Shown piece after piece: positions 1 through 44,585 of a stretch of DNA of 44,585 nucleotides (position 1 is its first letter; every line of letters begins with the position of its first letter). The position numbers and the translations under genes were made by a program. Source of the DNA: Bacteroidales bacterium (GTDB lineage: Bacteria > Bacteroidota > Bacteroidia > Bacteroidales > UBA7960); assembly GCA_003559855.1 (NCBI GenBank), contig PWJZ01000099.1, positions 1 through 44,585 on the forward strand, given 5' to 3'. The notes beneath the pieces were generated by a model. The model did no database searches and was not told the DNA's origin. It was given only the letters and a program-made list of their open reading frames with translations.

Positions 1-1522
1 AGCCGGCATGGTATAGTGAAATTCTGCTTCATCACTTTTCACTTCACCGGCTTCGTCTGTCCAGTTGACAAACATCCAGTTTTCTGCAGGAGTAGCTATT
101 ACATGAACTTCTTTACCTTCGGCGTAATCGCCTTCACCTTCAACTTCTCCGCCCTCTTCCGGATTAGCTGCAAGGGTTAGTGTGTAAGTGGGTACAAAGT
201 GAGCCGTAAGATCAACATCAGCGGCCGGCATGGTTACGATAGTTTCTGCTGAAGCCGGATCAGTAATATGTTCTATATCGCCTGTCCATTCAATAAAATA
301 CCATCCTTCATTTGCTTCGGCGGTAATTTCCACCTCCTGATCTACCACATACTCACCGGCACCATCAACAACACCACCATCTCCGGGTTCAGCATGGAGA
401 GTGAGATCGTAGAATATGGGAATCAGGTTTATGTCTATTTCAATAGGGTCTTCCTCCACTTCAACATCACCATAGCAAGGTTCATATCCATCCCTGGTTA
501 TTTCGTACTCATATAAGCCCGGAAGCACACCATCAACTACTGCAACACCATTAACATTGGTGGTGTAATCTTCGCCGTCGAAATTAACGTTGGCGCCTGC
601 AACAGGATCACCCGTATGATCACAAAAAACAGTAAAAGTAACCGGAACACACTCCAAAGGCATTAACTCAACCTCAACAATAATATTATCAAATACTTCA
701 ACTTCGTCTTCATAAGTTTCGTATCCTTCTCTTTCAACCAGGTAATAGTAAATACCCGCATAGGATTCTATTACATATTCACCCGGCTCATAAGTTATGC
801 CATCGAATGTAATAACGGCATCATCAATATCATCACCTGTATTTGCATCGGTTACTTCAAAAGTAACAGTATAAGGAGTACAACCCCACGTATATAAAAC
901 CATATTCCAGTCAAGTGAAATACCATAGTAGTGAAGATATTCCCAGGGATCAGCAGGATATGTGCCGAGGATCACCGCATCACCCTTATAGGGATGATCG
1001 TTATCAGCATCGCCTCCATGAGGGAAAAACCCGTCGCCTACGTCGTTCCATTCAACACCAAAAACAAGCCATTGGCTGGCATCAATACTAAAGGGATCTT
1101 CCAGTTCAATCTCATGCCAATCATTGAGCTTGTCTTCAAACTTTTGACTTACAACCTCTGTCAGGTTGTTAATATCAGGACCCTGCCATATCTTAATTAT
1201 AGGCTCACCATCCATAGTAGGGTCTTGCTGATACACCGAGACTTCACCGACCACGTGTCCATCGAAAATTGAAAGGTCTTCAGGTGCAAAATGGATAGCG
1301 CCTGTCCACCAGCCCGGTCCTGTCAGACCAACAGCAGTTGCATTAATTCCGTCATCCCATCTGAGCCAGTCGCCCTCCTTTTTATCAGTAAGAAAAACAG
1401 AAGAGGGAGTATGAACTGCTCGTGATTCAGTTTTTTCTACCTGAAACTGAGAAAAACCATGGGTTGAGAACAAAAAGAGCAAAATCAACCCATACGCGAT
1501 AGTTAGTAAATTTTTTTTTCAT
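1..1522 (-). CDS. Secreted protein with InlB-type B-repeats, partial, frame broken at an A9 tract
   Basis: Partial gene: the C-terminus lies left of position 1. No function can be assigned beyond an exported, probably surface or secreted protein. After a short hydrophobic signal segment (LILLFLFSTHGFSQ) there is a domain of about 150 residues rich in Trp, Gly and Asp. Two beta-sandwich segments of the carboxypeptidase-regulatory/PEGA kind follow (one contains DHTGDPVAGANVNFDG). Then come two InlB B-repeat-like modules with the typical GGVVDGAGEY... GWYFIEWTGD and GGEVEGEGDY... MFVNWTDEAG pattern; the second is cut by the window. Many such Bacteroidota proteins end in a type IX secretion signal, which cannot be seen here. 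The natural ATG at 1522-1520 is followed by nine A residues (1519-1511) that put it out of frame with the body (CAG codon at 1443-1441). With eight A the reading would be continuous. No other ATG start lies in the body frame before the signal segment, so the break is real in this sequence. Confidence 0.75.
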
Positions 1523-1762
1523 GGTTTAAAGATATTGTCAATTAACTTTTTTTAACTTTTTTGGCTGACACGAAGATAAATAAAAAAAATAGCATAAAAA
1601 AAAGATATATGCATTTTTTACTTTTTGTTTTATGTATTTGGCTTTTCGGCAATAATAAGCCGTTATTTAAAATATTTGGCAATTATGTCACTCAACAAAC
1701 TTATTCAATCTTTTTTATGGGGCAAGGGTCGAAAACTTTTAAGCAATTACGATTAACTTATG

Positions 1763-1770
1763 TATTTTTG
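1763..1770 (+). promoter_or_regulatory. Putative -7 element for purL
   Basis: TATTTTTG matches the Bacteroidota -7 consensus TAnnTTTG and sits 25 bases before the purL ATG, predicting a short leader. The -33 element is weak (TTTT at 1737-1740). The rest of 1523-1795 is AT-rich and I see no gene in it. Confidence 0.4.
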
Positions 1771-1795
1771 TTCCGATTTTAAAAAAAGATATTGA

Positions 1796-4030
1796 ATGGA
1801 TACATCTACCCGTGTTAATTTGGATATTGCCCGAAAGCTTGGATTGCTGCCCGAAGAGTACGACCGCATAAAGTATATCCTTGGTCGTAAGCCTAATTTT
1901 ACCGAATTAAGTATTTATTCTGTAATGTGGTCTGAGCATTGTTCATATAAAAATTCTATTAAATGGATAAAGACGTTGCCTCGCGAGGGTCCTCACATAC
2001 TTGCGGAGGCAGGTGAGGAGAATGCGGGTCTTGTGGATCTGGGTGGTGGTTTGGCTTGTGCATTCAAGATAGAATCACACAATCATCCCTCGGCTATAGA
2101 ACCCTATCAGGGTGCGGCAACAGGAGTAGGGGGTATCAACCGTGATATTTTCACTATGGGAGCGCGACCGGTAGCACAGCTGAATTCTTTGCGTTTTGGT
2201 GATCCGGATCTGGACAGGACCAAATGGCTGCTTAAATATGTTGTTAAAGGTATTGGTGATTACGGGAATGCTTTTGGTGTGCCGGTTGTCGGCGGCGAGG
2301 TCTTTTTTGACGATTGCTATAATACAAATCCTTTGGTTAATGCCATGTCGGTTGGAATTGTGAAAGAAGGCAACATGGTTTCGGCAATCTCAAAAGGCGT
2401 GGGGAATCCGGTATTCATAGTCGGCTCTTCCACAGGTAAAGACGGCATACATGGCGCTACCTTTGCCTCGGAAGATATTAATGAAGCTTCGGCTGACAAA
2501 TTACCCGCCGTTCAGGTGGGCGACCCTTTCCAGGAAAAGCTGTTGCTCGAAGCAACGCTTGAAGTAATTAAGACCGGCGCCGTTGTGGGTATGCAGGATA
2601 TGGGCGCCGCAGGAATAACATGCTCTACATCCGAAATGTCTGCCAAAGGCAAACATGGTATGGAAATATTCCTTGACAAAGTACCGTTGCGACAGAAAAA
2701 TATGCAGCCTTTCGAGATACTGCTTTCCGAATCGCAGGAGAGAATGCTGGTTATTGTACGAAAGGGCAGGGAACAGGAAGTGTTGGATATCTATGAGAAG
2801 TGGGATCTGAACTGTGTACAGATAGGTAATGTGACAGGCGATGGAATATTACGTTATTATATGCATGATGAGCTTGTTGCTGAAGTTCCTGCCGAGTCTC
2901 TCGTACTTGGGGGAGGAGCACCGGTTTATGACAGGGAATACCGCGAGCCCTCCGCTTACAGGGAAAATAAAAAGTTCAATATTGATACGGTTGAAATGCC
3001 CGGAAACTTAAAGCAAGTGGCACACTTTCTTTTGAAGTGCCACAATATTGCGTCAAAACAATGGGTCATAGAGCAATATGATACCATGGTAGGCACTAAA
3101 AATATGACCACCAATATAGGTTGCGATGCAGGCATTGTAAATCTGAAAGGTACTGAAAAAGCGCTTTTAATGACGGTCGACTGCAATTCGCGTTATGTCA
3201 ATGCCGATCCTTTCAGGGGAGCCGCCATAGCCGTGGCAGAAGCCGCCAGGAATATCGTTTGTTCAGGCGGAACACCACTGGCTGTTACTAATTGCCTTAA
3301 CTTTGGAAACCCCTATAACCCCGAAGTGTACTGGCAATTTGTGAATTCCGTTAAAGGTATGGGTAAAGCTTGTGAAAAATTCAACACCCCGGTAACAGGA
3401 GGAAATGTAAGCTTTTACAACCAAAGTACCATTAATAATAAAGAAGTGCCTGTTTTTCCAACACCGGTAATCGGAATGATAGGAATGCTTGATGACAAAA
3501 ACCTGCTGACCGGTCTTGGATTTAAAAAACAAAAAGACCTCATATTCTTACTCGGAAAATCAAGAAATGATATAAACAGTTCGGAATATCTTTATCACTG
3601 GCATAAAATAAAAAACTCTCCGGCACCCTGTTTTGATCTTGATGAGGAGTTTGAACTTCAGGAGCTTTTAACAGAGCTTATCCGTCATAACCTCGTGGAG
3701 TCAGCACATGATGTGTCAACAGGAGGGCTTTTTGTTACACTGGCTGAATCAGCCATGGAAAATCTGCTTGGATTTGATGTCACCACAGATGATTCAATAC
3801 GAAAAGATGCCTTCTTGTTCGGAGAATCTCAAAGTCGTATTGTGGTTACCATAGATCCACGAAAAGAAGAGGATTTTTTGTCAATGGTTGCTTCTTCAAA
3901 TATTGAATTTGCTTTGCTTGGCGAAGTTACTGGCGATGAAGCAATCATAGATGGTGAAAGCTATGGCACCGTTGAGCACCTTGCCCGTATTTATGATAAT
4001 GTGTTGCTCAACATGATGGATCTTGAATAA
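1796..4030 (+). CDS. purL: Phosphoribosylformylglycinamidine synthase subunit PurL (small type)
   Basis: Catalyses the ATP-dependent amidation of FGAR to FGAM in de novo purine synthesis, in the cytoplasm. The 744 residues match the small PurL that works in a complex with PurQ and PurS, not the ~1,300-residue fused enzyme common in proteobacteria. Visible signatures are MWSEHCSYKNS (about residues 43-53), the substrate/ATP region ESHNHPSAIEPYQGAATGVGG (about 91-111) and the duplicated AIRS-like halves; the second half carries VTNCLNFGNP and VTGGNVSFYNQ. The ATG at 1796 gives the expected N-terminus. No purQ or purS is nearby, so they must be elsewhere. A DUF454 gene follows after one base, so the two are probably co-transcribed and end at the hairpin at 4516-4557. 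Confidence 0.95.
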   Translation: MDTSTRVNLDIARKLGLLPEEYDRIKYILGRKPNFTELSIYSVMWSEHCSYKNSIKWIKTLPREGPHILAEAGEENAGLVDLGGGLACAFKIESHNHPSAIEPYQGAATGVGGINRDIFTMGARPVAQLNSLRFGDPDLDRTKWLLKYVVKGIGDYGNAFGVPVVGGEVFFDDCYNTNPLVNAMSVGIVKEGNMVSAISKGVGNPVFIVGSSTGKDGIHGATFASEDINEASADKLPAVQVGDPFQEKLLLEATLEVIKTGAVVGMQDMGAAGITCSTSEMSAKGKHGMEIFLDKVPLRQKNMQPFEILLSESQERMLVIVRKGREQEVLDIYEKWDLNCVQIGNVTGDGILRYYMHDELVAEVPAESLVLGGGAPVYDREYREPSAYRENKKFNIDTVEMPGNLKQVAHFLLKCHNIASKQWVIEQYDTMVGTKNMTTNIGCDAGIVNLKGTEKALLMTVDCNSRYVNADPFRGAAIAVAEAARNIVCSGGTPLAVTNCLNFGNPYNPEVYWQFVNSVKGMGKACEKFNTPVTGGNVSFYNQSTINNKEVPVFPTPVIGMIGMLDDKNLLTGLGFKKQKDLIFLLGKSRNDINSSEYLYHWHKIKNSPAPCFDLDEEFELQELLTELIRHNLVESAHDVSTGGLFVTLAESAMENLLGFDVTTDDSIRKDAFLFGESQSRIVVTIDPRKEEDFLSMVASSNIEFALLGEVTGDEAIIDGESYGTVEHLARIYDNVLLNMMDLE

Positions 4031-4031
4031 G

Positions 4032-4532
4032 ATGACTAAAACCACCTTGAAAATACCGGCAGAAAAAATTAATGATCTGACCAGTAAGGAGGCCGGCAGA
4101 AGTAAAGAAAAATATACTTTCGGCCGTGAATTAAAACCTCATCAAAGATGGATGTTGATATTGGCAGGTTCAATATGTGTCGGACTGGGTACGCTGGGTA
4201 TTGTCCTGCCTTTATTGCCTACAACCCCCTTTTTGTTGCTTGCAGCATATTGTTATGCCAAAAGTTCCAAACGTTTTTATACCTGGCTGATCACCAACAG
4301 GTATTTTGGTGAATATTTGCGTAATTACAGAGAAAAAAAAGGCGTGCCGCTGCGGATTAAAATATATACACTAGCCCTGTTATGGCTGACAATAAGTTTC
4401 AGCGCTTTTTATGTGGTTTCGTTAATTTGGATACGCATTGCTTTATTTGTTATAGCAACGGGAGTTACAGTGCATGTGCTGAGTATCAAAACCTTGCATA
4501 AATCCAAAACCGGGAAAAGTTCTTCGGAATAA
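4032..4532 (+). CDS. DUF454 (YbaN-like) inner-membrane protein
   Basis: A 166-residue integral membrane protein of the DUF454/YbaN family, whose function is not known. The family core is clear: a glycine-rich first hydrophobic stretch ending GIVLPLLPTTPFLLLAAYCY (about residues 56-75), then the amphipathic YTWLITNRYFGEYLRNY segment, then two further hydrophobic stretches (about 108-150). The N-terminal ~40 residues are charged and cytoplasmic-looking. I chose the ATG at 4032, one base after the purL stop; an in-frame TTG at 4023 would overlap purL and is less likely. The tight spacing suggests translational coupling to purL, but no functional link to purines is known. Confidence 0.85.
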   Translation: MTKTTLKIPAEKINDLTSKEAGRSKEKYTFGRELKPHQRWMLILAGSICVGLGTLGIVLPLLPTTPFLLLAAYCYAKSSKRFYTWLITNRYFGEYLRNYREKKGVPLRIKIYTLALLWLTISFSAFYVVSLIWIRIALFVIATGVTVHVLSIKTLHKSKTGKSSSE

Positions 4533-4557
4533 GAGGTTAAGAACTTTCAATTTTTTT
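4516..4557 (+). terminator. Rho-independent terminator between convergent genes
   Basis: A perfect 9-bp inverted repeat (AAAGTTCTT at 4516-4524, AAGAACTTT at 4539-4547) with a 14-base loop is followed by CAATTTTTTT. The T-run lies only on the plus-strand exit side, so it serves purL-DUF454. The stop codons of both convergent genes lie inside the structure. Confidence 0.65.
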
Positions 4558-5028
4558 ATTTGAGATTTCTTTTTCGGTAGGTTTACGTGTTTCTACAACC
4601 TTACCCTTGAAATGAAGGTCCATACCTGCCAGGGGATGGTTAAAGTCCATTTTGACAATTTGTTCCTGAACCTCGACAACCCTTCCGTATAAAGGATTCC
4701 CTTTTTGGTCTTTCATAGGCAAAACTTTTCCGGGCTGCAAAAGATCTTCCGGTATTTTGCCGTCAATCTGGAATGCAGTTATCGGCAAATCCACTTTTGC
4801 TTCTTCTTTTACAGGTCCATATGCATTATCACTGTCAATACGGAATTCAAAATTATCGCCCTTATTCAAATCGCTTACCTGGCTTTCAAATGCATCAATA
4901 AGTTTGCCTGCTCCCAGCAAAAATTCAGCCGGCTTTTCGTTAGTTACTTTTTCTATTACATCTCCCTTCGAATCCCCTGCACGTAATTCATAAACAACCG
5001 ATACTACTTTAAAAGGTGCTTTAGTCAT
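4537..5028 (-). CDS. FKBP-type peptidyl-prolyl cis-trans isomerase, SlyD-like
   Basis: A 163-residue cytoplasmic prolyl isomerase/chaperone of the SlyD branch of FKBPs. Diagnostic segments are FLLGAGKLIDAFE (about residues 36-48), NAYGPVKEEAKVDLP (about 68-82) and the SlyD-type return strand NHPLAGMDLHFKGKVVE (about 130-146). The insert-in-flap segment between the last two fits SlyD. There is no signal peptide and no His-rich metal-binding tail, so nickel handling as in E. coli SlyD is not supported. It is convergent with the DUF454 gene, 4 bases apart, and lies downstream of rpsP on the same strand. It has its own promoter-like element at 5106-5136 and a strong hairpin in its leader at 5048-5085. 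Confidence 0.88.
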   Translation of the reverse strand: MTKAPFKVVSVVYELRAGDSKGDVIEKVTNEKPAEFLLGAGKLIDAFESQVSDLNKGDNFEFRIDSDNAYGPVKEEAKVDLPITAFQIDGKIPEDLLQPGKVLPMKDQKGNPLYGRVVEVQEQIVKMDFNHPLAGMDLHFKGKVVETRKPTEKEISNKKIESS

Positions 5029-5047
5029 AATTATCTCTTTTATTATT

Positions 5048-5085
5048 AAAAAACAACGGGACTTTCCTGAAACAGAAAAGTCCCG
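5048..5085 (-). terminator. Terminator-like hairpin in the FKBP leader
   Basis: On the minus strand a 9-bp stem (CGGGACTTT pairs with AAAGTCCCG, 5085-5077 with 5065-5057) has an inner CTG/CAG extension and is followed directly by TTGTTTTTT. It ends about 20 bases before the FKBP ATG and lies downstream of the likely FKBP promoter. It could be an attenuator for FKBP, or the rpsP terminator. Confidence 0.6.
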
Positions 5086-5105
5086 GAATAAATTTTAATT
5101 AATTA

Positions 5106-5136
5106 CAAAATTAATAAACTATATTCAAAAATACAA
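5106..5136 (-). promoter_or_regulatory. Putative Bacteroidota promoter for FKBP
   Basis: Minus-strand TTG (5136-5134), a 20-base spacer and TAATTTTG (5113-5106) match the TTTG-N19/21-TAnnTTTG pattern. Transcription would begin near 5099, giving a leader of about 70 bases that contains the hairpin at 5048-5085. Confidence 0.5.
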
Positions 5137-5304
5137 TGATTTGGTATAATTTTTTAGAATTAATTGATTTTTTTGCCCGGCTTGTATAAATTACGGTCAT
5201 TGTATTCCTTTTTTGATCTCTGACCGTTAAAATGATTATCTTATTAACGGCTATATGGCTTATTAAGGTAATAAAATGATTTAATATGAATGTTGTGCAA
5301 ACCG

Positions 5305-6180
5305 TTATTTTGGTGTATCCTTAGTCTTATCTTTTGATTCAGGCTTTTCCTCCTTTTTCACATCCTTTTTCGGAGCTTCCTCCTTTTTCACATCCTCTTT
5401 CGGAGCTTCCTCTTTTTTCTCACCTGCTTTTGCGTGTTCTTCCTTCTTATCTTTTGTTTCGGGTTTTTCCTCCTTTTTCACATCTACCTTTGGAGCTTCC
5501 TCTTTTTTCTCACCTGCTTTTGCGTGTTCTTCCTTCTTATCTTTTGATTCGGGTTTTTCCTCCTTTTTCACATCTGCCTTTGGAGCTTCCTCTTTTTTCT
5601 CACCTGCTTTTGCGTGTTCTTCCTTCTTATCTTTTGATTCGGGTTTTTCCTCCTTTTTCACATCTGCCTTTGGAGCTTCCTCTTTTTTCTCTTTTTGTTT
5701 TGCTTCTTCTTTAAGCTTTTCTTCTGCCAGTTTTTTGGCTAAGGCTTCCGAACGGGCTTCATTGATCTTTCTTTCTTCTTCAATCCTTTTTTTCTGTTTT
5801 TCCTTTTTGGAAAGCCTGTTTTCGTTTATTATTTTTTCTATTTTGGATTCTTTTTCTTTCAGCCATTCGAGAAATTTTTCTTCCGCCTGTTCTTCGGTCA
5901 AAGCACCTTTTTTGACGCCTTTGAGAAGATGGTGCTTAAACATTACGCCTTTATGTGATAATATTGAACGGGTAGTGTCGGTGGGTTTAGCGCCGACCTG
6001 TACCCAGTAAAGCGCCCTGTCAAAGTTAAATTCGATCGTTGACGGGGTTGTAATTGGATCATAGGTGCCAAGCTTTTCAATGAATTTTCCATCCCGGGGT
6101 GCACGACCATCCGCAACTACTATATGGTAAAAAGGCCTTCTCTTTTTACCCTTTCTCTGCAATCTGATTTTTGTTGGCAT
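5305..6180 (-). CDS. rpsP: 30S ribosomal protein S16 with a long repetitive charged tail
   Basis: The N-terminal ~85 residues are a standard S16, a 30S assembly protein: [20 protein letters not shown], then [22 protein letters not shown] and a Trp-containing [13 protein letters not shown] strand. Bacterial S16 is usually 75-100 residues and Bacteroidota forms commonly extend it, but this one is 291. Residues ~95-163 form a Lys/Glu-rich, probably helical region. From residue 164 three near-identical 30-residue repeats ([20 protein letters not shown]... type) follow, then a fourth, diverged copy. The tail should be disordered and highly charged, and it projects from the S16 C-terminus; its role is unknown. 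The gene stands alone, divergent from dnaE. The usual rimM/trmD partners are absent. Confidence 0.92.
5332..5691 (-). repeat. 90-bp in-frame tandem repeats in rpsP
   Basis: Residues 164-193, 194-223 and 224-253 of S16 (5691-5422) are three head-to-tail 90-bp units that differ at only a few codons (A/V after APK, S/T after KPE). Residues 254-283 (5421-5332) are a diverged fourth copy. The DNA is nearly identical between copies, so unit number may vary by recombination or slippage and could be misassembled. Confidence 0.9.
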
Positions 6181-6353
6181 GTAACTCTTTTTCTTTTATT
6201 TAGGTTTATTACTTATATTTTTGAGTTTGCAAATATCGTTCTTTTTTTCAAAACTAAAAAATGATTTTTTGATTATTATTTAATTTAGTGTCATCAAAAA
6301 ATATTAACAATACATTGTTTATAAATCCTTTCTTTTATAATGTCATTTTTGTC

Positions 6354-6361
6354 TAATTTTG
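6354..6361 (+). promoter_or_regulatory. Putative -7 element for dnaE
   Basis: TAATTTTG matches TAnnTTTG; the -33 region is weak. Transcription from here would start near 6367, after the in-frame ATG at 6340, which supports the ATG at 6400 as the dnaE start. Confidence 0.4.
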
Positions 6362-6399
6362 GACCCGGGCTTTATTCCAAATTTTTTTATAAGATTTTG

Positions 6400-9300
6400 A
6401 TGGCAGATTTTACTCATTTACACGTACATACTCAATTTTCTATATTGGATGGTGCTTCATCCGTTGATGTTTTGATAAAGAAGGCTGCACATTTGGGCAT
6501 GGATGCTTTGGCTATAACTGATCATGGTAATATGTTTGGTGTGTTGCCCTTTGTTGAGGAGTCAAAAAAGCACAGCATCAAACCTGTTATAGGTTGCGAG
6601 TTATATGTTGCCGAAGGGAGCCGTTTTGAAAAGAAGGGCAGAGAAGATCGCAGCGGTTTTCACCTTATTTTGCTTGCCAAAAATTTCGAAGGCTATAAAA
6701 ATCTCTCCAGGCTTTGTTCGCTTGGCTATCTTGAAGGGTTTTATTATACTCCGAGAGTGGATAAGGAATTGCTGAAAAAATACAGCAAAGGTCTTATAGC
6801 TTCATCTTCCTGCAAAGGTGGTGAGATTCCATCCATTATCCTTGAAAAAGGACCGGAATCTGCCCGGGCGGCGCTTGAGGAATATATAGATATTTTTAAG
6901 GATGATTTTTATCTTGAGCTTCAAAGGCACGGCTTGCCCGACCAGGAAACTTTGAACCGTCATTTGACAGCGCTTGCCGAAGAATATAACATCAGGGTTA
7001 TAGCCACCAATGATTGTCATTTTGTTGATGGTGCCGATGCCAAAGCGCATGACATACTTATTTGTTTGCAAACAGGCAAAGACCTTGACGATGAATTACG
7101 TATGAAATATACCGGTCAGGAATATCTGAAGTCACCCGAAGAAATGGCTGAACTTTTTAAGGATATTCCTGAAGCAATTTCAAATACCCGCGAAATTGTT
7201 GATAAAGTTGAAGACTATGATATTACCACAAAAGATATTCATCTGCCTGTTTTTCCGCTTCCCGAAGGTTTCAGTTCGGAGGACGCGTATCTCAGGCATT
7301 TGACATATGAGGGTGCCGGGAAACTTTATGGTGAGATTACTCCTGAGATTAAGGAGCGTTTGGACAGTGAGTTAAAAGTGATATCAGATATGGGGTATCC
7401 CGGTTATTTTATTATTGTTCAGGATGTTATAAATGAGGCACGCAGGCAGGGTGTGGCGGTAGGTCCGGGCAGGGGCAGTGCAGCCGGATCGGCAGTGGCC
7501 TACTGTACTGGTATTACAGCTATTGACCCTGTCAAATATAATTTGATCTTTGAGCGGTTCCTGAATCCTGCAAGAATATCAATGCCCGATATAGACATAG
7601 ATTTTGACGATGAGGAACGTGATAAAGTGCTGAAGTATGTTACAAAAAAATATGGTCGTGAGAAAGTGGCGCAGATAGTGACTTTCGGCACTATGGCATC
7701 GCGTTCGGCTATCAGGGATGTGGCAAGGGTGTTGAAACTGCCACTGCCGGAAGCCGACAGGCTCGCGAAGCTGGTACCCGAAAAACAGGGAACAACACTT
7801 GAAAAGTCTTTCAGGGAAGTGCATGAACTGGCAAAAGAACTTAATAACAGTAAAAATCCGCTTATCAAAGAGACACTGCGATACGCTACTGTGCTCGAAG
7901 GCGTCAACAGGCATACCGGCGTCCATGCCTGCGGGGTGATAATAGGCCCGACAAACCTGATAGATTGCCTGCCGTTGAGTACATCAAAAGATTCTGAATT
8001 GCCCGTTACTCAATATGAAGGAAAACTCGTGGAGTCGGTGGGTATGCTGAAAATGGACTTCCTAGGCCTGAAAACTCTTTCAATAATTAAAGACGCCCTT
8101 AAAAATATTAAAACCCGGCATAATAAAACAATTGACATTGAAAACGTTCCGCTGGATGATGATGAAACATTTAAACTCTATCAGCGTGGTGATACCATAG
8201 GAACATTCCAGTTTGAATCGGAAGGCATGAGAAACTACCTCAAGGAGCTTAAGCCTACCAATATTGAAGACCTGATAGCTATGAACGCACTATACCGGCC
8301 CGGTCCGATGGATTTTATCCCGACTTATATTAAAAGAAAGCATGGCAAAGAGAAGGTGGAGTATCCGCATCCATGGCTTGAGGATATTTTAAAGCCTACC
8401 TATGGCATAATGGTATACCAGGAACAGATAATGCAGGCTGCACGGATCATGGCAGGTTACTCAATGGGCGCTGCCGACATCCTGAGAAGGGTAATGGGTA
8501 AGAAAGAACAGAAAGAAATGGAAGAGCAGAAATCTGTCTTTATTAAAGGAGCTGTAGATAAAGGTGTTGATAGGAAAAGCGCAGAGCAGATTTTTCATGT
8601 CATGGAAAAGTTCGCGCAATATGGCTTTAACAGAAGCCATTCGGCAGCATATTCGGTAGTAGCATACCGTACCGCTTACCTTAAAGCCCATTATCCGGCC
8701 GAATTTATGGCAGCTGTCCTTACTCACAACTTCAGGGATATAAAAAAGATAACATACTTCATGGAAGAATGTAACAGGCAGAATATCCCCGTCCTTGGAC
8801 CCGACGTGAATGAAAGCCGTTTTAATTTCGTGGTAAATGATAAAGGTGAAATACGGTTTGGGCTGGGAGCCATTAAAGGAGTAGGCGAAAGTGCAGTCGA
8901 AAATATTGTAAATGAGCGACTTGAAAATGGTCTCTATAAAAGCTTTTTCGATTTTATCAAAAGAGTGAACCTGCGCGCAGTCAATAAAAAAGTCCTGGAA
9001 TCACTTGCCATGGCCGGTGCGTTCGACTGTTTTAAAGGTGTTCACAGGGCTCAGTTTTTTCACCAGGAAGATGAAGGAAATTATACTTTCCTCGATAAAG
9101 CTATAAAACATGCACAGCAAGTGAAAAACCGCGAAGACCACCAACAAATGAACCTGTTTGGCGATATTGAAGAAACCGAAATTCCAGACCCCGAATTACC
9201 CGAATGTTCCAAATGGTCAAGCCTTGAATTGCTGAAAAAAGAAAAAGAGATTACGGGAATGTATATATCAGGCCATCCCCTCGATGATTATAAAGTACAA

Positions 9301-9858
9301 ATGGAACATTTATGCAATTGTACGGTTGCCGAACTGAAAAACATGTCCGAAATAAAAGGAAAAGATATCACATTCGCAGGAATAGTTACATCCTCTGCAC
9401 ACAGAATAACAAAAAACAACAAGCCTTTTGGCGACTTCATAATTGAAGATTATACCGATTCTTACAGATTGTATCTCTTCTCCGAAGAATACCTAAAGTA
9501 TAAACATTATCTGAATGATTATAACTTCCTGTTCATTAAAGCCAAAATACAACAACGCTATAACTCCGATGCTCTTGAGGTCAGAGTGAAAAGTATTAAT
9601 TTGCTCGGCGAAGCAGTTGATAAATTTGTAGATCAGTTGATTTTAAACGTTCATGTTACGGATGTGGATGAGAAATTTATTGATACATTTAAAAGCATCT
9701 CACAGGCCAATACGGGAAAGTGCCGATTGAAAATATTACTGAAAGACCCGGTGGAAAAGTATTCTGTAGAAATGGTTTCACGAAAAATAAAAGTGGATCC
9801 GGTAAACTTTTTAAAACAGCTTAAGAAAAATTATAATGTATCGTTTACTTTGAAATAA
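6400..9858 (+). CDS. dnaE: DNA polymerase III subunit alpha
   Basis: Replicative polymerase subunit, 1,152 residues from the ATG at 6400. A longer reading from 6340 adds 20 unrelated residues, so I prefer 6400, which gives MADFTHLHVHTQFSILDGA. Domains in order: an N-terminal PHP domain beginning HLHVHTQ (residues ~5-11); the C-family polymerase core with GPGRGSAAGSAVAYC and the catalytic acidic motif PDIDIDFDDEERD (about 396-408); the fingers region with YRPGPMDFIP and MVYQEQIMQ; tandem helix-hairpin-helix elements (FGLGAIKGVGE); a beta-clamp-binding motif QMNLFG (about 916-921); and a C-terminal OB fold (FAGIVTSS..., about 990-1070). This is the DnaE type, not PolC. The neighbours (rpsP, trxA) give no operon evidence. 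Confidence 0.96.
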   Translation: MADFTHLHVHTQFSILDGASSVDVLIKKAAHLGMDALAITDHGNMFGVLPFVEESKKHSIKPVIGCELYVAEGSRFEKKGREDRSGFHLILLAKNFEGYKNLSRLCSLGYLEGFYYTPRVDKELLKKYSKGLIASSSCKGGEIPSIILEKGPESARAALEEYIDIFKDDFYLELQRHGLPDQETLNRHLTALAEEYNIRVIATNDCHFVDGADAKAHDILICLQTGKDLDDELRMKYTGQEYLKSPEEMAELFKDIPEAISNTREIVDKVEDYDITTKDIHLPVFPLPEGFSSEDAYLRHLTYEGAGKLYGEITPEIKERLDSELKVISDMGYPGYFIIVQDVINEARRQGVAVGPGRGSAAGSAVAYCTGITAIDPVKYNLIFERFLNPARISMPDIDIDFDDEERDKVLKYVTKKYGREKVAQIVTFGTMASRSAIRDVARVLKLPLPEADRLAKLVPEKQGTTLEKSFREVHELAKELNNSKNPLIKETLRYATVLEGVNRHTGVHACGVIIGPTNLIDCLPLSTSKDSELPVTQYEGKLVESVGMLKMDFLGLKTLSIIKDALKNIKTRHNKTIDIENVPLDDDETFKLYQRGDTIGTFQFESEGMRNYLKELKPTNIEDLIAMNALYRPGPMDFIPTYIKRKHGKEKVEYPHPWLEDILKPTYGIMVYQEQIMQAARIMAGYSMGAADILRRVMGKKEQKEMEEQKSVFIKGAVDKGVDRKSAEQIFHVMEKFAQYGFNRSHSAAYSVVAYRTAYLKAHYPAEFMAAVLTHNFRDIKKITYFMEECNRQNIPVLGPDVNESRFNFVVNDKGEIRFGLGAIKGVGESAVENIVNERLENGLYKSFFDFIKRVNLRAVNKKVLESLAMAGAFDCFKGVHRAQFFHQEDEGNYTFLDKAIKHAQQVKNREDHQQMNLFGDIEETEIPDPELPECSKWSSLELLKKEKEITGMYISGHPLDDYKVQMEHLCNCTVAELKNMSEIKGKDITFAGIVTSSAHRITKNNKPFGDFIIEDYTDSYRLYLFSEEYLKYKHYLNDYNFLFIKAKIQQRYNSDALEVRVKSINLLGEAVDKFVDQLILNVHVTDVDEKFIDTFKSISQANTGKCRLKILLKDPVEKYSVEMVSRKIKVDPVNFLKQLKKNYNVSFTLK

Positions 9859-10015
9859 AAGGATGTTTTTTAACCGGTTTTGCATCATCGGGTAAAACAA
9901 TTTGTAATGCAACTTGTTATTATACTAAGATTACGTAAATCATTCCGGATTTTATGACAGTTTTTTTGCAACAGGTAATTATAATTAATATATGATCATT
10001 TAAAAATTCATAATT

Positions 10016-10336
10016 ATGGTAATTGATTTAACAGATACAAATTTTGAAGAGAAGGTTTTAAAGTCAGATAAGCCTGTATTGGTTGATTTTTGGGCTGAAT
10101 GGTGCGGTCCTTGCCGTATGGTGGCACCTGTTATTGACGAATTGGCGGAAGAGTATAAAGGCAAGGCTGTATTCGGCAAGGTTAATGTTGACAATAACAC
10201 CCAGGTTGCTTCGCAATTCGGTATCAGAAATATACCAACGATACTGTTTTTTAAAGACGGATCGGTTGTTGACAAGCAGGTAGGTGCTGTGCCAAAACCT
10301 GTTCTTGCATCAAAAATAGACAACCTTTTGAAATAG
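10016..10336 (+). CDS. trxA: Thioredoxin
   Basis: A 106-residue cytoplasmic thioredoxin. The redox-active WCGPC motif is at residues 29-33 within [12 protein letters not shown], and the cis-proline segment is [11 protein letters not shown]. Length and order match classical TrxA: an N-terminal helix/strand, the CXXC motif, and a C-terminal helix ending at residue 106. There is no signal peptide, so it acts in the cytoplasm as a general disulfide reductant, for example for ribonucleotide reductase or the CysH-type reductase encoded at 20882-21583. It lies 158 bases after dnaE and 82 bases before the DUF58 gene on the same strand. I see no convincing promoter consensus. Confidence 0.95.
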
Positions 10337-10418
10337 TAGAGGGTGCGAAAAATTAGTGGGCGGTGTATATTTTGCCGGCATAGATATTGCGACGGGCAAT
10401 AAATAAAATGTATGCAAT

Positions 10419-11351
10419 ATGGCAGAAAAAATTGATCAGAAGCTGTTCAGAAAATTTGATAATCTTGATTTGCTTGCCAGGCAGGTTGTAGAAGGCTTCA
10501 TAACGGGCATGCACAAAAGCCCGTTTCATGGCTTTTCGGTCGAATTTGCCGAACACAGACTTTATAACCCTGGCGAGTCTATTAGGCATATCGACTGGAA
10601 ACTGTTTGCCCGTACAGAAAAACTTTTTGTGAAAAAATATGAAGAAGAAACCAATTTGCGTTGCCAGATAGTTCTTGACAATTCTTCTTCAATGTATTTT
10701 CCCTTGCCGGGTGAGCAATCAGACCGTCTGAACAAAATCGCCTTTTCGGTATATTGTGCTGCGACTATTATCTACATGCTAAGAAAACAACGCGATGCTA
10801 TGGGCCTGACAGTGTTTTCAGACGATATCGAAACACATACCCCCGCAAAATCTACCGGCGTGCATCAGAAAATGCTTTTTACAAAACTGGAAAATATATT
10901 ATCGCCCGATAAACAACAGCTTAATAAGAAGACAAATACCGCCGAACTTCTGCATCTGATAGCGGAAAAGATACACCGGCGCTCACTCGTGATCATCTTT
11001 AGCGATATGATGGATAATTCGGAAAATACCAACAAAATATTTCCCGCACTGCAGCACCTGAAACATAATAAACATGAAGTTATCCTGTTTAGTGTTTTTG
11101 ACTATGATAAAGAAGTATCGCTCGATTATAAAAACCGGCCGCATAGGTTTATTGATATGGAAACCGGAAACGACATAAAATTAAACCCCAATGAATTGCG
11201 AAACAGATATGAAAAGATGGTAAAAGAGTATTATCATAACATCAGACTTAAATGTATGCAGTACAGAATAGATTTTGTTGAATCGGATATTAAACTCGGA
11301 TTTGATCCGGTATTAACTTCTTTCCTGGTCAAACGGTCGAAGCTGTTTTAA
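10419..11351 (+). CDS. DUF58 protein with a vWA-like fold
   Basis: A 310-residue soluble DUF58 protein. The family signature VEFAEHRLYNPGESIRHIDWK is at residues 41-61, and a MIDAS-like DNSSS (residues 87-91) suggests a vWA-type metal site. DUF58 proteins are typically encoded beside MoxR AAA+ ATPases and BatA/BatB-type membrane proteins, and are thought to help MoxR-dependent assembly or stress functions. No moxR or bat gene lies in this window, so here the gene is detached from its usual cluster, or the cluster is elsewhere. There is no signal peptide or membrane segment. The function is inferred only at family level. Confidence 0.85.
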   Translation: MAEKIDQKLFRKFDNLDLLARQVVEGFITGMHKSPFHGFSVEFAEHRLYNPGESIRHIDWKLFARTEKLFVKKYEEETNLRCQIVLDNSSSMYFPLPGEQSDRLNKIAFSVYCAATIIYMLRKQRDAMGLTVFSDDIETHTPAKSTGVHQKMLFTKLENILSPDKQQLNKKTNTAELLHLIAEKIHRRSLVIIFSDMMDNSENTNKIFPALQHLKHNKHEVILFSVFDYDKEVSLDYKNRPHRFIDMETGNDIKLNPNELRNRYEKMVKEYYHNIRLKCMQYRIDFVESDIKLGFDPVLTSFLVKRSKLF

Positions 11352-11422
11352 ACAGTAAATTTATTTTTTTAACATATTTTTGGTTTAGATCATTGGTTTT
11401 TCTATTTTTACTGAAAAATTTA

Positions 11423-11481
11423 TTTGCATGTTTGAAATTTCAATAATTACACTATGGAATTAAGGCGGTTAAACATGCAAA
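11423..11481. other. 11-bp perfect inverted repeat in the intergenic gap
   Basis: TTTGCATGTTT (11423-11433) and AAACATGCAAA (11471-11481) are perfect complements 37 bases apart, inside the 296-base gap between DUF58 and the PAS gene. No T-run follows. A small hairpin CCTGC-CTGT-GCAGG lies further on, before the PAS gene. It could be a structured leader or an operator pair. I see no ORF in this gap. Confidence 0.45.
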
Positions 11482-11647
11482 GAGTTAAAGGTATAAAATG
11501 CAGTTTTATCAATGTTTGACCATTAATAATATATTTCTTTAAATGACAGCAGGATTTAAAACAGGTTTGTTTTCTTTTGCAGTTTTTTTGCCTGCCTGTG
11601 CAGGAAATGTGTTCTTAATGGAGTGACGATTTGTTAACCAATCTGTT

Positions 11648-12958
11648 ATGTATATATTGTTATATTTTTCTTTAGCTGTTGCAGTAGTTTTTCTTTTTAC
11701 CGCAGTTTTGTATATGAAAAAATACCGGGAAAAGAAAAATCATATGGAAAAACTGCAAAGATCATTGCAGGAAAAGGAAAAAACCAATAGTGCTATTGAA
11801 TTTGGTGAAAATAAGTTATATGATCTTGTGCATGTACTTAACGAAGGGTTTATGTATATTGATACAAACGATAAAATTTCCTACCTGAATGAAAAAGTCT
11901 GCCTTATATTCGGTGGTAATTACAATGATTTGATAAACAGAAGTATATATGATTTTTTTCTGGATCAGAAAGATGCTAAAATTTATAATGAAAAAAAGTA
12001 TCTGAAAGAAAAGGGTAAGGCAGATCAATATGATCTGCAGATAAGGCAAATGGGGGGGGAGCCAAGATGGGTCAGAATTTCCGTTTCTCCTTTGCCCGAC
12101 AATGACAATAACCGTATCGGATCTGTGTGTATTATTACCGACATCACCGAAAGAAAAGAATATGATAAAAGCATGAAAGAATTAACCGCTAATTTGAACC
12201 AGAAAATAAAGCAGTTGAATTGTTTATACGATATTTCTGATCTTACGAGTGTGCCCGGAATTACATTCGAGGAAATATTTGTAAAATCACTTGATATTAT
12301 ACCCTTCGGACTTAAATATTCACATGATACCTGTGTTGAAATCGTTTTTGAATCACGTGAGTATCGATCCGATAATTTTGAGGAAACCCAGTGGTGTTAT
12401 GTTGTTCCTATTAAGGTACAGAAAAAGAAGCTTGGGCATATAAGGGTATGTTATACCGAAGAAAAGCCTTTTATTAACAAGGACCCATTCCATTTTAACG
12501 AAAAAATACTTATTAAAAACATAGCAGAAAAACTGGGGCAGGTGATCGAAGCCAAAAATATGGAAAATACCCTTAAAGAAAGCAAACTCAAACTCACACT
12601 TACCCAGAAAGTCACAAAAACAGGTAGTTGGGAATGGGATGTTTTTGCAAACCGTAAGATCTTTTCCGACAGTTTTTTTAATGTTTTGGATGTTCCTGTT
12701 GAAAAAAGATTTTTCTTCGATGATGAAGCGTTTTTTAAAATGATACATCCCGATGATAAAGAACATGTGCAAAGCCTGTTTAATAAAATCTCAAATTATG
12801 AATTCAACACCCTTGAATTCAAATCAAGGGTCATTCAAGATAATGGGGTCATCAAGCATGTTTTATTCAATGGCGACATAATTAAAGACGATAATAATGA
12901 GCCTTCGAAGTTGATCTTTACGATCCGGAATATTACAAAACAAGGCAAAAAAAAATAG
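11648..12958 (+). CDS. Membrane-anchored PAS / GAF-like / PAS sensor without a kinase domain
   Basis: 436 residues. One N-terminal membrane helix (about residues 2-22) is followed by a coiled coil (~25-55) and a first PAS domain (~57-172, starting LYDLVHVLNEGFMYID and ending IITDITERKEYD). Next is a GAF-like sensory module (~188-305) with the LNCLYDISDLTSVPGITFEE start that is common in sensor kinases. A second PAS_3-type domain (~315-432) has TGSWEWDV and HPDDKEHV and ends TIRNITKQGKKK. The protein stops there: no HisKA or ATPase domain, so it cannot be a histidine kinase as encoded. The stop follows nine A residues (12947-12955). A -1 shift at that tract continues without a stop into the Hpt gene, restoring a typical post-PAS linker (ITKQGKKKIELINQ). 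The two may therefore be one sensor-Hpt gene. Confidence 0.8.
   Translation: MYILLYFSLAVAVVFLFTAVLYMKKYREKKNHMEKLQRSLQEKEKTNSAIEFGENKLYDLVHVLNEGFMYIDTNDKISYLNEKVCLIFGGNYNDLINRSIYDFFLDQKDAKIYNEKKYLKEKGKADQYDLQIRQMGGEPRWVRISVSPLPDNDNNRIGSVCIITDITERKEYDKSMKELTANLNQKIKQLNCLYDISDLTSVPGITFEEIFVKSLDIIPFGLKYSHDTCVEIVFESREYRSDNFEETQWCYVVPIKVQKKKLGHIRVCYTEEKPFINKDPFHFNEKILIKNIAEKLGQVIEAKNMENTLKESKLKLTLTQKVTKTGSWEWDVFANRKIFSDSFFNVLDVPVEKRFFFDDEAFFKMIHPDDKEHVQSLFNKISNYEFNTLEFKSRVIQDNGVIKHVLFNGDIIKDDNNEPSKLIFTIRNITKQGKKK
12947..12955 (+). other. A9 tract joining two frames (candidate slippery site)
   Basis: Nine A residues precede the TAG at 12956-12958. The -1 frame reads ATA GAG TTA ATA AAT CAA and stays open to the Hpt ATG at 12985. 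A-only heptamers are efficient ribosomal -1 slip sites, and long A-runs also cause RNA polymerase slippage. A sequencing indel is the alternative. Confidence 0.55.
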
Positions 12959-12984
12959 AGTTAATAAATCAATACAAGGCAGCA

Positions 12985-13380
12985 ATGAGCACAAAAAATT
13001 TTGATAACGGTTTTAAATTCCCCGATTTTGAACAATATCCCATGTTTAATGATAAAAATATGGAACAATTACAAGCTTTAACCAAGCACCATCCGGAATC
13101 ATTAAAGGATATAATAAAATCATTGATTGAAGAGGTGCCTGTATTGCTTGAAAATGTTGAGGATGGCATTAATAAGACACAATTTGAAAAAATACAGCAA
13201 CATATTCATTCCTTAAAAGGGATTTTTGCAACTTTCGGTGCTACAAGGCTTTTTGAGATTTCCAGGTATATGGACGAGAACAATAAAAAGGAAAACTTTG
13301 ATATTACCTTTAAGCTTTTTCCCATGTTGAAATCAAATTATTATAAGCTCGAAGAGCTACTTAAGGAAAGGTTCCTGTAG
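12985..13380 (+). CDS. Hpt (histidine phosphotransfer) domain protein
   Basis: A 131-residue protein whose C-terminal two thirds is an Hpt helical bundle. The phospho-accepting histidine is H75 in HSLKGIFATFGATRL, matching the H-x-LKG-x3-x-x-GA signature. Such domains relay phosphate between receiver domains, or between a hybrid kinase and a response regulator. The N-terminal ~25 residues look like a linker. The gene begins 27 bases after the PAS protein stop, in the -1 frame. The frame is open upstream of the ATG as far as the A9 tract, so it may be the C-terminal domain of that sensor, with the ATG at 12985 internal. No kinase or receiver gene is adjacent, so the phosphate donor is unknown. 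Confidence 0.82.
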   Translation: MSTKNFDNGFKFPDFEQYPMFNDKNMEQLQALTKHHPESLKDIIKSLIEEVPVLLENVEDGINKTQFEKIQQHIHSLKGIFATFGATRLFEISRYMDENNKKENFDITFKLFPMLKSNYYKLEELLKERFL

Positions 13381-13440
13381 CATAACTCTCATTTTTTTGT
13401 TATGAGTATCCCGGCGGGTTATTTTCGGTGATAAGCAGGG

Positions 13441-14691
13441 TTAAGTTTTATTTATGTCCACTATTTTATCAACCAGGTACTTACCTTCATCCAGGTTTTC
13501 TTTTATTTTGGCAAACGCTTCAAGTGTATATTTTACATCTTCAAGTGTGTGTACTGCTGTGGGGATTATTCTGATGATTATTACTCCTTTTGGCACTACC
13601 GGATAACCTACTATAGAGCAGAAGATATTGTAATTTTCACGGAGGTCGTATGCTATGGCTGTTGCTTCTTCAGTTTGCCCTGATAGGTAAACGGGTGTAA
13701 CCGGCGATTGTGTATTACCGAGATTAAAGCCGCGTTTGCGCAGTCCGTTTTGGAGTTCATAGGCTATAGTCCAAAGTTTCTCACGCAATTCGGGGTGATT
13801 ACGGAGTAGTTCGAGTCTTTTCAGTGCACCTATTACGAGGGGCATGGGCAAAGACTTTGCGAATATCTGACTACGCATATTATAGGCCAGATATCTGATC
13901 ACTTCGGGTGTAGAGGCGACAAAGGCTCCGATGGCGGCCATCGCCTTTGCAAATGTACCGAAATAGACATCAACCTCATGGGTTACATCGAAATGCTCGG
14001 CAACACCGGCACCGGTCTTTCCCATAACACCGAAACCATGTGCGTCATCCACGATAAGCCTGAATTTAAAATCTTTCTTCAGAGCAGTTATCTCATCAAG
14101 CTTGCCAAGATCACCCGACATGCCAAAAACCCCTTCGGTGATCACCATTATGCCGCCACCTGTCTGTTCAGTTATTTTAGTAGCCCTCTCAAGCTGCTTC
14201 TTCAGATTGTTAATGTCGTTATGTGGAAAAACAAAACGTTTGCCCAGATGCAAACGCACACCGTCAACAATACATGCATGTGCCTCCGAATCATATACAA
14301 TAACATCATTACGGTCAACCAGGGCATCAATAATGGAAACCATACCCTGATAACCGTAGTTAAGCAGATAACACGCTTCTTTACCTACAAATTCAGCCAG
14401 CTCCTCCTCCAGCTTTTCATGCATATCGGTCTGCCCCGACATCATACGCGCTCCCATAGGATAGGCAAGCCCGTATATGGCAGTAGCATCACTGTCTGCC
14501 TTCCTAACCTCAGGATGATTAGCCAAACCTAAATAATTGTTCAAACTCCAAACCAGCCTTTCCTTACCCCTGAACTTCATCCTCGTTGAGATATCACCCT
14601 CAAGCTTGGGAAAAGCAAAATAACCGTGTATCTTGTTTGCATACTGACCTAAAGGTCCTAACCTGTTTGTAACTTTGTTGAATATGTCCAC
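13441..14691 (-). CDS. AOS-family PLP-dependent acyltransferase (SPT/CFAT/KBL-like)
   Basis: An alpha-oxoamine synthase-family enzyme (fold-type I PLP), condensing an acyl-CoA with an amino acid with decarboxylation. Features: SLNNYLGLANHP near the N-terminus, a glycine-rich MGARMMSGQTDMHEKLE, the cofactor motif VDDAHGFGVMGKTG, and the PLP-lysine segment FGTFAKAMAAIGAF. Automatic names would be 8-amino-7-oxononanoate synthase or 2-amino-3-ketobutyrate CoA ligase. There are no biotin or threonine-catabolism neighbours. The N-terminal GPLG...GYFAFPKLEG segment recalls a Bacteroidota-specific subgroup, for which sphingolipid (serine) or sulfonolipid (cysteate) synthesis is possible; the substrate is unproven. 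Start: no ATG precedes the conserved region. GTG at 14691 (VDIFNKV) is preferred over TTG at 14715, because a good promoter at 14724-14755 would start transcription almost at 14715. Confidence 0.8.
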   Translation of the reverse strand: MDIFNKVTNRLGPLGQYANKIHGYFAFPKLEGDISTRMKFRGKERLVWSLNNYLGLANHPEVRKADSDATAIYGLAYPMGARMMSGQTDMHEKLEEELAEFVGKEACYLLNYGYQGMVSIIDALVDRNDVIVYDSEAHACIVDGVRLHLGKRFVFPHNDINNLKKQLERATKITEQTGGGIMVITEGVFGMSGDLGKLDEITALKKDFKFRLIVDDAHGFGVMGKTGAGVAEHFDVTHEVDVYFGTFAKAMAAIGAFVASTPEVIRYLAYNMRSQIFAKSLPMPLVIGALKRLELLRNHPELREKLWTIAYELQNGLRKRGFNLGNTQSPVTPVYLSGQTEEATAIAYDLRENYNIFCSIVGYPVVPKGVIIIRIIPTAVHTLEDVKYTLEAFAKIKENLDEGKYLVDKIVDINKT

Positions 14692-14723
14692 CGGTAATAT
14701 TTTTTTTATTAGCAAAGGATGTG

Positions 14724-14755
14724 CAAAACTATAACAATATTATTCTAATTGCAAA
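14724..14755 (-). promoter_or_regulatory. Bacteroidota promoter for the AOS-family gene
   Basis: Minus-strand TTTG (14755-14752), a 20-base spacer and TAGTTTTG (14731-14724) form a full consensus match. The predicted transcript start is near 14717, giving a leader of about 26 bases to the GTG at 14691. Confidence 0.6.
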
Positions 14756-14868
14756 AAAAAAGGGGTATTGTCCTTAAGATATTCTTAATTCGCCGAAATC
14801 ACAGGCTTATCGCCCGCATAGCATTTATTTAGTATTGGAATGTCTTATGTTGGGAGAATTTGTCAGTC

Positions 14869-16890
14869 TTAATCCCCTTTCAACTTGTTTTCAAGTATAA
14901 ACAGCTCGTCTCTCAGTCTTGCTGCTGTTAAAAAGTCGAGTTCCCTGGCGGCTTTTTCCATCTCTTTTTTTGTTTTGTCAATAGTGTTTTGCAGTTCTTT
15001 TTTGCTCATATAGTTTAACACGGGGTCAGCGGCAATGTTTATGCTTTCATTTTCCATATATGCTTTGGATGGTTTTTTTCTTGTATCTGCTACTGATGTT
15101 TGACCGTGTATGGCTTCTACCGATTTTTTGATCTGGGCAGGCGTTATTTTATGTTCTTCGTTGTATGCAAGCTGTTTTTCTCTTTTTCGGTTTGTTTCAT
15201 CAATAGCTATCTGCATCGAACGTGTGATTTTATCGGCATACATTATGACCCTGCTGTTGAGGTTTCGTGCGGCTCTTCCCGATGTTTGTATCAGAGAGCG
15301 TTCCGAGCGCAGGAATCCTTCTTTGTCGGCATCTAGGATAGCTACCAAAGAGACTTCGGGCAGGTCAAGTCCTTCGCGCAGCAGGTTAACACCTACCAGG
15401 ACGTCTATATTGCCCAGCCGCAGATCACGTAATATCTCCACGCGCTCAACGGTATCTATGTCGGAATGGATGTATTTGCAGTTTATGTTTGCTTTGGCAA
15501 GGTATTTTGCCAGCTCCTCGGTCATGCGTTTGGTAAGGGTGGTCACCAGCACCCTCTCATTTGCCGTTACGCGACAATTTATTTCTTCGAGAAGATCATC
15601 TATTTGATTGGTGCTGGGTCTTACCTCAATAGGCGGTTCCAGCAAGCCTGTCGGTCTTATGAGCTGTTCGACGACGATGCCTTCGCTCTTGCGAAGTTCA
15701 TAGTCGGCAGGTGTCGCACTGACAAAGATAACATTGCCGGTCATCTGCTCAAACTCTTCAAATTTCAAAGGCCTGTTATCAAGGGCTGCAGGCAGCCTGA
15801 ACCCGTATTCGACGAGAGTCTCCTTGCGCGACCTGTCTCCACCATACATGGCGTGAATCTGAGGTACGGTCGTGTGGCTCTCATCTATGACCGTAAGATA
15901 ATCGTCCGGAAAATAGTCAAGCAAACAAAATGGACGTGCTCCCGGCTTGCGGTTGTCAAAATAGCGCGAATAGTTCTCAATACCCGGGCAGTAACCTAAT
16001 TCGCGCAACATCTCCAGGTCGTAGTTAACCCTGTCTTCGAGTCTTTTTGCTTCGCTATGGGCGCCCATGTTTTTGAAATGATCAATCTGTTTGATCAGGT
16101 CATCCTCTATCTGGCGAAAGGCTGTCTGCATACGTTCTTTTGATGTTACAAAGATGTTTGCAGGATAAATGACGATGTCTGTTCGGCTATCTATACGTTG
16201 ACCGCTGAGGGGATCTATCGTTTCCAGCGATTCAATCTCGTCGCTCCAGAAAATTATCCTGAAGGCGTCATCCGAATATGCGGGAAAAACATCAACGGTG
16301 TCGCCTCTTACCCTGAAGCTTCCCCTTTTGAATTCGTTATGGGTGCGTTGATGAAGGCTTTGTACAAGCCTGTGCAACAGTTTGTTACGGCTGATCTTCT
16401 GCCCCGTATGCAATCTGATAACATTGGCATTGAAATCGTCAGGATTGCCAATACCATAAATACAGGATACCGAGCTGACGACGATCACGTCCCTGCGACC
16501 TGACAGAAGTGCACTCGAAGCACTCAGTCGCAGCTTTTCGATCTCTTCATTAATTGACAAGTCCTTTTCTATATATGTGTTTGTTACAGGAAGGTATGCT
16601 TCAGGCTGGTAATAGTCGTAATAAGATACGAAATATTCGACGGCATTGTTAGGGAAAAAATATTTGAACTCGCCGTAAAGTTGGGCGGCAAGGGTTTTAT
16701 TATGGCTAAGGACCAGTGTCGGGCGCCGGATTTTTTCTATTACATTGGCGATGGTAAAAGTTTTGCCCGAGCCTGTTACGCCAAGAAGCGTCTGGTAAGG
16801 AACACCCTCACGTATTCCGCTGACCAGCTGTTCAATGGCTTCGGGCTGGTCGCCCGTAGGCTCAAAATCGGATATCAATTCAAAACCCAT
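14869..16890 (-). CDS. uvrB: UvrABC excinuclease subunit B
   Basis: Nucleotide-excision-repair helicase-like subunit that verifies damage handed over by UvrA and recruits UvrC. The 673 residues equal the usual UvrB length. Visible are Walker A GVTGSGKT (residues 37-44), the DNA-clamping beta-hairpin segment YYDYYQPEAYLP (about 91-102), the DEAD-like VIDESHTTVPQ, helicase motif V/VI segments (GVNLLREGLDLPEVSLV and QTSGRAARN), and the C-terminal UVR motif (coiled coil, ~630-670, AARELDFLTAARLRDELF) that binds UvrC. It starts at the ATG at 16890, 43 bases after the Omp85 gene on the same strand, so it may be read through from there. No LexA-type SOS box is obvious. Confidence 0.96.
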   Translation of the reverse strand: MGFELISDFEPTGDQPEAIEQLVSGIREGVPYQTLLGVTGSGKTFTIANVIEKIRRPTLVLSHNKTLAAQLYGEFKYFFPNNAVEYFVSYYDYYQPEAYLPVTNTYIEKDLSINEEIEKLRLSASSALLSGRRDVIVVSSVSCIYGIGNPDDFNANVIRLHTGQKISRNKLLHRLVQSLHQRTHNEFKRGSFRVRGDTVDVFPAYSDDAFRIIFWSDEIESLETIDPLSGQRIDSRTDIVIYPANIFVTSKERMQTAFRQIEDDLIKQIDHFKNMGAHSEAKRLEDRVNYDLEMLRELGYCPGIENYSRYFDNRKPGARPFCLLDYFPDDYLTVIDESHTTVPQIHAMYGGDRSRKETLVEYGFRLPAALDNRPLKFEEFEQMTGNVIFVSATPADYELRKSEGIVVEQLIRPTGLLEPPIEVRPSTNQIDDLLEEINCRVTANERVLVTTLTKRMTEELAKYLAKANINCKYIHSDIDTVERVEILRDLRLGNIDVLVGVNLLREGLDLPEVSLVAILDADKEGFLRSERSLIQTSGRAARNLNSRVIMYADKITRSMQIAIDETNRKREKQLAYNEEHKITPAQIKKSVEAIHGQTSVADTRKKPSKAYMENESINIAADPVLNYMSKKELQNTIDKTKKEMEKAARELDFLTAARLRDELFILENKLKGD

Positions 16891-16933
16891 AATTCTTTTA
16901 TCGTGCCTTTAGTTTATTTATTATTTTCAGATA

Positions 16934-18673
16934 TTAGAAAGTGCTGACAAAACCCACATGCACTTTGATGTCGTTGAAATTTACTCTTTCGTTTTGTCTT
17001 TTGCCGAGCGCAAAAAACAAAGAGAGTAAACCTGCCGGCAGTTCCTGTGAAATGCCGGCTCCGGCTCCTGCCGGAAAATCGTTATAATAGCCGGCGGTTT
17101 TTCTTTCAATGAATCCGCCATTGGCAAACATGCTCAGGTATGTATTTCTTCCTGCCACGTACCTGTATTCCGCCAATAAATATCCATATGCTGATGCAAG
17201 CAACGACTCTTCGTCAAAGCCTCTCAGGCTGTGCAAGCCTCCAATGCGAAACAGCTCATTATCAAAAATGTTATCACCCAGTAATATACCGCCTTCTCCT
17301 TTCAACATTAAGGCGCTTCTTTCCATAAATGGAAATATCCGTTGCAGGGATATCCGCCCGGTATATTGTGTTGATCTCATATCAATATCGTCATAGAGAT
17401 GGGCGGGCAGGCTGCTGTTCTTTTTTATATTGCGGTTTCCTGCTGCAAATCGGATATCATAGCTAAAACCCTTTCTTGGTTCAATGAGGAAAAGTTCGGA
17501 GCGGTATGATGCTCTTATACCGTAGAATATGGTCTTATAGTCAATAATAGGCGGCAATTCAATGGCATCCCGGTATTTCTGCGGGTCGAGCAGCTCCGAA
17601 GTTTGCCAGTCAACAAACACCCCGGCATCAATATTTTTTTGAAAGCGGTATCCAATGGCAGGCAGGCGCCTGATGTGAAGATAAGTGGAATCCTGCTTGC
17701 GCATAATAAACTCCATTTCGGCCGTCAGAGGCGTATAAAAAAGATATGGATATCCTGCTGAAATATTGAGAGACTGCGTCCCGTGCCCAAGCCCCTGCCA
17801 TCTCAAATCCATCCATTCGCCCCTTTGAAGGGTGTTGATCAAAAACAGGTTTAACTGACCTGTAAGACGCATCGAATTTTCGGCAGCTTCGTCATATACC
17901 ACACCTGCAATGCCGTCAAATCTGTTGGCGCTGCGCCTTCTGAGACCAACTTCCACACGGGCAAGCGACTCAGTGAAAATAACTTGAGGATCATCCGTTA
18001 TTTCAACAAAACCAAGAGATTGTAATTTCTTGTCCAGGTTCTTTATGATATTTTCGCTGTAGCTTTTATCGGGTCTTATGCCCGTATGCATCGCCAGAAA
18101 ACGCCTGCTGATATTAACGTTACCCTCAACACTCAGTGTGTCGAAAACAATGTAATGAGAATGATCAACATCAAGTGAACCAATGATAGAATCGTCACGG
18201 ATTTTCAGATCACTTAAACCAACACTGGCAAAAGGATAACCGTTGTTTTCAAAAAAGCCCAGTACCTCTTTTGCAAGATCCTCGTATTTGCCGGGTGTAA
18301 TACCGGAGGGTCTGAAATATGTGTCATGCGAAATGTAAGTCAATGCTTCTTCTCCGATATTGCCCGGAGAAATGAAATATCTGAATCTTTTACCGGGCTT
18401 CAGGACACAACAGACAGATACCGAATCGTGATGACAACTATCTTTTTTCAACTCCAGGAAACCAAGGCCGTGCAACTGCCTGTAAATATTTCCAAGTTCC
18501 GCTTTTACCTCATCCGGTGAAGCCAGTTTCTTGTTGTAATGTATCTTATCTTTCAGTTCATTGCCGTATCCGGTCAAACTGATCTCAAACTCAATGATGC
18601 CCTGCGAAACAACCACTTGAACAAAACAATTGGCAATTACAAGTACAATCAATATTTTCAATAACCGTTGCAT
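16934..18673 (-). CDS. Omp85-family outer-membrane barrel with POTRA-like domains (TamA/BamA-like)
   Basis: About 579 residues. A signal peptide (residues ~1-24, KILIVLVIANCF... ending VVSQG) precedes two or three POTRA-like domains (~30-245), then a surface-antigen (D15) beta-barrel. The barrel has the Omp85 LRGF box in the segment GGLHSLRGFDEESLLASAYG, followed by LLAEYRY, and ends in a strand with a C-terminal Phe (VHVGFVSTF), the usual barrel signature. It is too short to be the main BamA (usually 750-900 residues), so a TamA-like or other accessory assembly or transport protein is more likely; the substrate is unknown. I start at the ATG at 18673 because the upstream in-frame start at 18694 is a GTG that would extend the signal peptide with polar residues. 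uvrB lies downstream and ung upstream on the same strand. Confidence 0.82.
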   Translation of the reverse strand: MQRLLKILIVLVIANCFVQVVVSQGIIEFEISLTGYGNELKDKIHYNKKLASPDEVKAELGNIYRQLHGLGFLELKKDSCHHDSVSVCCVLKPGKRFRYFISPGNIGEEALTYISHDTYFRPSGITPGKYEDLAKEVLGFFENNGYPFASVGLSDLKIRDDSIIGSLDVDHSHYIVFDTLSVEGNVNISRRFLAMHTGIRPDKSYSENIIKNLDKKLQSLGFVEITDDPQVIFTESLARVEVGLRRRSANRFDGIAGVVYDEAAENSMRLTGQLNLFLINTLQRGEWMDLRWQGLGHGTQSLNISAGYPYLFYTPLTAEMEFIMRKQDSTYLHIRRLPAIGYRFQKNIDAGVFVDWQTSELLDPQKYRDAIELPPIIDYKTIFYGIRASYRSELFLIEPRKGFSYDIRFAAGNRNIKKNSSLPAHLYDDIDMRSTQYTGRISLQRIFPFMERSALMLKGEGGILLGDNIFDNELFRIGGLHSLRGFDEESLLASAYGYLLAEYRYVAGRNTYLSMFANGGFIERKTAGYYNDFPAGAGAGISQELPAGLLSLFFALGKRQNERVNFNDIKVHVGFVSTF

Positions 18674-18801
18674 TTCAGGCGGATATAAATTCACTTATCG
18701 TTATACAAAATAAACAAAAAATAACCTGTAATATTTTATTTTTTCATACAGGGCAAAGCCCGGTTTTTTTTAAAATTTCTTTATTTTAACATAATGTCAT
18801 G

Positions 18802-19488
18802 CTATAATCTCCAGTCTATTTCTTTTTTTCCTATTGATCTGAGTATTTCATTGGTTTTGGAAAAATGGCGGCATCCGAAGAAACCCCTGTCGGCTGAGAA
18901 TGGTGAAGGGTGCGGTGCTTTTAAAATATGATGTTTGGAAGTGTTGATAAGCTCTTGCTTGGCTTGAGCATAATTGCCCCAGAGCAGAAATACCAGTCCT
19001 TCCTTTTTTTCCGACAATATTCTTATTATCTGGTTGGTAAACTGTTCCCATCCCCTGCTTTGGTGCGAACCTGCCTGGCCCGCCCTTACGGTAAGCGTGG
19101 CATTAAGAAGCAGCACCCCCTGCTTAGCCCAGCTCTCAAGGTTACCGCTTTTTGGAACAGGAATACCAAGGTCATCTTTAAGCTCTTTGAAAATATTGAC
19201 AAGCGACGGCGGCTTGGCTATGTTGTCATTTACAGAAAAACAAAGCCCGTTAGCCTGACCCCTGCCATGATAAGGGTCCTGACCAAGTATTACAACCTTG
19301 ATATTGTCAAATGGAGTATGGTCAAATGCGGCAAATATCCTCGAACCGGGCGGATAAACAGTGTGTTTTTTCTTCTCCTCCAGAAGAAAACCCTTAAGCG
19401 CTTTGAAATAATCCGCATGAAATTCGGAAATAAGATACTCCTTCCAGCTTTGCTCGATCTTTGGATCAACACTTTTCACTTCCTGCAT
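18802..19488 (-). CDS. ung: Uracil-DNA glycosylase (family 1)
   Basis: Removes uracil from DNA to start base-excision repair, in the cytoplasm. 228 residues, the normal length. The catalytic water-activating motif GQDPYHG is at residues 69-75 (Asp71), the uracil-specificity region GLCFSVND follows, and the minor-groove intercalation motif HPSPFSADRGFFGCRHFSKTN is near residue 192. There is also LLLNATLTVRAGQAGSH, typical of family 1. Start is the ATG at 19488. It lies 128 bases before the Omp85 gene on the same strand. A second repair gene, uvrB, follows that. Confidence 0.96.
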   Translation of the reverse strand: MQEVKSVDPKIEQSWKEYLISEFHADYFKALKGFLLEEKKKHTVYPPGSRIFAAFDHTPFDNIKVVILGQDPYHGRGQANGLCFSVNDNIAKPPSLVNIFKELKDDLGIPVPKSGNLESWAKQGVLLLNATLTVRAGQAGSHQSRGWEQFTNQIIRILSEKKEGLVFLLWGNYAQAKQELINTSKHHILKAPHPSPFSADRGFFGCRHFSKTNEILRSIGKKEIDWRL

Positions 19489-19831
19489 ATCTAATGTTTT
19501 TAAATGGTTTAAAAAAGTTTAGTACGGAAAACTGCAATATCATGAAATCAGAAAATAAAAATAATCATTAAACAACACATTATCAGGCTAATAATTTAAG
19601 TTTTGCATTTGTTCTTTCCTGGTGTGGCTTGATGTCATTGCGTTTTAGCAGTATATGCTCTATTTTTAATACTTGCCACCAAGGCTCAATGGCTCTGAAT
19701 TACACAAAGAAAAATCGCAAAGACATTCAAAGATAAAGCTTCACAGAACTTGTCCGGAGAGATCCGGAGATATTATAACAAATATAATTAACCGGTAAAA
19801 TTACACAATTCTTTTATTTGTTTAAAAGTGT
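19489..19831. other. Intergenic stretch with a possible degenerate dispersed repeat
   Basis: No gene is visible in the 429 bases between ung and the MBL gene. Around 19674-19730 the text GCCACCAAGGCTCAATGG... TACACAAAG resembles the CACCAAGGCACAAAG-type dispersed repeats found in many environmental genomes, here degenerate. An 8-bp direct repeat TCCGGAGA (19753-19760 and 19763-19770), 10 bp apart, could be an operator half-site pair. Confidence 0.3.
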
Positions 19832-19839
19832 TAAATTTG
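19832..19839 (+). promoter_or_regulatory. Putative -7 element for the MBL-fold gene
   Basis: TAAATTTG matches TAnnTTTG. No clear TTTG lies at the -33 distance. The predicted transcript start is near 19846, giving a leader of about 70 bases. Confidence 0.4.
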
Positions 19840-19917
19840 CAGTACTTTAACCTGCATTGTTCGTATTTTAATTATTGAGGCTTAATAAGGCAGAGCTGCA
19901 GGAAAAATTTCAATGAT

Positions 19918-20766
19918 ATGAGTGACACGCTTTTATATCCGGCAGTAGCGGAGAATTTCAAAATGGATGGTGGTGCAAGTTTCGGGGTTGTTCCGAAATC
20001 GATATGGAGCAAACATATCAAAGCCGATGAAAATAATATGATACCGGTTACTTCGCGATGTCTTCTCATTGAGACGGGAAACCGACTGATATTGATTGAT
20101 ACCGGCATGGGCAACAAGCAAAGCGAAAAGTTTTTCAGTTATTATTACAGGTTTGGAGATGAGAGCTTTGAAAAATCATTCAGAAAGCTTGGATTTGAAT
20201 TTGACCGGGTTACCGATGTAATATTGACTCACTTGCATTTCGACCATGTCGGTGGTGGTGTAAAATGGGCTGACGACGGGCAAACGCCCGAGCTTGTTTT
20301 TAAGAATGCCACCTATTATTGTACCAAAAAACAGTGGGATTGGGCTTTGAACCCAAATCCAAGGGAAAGACCTTCGTTCTTTAAGGAAAACTTTATGCCG
20401 TTGTTTGAAACCGGCCATCTTGAATTTATCTATGAACCGGGTGAATTTATTGACGGCGTCGGTTTCGGAATTTATGACGGTCATACAAGAGGACAAATAA
20501 TACCTTTTGTAAGATACAAGAACCGCACTGTCGTGTTTATGGCCGACTTTATACCTTCGGCTTTTAATATCCATATTCCCTTCATTTCAGGTTATGATAT
20601 AGACCCTTTGCTTTCAATGAAAGAAAAGGAGACGTTTTTGGAAAAAGCACTGGAAAATGATTATGTGTTGTTTTTTGAGCATGACTATTTTAATGAGTGT
20701 TGCAATTTGAAAAAGACGGAAAAAGGCTTCAGGGCGAATGAAATATTCAGGCTATCTGATCTGTAG
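19918..20766 (+). CDS. Metallo-beta-lactamase-fold hydrolase
   Basis: 282 residues, cytoplasmic, with no signal peptide. The di-zinc signature is complete in HLHFDH (H105, H107, D109, H110), with further ligands likely in DGHTRGQ (about residues 185-191), MADF and FEHD. The N-terminal KMDGGASFGVVPKSIWSK and ADENNM segments place it in a Bacteroidota-rich branch related to lactonase-like MBL hydrolases (AiiA/AttM side of the fold). The real substrate is unknown, and quorum-quenching should not be assumed. It is followed 115 bases later by cysH on the same strand; no functional link is evident. The start at ATG 19918 gives a full-length N-terminus. Confidence 0.85.
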   Translation: MSDTLLYPAVAENFKMDGGASFGVVPKSIWSKHIKADENNMIPVTSRCLLIETGNRLILIDTGMGNKQSEKFFSYYYRFGDESFEKSFRKLGFEFDRVTDVILTHLHFDHVGGGVKWADDGQTPELVFKNATYYCTKKQWDWALNPNPRERPSFFKENFMPLFETGHLEFIYEPGEFIDGVGFGIYDGHTRGQIIPFVRYKNRTVVFMADFIPSAFNIHIPFISGYDIDPLLSMKEKETFLEKALENDYVLFFEHDYFNECCNLKKTEKGFRANEIFRLSDL

Positions 20767-20881
20767 AATGAATATATGATCTTTAATAAAATAATTATAC
20801 GGTGTGCCGGATATATTGTCATTTAAAAATAAACGAGTATATTCGAACATGAAAAGGATAATAAATAAACCGGCTTAACTT

Positions 20882-21583
20882 ATGAAAGAAACTGTAAAAG
20901 AGCTCAATAAACGTTTTGAAAAAGAGAATGCGGAAGATATTTTGCAATATCTTTTTGAGCATTATCAAGATAAGGTTATTTTCACTACAAGCATGGGTGT
21001 TGAAGACCAGATAATTACTCACATCTTATCCGCTATTGATAAGAACGCTGCAATTGTGATGCTTGATACCGGCAGGATGTTTTATGAAGTATATGATCTT
21101 GTTGAGAGGACAGAGAATCGGTATAATATCAGGATAAAGCTGTGTTTTCCCGATTTCAGGAAAGTTGAGGATATGGTAAACAAATATGGGATAAATCTTT
21201 TTTATGAGAGTGTTGAAAATCGCAGGCGTTGTTGTCATATAAGGAAGATAGAGCCTTTAAGGCGGGCATTGGGCGGCAGGCGGTTATGGATAACCGGTTT
21301 GAGAAAAGAACAATCGTCGACCCGCAAAAGTCTGAAAATCATAGAGCAGGATGTTTCCAATGATATTATCAAGGTCAACCCTTTGCTTTACTGGTCTGTT
21401 GATGACGTATGGGATTATGTTCATCATCATAGGGTTCCGTATAATCCGTTGCATGACAGGGGATATCCCAGCATAGGCTGTCAGCCGTGCACAAGGGCTG
21501 TAGAGCCCGGTGAAGACATAAGAGCCGGTCGTTGGTGGTGGGAAAAACCCGAAACCAAAGAGTGCGGGTTGCATAAAGCGTGA
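20882..21583 (+). CDS. cysH: Phosphoadenylyl/adenylyl-sulfate reductase, Fe-S type
   Basis: Assimilatory reductase converting APS (or PAPS) to sulfite using thioredoxin or glutaredoxin. 233 residues. Visible are FTTSMGVEDQ (phosphate-binding loop, ~34-43), LDTGRMFYEVYDL, the CC pair at C117-C118, WITGLRKEQSSTR, the second pair C200 and C203 (IGCQPCTRAV) and the catalytic cysteine C228 (KECGLH) in the C-terminal tail. The CC...CxxC set binds a [4Fe-4S] cluster and marks the enzyme as bacterial APS-reductase type rather than PAPS-only. No other sulfate-assimilation genes (cysD/N/I) adjoin it. It converges on the SDR gene, 16 bases away. Confidence 0.93.
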   Translation: MKETVKELNKRFEKENAEDILQYLFEHYQDKVIFTTSMGVEDQIITHILSAIDKNAAIVMLDTGRMFYEVYDLVERTENRYNIRIKLCFPDFRKVEDMVNKYGINLFYESVENRRRCCHIRKIEPLRRALGGRRLWITGLRKEQSSTRKSLKIIEQDVSNDIIKVNPLLYWSVDDVWDYVHHHRVPYNPLHDRGYPSIGCQPCTRAVEPGEDIRAGRWWWEKPETKECGLHKA

Positions 21584-21599
21584 GCGATGCCTGCAAATC

Positions 21600-22382
21600 T
21601 TACTCTTTTGGCGGTATAAGATCATTGCTGACAGTAACTCCACCGTCGATCTTCATTATGCTGCCGGTTATCCATGAAGATTTACCGGACAATAAGAATT
21701 CTATTAGATTAGCAATATCTTCGGGTTGTCCGATACGCTTTAACGGATACTTTTCTGCCGAAGTTTTTAGAAGCTCTTCATACTCGGTTTCGTTTTCAAA
21801 TATTTTGTTTTCAAGGTGCAATGGAGTTCTGACAAGTGCCGGATTAACCGAATTAACACGGATATTATAAGCCGCCAGATCTCCCGCCAAAAAACCGGTA
21901 AGCATATCCAGCCCCGCTTTGCTTACCGAATAGGCTATACTTCTGCCGGGCTTAAATGCAGCTACCGACGACACATTAACGATAGATGCTCCCCGTGCTT
22001 TTTTCAGTAAAGGCAATAAAGTGCGGGTCAAAAGATAAACACCATTAAGATTAACCTCAATGGTATGTTTCCACGTTTCGTAATCTGTCATTTCAATACC
22101 ACCATTAGCAAGAATACCCGCATTGTTAACCAAACCGTCAATTTTACCATGCCGGGCTTCAATATATGCCGCAAATTTCAGGCAATCATCCTCGTTCGTA
22201 ATGTCTCCTCCGAAATAGGCAATGTTATCCTTTTTTCCGGTTTCTTTCAATGCTCTGCGCATCTTCTCCTCATTGCGGGAAAAAGATATAACATGGTTTT
22301 TTTCCTTTGCGGCAAGCTGCCTGACCGTTTGCAAGCCAATGCCGGAACTGCCGCCCGTGATAACAATAATTTTTTTGTCCAT
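21600..22382 (-). CDS. Short-chain dehydrogenase/reductase
   Basis: Classical SDR of 260 residues with an NAD(P)-binding Rossmann fold. TGGSSGIG is at residues 9-16 and NNAG at 86-89. The catalytic Ser (S138/S139 in VNVSSVAAF), Tyr151 and Lys155 (YSVSK) are all present, and the C-terminal ITGSIMKIDGGVTV is typical. A basic residue in SFSRNEEKMRR after the second strand hints at NADP preference. The substrate is unknown: such proteins range from 3-oxoacyl-ACP reductases to sugar or alcohol dehydrogenases. It is convergent with cysH and stands alone. Start is the ATG at 22382. Confidence 0.88.
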   Translation of the reverse strand: MDKKIIVITGGSSGIGLQTVRQLAAKEKNHVISFSRNEEKMRRALKETGKKDNIAYFGGDITNEDDCLKFAAYIEARHGKIDGLVNNAGILANGGIEMTDYETWKHTIEVNLNGVYLLTRTLLPLLKKARGASIVNVSSVAAFKPGRSIAYSVSKAGLDMLTGFLAGDLAAYNIRVNSVNPALVRTPLHLENKIFENETEYEELLKTSAEKYPLKRIGQPEDIANLIEFLLSGKSSWITGSIMKIDGGVTVSNDLIPPKE

Positions 22383-22454
22383 TTTTTTATCCTGATTTAA
22401 TTCTTATAAATTGCAAAATTATTTTTTTTAACAATAATTGTCCGATTAAATTAA

Positions 22455-22625
22455 CGGGATTGCTTTCGGCGGGCTCGTAAGCTTGATTCATCGCTTCGCC
22501 CGGGGCAAGTGTTTTCGGAGTTACAGTCAGTTGCAGGGTCTGGCGGTGTCAACAATACATAACCCGACACCTGGTAACGTGAAACGCAGTTACTTTTTGC
22601 GTTACGAGGTAAGGCGAAGAATAAC
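22455..22625. other. GC-rich structured island in a 469-base intergenic region
   Basis: In an otherwise AT-rich gap this ~170-base block is clearly GC-richer and full of inverted repeats: GGTGTC (22545-22550) with GACACC (22566-22571); AACGCA (22583-22588) with TGCGTT (22598-22603); CTTCGCC near 22493 with GGCGAAG near 22613. A 68-codon minus-strand reading frame crosses it but looks non-biological (Arg/Ser/Pro-rich). It could be a dispersed repeat or a structured RNA. The family is not recognised. Confidence 0.4.
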
Positions 22626-22673
22626 ATAATTAAAGAGTATAATTTTCCGGACAACACTGTTCTTTATTATAAA

Positions 22674-22702
22674 TTGGAGATTGAAAATTTATTTTTACCT
22701 TG
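22674..22702 (+). promoter_or_regulatory. Putative promoter of the DUF3078 gene
   Basis: TTG (22674-22676), a 19-base spacer and TACCTTG (22696-22702) approach the Bacteroidota consensus, with one base missing from the -7 element. The predicted leader is about 145 bases. Confidence 0.4.
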
Positions 22703-22721
22703 TGCAAAAAGTATGATCATG

Positions 22722-22771
22722 AAGCCCTCATTTACGGAGGCTTATAAACGATAATCAGCATTGTATGAGGG
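22722..22771 (+). other. Alternative hairpins in the DUF3078 leader
   Basis: AAGCC (22722-22726) can pair with GGCTT (22739-22743), or the overlapping CCCTCAT (22725-22731) with ATGAGGG (22765-22771). The two pairings exclude each other, and a small GGTT/AACC hairpin follows near 22777-22787. No known riboswitch is recognised. Confidence 0.3.
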
Positions 22772-22851
22772 TTTATGGTTAAGAACCAATAATGGCAATT
22801 TTGGCTAATATGTGTTATCAGAAACAGGAAGTTTAACTAAATTTTATAATA

Positions 22852-23808
22852 ATGAAAAATATAGGCTCCATATTATTAATGATTTGTTTTTCGGTATTTT
22901 TCATTAATGGCTTATATGCCGGCGAACCGGAAATTTGGCAAGATATTGATAACGATGAGCAGGGGGAGCCTGAAGAACCGGAAGGCTGGGTTTTTGCGGG
23001 TGAATTCTCAAAGGTCTTCAGCCAGGCAGGTTTCTCCAACTGGGCTGCCGGAGGCGAAAATTCTTTTTCATCAACATCAATCATAAGGTTGGATGCTAAT
23101 TATCAAAAAGATAATATTTCTTTTGAAAACAATCTTGACTTAAGATATGGGTTATATAAAACTGAAAGCCGGTCGTTGAGGAAAAATGAAGACAAGATAG
23201 ATTTTACCTTTAAGCTTGGCAGAAAAATTAGAGAAAAGCTTAATTCTTCGGCTATGGTTAATTACCGTACGCAATTTACGGCAGGTTATCATTATCCTAA
23301 TGACACTATTGCTGTTTCAAGGGGTATGGCACCGGGTTTTTTAACTGCTTCCCTGGGTTTTGATTATATACCTTGGGAGTTCCTTTCGGTATTTGCTTCA
23401 CCTGTTTCAGGCAGATTTACATTTGTACTGGACGAGGAGCTTGCCGGTAAAGGCGCTTTTGGTGTTGATACGGGCAAAAGTGTTAACGCCGATCTCGGAA
23501 GCATAATAGTTTTGACTTTCAATAAAAGATTTACAGATAATGTAAGAGTCAGATCTAAACTTGAGGTTTTTAATGCATACATAGGCCCTGATACTTACAG
23601 TTGGAAAAACAGTGTTATAAACTGGGAATCGATGCTAAGGGTGAGCATTACCGAATATTTCACGGCAAACTTGTTGCTGCACATTATTTACGACCATAAC
23701 ATATCGGTACCTGTTTATGAAACCATCGATGGCGAGGAAATTATTACCGGAGAAGAACAATGGCAGATCAAACAAACATTCGGATTAGGGTTTTCATATA
23801 CTTTTTAG
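22852..23808 (+). CDS. DUF3078 outer-membrane protein
   Basis: 318 residues: a signal peptide (~1-22, ending INGLYA-GEP), an acidic linker, then a DUF3078 domain. The family hallmark is FSQAGFSNWAAGGENSFSS (about residues 60-78), followed by alternating-residue strands such as LDLRYGLYKTESRS and a C-terminal aromatic strand ending FGLGFSYTF. This is a Bacteroidota-specific outer-membrane beta-barrel family without a known function. The ATG at 22852 is the only start that keeps the signal peptide. It is probably a single-gene unit with a structured leader upstream. The next gene on the other side is a frameshifted small membrane protein in convergent orientation. Confidence 0.85.
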   Translation: MKNIGSILLMICFSVFFINGLYAGEPEIWQDIDNDEQGEPEEPEGWVFAGEFSKVFSQAGFSNWAAGGENSFSSTSIIRLDANYQKDNISFENNLDLRYGLYKTESRSLRKNEDKIDFTFKLGRKIREKLNSSAMVNYRTQFTAGYHYPNDTIAVSRGMAPGFLTASLGFDYIPWEFLSVFASPVSGRFTFVLDEELAGKGAFGVDTGKSVNADLGSIIVLTFNKRFTDNVRVRSKLEVFNAYIGPDTYSWKNSVINWESMLRVSITEYFTANLLLHIIYDHNISVPVYETIDGEEIITGEEQWQIKQTFGLGFSYTF

Positions 23809-23871
23809 TTAATTATGCCAATACAACCACTAAAAAGATAAGTCCGGAAAATATATTATGTCTGGCTGACT

Positions 23872-24176
23872 TTATAAATCCGACAGAAACCCAAATGCAC
23901 CGGCGCTAATAAGTAAAACAGAAAATATTACCGTTATAGCGATAATAATTGCCATCCAGATCAAATATGCTTTTGCAAATGTGGATTTATTGGGATCGGT
24001 ACGCTGCCAAATGCCCATATAAACAATAAAATAATATTAATAACGGGGATGATTAGGATAAAGAGTGTTATCATCCAATCCCCTATACTAATTACAGAGG
24101 GTTTTGTACATCGTGTTCCATTTAATTTTATTTTAAAAATTCTATTTTGTTTTTTGTTTGGTTGATGTTTTACCAA
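23872..24176 (-). pseudogene. Small integral membrane protein gene with a frameshift
   Basis: Reading the minus strand from 24176 gives KPSVISIGDW, a hydrophobic helix (about 20 residues) and LLFIWAFGS, then runs off to a stop. Shifting frame just after GGCAGC restores TDPNKSTFAKAYLIWMAIII and a second hydrophobic helix ending GFLSDL and TAA at 23872-23874. The intact form would be a two-helix protein of the common small Bacteroidota type with an xFWAFGSGTNPNK-like motif, about 90-100 residues. One missing G (GGCAGCGTACC where GGCAGCGGTACC is expected) explains the break. The start is uncertain; the ATG at 24176 overlaps the miaA end by 35 bases. Either a real recent pseudogene or a sequence error. 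Confidence 0.65.
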
Positions 24177-25092
24177 TAGTATTAATTATTTTGTTTATTT
24201 TTTCTTTTTCACTTTTTTCCCCGTCAATCCAATGTATTTCATACCCCTGCTTCTCCATACGTCTGAACCAGGTCATTTGCCGTTTTGCAAATTGATGTAT
24301 AACGGTATTCAGCATGCTCAGCATTTTTTCATAACCGATTTCTCCTGTTATATATTCTGTTAAAAACCTGTATTCAAGACCGTAATACTTCAATTGCCCG
24401 GGCCTTATTCCGGATTGAAGCAGATTTTCAACTTCTTTAATCATTCCTTGTTTAAGACGTTTATGCAGCCTTTGTGTAATTTTATCCCTTAATGTTTTAC
24501 GTTCAAAATAGAGGGCAAAAATAATAAAACTGAAGTCGGGAAAATCCTCAATAAGTTCCTTGTTTTCAGCTTTATGTTTCTCTATTTCAATTGCACGGAC
24601 CAATCTGTCGGGGTCGGAGGTGTCAGTTGTATTATGTGGTTTTTTCATTGAATTGAGCATTTCCAGCAGTTGTTGATAGGAAAGCTTTTTTGACTCATCC
24701 CTTAAATCCTTGTTTGGCGGCACTTCTATCATTCTTTTACCGCATAAAGCCGATTCAATATATAAACCGGATCCGCCACATAAAATTGGCTGTTTTTGTT
24801 TTTTCCTTATTGCTTCAAAAGCATTGAGAAAATCATTTTGAAATTCATATACATTATATTCATAACCGGCATCCCTGATATCGATCAGGTGATAAGGGAT
24901 TTTTTTACCATTGATTTCATAATCTTTGATATCCTTGCCCGTACCAATATCCATTCCTTTGTACACCTGGCGTGAATCGGCGCTGATAATTTCTCCGTCA
25001 AAACTTTCTGCCACTAAAGCTGCCAGCCGGGTCTTACCTGTGGCGGTCGGACCTGTAATTACAATCAGATCAAAAGGACAACTCAGGCTCAT
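24142..25092 (-). CDS. miaA: tRNA dimethylallyltransferase
   Basis: Transfers a dimethylallyl group to A37 of tRNAs reading UNN codons. 316 residues from the ATG at 25092 (MSLSCPFDLIVITGPTATGKT). A longer reading from 25176 adds 28 unrelated residues and overlaps the upstream gene by over 100 bases, so it is rejected. Motifs: P-loop GPTATGKT (~13-20), SADSRQVYKGMDIGTGKD, PYHLIDI, GGSGLYIESAL, and the C-terminal RQMTWFRRM typical of MiaA. It overlaps the end of the glycosyltransferase gene by 23 bases, which suggests translational coupling. The tRNA-Leu(CAA) encoded at 27174-27257 reads UUG and would be one of its substrates. Confidence 0.93.
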   Translation of the reverse strand: MSLSCPFDLIVITGPTATGKTRLAALVAESFDGEIISADSRQVYKGMDIGTGKDIKDYEINGKKIPYHLIDIRDAGYEYNVYEFQNDFLNAFEAIRKKQKQPILCGGSGLYIESALCGKRMIEVPPNKDLRDESKKLSYQQLLEMLNSMKKPHNTTDTSDPDRLVRAIEIEKHKAENKELIEDFPDFSFIIFALYFERKTLRDKITQRLHKRLKQGMIKEVENLLQSGIRPGQLKYYGLEYRFLTEYITGEIGYEKMLSMLNTVIHQFAKRQMTWFRRMEKQGYEIHWIDGEKSEKEKINKIINTIGKTSTKQKTK

Positions 25093-26320
25093 AAAAATCC
25101 CTCTTTCGATAATGAAGCTCCTTATCGGTGAGTAAATCGCGTAAATTTTGTAGTAAAGATATGGAAATATTTGCAAATTTGAAAGTTGTAAGGAAATATT
25201 TTGATATGGATATCTCTTGTTTGCCGAAAAATAATTTCAGATGGTTACGTAAATTATCTTCATCACTCTTATGATTCATCAGATGATAATATCTGACAAA
25301 CTGTAAAATTCTTAATCCGTCAATTTTGGTATGACAAGCTCTTGTAAATTTGTCAACATTTTTATAATTTAAACGTAATTGCTGAAATATTTTACTTGTG
25401 CCGTATATTTTTTCAAAAAAGTCGTCCATAGGGATAGGTAGATCCTCATTGAGAAGCTTCGGAAAAAGCTCATATGTTTCCCTGATAATATCGAAAGGTT
25501 CAGGGGGGTACACGGGATACTTCTCCCACCGGTTTTCAATGCCGTCTGCAACAGCCGGACCTGTGCCAAAAGGTACGCGCTTTGAAATTCTTGGCGAAGG
25601 ATAAACATAATGTTCATTATATTGACTAATGCGTCCGTGTTTGCGCAATTTTTGCAAAAGGTAAAAATCTTCGCCTGCCGGTCTGGGTGTAATTTTACCT
25701 ATATTTTTTAAACTTTTTGCATACATGGTTATAGCCGATCCTAAGGGTGTGAATGCGTACGGGCTACCTATCCGCCACAAATTCAGCACATATAAGCGCA
25801 TATAAATCTCATAACGTAAAATCGCCCTGTCAACAGCTTTATCTCCTGTTAGCTTGTGATAATAAGGATTTGCATGTGCTATAGCATCGGGCGTTTTTGA
25901 AAAAATATCCGCTACCGACTGAAAATAGCCGGGTTTAAAGGTAGTGTCGGCATCAAGACACATTATCAAATCATTTTCATTTGATATGGTGAGTGCCTTT
26001 TCAAATAACAGATTGCGCGCATGACCCACACCTTTTTCGTGCGGTGAAAAACCGCGACCCGGTGAGCTTCTGTCAAGTATTTCTATCGGCGGATATTCCA
26101 GGTTTTTAAGAAAAGCAATGGTTTTACTGTTGTTTTCGCAAATAACTTTTTTATTCGGATCAGACCACCAACGTTCAGGCTGGTTAACGCATACAAGTAC
26201 AGTGAAGTTTTTATATGTCTGCTTTCTGATTGAATAAATGCAGTTTTCAATATAACCCAATTCATCCATTGCAGGAATGGTTATGATCATATGGGGATGA
26301 TTGATGTTTTTTTCAGGCAT
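25070..26320 (-). CDS. Glycosyltransferase family 2
   Basis: About 416 residues with a GT-A fold. The N-terminal MIITIPAMDELGYIENCIYSIRKQTYKN segment is the classical GT2 nucleotide-sugar strand-loop, and CLDADTTFKPGYF carries the DxD metal-binding motif (about residues 120-124). A GVGHARNLLFEKA helix lies between them, and GSAITMYAKSL and GEDFYLLQKL (the ED acceptor/catalytic pair) follow. There are no obvious membrane helices, so it is probably cytoplasmic or peripheral. The acceptor and sugar are unknown. I start at the ATG at 26320 (MPEKNINHPH); an in-frame ATG at 26386 is possible but adds a non-conserved extension. It overlaps miaA by 23 bases and follows the DUF4199 gene by about 138 bases. 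Confidence 0.83.
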   Translation of the reverse strand: MPEKNINHPHMIITIPAMDELGYIENCIYSIRKQTYKNFTVLVCVNQPERWWSDPNKKVICENNSKTIAFLKNLEYPPIEILDRSSPGRGFSPHEKGVGHARNLLFEKALTISNENDLIMCLDADTTFKPGYFQSVADIFSKTPDAIAHANPYYHKLTGDKAVDRAILRYEIYMRLYVLNLWRIGSPYAFTPLGSAITMYAKSLKNIGKITPRPAGEDFYLLQKLRKHGRISQYNEHYVYPSPRISKRVPFGTGPAVADGIENRWEKYPVYPPEPFDIIRETYELFPKLLNEDLPIPMDDFFEKIYGTSKIFQQLRLNYKNVDKFTRACHTKIDGLRILQFVRYYHLMNHKSDEDNLRNHLKLFFGKQEISISKYFLTTFKFANISISLLQNLRDLLTDKELHYRKRDFYEPELSF

Positions 26321-26457
26321 CTGAGCTATATCCGGATATTTGACAATTGCGGTAAAACAATCAACGATGGCTATGAAAATGTGCATCCAGGCCCGATTAC
26401 CCTCCTGAAACTGCCACTATACTTGTAATTCATAAACCCATCACTCACAACTTATAA

Positions 26458-26994
26458 CTATTCCGCCATTTCCAATGGCTTATCTTTCTTAAAAACAGTG
26501 GCAACAATCAATGAAAAAATGGTTCCGAAAAAAGTTGTTGAAAACAAGGATGAAACAAAAAAGAAGTATGGATTTATGAAAAACTTTGTAAACGACATAG
26601 CCGTTTCTAATTCTCTTTCGCTTATACCGGGAGTTTTTTCAAGGATTGATTGCTCAGTTTCAATGATTAATTCCTGCATAATTTCAGGATTTATATACTT
26701 AAAAAACGCAAAAGTGTATAATCCTGAAATAATGCCAGCGATCAATGATACCAAAACTCCAAATCCCAGCGCTCTTCCATACTTTATATATCCTTCAAGC
26801 AGCTCGTCACGATAAATTTTCAAGCCGTAAACAATAACGACAAGCAAAGCCAGGTAACTTATTATGCCCGACGACCAGTGTTGTTGCTGTCCGGCAACAT
26901 AGTAAACTATTGCAATAACTATCAAAATAATTCCCGCCAATACTCCGTATTGAAAAGCAGGCTTCCAGACTGATGCACGTTTTTGATCTTCCAT
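26458..26994 (-). CDS. DUF4199 membrane protein
   Basis: 178 residues with four membrane helices (about 13-34, 40-57, 76-97 and 143-167), matching DUF4199, a Bacteroidota family of unknown function. The conserved pattern LEGYIKYGRALGFGVLVSLIAGIISGLYTF is in the middle. The start is the ATG at 26994 (MEDQKRASVW) rather than 27033, because a consensus -7 element TATATTTG at 27038-27031 overlaps the upstream start. A GT2 gene follows on the same strand, and the DUF4199-glycosyltransferase pairing is familiar in this phylum, which hints at a shared envelope role. Confidence 0.82.
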   Translation of the reverse strand: MEDQKRASVWKPAFQYGVLAGIILIVIAIVYYVAGQQQHWSSGIISYLALLVVIVYGLKIYRDELLEGYIKYGRALGFGVLVSLIAGIISGLYTFAFFKYINPEIMQELIIETEQSILEKTPGISERELETAMSFTKFFINPYFFFVSSLFSTTFFGTIFSLIVATVFKKDKPLEMAE

Positions 26995-27030
26995 ATTTTC
27001 CACAGCTTTTTGGTTTAATGAATATGATTG

Positions 27031-27038
27031 CAAATATA
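27031..27038 (-). promoter_or_regulatory. Putative -7 element for DUF4199
   Basis: Minus-strand TATATTTG (27038-27031) matches TAnnTTTG exactly. The predicted start near 27024 gives a leader of about 30 bases to the ATG at 26994. No clear -33 element. Confidence 0.4.
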
Positions 27039-27124
27039 ATTGTTTATTAAATGTTTTTTAGGCTTTTTCTAAAAGGTTTATACATAAGGTTGTTAATATA
27101 GTTGCAATTGCCGGGAACAATTTC

Positions 27125-27166
27125 AAAAAACAAAAGCCTTCCGCAAAAAACATTACAAAAGGCTTT
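27125..27166 (-). terminator. Terminator of tRNA-Leu
   Basis: An 8-bp perfect stem, AAAGCCTT (27166-27159) with AAGGCTTT (27140-27133), is followed on the minus strand by TGTTTTTT. It begins 8 bases after the tRNA 3' end. Confidence 0.65.
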
Positions 27167-27173
27167 GGTGAAG

Positions 27174-27257
27174 TACCCGGGGCCGGGATCGAACCGGCAC
27201 GGTATTTCTACCATTGGTTTTTGAGACCAACGCGTCTACCAATTCCGCCACCCGGGC
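27174..27257 (-). tRNA. tRNA-Leu (anticodon CAA)
   Basis: 84 nt on the minus strand. The acceptor strand GCCCGGG pairs with CCCGGGT, with discriminator A. The D-arm contains TGGCGGAATTGGTAGACGCG. The anticodon stem TTGGT/ACCAA encloses loop CTCAAAA, giving CAA (reads UUG). A long variable arm identifies a type II tRNA, and the T-arm is GCCGG-TTCGATC-CCGGC. The 3' CCA is not encoded. Leucine identity fits A73 and the long variable arm. An intrinsic terminator follows at 27125-27166. Confidence 0.95.
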
Positions 27258-27639
27258 AAATAAATAAATAAATAAATGAAACATTAACCAATGGTACAAA
27301 TGTAACCATTACTTTGCTTACATCAAAATAAAATTAAATTGAATTACGGAATATGGCAGGCCGGGTATCCGGCCAGACCGGTGAGCCCCTCGGTAAAGCG
27401 GTGATCAACTGCTATATGTGCGGGTTTTGATGTTTTGAATATGTCGCTCCGGGGTAGTAGTTGTATGAAGTTATGGTTTCTTTAATTGGTGTTACCGGCA
27501 CATTCTTACACAGGAACATTTTAATAGCCGTAATTATTAAAATGCAGGAACTTTCTATCTTAACAGGTATTTGACAATATCTTACATTATTTGGACAAAT
27601 TCTTTTTTTCATTAAACACTTTAAATAAATAATTATTTT
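27258..27639. other. Intergenic region upstream of prs and of tRNA-Leu
   Basis: No convincing gene. It opens with five AAAT units (27258-27277) against the tRNA 5' end. At 27353-27430 a GC-richer patch contains the perfect hairpin GGCCGG-GTAT-CCGGCC. It also has a 25-codon frame (AGRVSGQTGEPLGKAVIN) that resembles a carboxypeptidase-regulatory-like fold fragment, but is probably chance or a relic. Confidence 0.35.
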
Positions 27640-27647
27640 TAAATTTG
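27640..27647 (+). promoter_or_regulatory. Putative -7 element for prs
   Basis: TAAATTTG matches TAnnTTTG. It would start transcription near 27655, downstream of the in-frame TTG at 27649, which supports the ATG at 27682 as the real start. Confidence 0.4.
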
Positions 27648-27681
27648 TTTGCAAATAATCTCATTGCAAAAAATAATTGAT

Positions 27682-28629
27682 ATGGGTTCATCAGTGGTAA
27701 ACATTTTTGCGGGTTCGGCATCGGGTTACTTGGCGCAAAGGATAGCCGACCATTATGGTAAGCCTTTGGGAAAGGAGATATTATCAAAATTCAGTGATGG
27801 TGAGTTTCAGCCTTCTTTTGAAGAAACATTGCGTGGTAATGATGTTTTCATTATCCAAAGCACTTTTCCGCCTTCGGATAACATCATGGAACTTCTGCTT
27901 ATGATTGATGCTGCATGCCGTGCTTCGGCCAATCAGGTTGTGGCCGTTATACCCTATTTTGGTTTTGCACGTCAGGACAGGAAAGACAAGCCCCGCGTTT
28001 CAATAGGGGCAAAACTTATGGCAAATTTGTTGGTGGCAGCAGGTGTAAACAGGGTCATTACAATGGACTTACATGCCGATCAGATACAGGGATTTTTTGA
28101 CGTACCTGTTGACCACATGTTCGCTTCTTCAATTTTTGTACCACATATTCAAAAAATGGCATTACCAAATCTTGTCATGGGTTCACCCGATACCGGGGGA
28201 ACAAGGAGAGCCGCAGCTTACGCCAAATTCCTTGAATGCGACCTTGTAATTTGCTACAAGCAACGTTCTAAACCCAATGAAGTGGGAAAAATGGTGCTTA
28301 TCGGAGAGGTGAAAGATAAAGACGTTGTCCTGGTCGATGATATTATTGATACAGCCGGCTCAATAACAAAAGCTGCAAAAATGATAATGGAAAAAGGAGC
28401 ACGAAGCGTAAGGGCTGTATGCACTCACCCGGTATTTTCAGGGAAGGCATATGAAACAATCAGTAACAGCGTCTTTGAAGAGGTTATCGTAACCGATACC
28501 ATTCCATTTAAAAAACCATGCGAAAAAGTTACGGTCTTGTCTACAGCCAAACTTTTTGCGGATGTCATACAAAAGGTGCATAACCATGAATCTATAAGCT
28601 CGCATTTTGAATTCACTACAATCCTTTGA
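27682..28629 (+). CDS. prs: Ribose-phosphate pyrophosphokinase
   Basis: Makes PRPP from ribose 5-phosphate and ATP for purine, pyrimidine, histidine, tryptophan and NAD synthesis. 315 residues, the normal class I length. The N-terminus VNIFAGSASGYLAQRIADHYGKPLG, the flexible-loop region YFGFARQDRKDKPRVSIGAKLMANLL, the metal-binding MDLHADQIQGFFD and the PRPP loop VVLVDDIIDTAGSI are all intact. The ATG at 27682 (MGSSVVNIF) is chosen because a longer TTG reading at 27649 adds residues not found in the family and lies upstream of the predicted transcript start. It is monocistronic as far as can be seen; PurL at 1796-4030 acts downstream in the same pathway. Confidence 0.95.
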   Translation: MGSSVVNIFAGSASGYLAQRIADHYGKPLGKEILSKFSDGEFQPSFEETLRGNDVFIIQSTFPPSDNIMELLLMIDAACRASANQVVAVIPYFGFARQDRKDKPRVSIGAKLMANLLVAAGVNRVITMDLHADQIQGFFDVPVDHMFASSIFVPHIQKMALPNLVMGSPDTGGTRRAAAYAKFLECDLVICYKQRSKPNEVGKMVLIGEVKDKDVVLVDDIIDTAGSITKAAKMIMEKGARSVRAVCTHPVFSGKAYETISNSVFEEVIVTDTIPFKKPCEKVTVLSTAKLFADVIQKVHNHESISSHFEFTTIL

Positions 28630-28687
28630 AGCTGTGATGACAGGATAATGAATCTAAACAATATCAAGTTAATACATGCTAATTTGA

Positions 28688-28718
28688 TTTGATTTTTAAA
28701 TATTTTTTCTTAACTTTG
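28688..28718 (+). promoter_or_regulatory. Bacteroidota promoter for the exported protein/ALDH unit
   Basis: TTTG (28688-28691), a 19-base spacer and TAACTTTG (28711-28718) match the consensus in both elements. Predicted start near 28724, leader about 60 bases. Confidence 0.6.
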
Positions 28719-28782
28719 TCATTTGTAAAAACAGAATATTGTTTTGTTATCATTAAAAACAACAAATTAAGAGGGAGTAAGT

Positions 28783-29448
28783 ATGCAAACATTCAAAATG
28801 ATCCAGGTAGCGGGTGTTGCTCTGCTACTCATCTTTTTTTCACCGCAGGATGTCCAATCGCAATTATTTACTTCACCGGGTAACGGGCTTTTTTCTGACA
28901 ATCAGTCCCTTAACTATGATTTGCGTTTAGGATCAAGTTTTACTACCGGTTTTGGAAGCGGCTCATTCCATACGCATAGCATTGCACCTTCTGTCAACTG
29001 GGCTGCATCAGAACGTTTTACAGTATTGGCGGGCACTTTGTTTACCTACTCTGCCTTTCCGGGATTACAGCAAAATACTATGATAGGCGGGTTTGATAAT
29101 ACATATGAGCAATCTTTTTTAAGTGATAACATTTACAGTAACCTGACATATACTTTGGGTTTTTACAGGGTGAGTGAAAACCTGACCTTTATGGGCGGTG
29201 CTTATTTTGAAAGTTCTAACCTGGGTCAAAACGCAGAAATGAATCCGGAAGCTTTTAATTTTAATGCCAAAGGCATGATAATGGGTTTTGATTATAAGAT
29301 CAGCGATAAGATGCGGATAGGCGCTGAATTTAACTTTCGCTCCGGACATTCGCCATATTATTACCATTTCAGCCCATATTCGTCGCCCGGCTTTTATCAG
29401 TCATCACCATTCGACAATAGCAGGAGGGCAGGCTGGCTAAACGATTAA
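28783..29448 (+). CDS. Exported protein, probable small outer-membrane or periplasmic beta protein
   Basis: 221 residues; no family is recognised. A signal peptide (~1-26, LLLIFFSPQDVQS-Q) is followed by repeated Gly/Ser/aromatic strands (LRLGSSFTTGFGSGSF, FTVLAGTLFTYSAF, YSNLTYTLGFYRV, MRIGAEFNFRSG). These read like an eight-strand-sized beta-barrel without a C-terminal aromatic end. The last ~25 residues are Tyr/Ser/Pro-rich (YYYHFSPYSSPGFYQSSP) and end in a charged tail. It lies 13 bases before the aldehyde dehydrogenase gene on the same strand and shares its promoter at 28688-28718, but the products are unlikely to act together. Confidence 0.75.
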   Translation: MQTFKMIQVAGVALLLIFFSPQDVQSQLFTSPGNGLFSDNQSLNYDLRLGSSFTTGFGSGSFHTHSIAPSVNWAASERFTVLAGTLFTYSAFPGLQQNTMIGGFDNTYEQSFLSDNIYSNLTYTLGFYRVSENLTFMGGAYFESSNLGQNAEMNPEAFNFNAKGMIMGFDYKISDKMRIGAEFNFRSGHSPYYYHFSPYSSPGFYQSSPFDNSRRAGWLND

Positions 29449-29461
29449 GATTAACAATAAT

Positions 29462-30880
29462 ATGTATTTTAAGATTTATGCGGGAGGGGAATTCATAGAA
29501 GGTTCTTCGGAGTTGCCTGTCAAGCGTCCATTTGATGATACTTTATTTGCCACTACATGGCTTGCGGATGAAAATATTCTTGAAAAAGCCATAAGGAAGG
29601 CTATGGATGTTGAAGAAGAAGTAAAAGAGCTGCCGGCATATGAACGAAGCTTGGCACTTTCACAAATATCTTCTCGTATTGTTGAAAATGAGCAGGAATT
29701 TGCCGCTGCCATCGCAAACGAAGCTGCAAAGCCCATTCGTTACGCTGCCGGTGAAGTACGTCGTGCAGCCCAGGTGTTTGCCGTGGCTGCAGAAGAAGCA
29801 AAACGACTGCCACGTGAATATATGGGACTAGACTGGACTCCGGAAGCTAAAAATAAAGAAGCTCTTGTAAAATATTTTCCCGTCGGACTAATAGCCGGTA
29901 TAAGCCCTTTCAACTTTCCGTTAAACCTTGCCGTGCATAAAATTGCTCCTGCCATAGCCGCAGGATGCCCTGTAATTCATAAACCCGCAACTTCAACGCC
30001 AATATCAACCTTAAAACTTGCACAATTGATCAACGAAACATCACTGCCTAAAGGCACCGTTTCAATTTTGCCTATGGACAGGAAAACCGGCAACCGGCTT
30101 GTGACAGACCCCAGGTTTCAGCTGCTAACCTTCACAGGTTCGCCCGAAGCAGGATGGAAAATGAAAGAAAAGGCAGGCAGAAAAAAAGTAGTGCTGGAAC
30201 TCGGAGGTAATGCCGGTACGATAATTACCCCTTCCGCCGACCTGAAACATGCAGTTGAACAAAGTGTTACCGGTGGTTTTGCATACCAGGGGCAGGTTTG
30301 TATCCATGCCCAAAGATTTTTTGTTCATGATTCAATATTTAAGCCGTTTATCAATGATATGGCAAACAAAAGCAGCAAACTTAAATTTGGTTCTCCTCTT
30401 ATGGCAGATACTGACATTACGGTAATGATTAATGAAGAAAATGCCCTCAGGGTTGAAAATTGGGTAACGGAAGCAGTAAAATCAGGAGCAAAAGTGATCT
30501 GCGGCGGAAGAAGGGAAGGACGTTACTTTGAACCGACAATACTTACTAATACCAGGCCCGGTATGAAAGTTAATTGCCTCGAAATATTCGGACCCGTTAT
30601 TACCGTTGAACCATATAAAGATTTTACCGTTGCCGTAAATGAAGTAAATAACAGTAATTATGGTTTACAAGCATCTGTCTTTACAAATCAACTGGATGAA
30701 ATGGACTATGCCTTTGAAAATATCAAATCCGGCGGTATAATTATTAATAGTGCGCCAATATTCAGGGTTGACCACATGGTTTATGGAGGCGTGAAAGATT
30801 CAGGGCAAGGCCGTGAAGGAGTAAAATATGCAATACGCGAAATGATGGAACCACGACTGCTGGTCAAAAACATAAGTTGA
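29462..30880 (+). CDS. NAD(P)+-dependent aldehyde dehydrogenase
   Basis: 472 residues, cytoplasmic. It has the ALDH oxyanion Asn in SPFNFP (N151), the cofactor-binding FTGSPEAGWKM (about 224-234), the general base E246 in LELGGNAG and the nucleophile C280 in GQVCIHAQR. The C-terminal LEIFGPVITVEPYKD and the GGVKDSGQGREG substrate-tunnel motif are normal. The substrate is not determined: the sequence resembles the lactaldehyde/phospho-aldehyde-like branch more than betaine-aldehyde enzymes. The gene follows an exported-protein gene by 13 bases and converges on a BASS-type transporter 14 bases away. Start is the ATG at 29462. Confidence 0.88.
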   Translation: MYFKIYAGGEFIEGSSELPVKRPFDDTLFATTWLADENILEKAIRKAMDVEEEVKELPAYERSLALSQISSRIVENEQEFAAAIANEAAKPIRYAAGEVRRAAQVFAVAAEEAKRLPREYMGLDWTPEAKNKEALVKYFPVGLIAGISPFNFPLNLAVHKIAPAIAAGCPVIHKPATSTPISTLKLAQLINETSLPKGTVSILPMDRKTGNRLVTDPRFQLLTFTGSPEAGWKMKEKAGRKKVVLELGGNAGTIITPSADLKHAVEQSVTGGFAYQGQVCIHAQRFFVHDSIFKPFINDMANKSSKLKFGSPLMADTDITVMINEENALRVENWVTEAVKSGAKVICGGRREGRYFEPTILTNTRPGMKVNCLEIFGPVITVEPYKDFTVAVNEVNNSNYGLQASVFTNQLDEMDYAFENIKSGGIIINSAPIFRVDHMVYGGVKDSGQGREGVKYAIREMMEPRLLVKNIS

Positions 30881-30894
30881 TTTGAGATTATTGT

Positions 30895-31812
30895 TTAATC
30901 GTTGTGCAAATCTCTTTTTCCAATCCTTTTCATGATTAGCCTCATGGGAGTTAGTGAGATTATCCATGCAAACTGAGCCATAATGCAAAAAACTGCTATT
31001 AGTGGTGGTAAGTAAATAGTTGCCAGGGATATGCCCAAACCTATATTGTTCAATCCGGAGCTAATGGAGTAGGTTGCTTTGTTTTCAAAATTGCGTGGAG
31101 GCATCATAAACCATCCTAATACAAACAGACCGATATAGAAAAATATTGCTGTTAATCCAAAAACCACTACTACATCAGGCTGTTGCAATAATGTTTGCCT
31201 GTTTTTTGCAACCGCAAATATGAGTATCAATGACAAACAAGCCGCAGTAATATATGAGAGATTTGAGATCATCCAGTTTTTTACTCTTAATTTTTTGCGT
31301 AAAGGCAAATGGAGGAAAAAAGGCAGTATTACCGTAATAAACATTGTTTGAAAAAGGTCTGTAGCATCAACAACCGCAACTTTTTCCGATGCCCACGGAA
31401 CAAATACGGGTATTGTAAAAGTGGCTGCGAGGCTGCTCAAAGCAAGAATCATTAAAGACAGGTTGATTCTTTTTGTGATTAAAGAAGTGAGCGGAGGCGA
31501 TGCAACAGCGGAAGGCAATAACAACAAAAAAAACAATGCAAAAGCATAAAATGGCGAAACAAACCTGATAATAAAGAACAGTGCCAGGGGGATCAATACA
31601 AACCTGATAACGGTAAACAAAACTGCTTTTCCGGCTTCCACCCTAAAGATATCTGTTTTCAATTCAATTTGAAAGCAGGATGCAAAGATTATGGTAAAAA
31701 GAAATGCTAATATAAAATAAGAAGCATAATTGCCGGGGTAGGGAATGAAAAATCCGGTAAACCCGGCAATAAGCAGGATAACACTTAAATAGTCGTTTAC
31801 AAAACCTTTCAT
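30895..31812 (-). CDS. BASS-family (bile acid:Na+ symporter-like) membrane transporter
   Basis: 305 residues and about nine or ten membrane helices, matching the SBF/BASS fold. The conserved core includes PSAVASPPLTSLITKRIN around residue 108 and the helix-break region YSISSGLNNIGLGISLATIYLPP around 255 that lines the sodium/substrate site in this family. It is shorter than ASBT-type proteins. In bacteria these carriers move organic anions (pantoate, arsenite, bile acids or others), and nothing here fixes the substrate. It lies 174 bases downstream of mgtE on the same strand and could be co-transcribed, which would put it under the Mg2+ riboswitch too. Start is the ATG at 31812. Confidence 0.75.
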   Translation of the reverse strand: MKGFVNDYLSVILLIAGFTGFFIPYPGNYASYFILAFLFTIIFASCFQIELKTDIFRVEAGKAVLFTVIRFVLIPLALFFIIRFVSPFYAFALFFLLLLPSAVASPPLTSLITKRINLSLMILALSSLAATFTIPVFVPWASEKVAVVDATDLFQTMFITVILPFFLHLPLRKKLRVKNWMISNLSYITAACLSLILIFAVAKNRQTLLQQPDVVVVFGLTAIFFYIGLFVLGWFMMPPRNFENKATYSISSGLNNIGLGISLATIYLPPLIAVFCIMAQFAWIISLTPMRLIMKRIGKRDLHND

Positions 31813-31986
31813 AAAAAATCAAATCCCAAAGCTAATCATTATTTTATCAACCTGCTATGGTCTATACATAAAATCAGCATATTCGGCACTATCTGAACGA
31901 TTTTTTCCAACAGTTGCGGTCAATATAATTTTCGTAAATCCGAAACTATAATTGAATCATCCGATTGAATTTTGGTGTTGATGATC

Positions 31987-33387
31987 TCAGAAAAACATGA
32001 TTGTGGCGACGCTGAAATATATTAACAATCCTGTAGCATCTACCAATGTTGTAATAGCCGGGCTGGCAGCTACTGCCGGGTCGCCACCTAGCCTGCTTAC
32101 TATAAGGGGCAGGCTGGCGCCTATGAGTGTTGACGAGATAACTTGAAGGCTGAGAGCTATTGCGATGCCGGTCCCAACAAAAGCAAGGGTGAGTTCCCCC
32201 GGTATTGGAACATTGAATAACGATGTAAGTAATAAAACATTACCGAACGTTATGATTCCTATTACCAGTCCTAATAATATGCTGATCCTTGCTTCTTTAA
32301 GCAATATTTTAAACCATTGCTGAATTCTGACCTGTCCCAGGGCCATTGCACGAATTACAATAGTTGCGGCCTGGCTGCCGGTATTTCCACCGGTATCTGC
32401 AACCATAGGCATATAAAAGGCAAGAATTACCAATGAGGCTATTGCATCTTCAAATCTGTGAATGACAATCCCGGTCAGCAACCCCATAACCGCAAGAATA
32501 GCAACCCAAACCACCCTTTTCCTGAAATGCGAAACAGGCTTGGTCTCTATATAGTTAAGCTCTTCCTCTTCTGTTGTGGCCGGCAGAATACCCATGAATT
32601 TTTCCATATCCTCGGTTTGCTCCGCCCTGATTACATCAATTGCTTCATCATGACGGACAATACCTGCCAGTTGATTTAACTGGTTTATTACAGGTATTGC
32701 CACAAGGTCATATTTTTCTATTTTATTGGCAACACTTTCACGGTCCTCCTCCACCTCGGCAAAAGCATAATCAGTTTGCAAAAACTCTTTTACTTTCGTA
32801 TCGGGCTCAGCCATTATCAGATCTTTAAGAGTGGTAAAACCTTTCAGCTTCATCTGATTATCTACCACATACAGATAGTAGATCATTTTATTTGAAGGTG
32901 CGTCTTTTCTTACTTTTTCAATAGCCTGCGATGCAGTCATATCTTCCAGCAGAGTAGCAAAATCGGTGCTCATGATACCACCGGCGGTTTCAGGATCATA
33001 TGAGCTCAAATGCGTTACGTCTTCACGGGTCTTCTTGTTTAGAAAAGGCAATAACTGCAACTGTTTCTCACGATCAAGCTCCTGGTATAAATCGGCACGG
33101 ATATCAGATGCCATATAAGTGAAAATGTCGGCAAATGATTTACGGTCAAGCATATCAAACAGCTTCATCTGCTTTTCACGGTCAAAATCCGAAACTATAT
33201 AACCCTGCTCTTCATTGTTGAAAAGCCCCAATACATCCAAAAGAATATCATCCTCAAGACCGTCAAGGATCTCTACGACTTCTATTACAGGCATTTTTTT
33301 CAATACCGCCACAAGAGCTTCCCATTCCTGTGCCCGTATCAATCCTTCTATTATGATATTTTTTTGTTCTTTATCTAAATTAACCAT
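31987..33387 (-). CDS. mgtE: Magnesium transporter MgtE
   Basis: A Mg2+ channel/transporter of the inner membrane, 466 residues. Domains: the MgtE N superhelical domain (~10-140, with alternating LF...LDREKQ repeats), two CBS domains (~145-265; VDNQMKLKGFTTLKDL, LAGIVRHDEAIDVI), the plug helix, and five membrane helices (~295-466) with the selectivity motif GGNTGSQAATIVIRAMALGQV and VSRLGGDPAVAASPAITTLVDATGL. Full length, with start at the ATG at 33387. Expression is almost certainly controlled by the M-box riboswitch and terminator upstream (33561-33800), which stops transcription when Mg2+ is high; about 175 untranslated bases separate the terminator from the start codon. Confidence 0.95.
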   Translation of the reverse strand: MVNLDKEQKNIIIEGLIRAQEWEALVAVLKKMPVIEVVEILDGLEDDILLDVLGLFNNEEQGYIVSDFDREKQMKLFDMLDRKSFADIFTYMASDIRADLYQELDREKQLQLLPFLNKKTREDVTHLSSYDPETAGGIMSTDFATLLEDMTASQAIEKVRKDAPSNKMIYYLYVVDNQMKLKGFTTLKDLIMAEPDTKVKEFLQTDYAFAEVEEDRESVANKIEKYDLVAIPVINQLNQLAGIVRHDEAIDVIRAEQTEDMEKFMGILPATTEEEELNYIETKPVSHFRKRVVWVAILAVMGLLTGIVIHRFEDAIASLVILAFYMPMVADTGGNTGSQAATIVIRAMALGQVRIQQWFKILLKEARISILLGLVIGIITFGNVLLLTSLFNVPIPGELTLAFVGTGIAIALSLQVISSTLIGASLPLIVSRLGGDPAVAASPAITTLVDATGLLIYFSVATIMFF

Positions 33388-33560
33388 AGCACCCCCTTTT
33401 AATCTTTTATTAATAATTACACCTGTTTTGCAAATGCATACTGAATTATGCGTTTGCAGGATTCATGCCTTGATTTAAAAATAATTACAGATCACAAGCA
33501 ATTTAAAGAATTCCGGAAAAGCCCTGTACGAAAGATCTCTGTTATTTGTGTTTCTTGCAC

Positions 33561-33586
33561 AAAAAAAAACCCTTCCGGAGAAGGGG
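33561..33586 (-). terminator. Rho-independent terminator of the M-box riboswitch
   Basis: On the minus strand CCCTTC-TCCG-GAAGGG (6-bp stem, 33585-33570) is followed by nine T residues (33569-33561). Its 5' half can instead pair with AAGGGGCA in the aptamer 3' strand (33643-33636), an antiterminator. Confidence 0.85.
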
Positions 33587-33633
33587 CATCAATGTTATAC
33601 ATATTCTTTGATTGTCTTTATTTGAACAACATT

Positions 33634-33796
33634 TTGCCCCTTGTTGAGTTTTAGCTCTCACTGACGTATTCCTTAGTATACAGAAAGCTGCTTTAAGCAA
33701 AGCCTTAATCCGGCAATGCCTGTTCTACCCATTGGCGTCTTTGGACATTTTTGGGCAGCAGCCTTTGTTCAGCAAGTAGCCTCACCTAACAGGCAA
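33634..33796 (-). promoter_or_regulatory. M-box (ykoK leader) Mg2+ riboswitch aptamer
   Basis: Minus-strand text has the M-box landmarks in order: GTTAGGTGAGGCTAC near the 5' end (about 33790), CTGCTGCCCAAAAATGTCC and AAAGACGCCAATGGGT (about 33756-33719), and GTGAGAGCTAAAACTC near 33660-33646. P1 forms between TTGCCTGTT (33796-33788) and AACAAGGGGCAA (33645-33634, small bulge). AAGGGGCA of the latter can instead pair with TGCCCCTT of the terminator (33588-33581), so P1 and antiterminator exclude each other. With Mg2+ bound, P1 holds that strand and the terminator folds: OFF in high Mg2+. The target is mgtE, as in many bacteria. Confidence 0.9.
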
Positions 33797-33827
33797 TTCC
33801 AGTATGACCAATACGAAATTGAAGGTG

Positions 33828-33859
33828 CAAAGATACAAATATTTTATTGAAAATTCAAA
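33828..33859 (-). promoter_or_regulatory. Promoter of the M-box/mgtE transcript
   Basis: Minus-strand TTTG (33859-33856), a 20-base spacer and TATCTTTG (33835-33828) match the Bacteroidota consensus. Transcription would begin near 33821, about 25 bases before the aptamer P1 strand. Confidence 0.65.
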
Positions 33860-33951
33860 ACAAAACCCATATAAAATATCAAAAAAAACATTAATTAAAT
33901 CACGTATTAAAGAATGGTGAAAATACTGTTCTGTGTTGAAAATAAGTTAAT

Positions 33952-33959
33952 TACTTTTG
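33952..33959 (+). promoter_or_regulatory. Putative -7 element of a small RNA
   Basis: TACTTTTG matches TAnnTTTG. The -33 region has no clean TTTG at 19-21 bases (a GTTG lies 13 bases upstream). It predicts a transcript from about 33966 to the terminator at 34103. Confidence 0.4.
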
Positions 33960-33965
33960 ATTAGC

Positions 33966-34103
33966 TATTTTACCAAACCAGTTTGGTTTTCGATTAGTTT
34001 AATAGTTTCGTTAGTTTTTTCGTTAATTTTTGGTTAATGTTGTTTTTGTTTTAGTGATCAATAAAGGGCAGGAGACGGGGTAAAACCCGTCTCTTGTTTT
34101 TTT
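33966..34103 (+). ncRNA. Candidate small RNA, about 138 nt
   Basis: A -7 element at 33952-33959 and a strong intrinsic terminator ending at 34103 bound a stretch with no ORF: the only ATG, near 34037, opens a 5-codon frame. The RNA would carry a near-palindromic ACCAAACCAGTTTGGTT hairpin near its start, a U-rich GTTAGTTT/CGTTAATTT middle, and the terminator hairpin. No plus-strand gene lies upstream that the terminator could serve, since mgtE is divergent. Its family is not recognised. Confidence 0.5.
34072..34103 (+). terminator. Rho-independent terminator of the candidate small RNA
   Basis: GAGACGGG (34072-34079), a 6-base loop and CCCGTCTC (34086-34093) make an 8-bp perfect stem followed by TTGTTTTTTT. 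No T-run exists on the opposite strand. The nearest plus-strand gene upstream is over 3 kb away. Confidence 0.8.
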
Positions 34104-34157
34104 AGAGGCCGATATTCGGATAATTCCCGGTTGAAATCATGCAAAACATTTTATCGT

Positions 34158-34165
34158 TATATTTG
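34158..34165 (+). promoter_or_regulatory. Putative -7 element for yjbQ
   Basis: TATATTTG matches TAnnTTTG; TTG at 34131-34133 is 24 bases upstream, longer than ideal. The predicted leader is about 26 bases. Confidence 0.4.
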
Positions 34166-34197
34166 CAACACAGTCATTAATCCTAATCACTGCGAGT

Positions 34198-34602
34198 ATG
34201 CAGGACATTATTACAATAGAGACGCACAGACGTGAAGCATTGTACGACATTACTTCAGAAGTGAAATATGTTCTGTCCGGTAGCGGAATATCACATGGTT
34301 TGATAAATGTTTATGCCCAGGGCGCTACAGCGGCAATTATGATACAGGAAGGCTGGGATGAAAGCGTACTGACTGATATGATAACGCTGCTTAAAAAATA
34401 TATTCCCCAAGGGGTATGGCTGCACGATGCACAAGACGGTAACGCAGATGCCCACCTCAAAGCCGGAATAATAGGACCTTCCGAAACAATTCCCGTTATT
34501 GACGGAAAACTGGGATTATCAACATGGCAAAATATCTTTTTTTGTGAGTTCGACGGTCCGAGAAAAAAAAGAAATATTGCCCTTACAGTTGTGAAATTGT
34601 GA
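34198..34602 (+). CDS. YjbQ/UPF0047 family protein
   Basis: 134 residues, complete, cytoplasmic. The family signatures are GLINVYAQGATAAIMIQEG (~40-58), then DGNADAHLKAGIIGPSETIPVIDGKLGLSTWQNIFFCEFDGPR (~80-123). The invariant His/Asp/Glu residues lie in DGNADAHLK and GPSE. Members are annotated as secondary thiamine-phosphate synthase because E. coli YjbQ shows weak activity in vitro; the physiological role is not settled. There are no thiamine genes nearby. It starts at the ATG at 34198, after a -7 element, and stands alone between the small RNA and the GWxTD gene. Confidence 0.9.
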   Translation: MQDIITIETHRREALYDITSEVKYVLSGSGISHGLINVYAQGATAAIMIQEGWDESVLTDMITLLKKYIPQGVWLHDAQDGNADAHLKAGIIGPSETIPVIDGKLGLSTWQNIFFCEFDGPRKKRNIALTVVKL

Positions 34603-34796
34603 TTTGTGCCTTACTGGAAAAGAACCCCCCGAAAAAAAACTATATGTGCTTTGGATGTGATTTGATAAAGTAGTTTGCCTGCATAGAAGTTTTTTTATAT
34701 CAACAAATGATTTTATTAATAACAGTAGTATTGTTATGATGTAAAATTCAAATTGCTTTTGTAATTTCGTAGTTTGAATTTCATAAAAAACCAACT

Positions 34797-36068
34797 ATGA
34801 CTACCAACCGAGTTTTTTTATTTTTGACAGTGGCGGTTATTCTGGCCGGGATGAAAAGCTGCAAGACCATAACACGGCTGTCACGCCAAAACCTTGAATT
34901 CCTCTATGATGAAACCAAATTTGAGCTTAGCCCCGGCTATATGGTTTTTCATCACTCCGAAGATTCCAGCATTCTTTACCACACTATATCTTCCGATGAG
35001 CTTCATTATGTGCGTAATTCGGAAAAAGAATCCTACAGGGCAAACTATAAGATCCATTACAGGCTTTTGGAATCTTTTACCGCCAATGTTGTTATAGACA
35101 GCCTGACAGCCACTTTTACCGATACAGTGTTCCATCAATCGGGCTTAAACATAACCGACAGCCTTGTTATGGGAATACCCGGTGGTGAAAGATATATATT
35201 GCATCTGACAATGACAGATATTAACCGTCAGGTTCAAAGCACAAAACTTCTGAAGGTAAATAAAACCGGTGATGACAACTTTCAATATTATAAGATCTTT
35301 GATATTGGTGATGATGATAATGGCAAAATGTTGATGTTTTCGCCGATGATATCAGAAAGTGGTAACTTTATCATGCAATATAAAGCCGATATTTCACAAG
35401 AGGCAAGCGTTAAGATTTATGCAACGCCACAATCTGTTGCATTACCCCCCTTTGTTGATAAAACGCGGCATGTTCCTGATATGATTCCCGACACCGTTTT
35501 TAATATAATATTTGAAGGAGGTATTGCAGTTCTGCCCGTAAATAAGAACGGGCTTTACAGGATTGTTTTGGATAATGAAACCAGCGGCGGCACTTCGCTA
35601 CATTATTATTATGACGGTTTTCCCCGTATTGAAGATGACTCTCAATTATTACCGCCATTACGTTATCTTACCAGCAATGAAGAGTTTGAAACTCTCACAT
35701 CTTATCTCGATCCGGCCGATGCAGCTGATATCTTCTGGACTTCAATGGCAGGAACACATCTGAGAGGAAGAAAAATGGTTGACAGGTATTATGATAATAT
35801 AGAAAGATCAAATAAATATTTTACCACCTGGAAGGAAGGCTGGAAAACCGACAGGGGAATGATATACTCTGTTTTTGGTGCACCGGATCGTGTACTGAAA
35901 GATGATGATTCTGAAAAATGGACTTACTATGGTACCTGGCGTGTGCCTGATACAGACTTTAATTTCCGGAAAATAGATGCACCCTTTGGAATGAAATGTT
36001 ATGAGCTCGAGCGTAAACCCGAATACCGGAATGTTTGGTTTCAAACTGTGGAAAGAATTAGAAGGTAG
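34797..36068 (+). CDS. GWxTD-domain lipoprotein
   Basis: 423 residues. The N-terminus (VFLFLTVAVILAGMKSC, lipobox-like with Cys about residue 22) indicates a lipoprotein or secreted protein. The middle has Ig-like or C2-like strands (~50-270). The C-terminal GWxTD domain (~300-423) shows its defining DPADAADIFWTSMAG, a GWKTDRGMIYSVFGAPDRV core and EKWTYYG...PFGMKCYELE. The family is widespread in Bacteroidota, Chlorobiota and Acidobacteriota and its function is unknown. It precedes rlmB on the same strand with a 91-base gap. The start at ATG 34797 gives a normal signal sequence. Confidence 0.85.
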   Translation: MTTNRVFLFLTVAVILAGMKSCKTITRLSRQNLEFLYDETKFELSPGYMVFHHSEDSSILYHTISSDELHYVRNSEKESYRANYKIHYRLLESFTANVVIDSLTATFTDTVFHQSGLNITDSLVMGIPGGERYILHLTMTDINRQVQSTKLLKVNKTGDDNFQYYKIFDIGDDDNGKMLMFSPMISESGNFIMQYKADISQEASVKIYATPQSVALPPFVDKTRHVPDMIPDTVFNIIFEGGIAVLPVNKNGLYRIVLDNETSGGTSLHYYYDGFPRIEDDSQLLPPLRYLTSNEEFETLTSYLDPADAADIFWTSMAGTHLRGRKMVDRYYDNIERSNKYFTTWKEGWKTDRGMIYSVFGAPDRVLKDDDSEKWTYYGTWRVPDTDFNFRKIDAPFGMKCYELERKPEYRNVWFQTVERIRR

Positions 36069-36159
36069 AATGAAACAGGTCGAAAGAAAAAACTATTTTT
36101 TTTACAGAAGAAGTTATAAATACTTCAGTGTGCGGAATAGTTGCTAAAAAACAATTAAA

Positions 36160-36903
36160 TTGGAAAATATTATATATGGCATTCATCCTGTAGCTGAAGC
36201 TATAAGTGAAGGAAATATGCCTGAGAAAGTGCTTTTGCAAAAGGGCTTGAAAGGCGGTAACTTTTCTGCTCTTTTCAGGGAAATACGTGATAAAGACATT
36301 CCTTACCAGGTTGTACCCGTTGAAAAGCTTAACAAGGTTACACGCAGCAACCACCAGGGTGTTGTTGCATATGTATCTCGTGTAATATACTGGAAGGTTG
36401 AGAATGTTATAACAAGAGCCTGGGATAGTGGTGAAACCCCGTTGCTTTTAATTTTGGATGGTATTACCGATGTTCGTAATTTTGGTGCTATTGCAAGAAC
36501 GGCAGAATGTGCCGGCGTTCATGCCCTGGTTGTCGCACAAAAAAACAGTGCTGCCGTTAATGCGGTCAGCATAAAAACATCGGCGGGGGCACTGACCAGG
36601 ATCCCGGTCTGTAAAGAGAACAACTTGCCCGAAACAATATCCTTTTTAAAGGAATGTGGCTTGAAAATCATTGCAACTACAGATAGAAGCAAACAAAAAA
36701 TATATGATGCCGACCTGCGCTGCCCGGCTGCCATAATCCTGGGATCGGAAGATAAAGGTATATCAAAGGCCTGTCTGAAACTTGCCGATATTGAAGTAGC
36801 AATACCCATGGAAGGAAAAACAGGATCACTGAATGTTTCAGTTGCTGCAGGTATTGTGCTTTTTGAAGCATTGCGAAAAAGACGATTCAGTAAAGAATTT
36901 TGA
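36160..36903 (+). CDS. rlmB: 23S rRNA (guanosine-2'-O-)-methyltransferase RlmB-type SpoU protein
   Basis: 247 residues. The N-terminal SpoU substrate-binding domain (GIHPVAEAISEG, ~7-18) is followed by the trefoil-knot SPOUT domain: LLILDGITDVRNFGAIARTAECAGVHALV (motif 1, ~107-135), ALTRIPVCKENN, IILGSEDKGISKACLKLAD (motif 2, ~191-209) and AIPMEGKTGSLNVSVAAGIVLFEALRKR (motif 3). It 2'-O-methylates a guanosine in 23S rRNA (G2251 in E. coli) or an equivalent site. The start is a TTG at 36160: no ATG precedes the conserved GIHPV, and the next in-frame ATG would delete the binding domain, so the rare start is well supported. Confidence 0.92.
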   Translation: MENIIYGIHPVAEAISEGNMPEKVLLQKGLKGGNFSALFREIRDKDIPYQVVPVEKLNKVTRSNHQGVVAYVSRVIYWKVENVITRAWDSGETPLLLILDGITDVRNFGAIARTAECAGVHALVVAQKNSAAVNAVSIKTSAGALTRIPVCKENNLPETISFLKECGLKIIATTDRSKQKIYDADLRCPAAIILGSEDKGISKACLKLADIEVAIPMEGKTGSLNVSVAAGIVLFEALRKRRFSKEF

Positions 36904-37057
36904 CCGATGTTTGGCTCATTTTTTGTCAAATGTTGAATTAAGTGAAAAGACATGGGATTGAAATTGCCCGATGCCGGTACAATTTATTTGAAAATTTCAG
37001 GTTATTAAGAAAAATAAATAATTTTATTGTTGTATAAAAAATCTGTATATTTTAGGT

Positions 37058-37173
37058 ATTCAGGCAAACATAAACCGGTAATCCAACACTTCGTGAAAAC
37101 CCTGAATGACAAAACAAGTATGATGGAGATCGAAAGATAAGGCATATCTTTTTGAGATCCGAAAACACGAAGT
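37058..37173 (+). other. Structured leader with a possible pseudoknot, upstream of the lytic transglycosylase
   Basis: Within the 302-base gap after rlmB, ATTCAGG (37058-37064) can pair with CCTGAAT (37101-37107). ACTTCGTG (37088-37095), inside that loop, can pair with CACGAAGT (37166-37173) beyond it: a crossing (pseudoknot) arrangement. Between them a hairpin AAAGATA-AGGCA-TATCTTT (37133-37151) is capped outward by GATC/GATC (37128-37131, 37156-37159). The element ends 32 bases before the start codon. No known riboswitch is recognised. The rest of 36904-37205 is AT-rich and shows nothing. Confidence 0.4.
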
Positions 37174-37205
37174 ATTATAAAAAACCTTAAAAAAAAATAA
37201 TACTT

Positions 37206-38138
37206 ATGAGTAATAACAATAAACTGATAACAGCTATCTATGTTCTGTCTTCCATTTTGATTTTAAAGCTATTTGTATTTTCGTCGGATCCTGTCCGGCA
37301 TGATAAATTATATATGGAAGATTTCAATGAAGGTTACAAGGTATTTGCTGTGCCTCATCCCGGTCATCTTGAATTTGCGGGAGAGCCTGCTCCCCTGGAG
37401 GATTTTGATATCAGGGAGAGGTTTGACAGGGAACTGTTGGTTAACACATACTGGCAATCTCAAACACTGCTTTTCTTTAAAAGGGCTAACCGTTGGTTTC
37501 CGGTTATAGAGCCCATTTTGGAAAAAAAGGGGGTGCCGGACGATTTCAAATATCTTGCATTGATTGAGAGCGGATTGACAAATGCCGTTTCACCTGCAGG
37601 TGCAACCGGGTATTGGCAGATACTCTCCGACACCGGCAATGAGCTTGGGTTGGAGATTTCATCGGAAGTTGATGAGAGATATCATATCGAAAAATCAACC
37701 GAGGCGGCTTGCAAGTTTTTGCTGGATGCATATGAGCGATATGGTGCATGGACCCTGGCGGCTGCAGCATATAATATGGGCAGGAATGCCCTGAACCGGC
37801 AACTTGCAAACCAGCAGGCAGATTGTTATTATGACCTGTTGCTTAATGAAGAAACATCAAGGTACGTTTTCAGAATACTAGCCGTGAAACACATATTTTC
37901 CAACCCGCAACGGGCAGGCTTTCACTTCAGAAAACAAGACCTGTATGAACCCCTGAAATACGATGTTATTGAAATAGATTCATCAATTGCAGACCTGCCA
38001 AAGTTTGCACTTGACAAAGGGATTAACTATAAACTGCTTCGTGAATATAATCCATGGCTGAGACAATACTCGCTTACAAACAGAAATAACAAAATTTATG
38101 AAATAAAAATACCTTCGAACCTGAAAGATGAAATGTAA
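37206..38138 (+). CDS. Lytic transglycosylase, MltD/SLT-like
   Basis: 310 residues. An N-terminal hydrophobic helix (~9-25) acts as signal or anchor, so the enzyme acts on peptidoglycan in the periplasm. The SLT (GH23-like) domain spans ~98-230. The catalytic Glu121 is in YLALIESGLT, followed by AGATGYWQI (~131-139), the glycine-aromatic core and AAAAYNMGRNAL (~190-201). The C-terminal ~80 residues include a repeat-like stretch (LLREYNPWLRQYSLT) rather than a clear LysM. It cleaves the MurNAc-GlcNAc bond to release anhydro-muropeptides during wall remodelling. Start is the ATG at 37206, downstream of the structured leader at 37058-37173. A weak terminator-like hairpin follows before yggS. Confidence 0.88.
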   Translation: MSNNNKLITAIYVLSSILILKLFVFSSDPVRHDKLYMEDFNEGYKVFAVPHPGHLEFAGEPAPLEDFDIRERFDRELLVNTYWQSQTLLFFKRANRWFPVIEPILEKKGVPDDFKYLALIESGLTNAVSPAGATGYWQILSDTGNELGLEISSEVDERYHIEKSTEAACKFLLDAYERYGAWTLAAAAYNMGRNALNRQLANQQADCYYDLLLNEETSRYVFRILAVKHIFSNPQRAGFHFRKQDLYEPLKYDVIEIDSSIADLPKFALDKGINYKLLREYNPWLRQYSLTNRNNKIYEIKIPSNLKDEM

Positions 38139-38168
38139 CCGTAAATGATGGTCATCTTAAAAAACAAC

Positions 38169-38200
38169 CGGCTTCAAAAGCCGAAAGGCGGGATTTTTTT
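38169..38200 (+). terminator. Weak terminator-like hairpin
   Basis: CGGCTT-CAA-AAGCCG (38169-38183, 6 bp) is followed 10 bases later by TTTTTTT. The gap before the T-run makes it a poor terminator, but its place between the transglycosylase and yggS is apt. Confidence 0.3.
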
Positions 38201-38212
38201 ATAAAACATTAT

Positions 38213-38220
38213 TAATTTTG
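38213..38220 (+). promoter_or_regulatory. Putative -7 element for the YggS gene
   Basis: TAATTTTG matches TAnnTTTG; no clear -33 element is seen. The predicted start near 38226 gives a leader of about 21 bases to the ATG at 38247. Confidence 0.4.
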
Positions 38221-38246
38221 CTGAACAACAAAAATATTTTCAAAAA

Positions 38247-38918
38247 ATGATGTCAATAAGTGAAAATTATAAAAAAATAACAGATGTTATTCCTGCACAT
38301 TTAAAGATCGTTGCGATAGGCAAAACTAAAACATCGGAAGATATATTGAGTCTTTATGAATGTGGACATCGTGTCTTTGGTGAAACCAGGGTGCAGGAAC
38401 TTTTACCCAAGTATGAGAAACTGCCTGAAGATATTAAATGGCAAATGGTCGGTCATTTGCAAAGAAACAAGGTTAAATATATTGCACCATTCGTCGATAT
38501 GATACAATCGGTTGACAGTCTGAAATTACTTAATGTCATTAATAAAGAGGGGTTGAAAAACAACCGCTTGATAAACTGTCTTTTTCAGATGCATATTGCT
38601 GAAGAAGAAACCAAGTTTGGCATGACAAAAGATGAGATATTCGAGATACTTGAAAGTGACGATTTCAGGCAAATGAAAAATATTTCCGTCAAAGGGGTTA
38701 TGGGTATGGCAACTTTTACCGATAATGAAAAACAGATAAGAAAGGAGTTTAAAACTCTGAAAACTATTTTTGATCAGGTCAAAGAGAAATATTTTCGATC
38801 GGATGACGGTTTTTCTGAAATATCAATGGGTATGTCAAGCGATTATGAGATAGCCATAGAAGAGGGGGCTACCATGGTGCGTATCGGTACGGCACTGTTT
38901 GGGGAAAGGCAATATTAA
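38247..38918 (+). CDS. YggS-family pyridoxal-phosphate homeostasis protein
   Basis: 223 residues, cytoplasmic, with the alanine-racemase-type PLP barrel and no racemase domain. The PLP lysine is K26 in IVAIGKTKTSEDI. The family signatures GETRVQEL (~47-54, usually GENRVQE), WQMVGHLQRNKVKY (~71-84) and the C-terminal phosphate-binding SMGMSSDYEIAIEEGATMVRIGTALFG are all present. It binds PLP and buffers its supply; no catalytic activity is known. Two adjacent ATG codons (38247 and 38250) are both possible starts. The gene converges on the RND efflux gene 55 bases away. Confidence 0.93.
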   Translation: MMSISENYKKITDVIPAHLKIVAIGKTKTSEDILSLYECGHRVFGETRVQELLPKYEKLPEDIKWQMVGHLQRNKVKYIAPFVDMIQSVDSLKLLNVINKEGLKNNRLINCLFQMHIAEEETKFGMTKDEIFEILESDDFRQMKNISVKGVMGMATFTDNEKQIRKEFKTLKTIFDQVKEKYFRSDDGFSEISMGMSSDYEIAIEEGATMVRIGTALFGERQY

Positions 38919-38973
38919 CACGATATTCAGATTAGCATAAAAACATCTGAAAAAATGACTTTATAGACAGACA

Positions 38974-41900
38974 CTATTTAGCCTTCTTCCTGTTAAAAGC
39001 TACATACAACACCGGTATAAGCACTAATGTTATAATAGTCGAGATCATAAGTCCTCCTATTATTGTTACCCCCAGTGGTGACCATATTTCAGAACCCATA
39101 CCTGTACTCAGTGCCATAGGGATCATAGCAAGTATAGTTGTGAAAGAGGTCATAAGTACCGGCCGAAGCCTGTTCCTGCCCGCCTGCACTATAGCATCAA
39201 TAAAAGGTATATCACGTTTTATAAGCAGGTTGGTGTAATCCACAAGAACAATTCCGTTGTTCACAACAATTCCTATAAGCATGATTATGCCAAGGAAGGT
39301 TATTACGCTCAACGTCAGTCCGGTAACAAGAAAAGCAAGAATGATTCCTATAATTGACAAAGGAATTGTGAAAATTATAATAAAGGGATTTTTAAATGAT
39401 TCAAACAATGATGCCATAACCATAAATACCAATATCAATCCGAACAAAAATATCCAGTAGAGGTTTTGAAAAGCTTCTTTTTGTTCTTCTACTTGTCCGG
39501 CAATTTCCATGTGAACACCATTTGGCATATCAATTGTTTTCAATTCATTTCTGACCATATCAGCTGCTTCACCCAGTGATACGTGATGCGGGCTGGCTGA
39601 TACATATACGGCTCTTTGCCTCATTTCACGCCTGATCTCAAACCTGCCCCAACCTTCCTCAATTTCCGATACAAGGTTTAATGGTATCTGATCCCCGGTT
39701 AATGTACTCAGCATAACATTGTCAAGATGTTGTATGGCGTTGCGGTATCTTTCGGGATATCGTATATTAATGGGGATGTTTTCACCTTCAATATTGATAT
39801 TTCCTCCGCCGGCACCAAGCAGGCTATGTCTTATTTGCCGGGAAGCAAAAGCGGTATTTAAGCCTGTTGCCGTGACCTTATCCTTATCAAGGATTACCCT
39901 GAGTTCCGGTTTGCCACGGTCAATGGTAGATTCTACATTTGTAATGTCTTGCATATTTTGTAATGTCTTTTCAATATCAATAGCTACCCTGTTTAACGAG
40001 TCAAGGTCGTATCCGGTAATTTTCATTTCAATGGGTTTGATATTTCCCATTACTGCAGCTGACAGAAGACTTCCGCCTGTAGTGGTATAAACTTCAACTT
40101 CGGGTATTTCGGCAATTCTCTTTCCAATAATTTCAGCAACCTCTTCCGATGTTCTTTCCCGCTCTTCGGGCAGGGCAATCCGTGCAAAAACGGTTACAAC
40201 ATTTTTGCCTTCCCTGAAACCGACGGTACCCAAAATACCTTCAGCGCTTTGACCGGCCAGGGAATAAAGAGTGCGAATTTCGGGTATCTCTTCCAGAAAA
40301 ATATTTTCAACCTTTTTTGTTAGCTCAAGCATTGCTTCAGGACTTGCGTCAATGCGGGTTTCTATGAGTGCGCTGACATCGCCGGCATCAAATTCAGGAA
40401 TATAATCGGTACCTATAAAACGTGTAAGGAAGAGCGCCGAAGCAAAAATGACTAACACAATCGCCACTACAATGGTTTTATGATATATTGAATATTTCAG
40501 AATACGGAGATACAGGTTTTCTATCGAGTTGAAAAAGTTTTCACTGACTTTGTTGATAAAGTGTTTTTTGTTTTTCTCTGTGCTTTGCCGGAGAAGTCTG
40601 GAGCTTAGCATTGGTGTTAGGAACAGTGCAACAAATAGCGATGCAAGCAGTGTTATTGCCGTCAGTATTGCCAGTTGTCGGAAAATGATACCCACCAGGC
40701 CTCCCATAAAAATAAGAGGCACAAATATCGCAATTGTTGTAAGAGTGGCAGCCGTGATAGCCAGCCCCATCTCACGTGTACCGAAAATGGCTGCCTGCAC
40801 CGGGGGAACACCGTTTTCAATGTGTCTTGAAATGTTCTCCAATACTACTATTGCATTGTCAATCACCATACCGATAGCAATGGCAATGGATAATAAGGAA
40901 AAAATATTCACCGAAAAGCCTGCAAAATACATGTAAACGAATGCTACTATCAGTGAAAAAGGAATGGTAAGTATAACTATCAAGGAACTTCTGATATTAC
41001 GCAAAAAGAAAAGAACTATAAGTACCACAAAAACAGCGGCGAAAGATATGGCACGGAACAGGTTCCTTAATGAAAAGACAACAAGTTCCGAATTATCCAT
41101 AAGCTCTTCAATGTTAACATCGTCGGGTAATAACGGTTTAACGCCGTCTATTTCTTTTCTGACCGCTTCCACAACGTCAAGTGTATTTGCACCTGTTTGT
41201 TTCATGACAAATATGCCGACACCCTCTTTTGCATTTACCCGTGCGATCTCATTCGGGTCTTTCAAACCCATTCTTATTGATGCTATTTCGGAAAGTCTTA
41301 CCGGCTTGCCGTCAAAAACGGTTATCATGGTATTGCTTATATCTTTGAGGCTTTCGAAATCACCCGGTACTGTGACTGACAAATCGCTTTTTCCGGCTAT
41401 AATACTGCCTGCCGGAATTGTTATGTTTTCTGCTTTTAGCGCCTGAACAATGGTGTTTAGTGATAGATTGTATGCTTTTTGCTTGTAAGGGTCTATTTCA
41501 ATTTTAATTTCCTTGCGCGGCTCTCCCATAACCAAAAGAACACCGACACCGGGAGCACGGTTAATGGCATTGGCAATCTTATTATCAATAATACGACCGA
41601 GGTCTTCATAGCTTTCGCCGGCGCTTATGCCATATATTAATACCGGAAACATGTCGGTATCAACTCTCATGATTATCGGAGCTTCTGCTTCAACCGGCAA
41701 ATCTCTCTGCTTGTAATTAAGAAAATCCCTTACCGTACTGACGACTTCTTCCAGATCAGTATGCCACTCGAATTGAAGTGTTATGAATGAAACGTTTTCC
41801 TTTGACTGTGAGAACATATTTCTCAGGTTGCCTGTTCCTGCAAGCACCTCTTCAAGCTCCATTGTAATATGCCGCTCCACTTCCTCTGCAGATGCACCCG

Positions 41901-42054
41901 GATATACCGTGCCTACCGTAATGGCAGGCAACTCTATTTCAGGTAATACATCCTTCGGAAGTACGTAATAGCTTATTATACCAAACAGTAATATTGCCAA
42001 AAAAAGCATTAACGTAAAAACCGGTCGATTGACCCCTGTCCGTGGTAAAATCAT
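38974..42054 (-). CDS. RND efflux pump inner-membrane transporter (HAE-1-like)
   Basis: 1,026 residues, a normal AcrB-like length with twelve membrane helices and two large periplasmic loops. The N-terminal VNRPVFTLMLFLAILLFGIISYYVLPKDVLPEIELP is typical. The TM4 proton-relay segment GMVIDNAIVVLENISRHIENG (about residue 398) keeps one Asp and replaces the second by Asn, as in many HAE-1-like pumps outside the AcrB type. The C-terminal half has GIVVNNGIVLVDYTN. The porter domain has YPGASAEEVE and LRVILDKDKV. It exports hydrophobic drugs or lipids together with the adjacent membrane-fusion protein and TolC. It is last in a minus-strand three-gene operon, 72 bases after the MFP gene. The substrate is unknown. 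Confidence 0.9.
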   Translation of the reverse strand: MILPRTGVNRPVFTLMLFLAILLFGIISYYVLPKDVLPEIELPAITVGTVYPGASAEEVERHITMELEEVLAGTGNLRNMFSQSKENVSFITLQFEWHTDLEEVVSTVRDFLNYKQRDLPVEAEAPIIMRVDTDMFPVLIYGISAGESYEDLGRIIDNKIANAINRAPGVGVLLVMGEPRKEIKIEIDPYKQKAYNLSLNTIVQALKAENITIPAGSIIAGKSDLSVTVPGDFESLKDISNTMITVFDGKPVRLSEIASIRMGLKDPNEIARVNAKEGVGIFVMKQTGANTLDVVEAVRKEIDGVKPLLPDDVNIEELMDNSELVVFSLRNLFRAISFAAVFVVLIVLFFLRNIRSSLIVILTIPFSLIVAFVYMYFAGFSVNIFSLLSIAIAIGMVIDNAIVVLENISRHIENGVPPVQAAIFGTREMGLAITAATLTTIAIFVPLIFMGGLVGIIFRQLAILTAITLLASLFVALFLTPMLSSRLLRQSTEKNKKHFINKVSENFFNSIENLYLRILKYSIYHKTIVVAIVLVIFASALFLTRFIGTDYIPEFDAGDVSALIETRIDASPEAMLELTKKVENIFLEEIPEIRTLYSLAGQSAEGILGTVGFREGKNVVTVFARIALPEERERTSEEVAEIIGKRIAEIPEVEVYTTTGGSLLSAAVMGNIKPIEMKITGYDLDSLNRVAIDIEKTLQNMQDITNVESTIDRGKPELRVILDKDKVTATGLNTAFASRQIRHSLLGAGGGNINIEGENIPINIRYPERYRNAIQHLDNVMLSTLTGDQIPLNLVSEIEEGWGRFEIRREMRQRAVYVSASPHHVSLGEAADMVRNELKTIDMPNGVHMEIAGQVEEQKEAFQNLYWIFLFGLILVFMVMASLFESFKNPFIIIFTIPLSIIGIILAFLVTGLTLSVITFLGIIMLIGIVVNNGIVLVDYTNLLIKRDIPFIDAIVQAGRNRLRPVLMTSFTTILAMIPMALSTGMGSEIWSPLGVTIIGGLMISTIITLVLIPVLYVAFNRKKAK

Positions 42055-42126
42055 TATTGTTAAATTAAATTTTTACAGATCCTATGTTTATATTTTCAGT
42101 CGTTGCGCATTGGTTATCATCATCTG

Positions 42127-43158
42127 TCAATTCCTGACATGTACTTTTATGTTTTCGGTCAAAGCGTGCAAGCTCGATATGACAACAGAATCTCCTTTTT
42201 CGATGTTTTTTATAGCCATTTTCCCGTTATGTTCGAACATTATCGCAGTTTGTCGTTTAGTGGCATATCCGTTTTCTATAATCCATACGAAAGCTGTCAT
42301 ATCGTCGCGGTCAAAAAGTGCATGCCTTGGAAGAAAAACCAGCGAATCTTTTTCCATTTCAAGGTTTACCCTTGCAAACATTCCGGGCATGAGTTTTTTA
42401 CCGGGGTTATCAACCATAATTTCAACCGTGGCGGTGCGTGAAGCCGTTGATAAAACCGGCCTTATGAAAGATATTTTACCTTCGAAGATTTCATTGGGAT
42501 ATACATCGGTTTTTATTGCGGTTTTTATAATATTATCAAGTTCAGGGATTAATCTTTCGTTTACATCAATATTTATTTTTACCGGGTTCATCTGCATTAA
42601 CCTGACTATGCCCGATGCATGGGAATACCCGGGTTCAAGGCCCGGTGAAAATGAAAATGTTTCTCCTTCATTAACCAGATATTCAACAATTACACCCGAA
42701 AAGGGAGCCCTTATCTCGCTGTTTTTTTTAAAAAAATCATATTTAGCTTCAGCCGCTTTGAATTTTGCTTTAATATGTTCATAATCCTGCTGGGTGGAAC
42801 TTCCTTTTTCGCGTAGCCTCGCTATGCGTTCATAGTCTTTTTTCAGGATCTCATATTCATGCCGGGCTATGGCTGCTGCTTCGCCGGAAAGCTGTGCAAT
42901 TAGCGAACCTTTGGTCACAAACTCACCTTCGGAAAAATGTAGTTTTTCCACTCTGCCGGGAATAGCCGCTCCCAAATTGGCTTCACGAAACGGCTTTATG
43001 GTACCGGTAAAAGGAAGTTTTGGCTTGTAAAGCTCTTTTTCAGCTATCAGTACCGATACCTGAGGAGTGCTGTCGGTATGGCTGTCTGTAGTATCGTTGT
43101 CCATGTTGCACGATATCGCCAGGATCATCAGTAAGATTAAAACCGGTTTTTTATTCAT
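42127..43158 (-). CDS. RND efflux membrane-fusion lipoprotein (HlyD/AcrA family)
   Basis: The periplasmic adaptor linking the RND pump to the TolC channel. 343 residues from the ATG at 43158. A longer reading from 43200 adds 14 residues ahead of the signal peptide and is rejected. The lipobox is clear: LMILAISC with Cys17, so the protein is lipid-anchored. Domains: the first half of a biotinyl-lipoyl-like domain (TGTIKPFREANLGAAIPGRVEKLHFSEGEFVTKGSLIAQL, ~50-90), an alpha-hairpin with the SSTQQDYEHIKAKF heptads (~100-140), the second lipoyl half (IRAPFSGVIVEYLVNEGETF), then beta-barrel and membrane-proximal segments. It lies 41 bases after the TolC gene and 72 before the RND gene, all on one strand. 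Confidence 0.9.
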   Translation of the reverse strand: MNKKPVLILLMILAISCNMDNDTTDSHTDSTPQVSVLIAEKELYKPKLPFTGTIKPFREANLGAAIPGRVEKLHFSEGEFVTKGSLIAQLSGEAAAIARHEYEILKKDYERIARLREKGSSTQQDYEHIKAKFKAAEAKYDFFKKNSEIRAPFSGVIVEYLVNEGETFSFSPGLEPGYSHASGIVRLMQMNPVKINIDVNERLIPELDNIIKTAIKTDVYPNEIFEGKISFIRPVLSTASRTATVEIMVDNPGKKLMPGMFARVNLEMEKDSLVFLPRHALFDRDDMTAFVWIIENGYATKRQTAIMFEHNGKMAIKNIEKGDSVVISSLHALTENIKVHVRN

Positions 43159-43241
43159 TGTCGTTCTTTGTTTTAAATACATAATATTTGTCTTTTGCAA
43201 AGGGTTTTTCCTGTTTATTGACTTTAAAGAAACAGAGTAAA

Positions 43242-44585
43242 TTAATCATTCATTAACTCACCTATCGCTTTTTGCATGTTTGTATGTTGTAAAATCAGTT
43301 CCGATTTGGCTTCAACATGGTTTGAGTATGCTTTACGCCAAAGTGTCTGAGCTTCGAGAAGCTCTGTAGTAGTCAGGGCGCCTACATCAAAGTTATCTTC
43401 AGCAAGTTTCAGGTTTTCTTCGGCTTGTTTTAATGAAAGCGCTGCTACATTTACTTTCTCATGTGCTTCGCTGATCTCATAAAAGATCTTGCTGACTTCC
43501 AGCCTTACAAGCTCTTTAAAGTCTTGTAACTTAAGCTCCTGTACTTTTTTTTCATGCCTTGAAACATTGAGTATGTGTCTTCTTTCATTCCAGTGAAAAA
43601 CCGGTATTCTCATTACAAGGCCTACGTTCCAGTCTCTGCCGAACTGATCGCTAAAACCATGATAGGGGTCAGGGTTAACCATAAAGTAATTTGCACTGAG
43701 AGCAATGTCGGGCAAAAATCTTGATTCGGCAAGCTTAACAGCCGATTTTCCCAATTCCACGTTGACTGAAGCGATCTGTAATTCGGGCCGGTTTTGTAAG
43801 GCTTTGTTATACAATGCATCCAGTGACTTTATCTCATCTTTAATCCATAAGCTGTCATTGGTAATTATCTCTGTGGTTATCGGCAGGCCGATGATACGGC
43901 AAAGAGCCATTGATGCCAGCTCTAAGGAGTTACGCGCCTTTATACGGTCAAGGTTGGCTTCATTGAGTTTTACGCGTGCTTTTAAAAGATCGTTTTGTGA
44001 AACCATTCCTTCTTCATATAAATTTTCAAGGTCTTCAACCATGTTTTCAAGCAGCTCGTGATAGGAATCTGCTAATTTACGCTTTTCCCGGAGTGTATAA
44101 ACCTGCCAGTAAAGCTTTTCGGTTTCGTAAAGCACTGCCGAAAGCTCCAGATACTCACCGTGCCTGGCTATAGTTTCTATCTGAGATGAAATACGATGCT
44201 GAGTCCTTATCTTTCCTCCGGCATAAATGATTTGACTCATACCCATATTTAAAAGGTAATTGTTTTTCTGACCGAAAGCTAACTGGCCTTCAGGTATCCA
44301 TGTATAATCATGAAAAAGAGGGTTACCGTCGGGGCATGTCATAAATTCGGAGGTTCCCGGAATAAAGACGATGCCGGTATTTTCGGGATGCAGATCGGGA
44401 TTAAACAGGCGGATCGGGTCTACTTGCCCGGTTTGAGGGTCAAGGGCAGTATAAGGTATAACAGGCAGCAACATATCCTCTTCAAGAAAGTTGAACTTTT
44501 TGTTGGTTCGCAAATATGAGCCCGTAAAGTCGAAACCCGGCAAAAATTTGGTGAACGATGCTTTCCTGAAAGCTGTAGCTGCCAG
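43242..44585 (-). CDS. TolC-family outer-membrane efflux protein, N-terminus beyond the window
   Basis: Partial at its 5' end: the frame is open to 44585, and the first visible residues read LAATAFRKASFTKFLPGFDF. The ~447 residues seen contain the two repeated OEP alpha-helical coiled-coil halves: VRLEVSKIFYEISEAHEKVNVAALSLKQAEENLKLAEDNF near the C-terminus, with an equivalent in YLELSAVLYETEKLYWQVYTLREK. The NIALSANYFMVNP-type beta strands lie between them (FLPDIALSANYF). It forms the outer-membrane channel of the pump encoded by the next two genes. It is first of the three visible genes; its promoter lies right of the window. No signal peptide can be seen. Confidence 0.9.
   Translation of the reverse strand: MAATAFRKASFTKFLPGFDFTGSYLRTNKKFNFLEEDMLLPVIPYTALDPQTGQVDPIRLFNPDLHPENTGIVFIPGTSEFMTCPDGNPLFHDYTWIPEGQLAFGQKNNYLLNMGMSQIIYAGGKIRTQHRISSQIETIARHGEYLELSAVLYETEKLYWQVYTLREKRKLADSYHELLENMVEDLENLYEEGMVSQNDLLKARVKLNEANLDRIKARNSLELASMALCRIIGLPITTEIITNDSLWIKDEIKSLDALYNKALQNRPELQIASVNVELGKSAVKLAESRFLPDIALSANYFMVNPDPYHGFSDQFGRDWNVGLVMRIPVFHWNERRHILNVSRHEKKVQELKLQDFKELVRLEVSKIFYEISEAHEKVNVAALSLKQAEENLKLAEDNFDVGALTTTELLEAQTLWRKAYSNHVEAKSELILQHTNMQKAIGELMND

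Follow-up and report, generated by a model that had tools for sequence, protein, structure and literature searches.

What is encoded between mgtE and yjbQ in the genome of this Bacteroidales bacterium? In the window—i.e., the whole 44,585-nucleotide stretch of DNA that was analyzed—the plus strand of this gap carries a promoter-like site, some 140 bases free of open reading frames (ORFs), and a strong terminator. A preliminary description of the DNA had pointed to this arrangement, and it is now confirmed by the sequence, by covariation, and by the placement of the promoter motif in relatives (Table 1). The RNA was then taken for an orphan, a description that no longer holds: 37 further genomes of the family carry it, and a candidate RNA partner exists. 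We consider it probable that the gene specifies a trans-acting antisense small RNA (sRNA), restricted to one family, that acts on a structured RNA element. The sRNA gene, the structured element, the restriction of both to the family, and the complementarity between them are established computationally; the consequences of their pairing are set out below in conditional terms.

Table 1. Positions of the sRNA gene, its parts and neighbors in the window, and of the candidate partner in the same genome (G000)
Feature	Position	Strand	Basis or remark
sRNA gene (predicted), ~140 nt	33964..34103	+	start inferred from the -7 element; covariance model, ORF and fold analysis
-7-like element TACTTTTG, sRNA promoter (putative)	33952..33959	+	sequence; motif placement in family loci
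Conserved core GGTTAATGTTGTTTTTGTTTTAGTG	34032..34056	+	antisense to partner element; 34032-34042 are its first 11 bases
11-base direct repeats reaching into core	34008..34037	+	TTTTTCGTTAA / TTTTTGGTTAA; TCGTTAGTTTT / TCGTTAATTTT
Intrinsic terminator	34069..34103	+	stem 34069-34079 / 34086-34096, then T-rich run
M-box riboswitch of mgtE, Rfam RF00380	33630..33800	-	149 bits; context, outside sRNA
mgtE	31987..33387	-	MgtE domains; context, divergent from sRNA
yjbQ/UPF0047 gene	34198..34602	+	3′ neighbor of sRNA; context, outside sRNA
Partner element, own-genome copy (L255)	contig C94, 97857-97990	+	structured RNA model

Across the ~140 nt of the predicted gene, no plus-strand ORF of at least 40 amino acids was found, and the plus-strand frame opening at 34038 has, by eye, just five codons (ATGTTGTTTTTGTTTTAG). 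The arms of the terminator stem (CAGGAGACGGG and CCCGTCTCTTG) are 91% complementary, and the T-rich run behind them ends at 34103. When folded, the RNA was more stable than 200 of 200 shuffled sequences (z = -4.4), an excess that we put down mainly to the terminator. This terminator was absent from the output of a simple terminator scan, and simple scans returned promoter- and terminator-like sites about as frequently as in shuffled sequences. Rfam scans, run on the window at the gathering cut-offs and on the gap at E ≤ 10, gave no credible match on the plus strand, and the earlier reading could likewise not match the RNA to a known family; the M-box lies on the minus strand, opposite to the sRNA, as had also been described.

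To whom does this gene belong? In a first DNA search of 98 genomes, convincing matches fell on the U/G-rich core of the RNA in relatives from the same family. Of 47 genomes from the family to which the window belongs, 38 matched a covariance model of the sRNA (E ≤ 7.2e-9), namely the window's own and 37 others. Outside the family, 119 genomes gave a weak model match at E ≤ 0.1 (best E 5.6e-7; the order sample held 393 genomes, 6 of them from the family), and among the 15 best of these matches one had a partial core and one a core at three edits, the rest being without an acceptable core. At L108, in a genome of another family (G088), a partial GGTTAATG core is accompanied by a terminator and no syntenic neighbor was seen within 3 kb; this locus is a possible distant relative. 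L120 (G173) has a core within three edits and was rejected as an orthologue, since we interpret it as belonging to a lipoprotein gene. The window's own genome holds a second weak match to the model (L121; contig C38, 24798-24894, minus strand; E 7.7e-5), which is intergenic and has several GGTT motifs ahead of a terminator-like stem; it is possibly another sRNA.

The core itself, at up to three mismatches, was present in 32 of the 47 family genomes. It is single copy in 31 of these 32, G036 being the sole family genome with a second copy (at three mismatches). The same search found the core in 6 of 295 genomes of the order, three of them from the family and the three others matching at three mismatches. 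GTDB contigs yielded 27 exact or one-gap core matches, all of them titled as Bacteroidota metagenome-assembled genomes (MAGs), and 17 of the 27 bear isolate names (CSSed, B1Sed, T1Sed, and T3Sed) that we take to be those of a soda-lake sediment series. Viral contigs gave 0 core matches, and a viral origin of the sRNA was rejected. As far as searched, the predicted sRNA is confined to one Bacteroidales family.

Within the family, GGTTAATGTTG was invariant across all 30 aligned sRNA sequences, which had been picked from the 38 family loci by core likeness (at most four edits), a choice that favors a conserved core; a copy found later, in G028, has one change in the first 11 core bases and reads GGTTGATGTTG. 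The aligned loci have GGTTAATGTTGTTTTTGTTTTRGTG or near variants in common, with variable sequence on both sides. Mean pairwise identity, calculated over 37 of the 38 loci, as were the promoter-motif figures, was 100% for the first 11 core bases and 94% for all 25, vs. 57% for the upstream part and 50% for the terminator. Rows left out were L014, whose core region is the same as that of L011, and L017 and L031, first-search matches without the core. We read the sRNA as noncoding because G008, G014, and G023 miss one T inside the core; no reading frame is conserved, and a small protein as the product was rejected on this ground.

Of 37 family loci, 36 have a relaxed -7 motif, TAnnTT[TG], at 36-88 nt 5′ of the core, whereas each of six control stretches had it in 3-10 of 36-37; the motif had been relaxed only after the alignment had been inspected. 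The strict form present in the window, TAnnTTTG, occurred in 2 of 37 loci vs. 0-4 in the controls. A two-box promoter pattern fitted 30 of the 37 loci; the window, by eye, has no evident -33 box at the customary distance. Judged from the motif alone, the sRNA would have a promoter of its own. In the terminator, each of the 10 predicted pairs has a compensatory change of both bases in one or more of the 30 sequences; one to eight cells per pair are broken. A long-range stem around the core was supported in part of genus g3 and in genus g5, not in the window's genus. The first proposal was to fall if relatives that keep the mgtE-yjbQ gap did not conserve the hairpins. G003, the one other locus among those examined with this gap, does not refute it: by eye, the terminator stem is kept there with different bases, though the hairpin placed near the 5′ end is not, and by eye this hairpin is not conserved among the aligned relatives. 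The promoter and terminator pattern is, across these loci, in excess of chance, and what we predict between mgtE and yjbQ is a conserved, real sRNA gene. Of the two identities first offered, a regulatory sRNA or a 6S-like RNA, the former fits the conserved core, the terminator, and the placed promoter motif.

The genes around the sRNA are partly shared. At least one of three common neighbors (a protein of ~210 aa without a Pfam match, an aldehyde dehydrogenase, and a radical-SAM gene) lies within 4 kb in 30 of 35 loci; none of the three was seen in G010. Among the 35 loci, mgtE and yjbQ flank the sRNA in the window and G003 alone, and a link to mgtE or its M-box was rejected accordingly; in G002, from the same genus as the window, the radical-SAM gene lies directly 3′ of the sRNA instead. 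The sRNA is missing from its syntenic place in G005, where the neighbor matches end ~10 bp apart, and in G006 the contig breaks off toward the expected sRNA site, inside the radical-SAM gene.

What might the core recognize? A second RNA element, itself covarying, carries the complement of the core in its unpaired 3′ strand. Searches for this complement gave scattered matches: in eight genomes, those to a 15-mer complement were as numerous as those to a reversed control (28 vs. 28), and a 17-mer complement at up to two mismatches gave 96, including 7 at the sRNA genes, as against 59 for its reversal. Some of the matches to the core complement fell in one orthologous place, within a long hairpin, and the site there reads CAACAUURRCC, complementary to the seed GGUUAAUGUUG. 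A model of this element matched in 42 of the 47 family genomes; of the order sample, it matched all 6 family genomes and 0 of the 387 others. Both RNAs are found in 34 of the 47 genomes, several of which are incomplete MAGs; four have the sRNA without the element (G004, G019, G040, and G042), eight the element without a detected sRNA (G005, G006, G009, G012, G015, G020, G035, and G046), and one has neither (G001). Over 42 distinct element copies, 92.1% of cells were paired, compared to 33-46% when the pairing was slid by one to three columns. Double-sided changes were seen in 17 of 28 pairs of these copies, whose alignment was fitted to the model, and in 5 of 28 pairs in an unfitted alignment of 13 copies. 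The element rows of L258 (G003, contig C132) and L259 (G015, contig C302) are identical though their genera differ, which suggests cross-contamination of the two MAGs.

An ECF-type sigma gene lies 3′ of the element in 23 of 23 loci, with a gene that reads as lipoprotein-like in between in 16 of the 23. On the 5′ side, 20 of 23 loci have a gene that reads as TPR-like; the window's own genome differs here. In G002, G010, and G015 (L254, L251, and L252), the element lies within an intact ORF of ~220 aa, which had no Pfam match (one copy scanned) and reads as membrane-protein-like; this ORF was not found in the remaining 20 of the 23 loci. Its frame was stopped or shifted in all seven of the loci translated in the plus frames (G000, G009, G012, G014, G016, G022, and G026), some frame still being open across the short element in G009, G012, G014, and G016, and unrelated ORFs of at least 70 aa overlap the element in several g3 loci. 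In the 37 copies outside g1 and g8, 19 of which were checked for the ~220-aa ORF, the stem persists and the seed complement is for the most part retained, while the neighboring hairpin varies. The element is likely noncoding. In g3, by eye, a strong terminator-like hairpin follows it 3′. The element might be an independent RNA or form the leader of the sigma operon.

To assess the match between the two RNAs quantitatively, we compared own and swapped partners, leaving out L259, the second G015 copy, whose row equals that of G003. With the register fixed, the 11 seed columns of 34 genomes comprise 374 cells, 368 of which were standard pairs, with seven T-G and one G-T. The breaks are one each in G030, G013, and G044, and one at a common column in G018, G038, and G039; these last three sRNAs bind their own element less well than they bind 13-14 of the 16 others in g3. 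Reciprocal double changes occur in G021 in column 13 and in G030, G034, and G043 in columns that immediately precede the seed, flanking columns that hold many mismatches as well. When partners were swapped within genera, 7 of 20,000 permutations matched the energy of the own pairs, and in g3 alone 29 of 20,000 did so (503 when g3 was collapsed to 12 dissimilar genomes), counts that overstate independence, as the permutations ignore the tree. Genus g5 gave no signal, with 16,002 of 20,000 permutations as good. A plain pair count over a 24-column register was not significant (own 608 vs. a swapped mean of 604, of 816; 2,509 of 20,000 permutations as high). Own pairs thus appear to be preferred over swapped pairs in one of the two tests, by energy and not by pair count.

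With shuffled sRNAs, 32 of 3,400 cases were as good in energy as the own pair and, for the window's own genome, 3 of 1,000; for the same genome, 138 of 8,863 window segments attained the duplex energy of the element as first computed (-20.0). The element thus stands out by its conservation; by energy alone it would not. G020, which has no sRNA match better than E 0.037 and no intact complement, speaks for pairing; against it speak the eight genomes with the element but no detected sRNA, among them G005, where the complement is intact although the sRNA is missing. Retention of the seed complement in the element might also stem from a protein-coding past. Taking the sequence data as a whole, the sRNA most likely regulates the element's transcript as an antisense RNA or titrates it.

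A different possibility, which we regard as unlikely, is that the sRNA acts in trans to repress a number of mRNAs by covering A/C-rich translation starts, much as GibS and FopS act at starts, the element being one target or a coincidence. The surplus of 17-mer complement matches over the reversed pattern speaks for it, and in G008 and G023 CTAAAACAAAAACAACATG lies, by eye, at an apparent start codon. However, that site sets five A against four T in the sRNA of the same genomes, the 25-base core at up to three mismatches has a sole extra site in the 47 genomes (in G036), and among the few loci examined no orthologous mRNA start recurs in several genera. The sRNA might also act mainly via a protein bound to its U/G-rich strand, with the complementarity to the element incidental, which seems to us quite improbable. 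A near-unchanging U-rich strand of 25 nt with variable flanks would fit a protein site too, and RbpB is reported to bind sRNAs in Bacteroides (PMC11697453); yet the 11 most conserved bases are the ones that find their complement in the conserved, unpaired strand of another RNA confined to the family.

That the sRNA is a 6S-like RNA, as was first suggested alongside a regulatory role, is very improbable. Like 6S RNA (RF00013), it is noncoding and has a fitting length and a large unpaired middle; moreover, a 6S RNA is reported in Bacteroides (PMC7366714), so the window's family should have one, and none was found in the eight family genomes searched. In contrast to 6S RNA, the sRNA has no model match (none at E ≤ 10 in 33850-34200), its ends are unpaired, no closing stem surrounds a central bubble, and its 3′ end is the hairpin of an intrinsic terminator. 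The 6S model gave nothing over the cut-off in the eight family genomes, a weak search, since the model passed its cut-off in only 4 of 14 control genomes. For the element, three copies gave a single, spurious Rfam match at E ≤ 1, but as the 6S model may miss Bacteroidota, the element may yet be a 6S RNA. A chance promoter and terminator in AT-rich intergenic DNA, where simple scans find such sites about as often as in shuffles, has next to no probability given orthologues in 38 of 47 family genomes, a near-invariant core, and a compensating terminator.

Antisense or titrating action of the sRNA on the element has parallels. Enterobacterial sponge and decoy pairs, such as ChiX-chb and SroC-GcvB, share complementary segments, and one RNA possibly titrates the other. 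Unlike in those pairs, a structured element that covaries is the partner here, and in most genomes examined it is without the ORF present in a few. In Bacteroides thetaiotaomicron, GibS and FopS are reported to be base-pairing sRNAs with a conserved seed and mostly a promoter of their own, FopS being ~65-70 nt long with 14 paralogues, a seed in its 5′ part, and the starts of susC-type mRNAs as targets (PMC11697453). The present RNA is alike in being a Bacteroidota sRNA with its own promoter motif and a conserved seed. It differs from FopS in being single copy in nearly every genome (multicopy paralogues were absent from 31 of the 32 core-bearing genomes), in its predicted length of ~100-136 nt, in a core 45-80 nt 3′ of the -7 element, and in having a structured RNA element as candidate partner. 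MasB of the same species is reported to be a narrowly conserved sRNA of ~100 nt with its target site within the coding region of a TPR-protein mRNA (PMC10994844). Size and narrow conservation are shared with MasB, as is a site inside an ORF in G002, G010, and G015, whereas the target of MasB is a TPR-protein mRNA and the partner here a structured element. Of the Bacteroidota sRNAs compared, FopS/GibS and MasB come closest in kind. Within the literature collection searched, no paper was found to describe this sRNA or the element.

How would the pair work? The sRNA would be transcribed from its own promoter and stop at the intrinsic terminator, and the near-invariant seed in its U/G-rich middle would pair with the unpaired 3′ strand of the element, provided that both RNAs are transcribed and meet in the cell. 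Pairing might then alter the fate of the element's transcript, through read-through of a leader towards the sigma gene or through stability, or else one RNA might titrate or sequester the other; this last stage is the weakest step of the proposal. A further, tentative possibility, which we hold to be somewhat doubtful, is that a gene lost its coding role and that its middle was kept as a noncoding, sRNA-binding RNA that co-evolves with the seed, both RNAs controlling the ECF sigma operon. The coding role would in that case have been lost perhaps more than once, and the stem and the sRNA site would have outlasted the reading frame.

With these results, what had been an orphan hairpin becomes a defined sRNA family with a specific candidate partner, in a family of Bacteroidales represented here by metagenome-assembled genomes alone (27 of 27 titles). 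If the pairing is real, it would be a natural case of an RNA element kept for antisense binding after the decay of an ORF, and, if true, this would bear on the origin of regulatory RNAs from genes.
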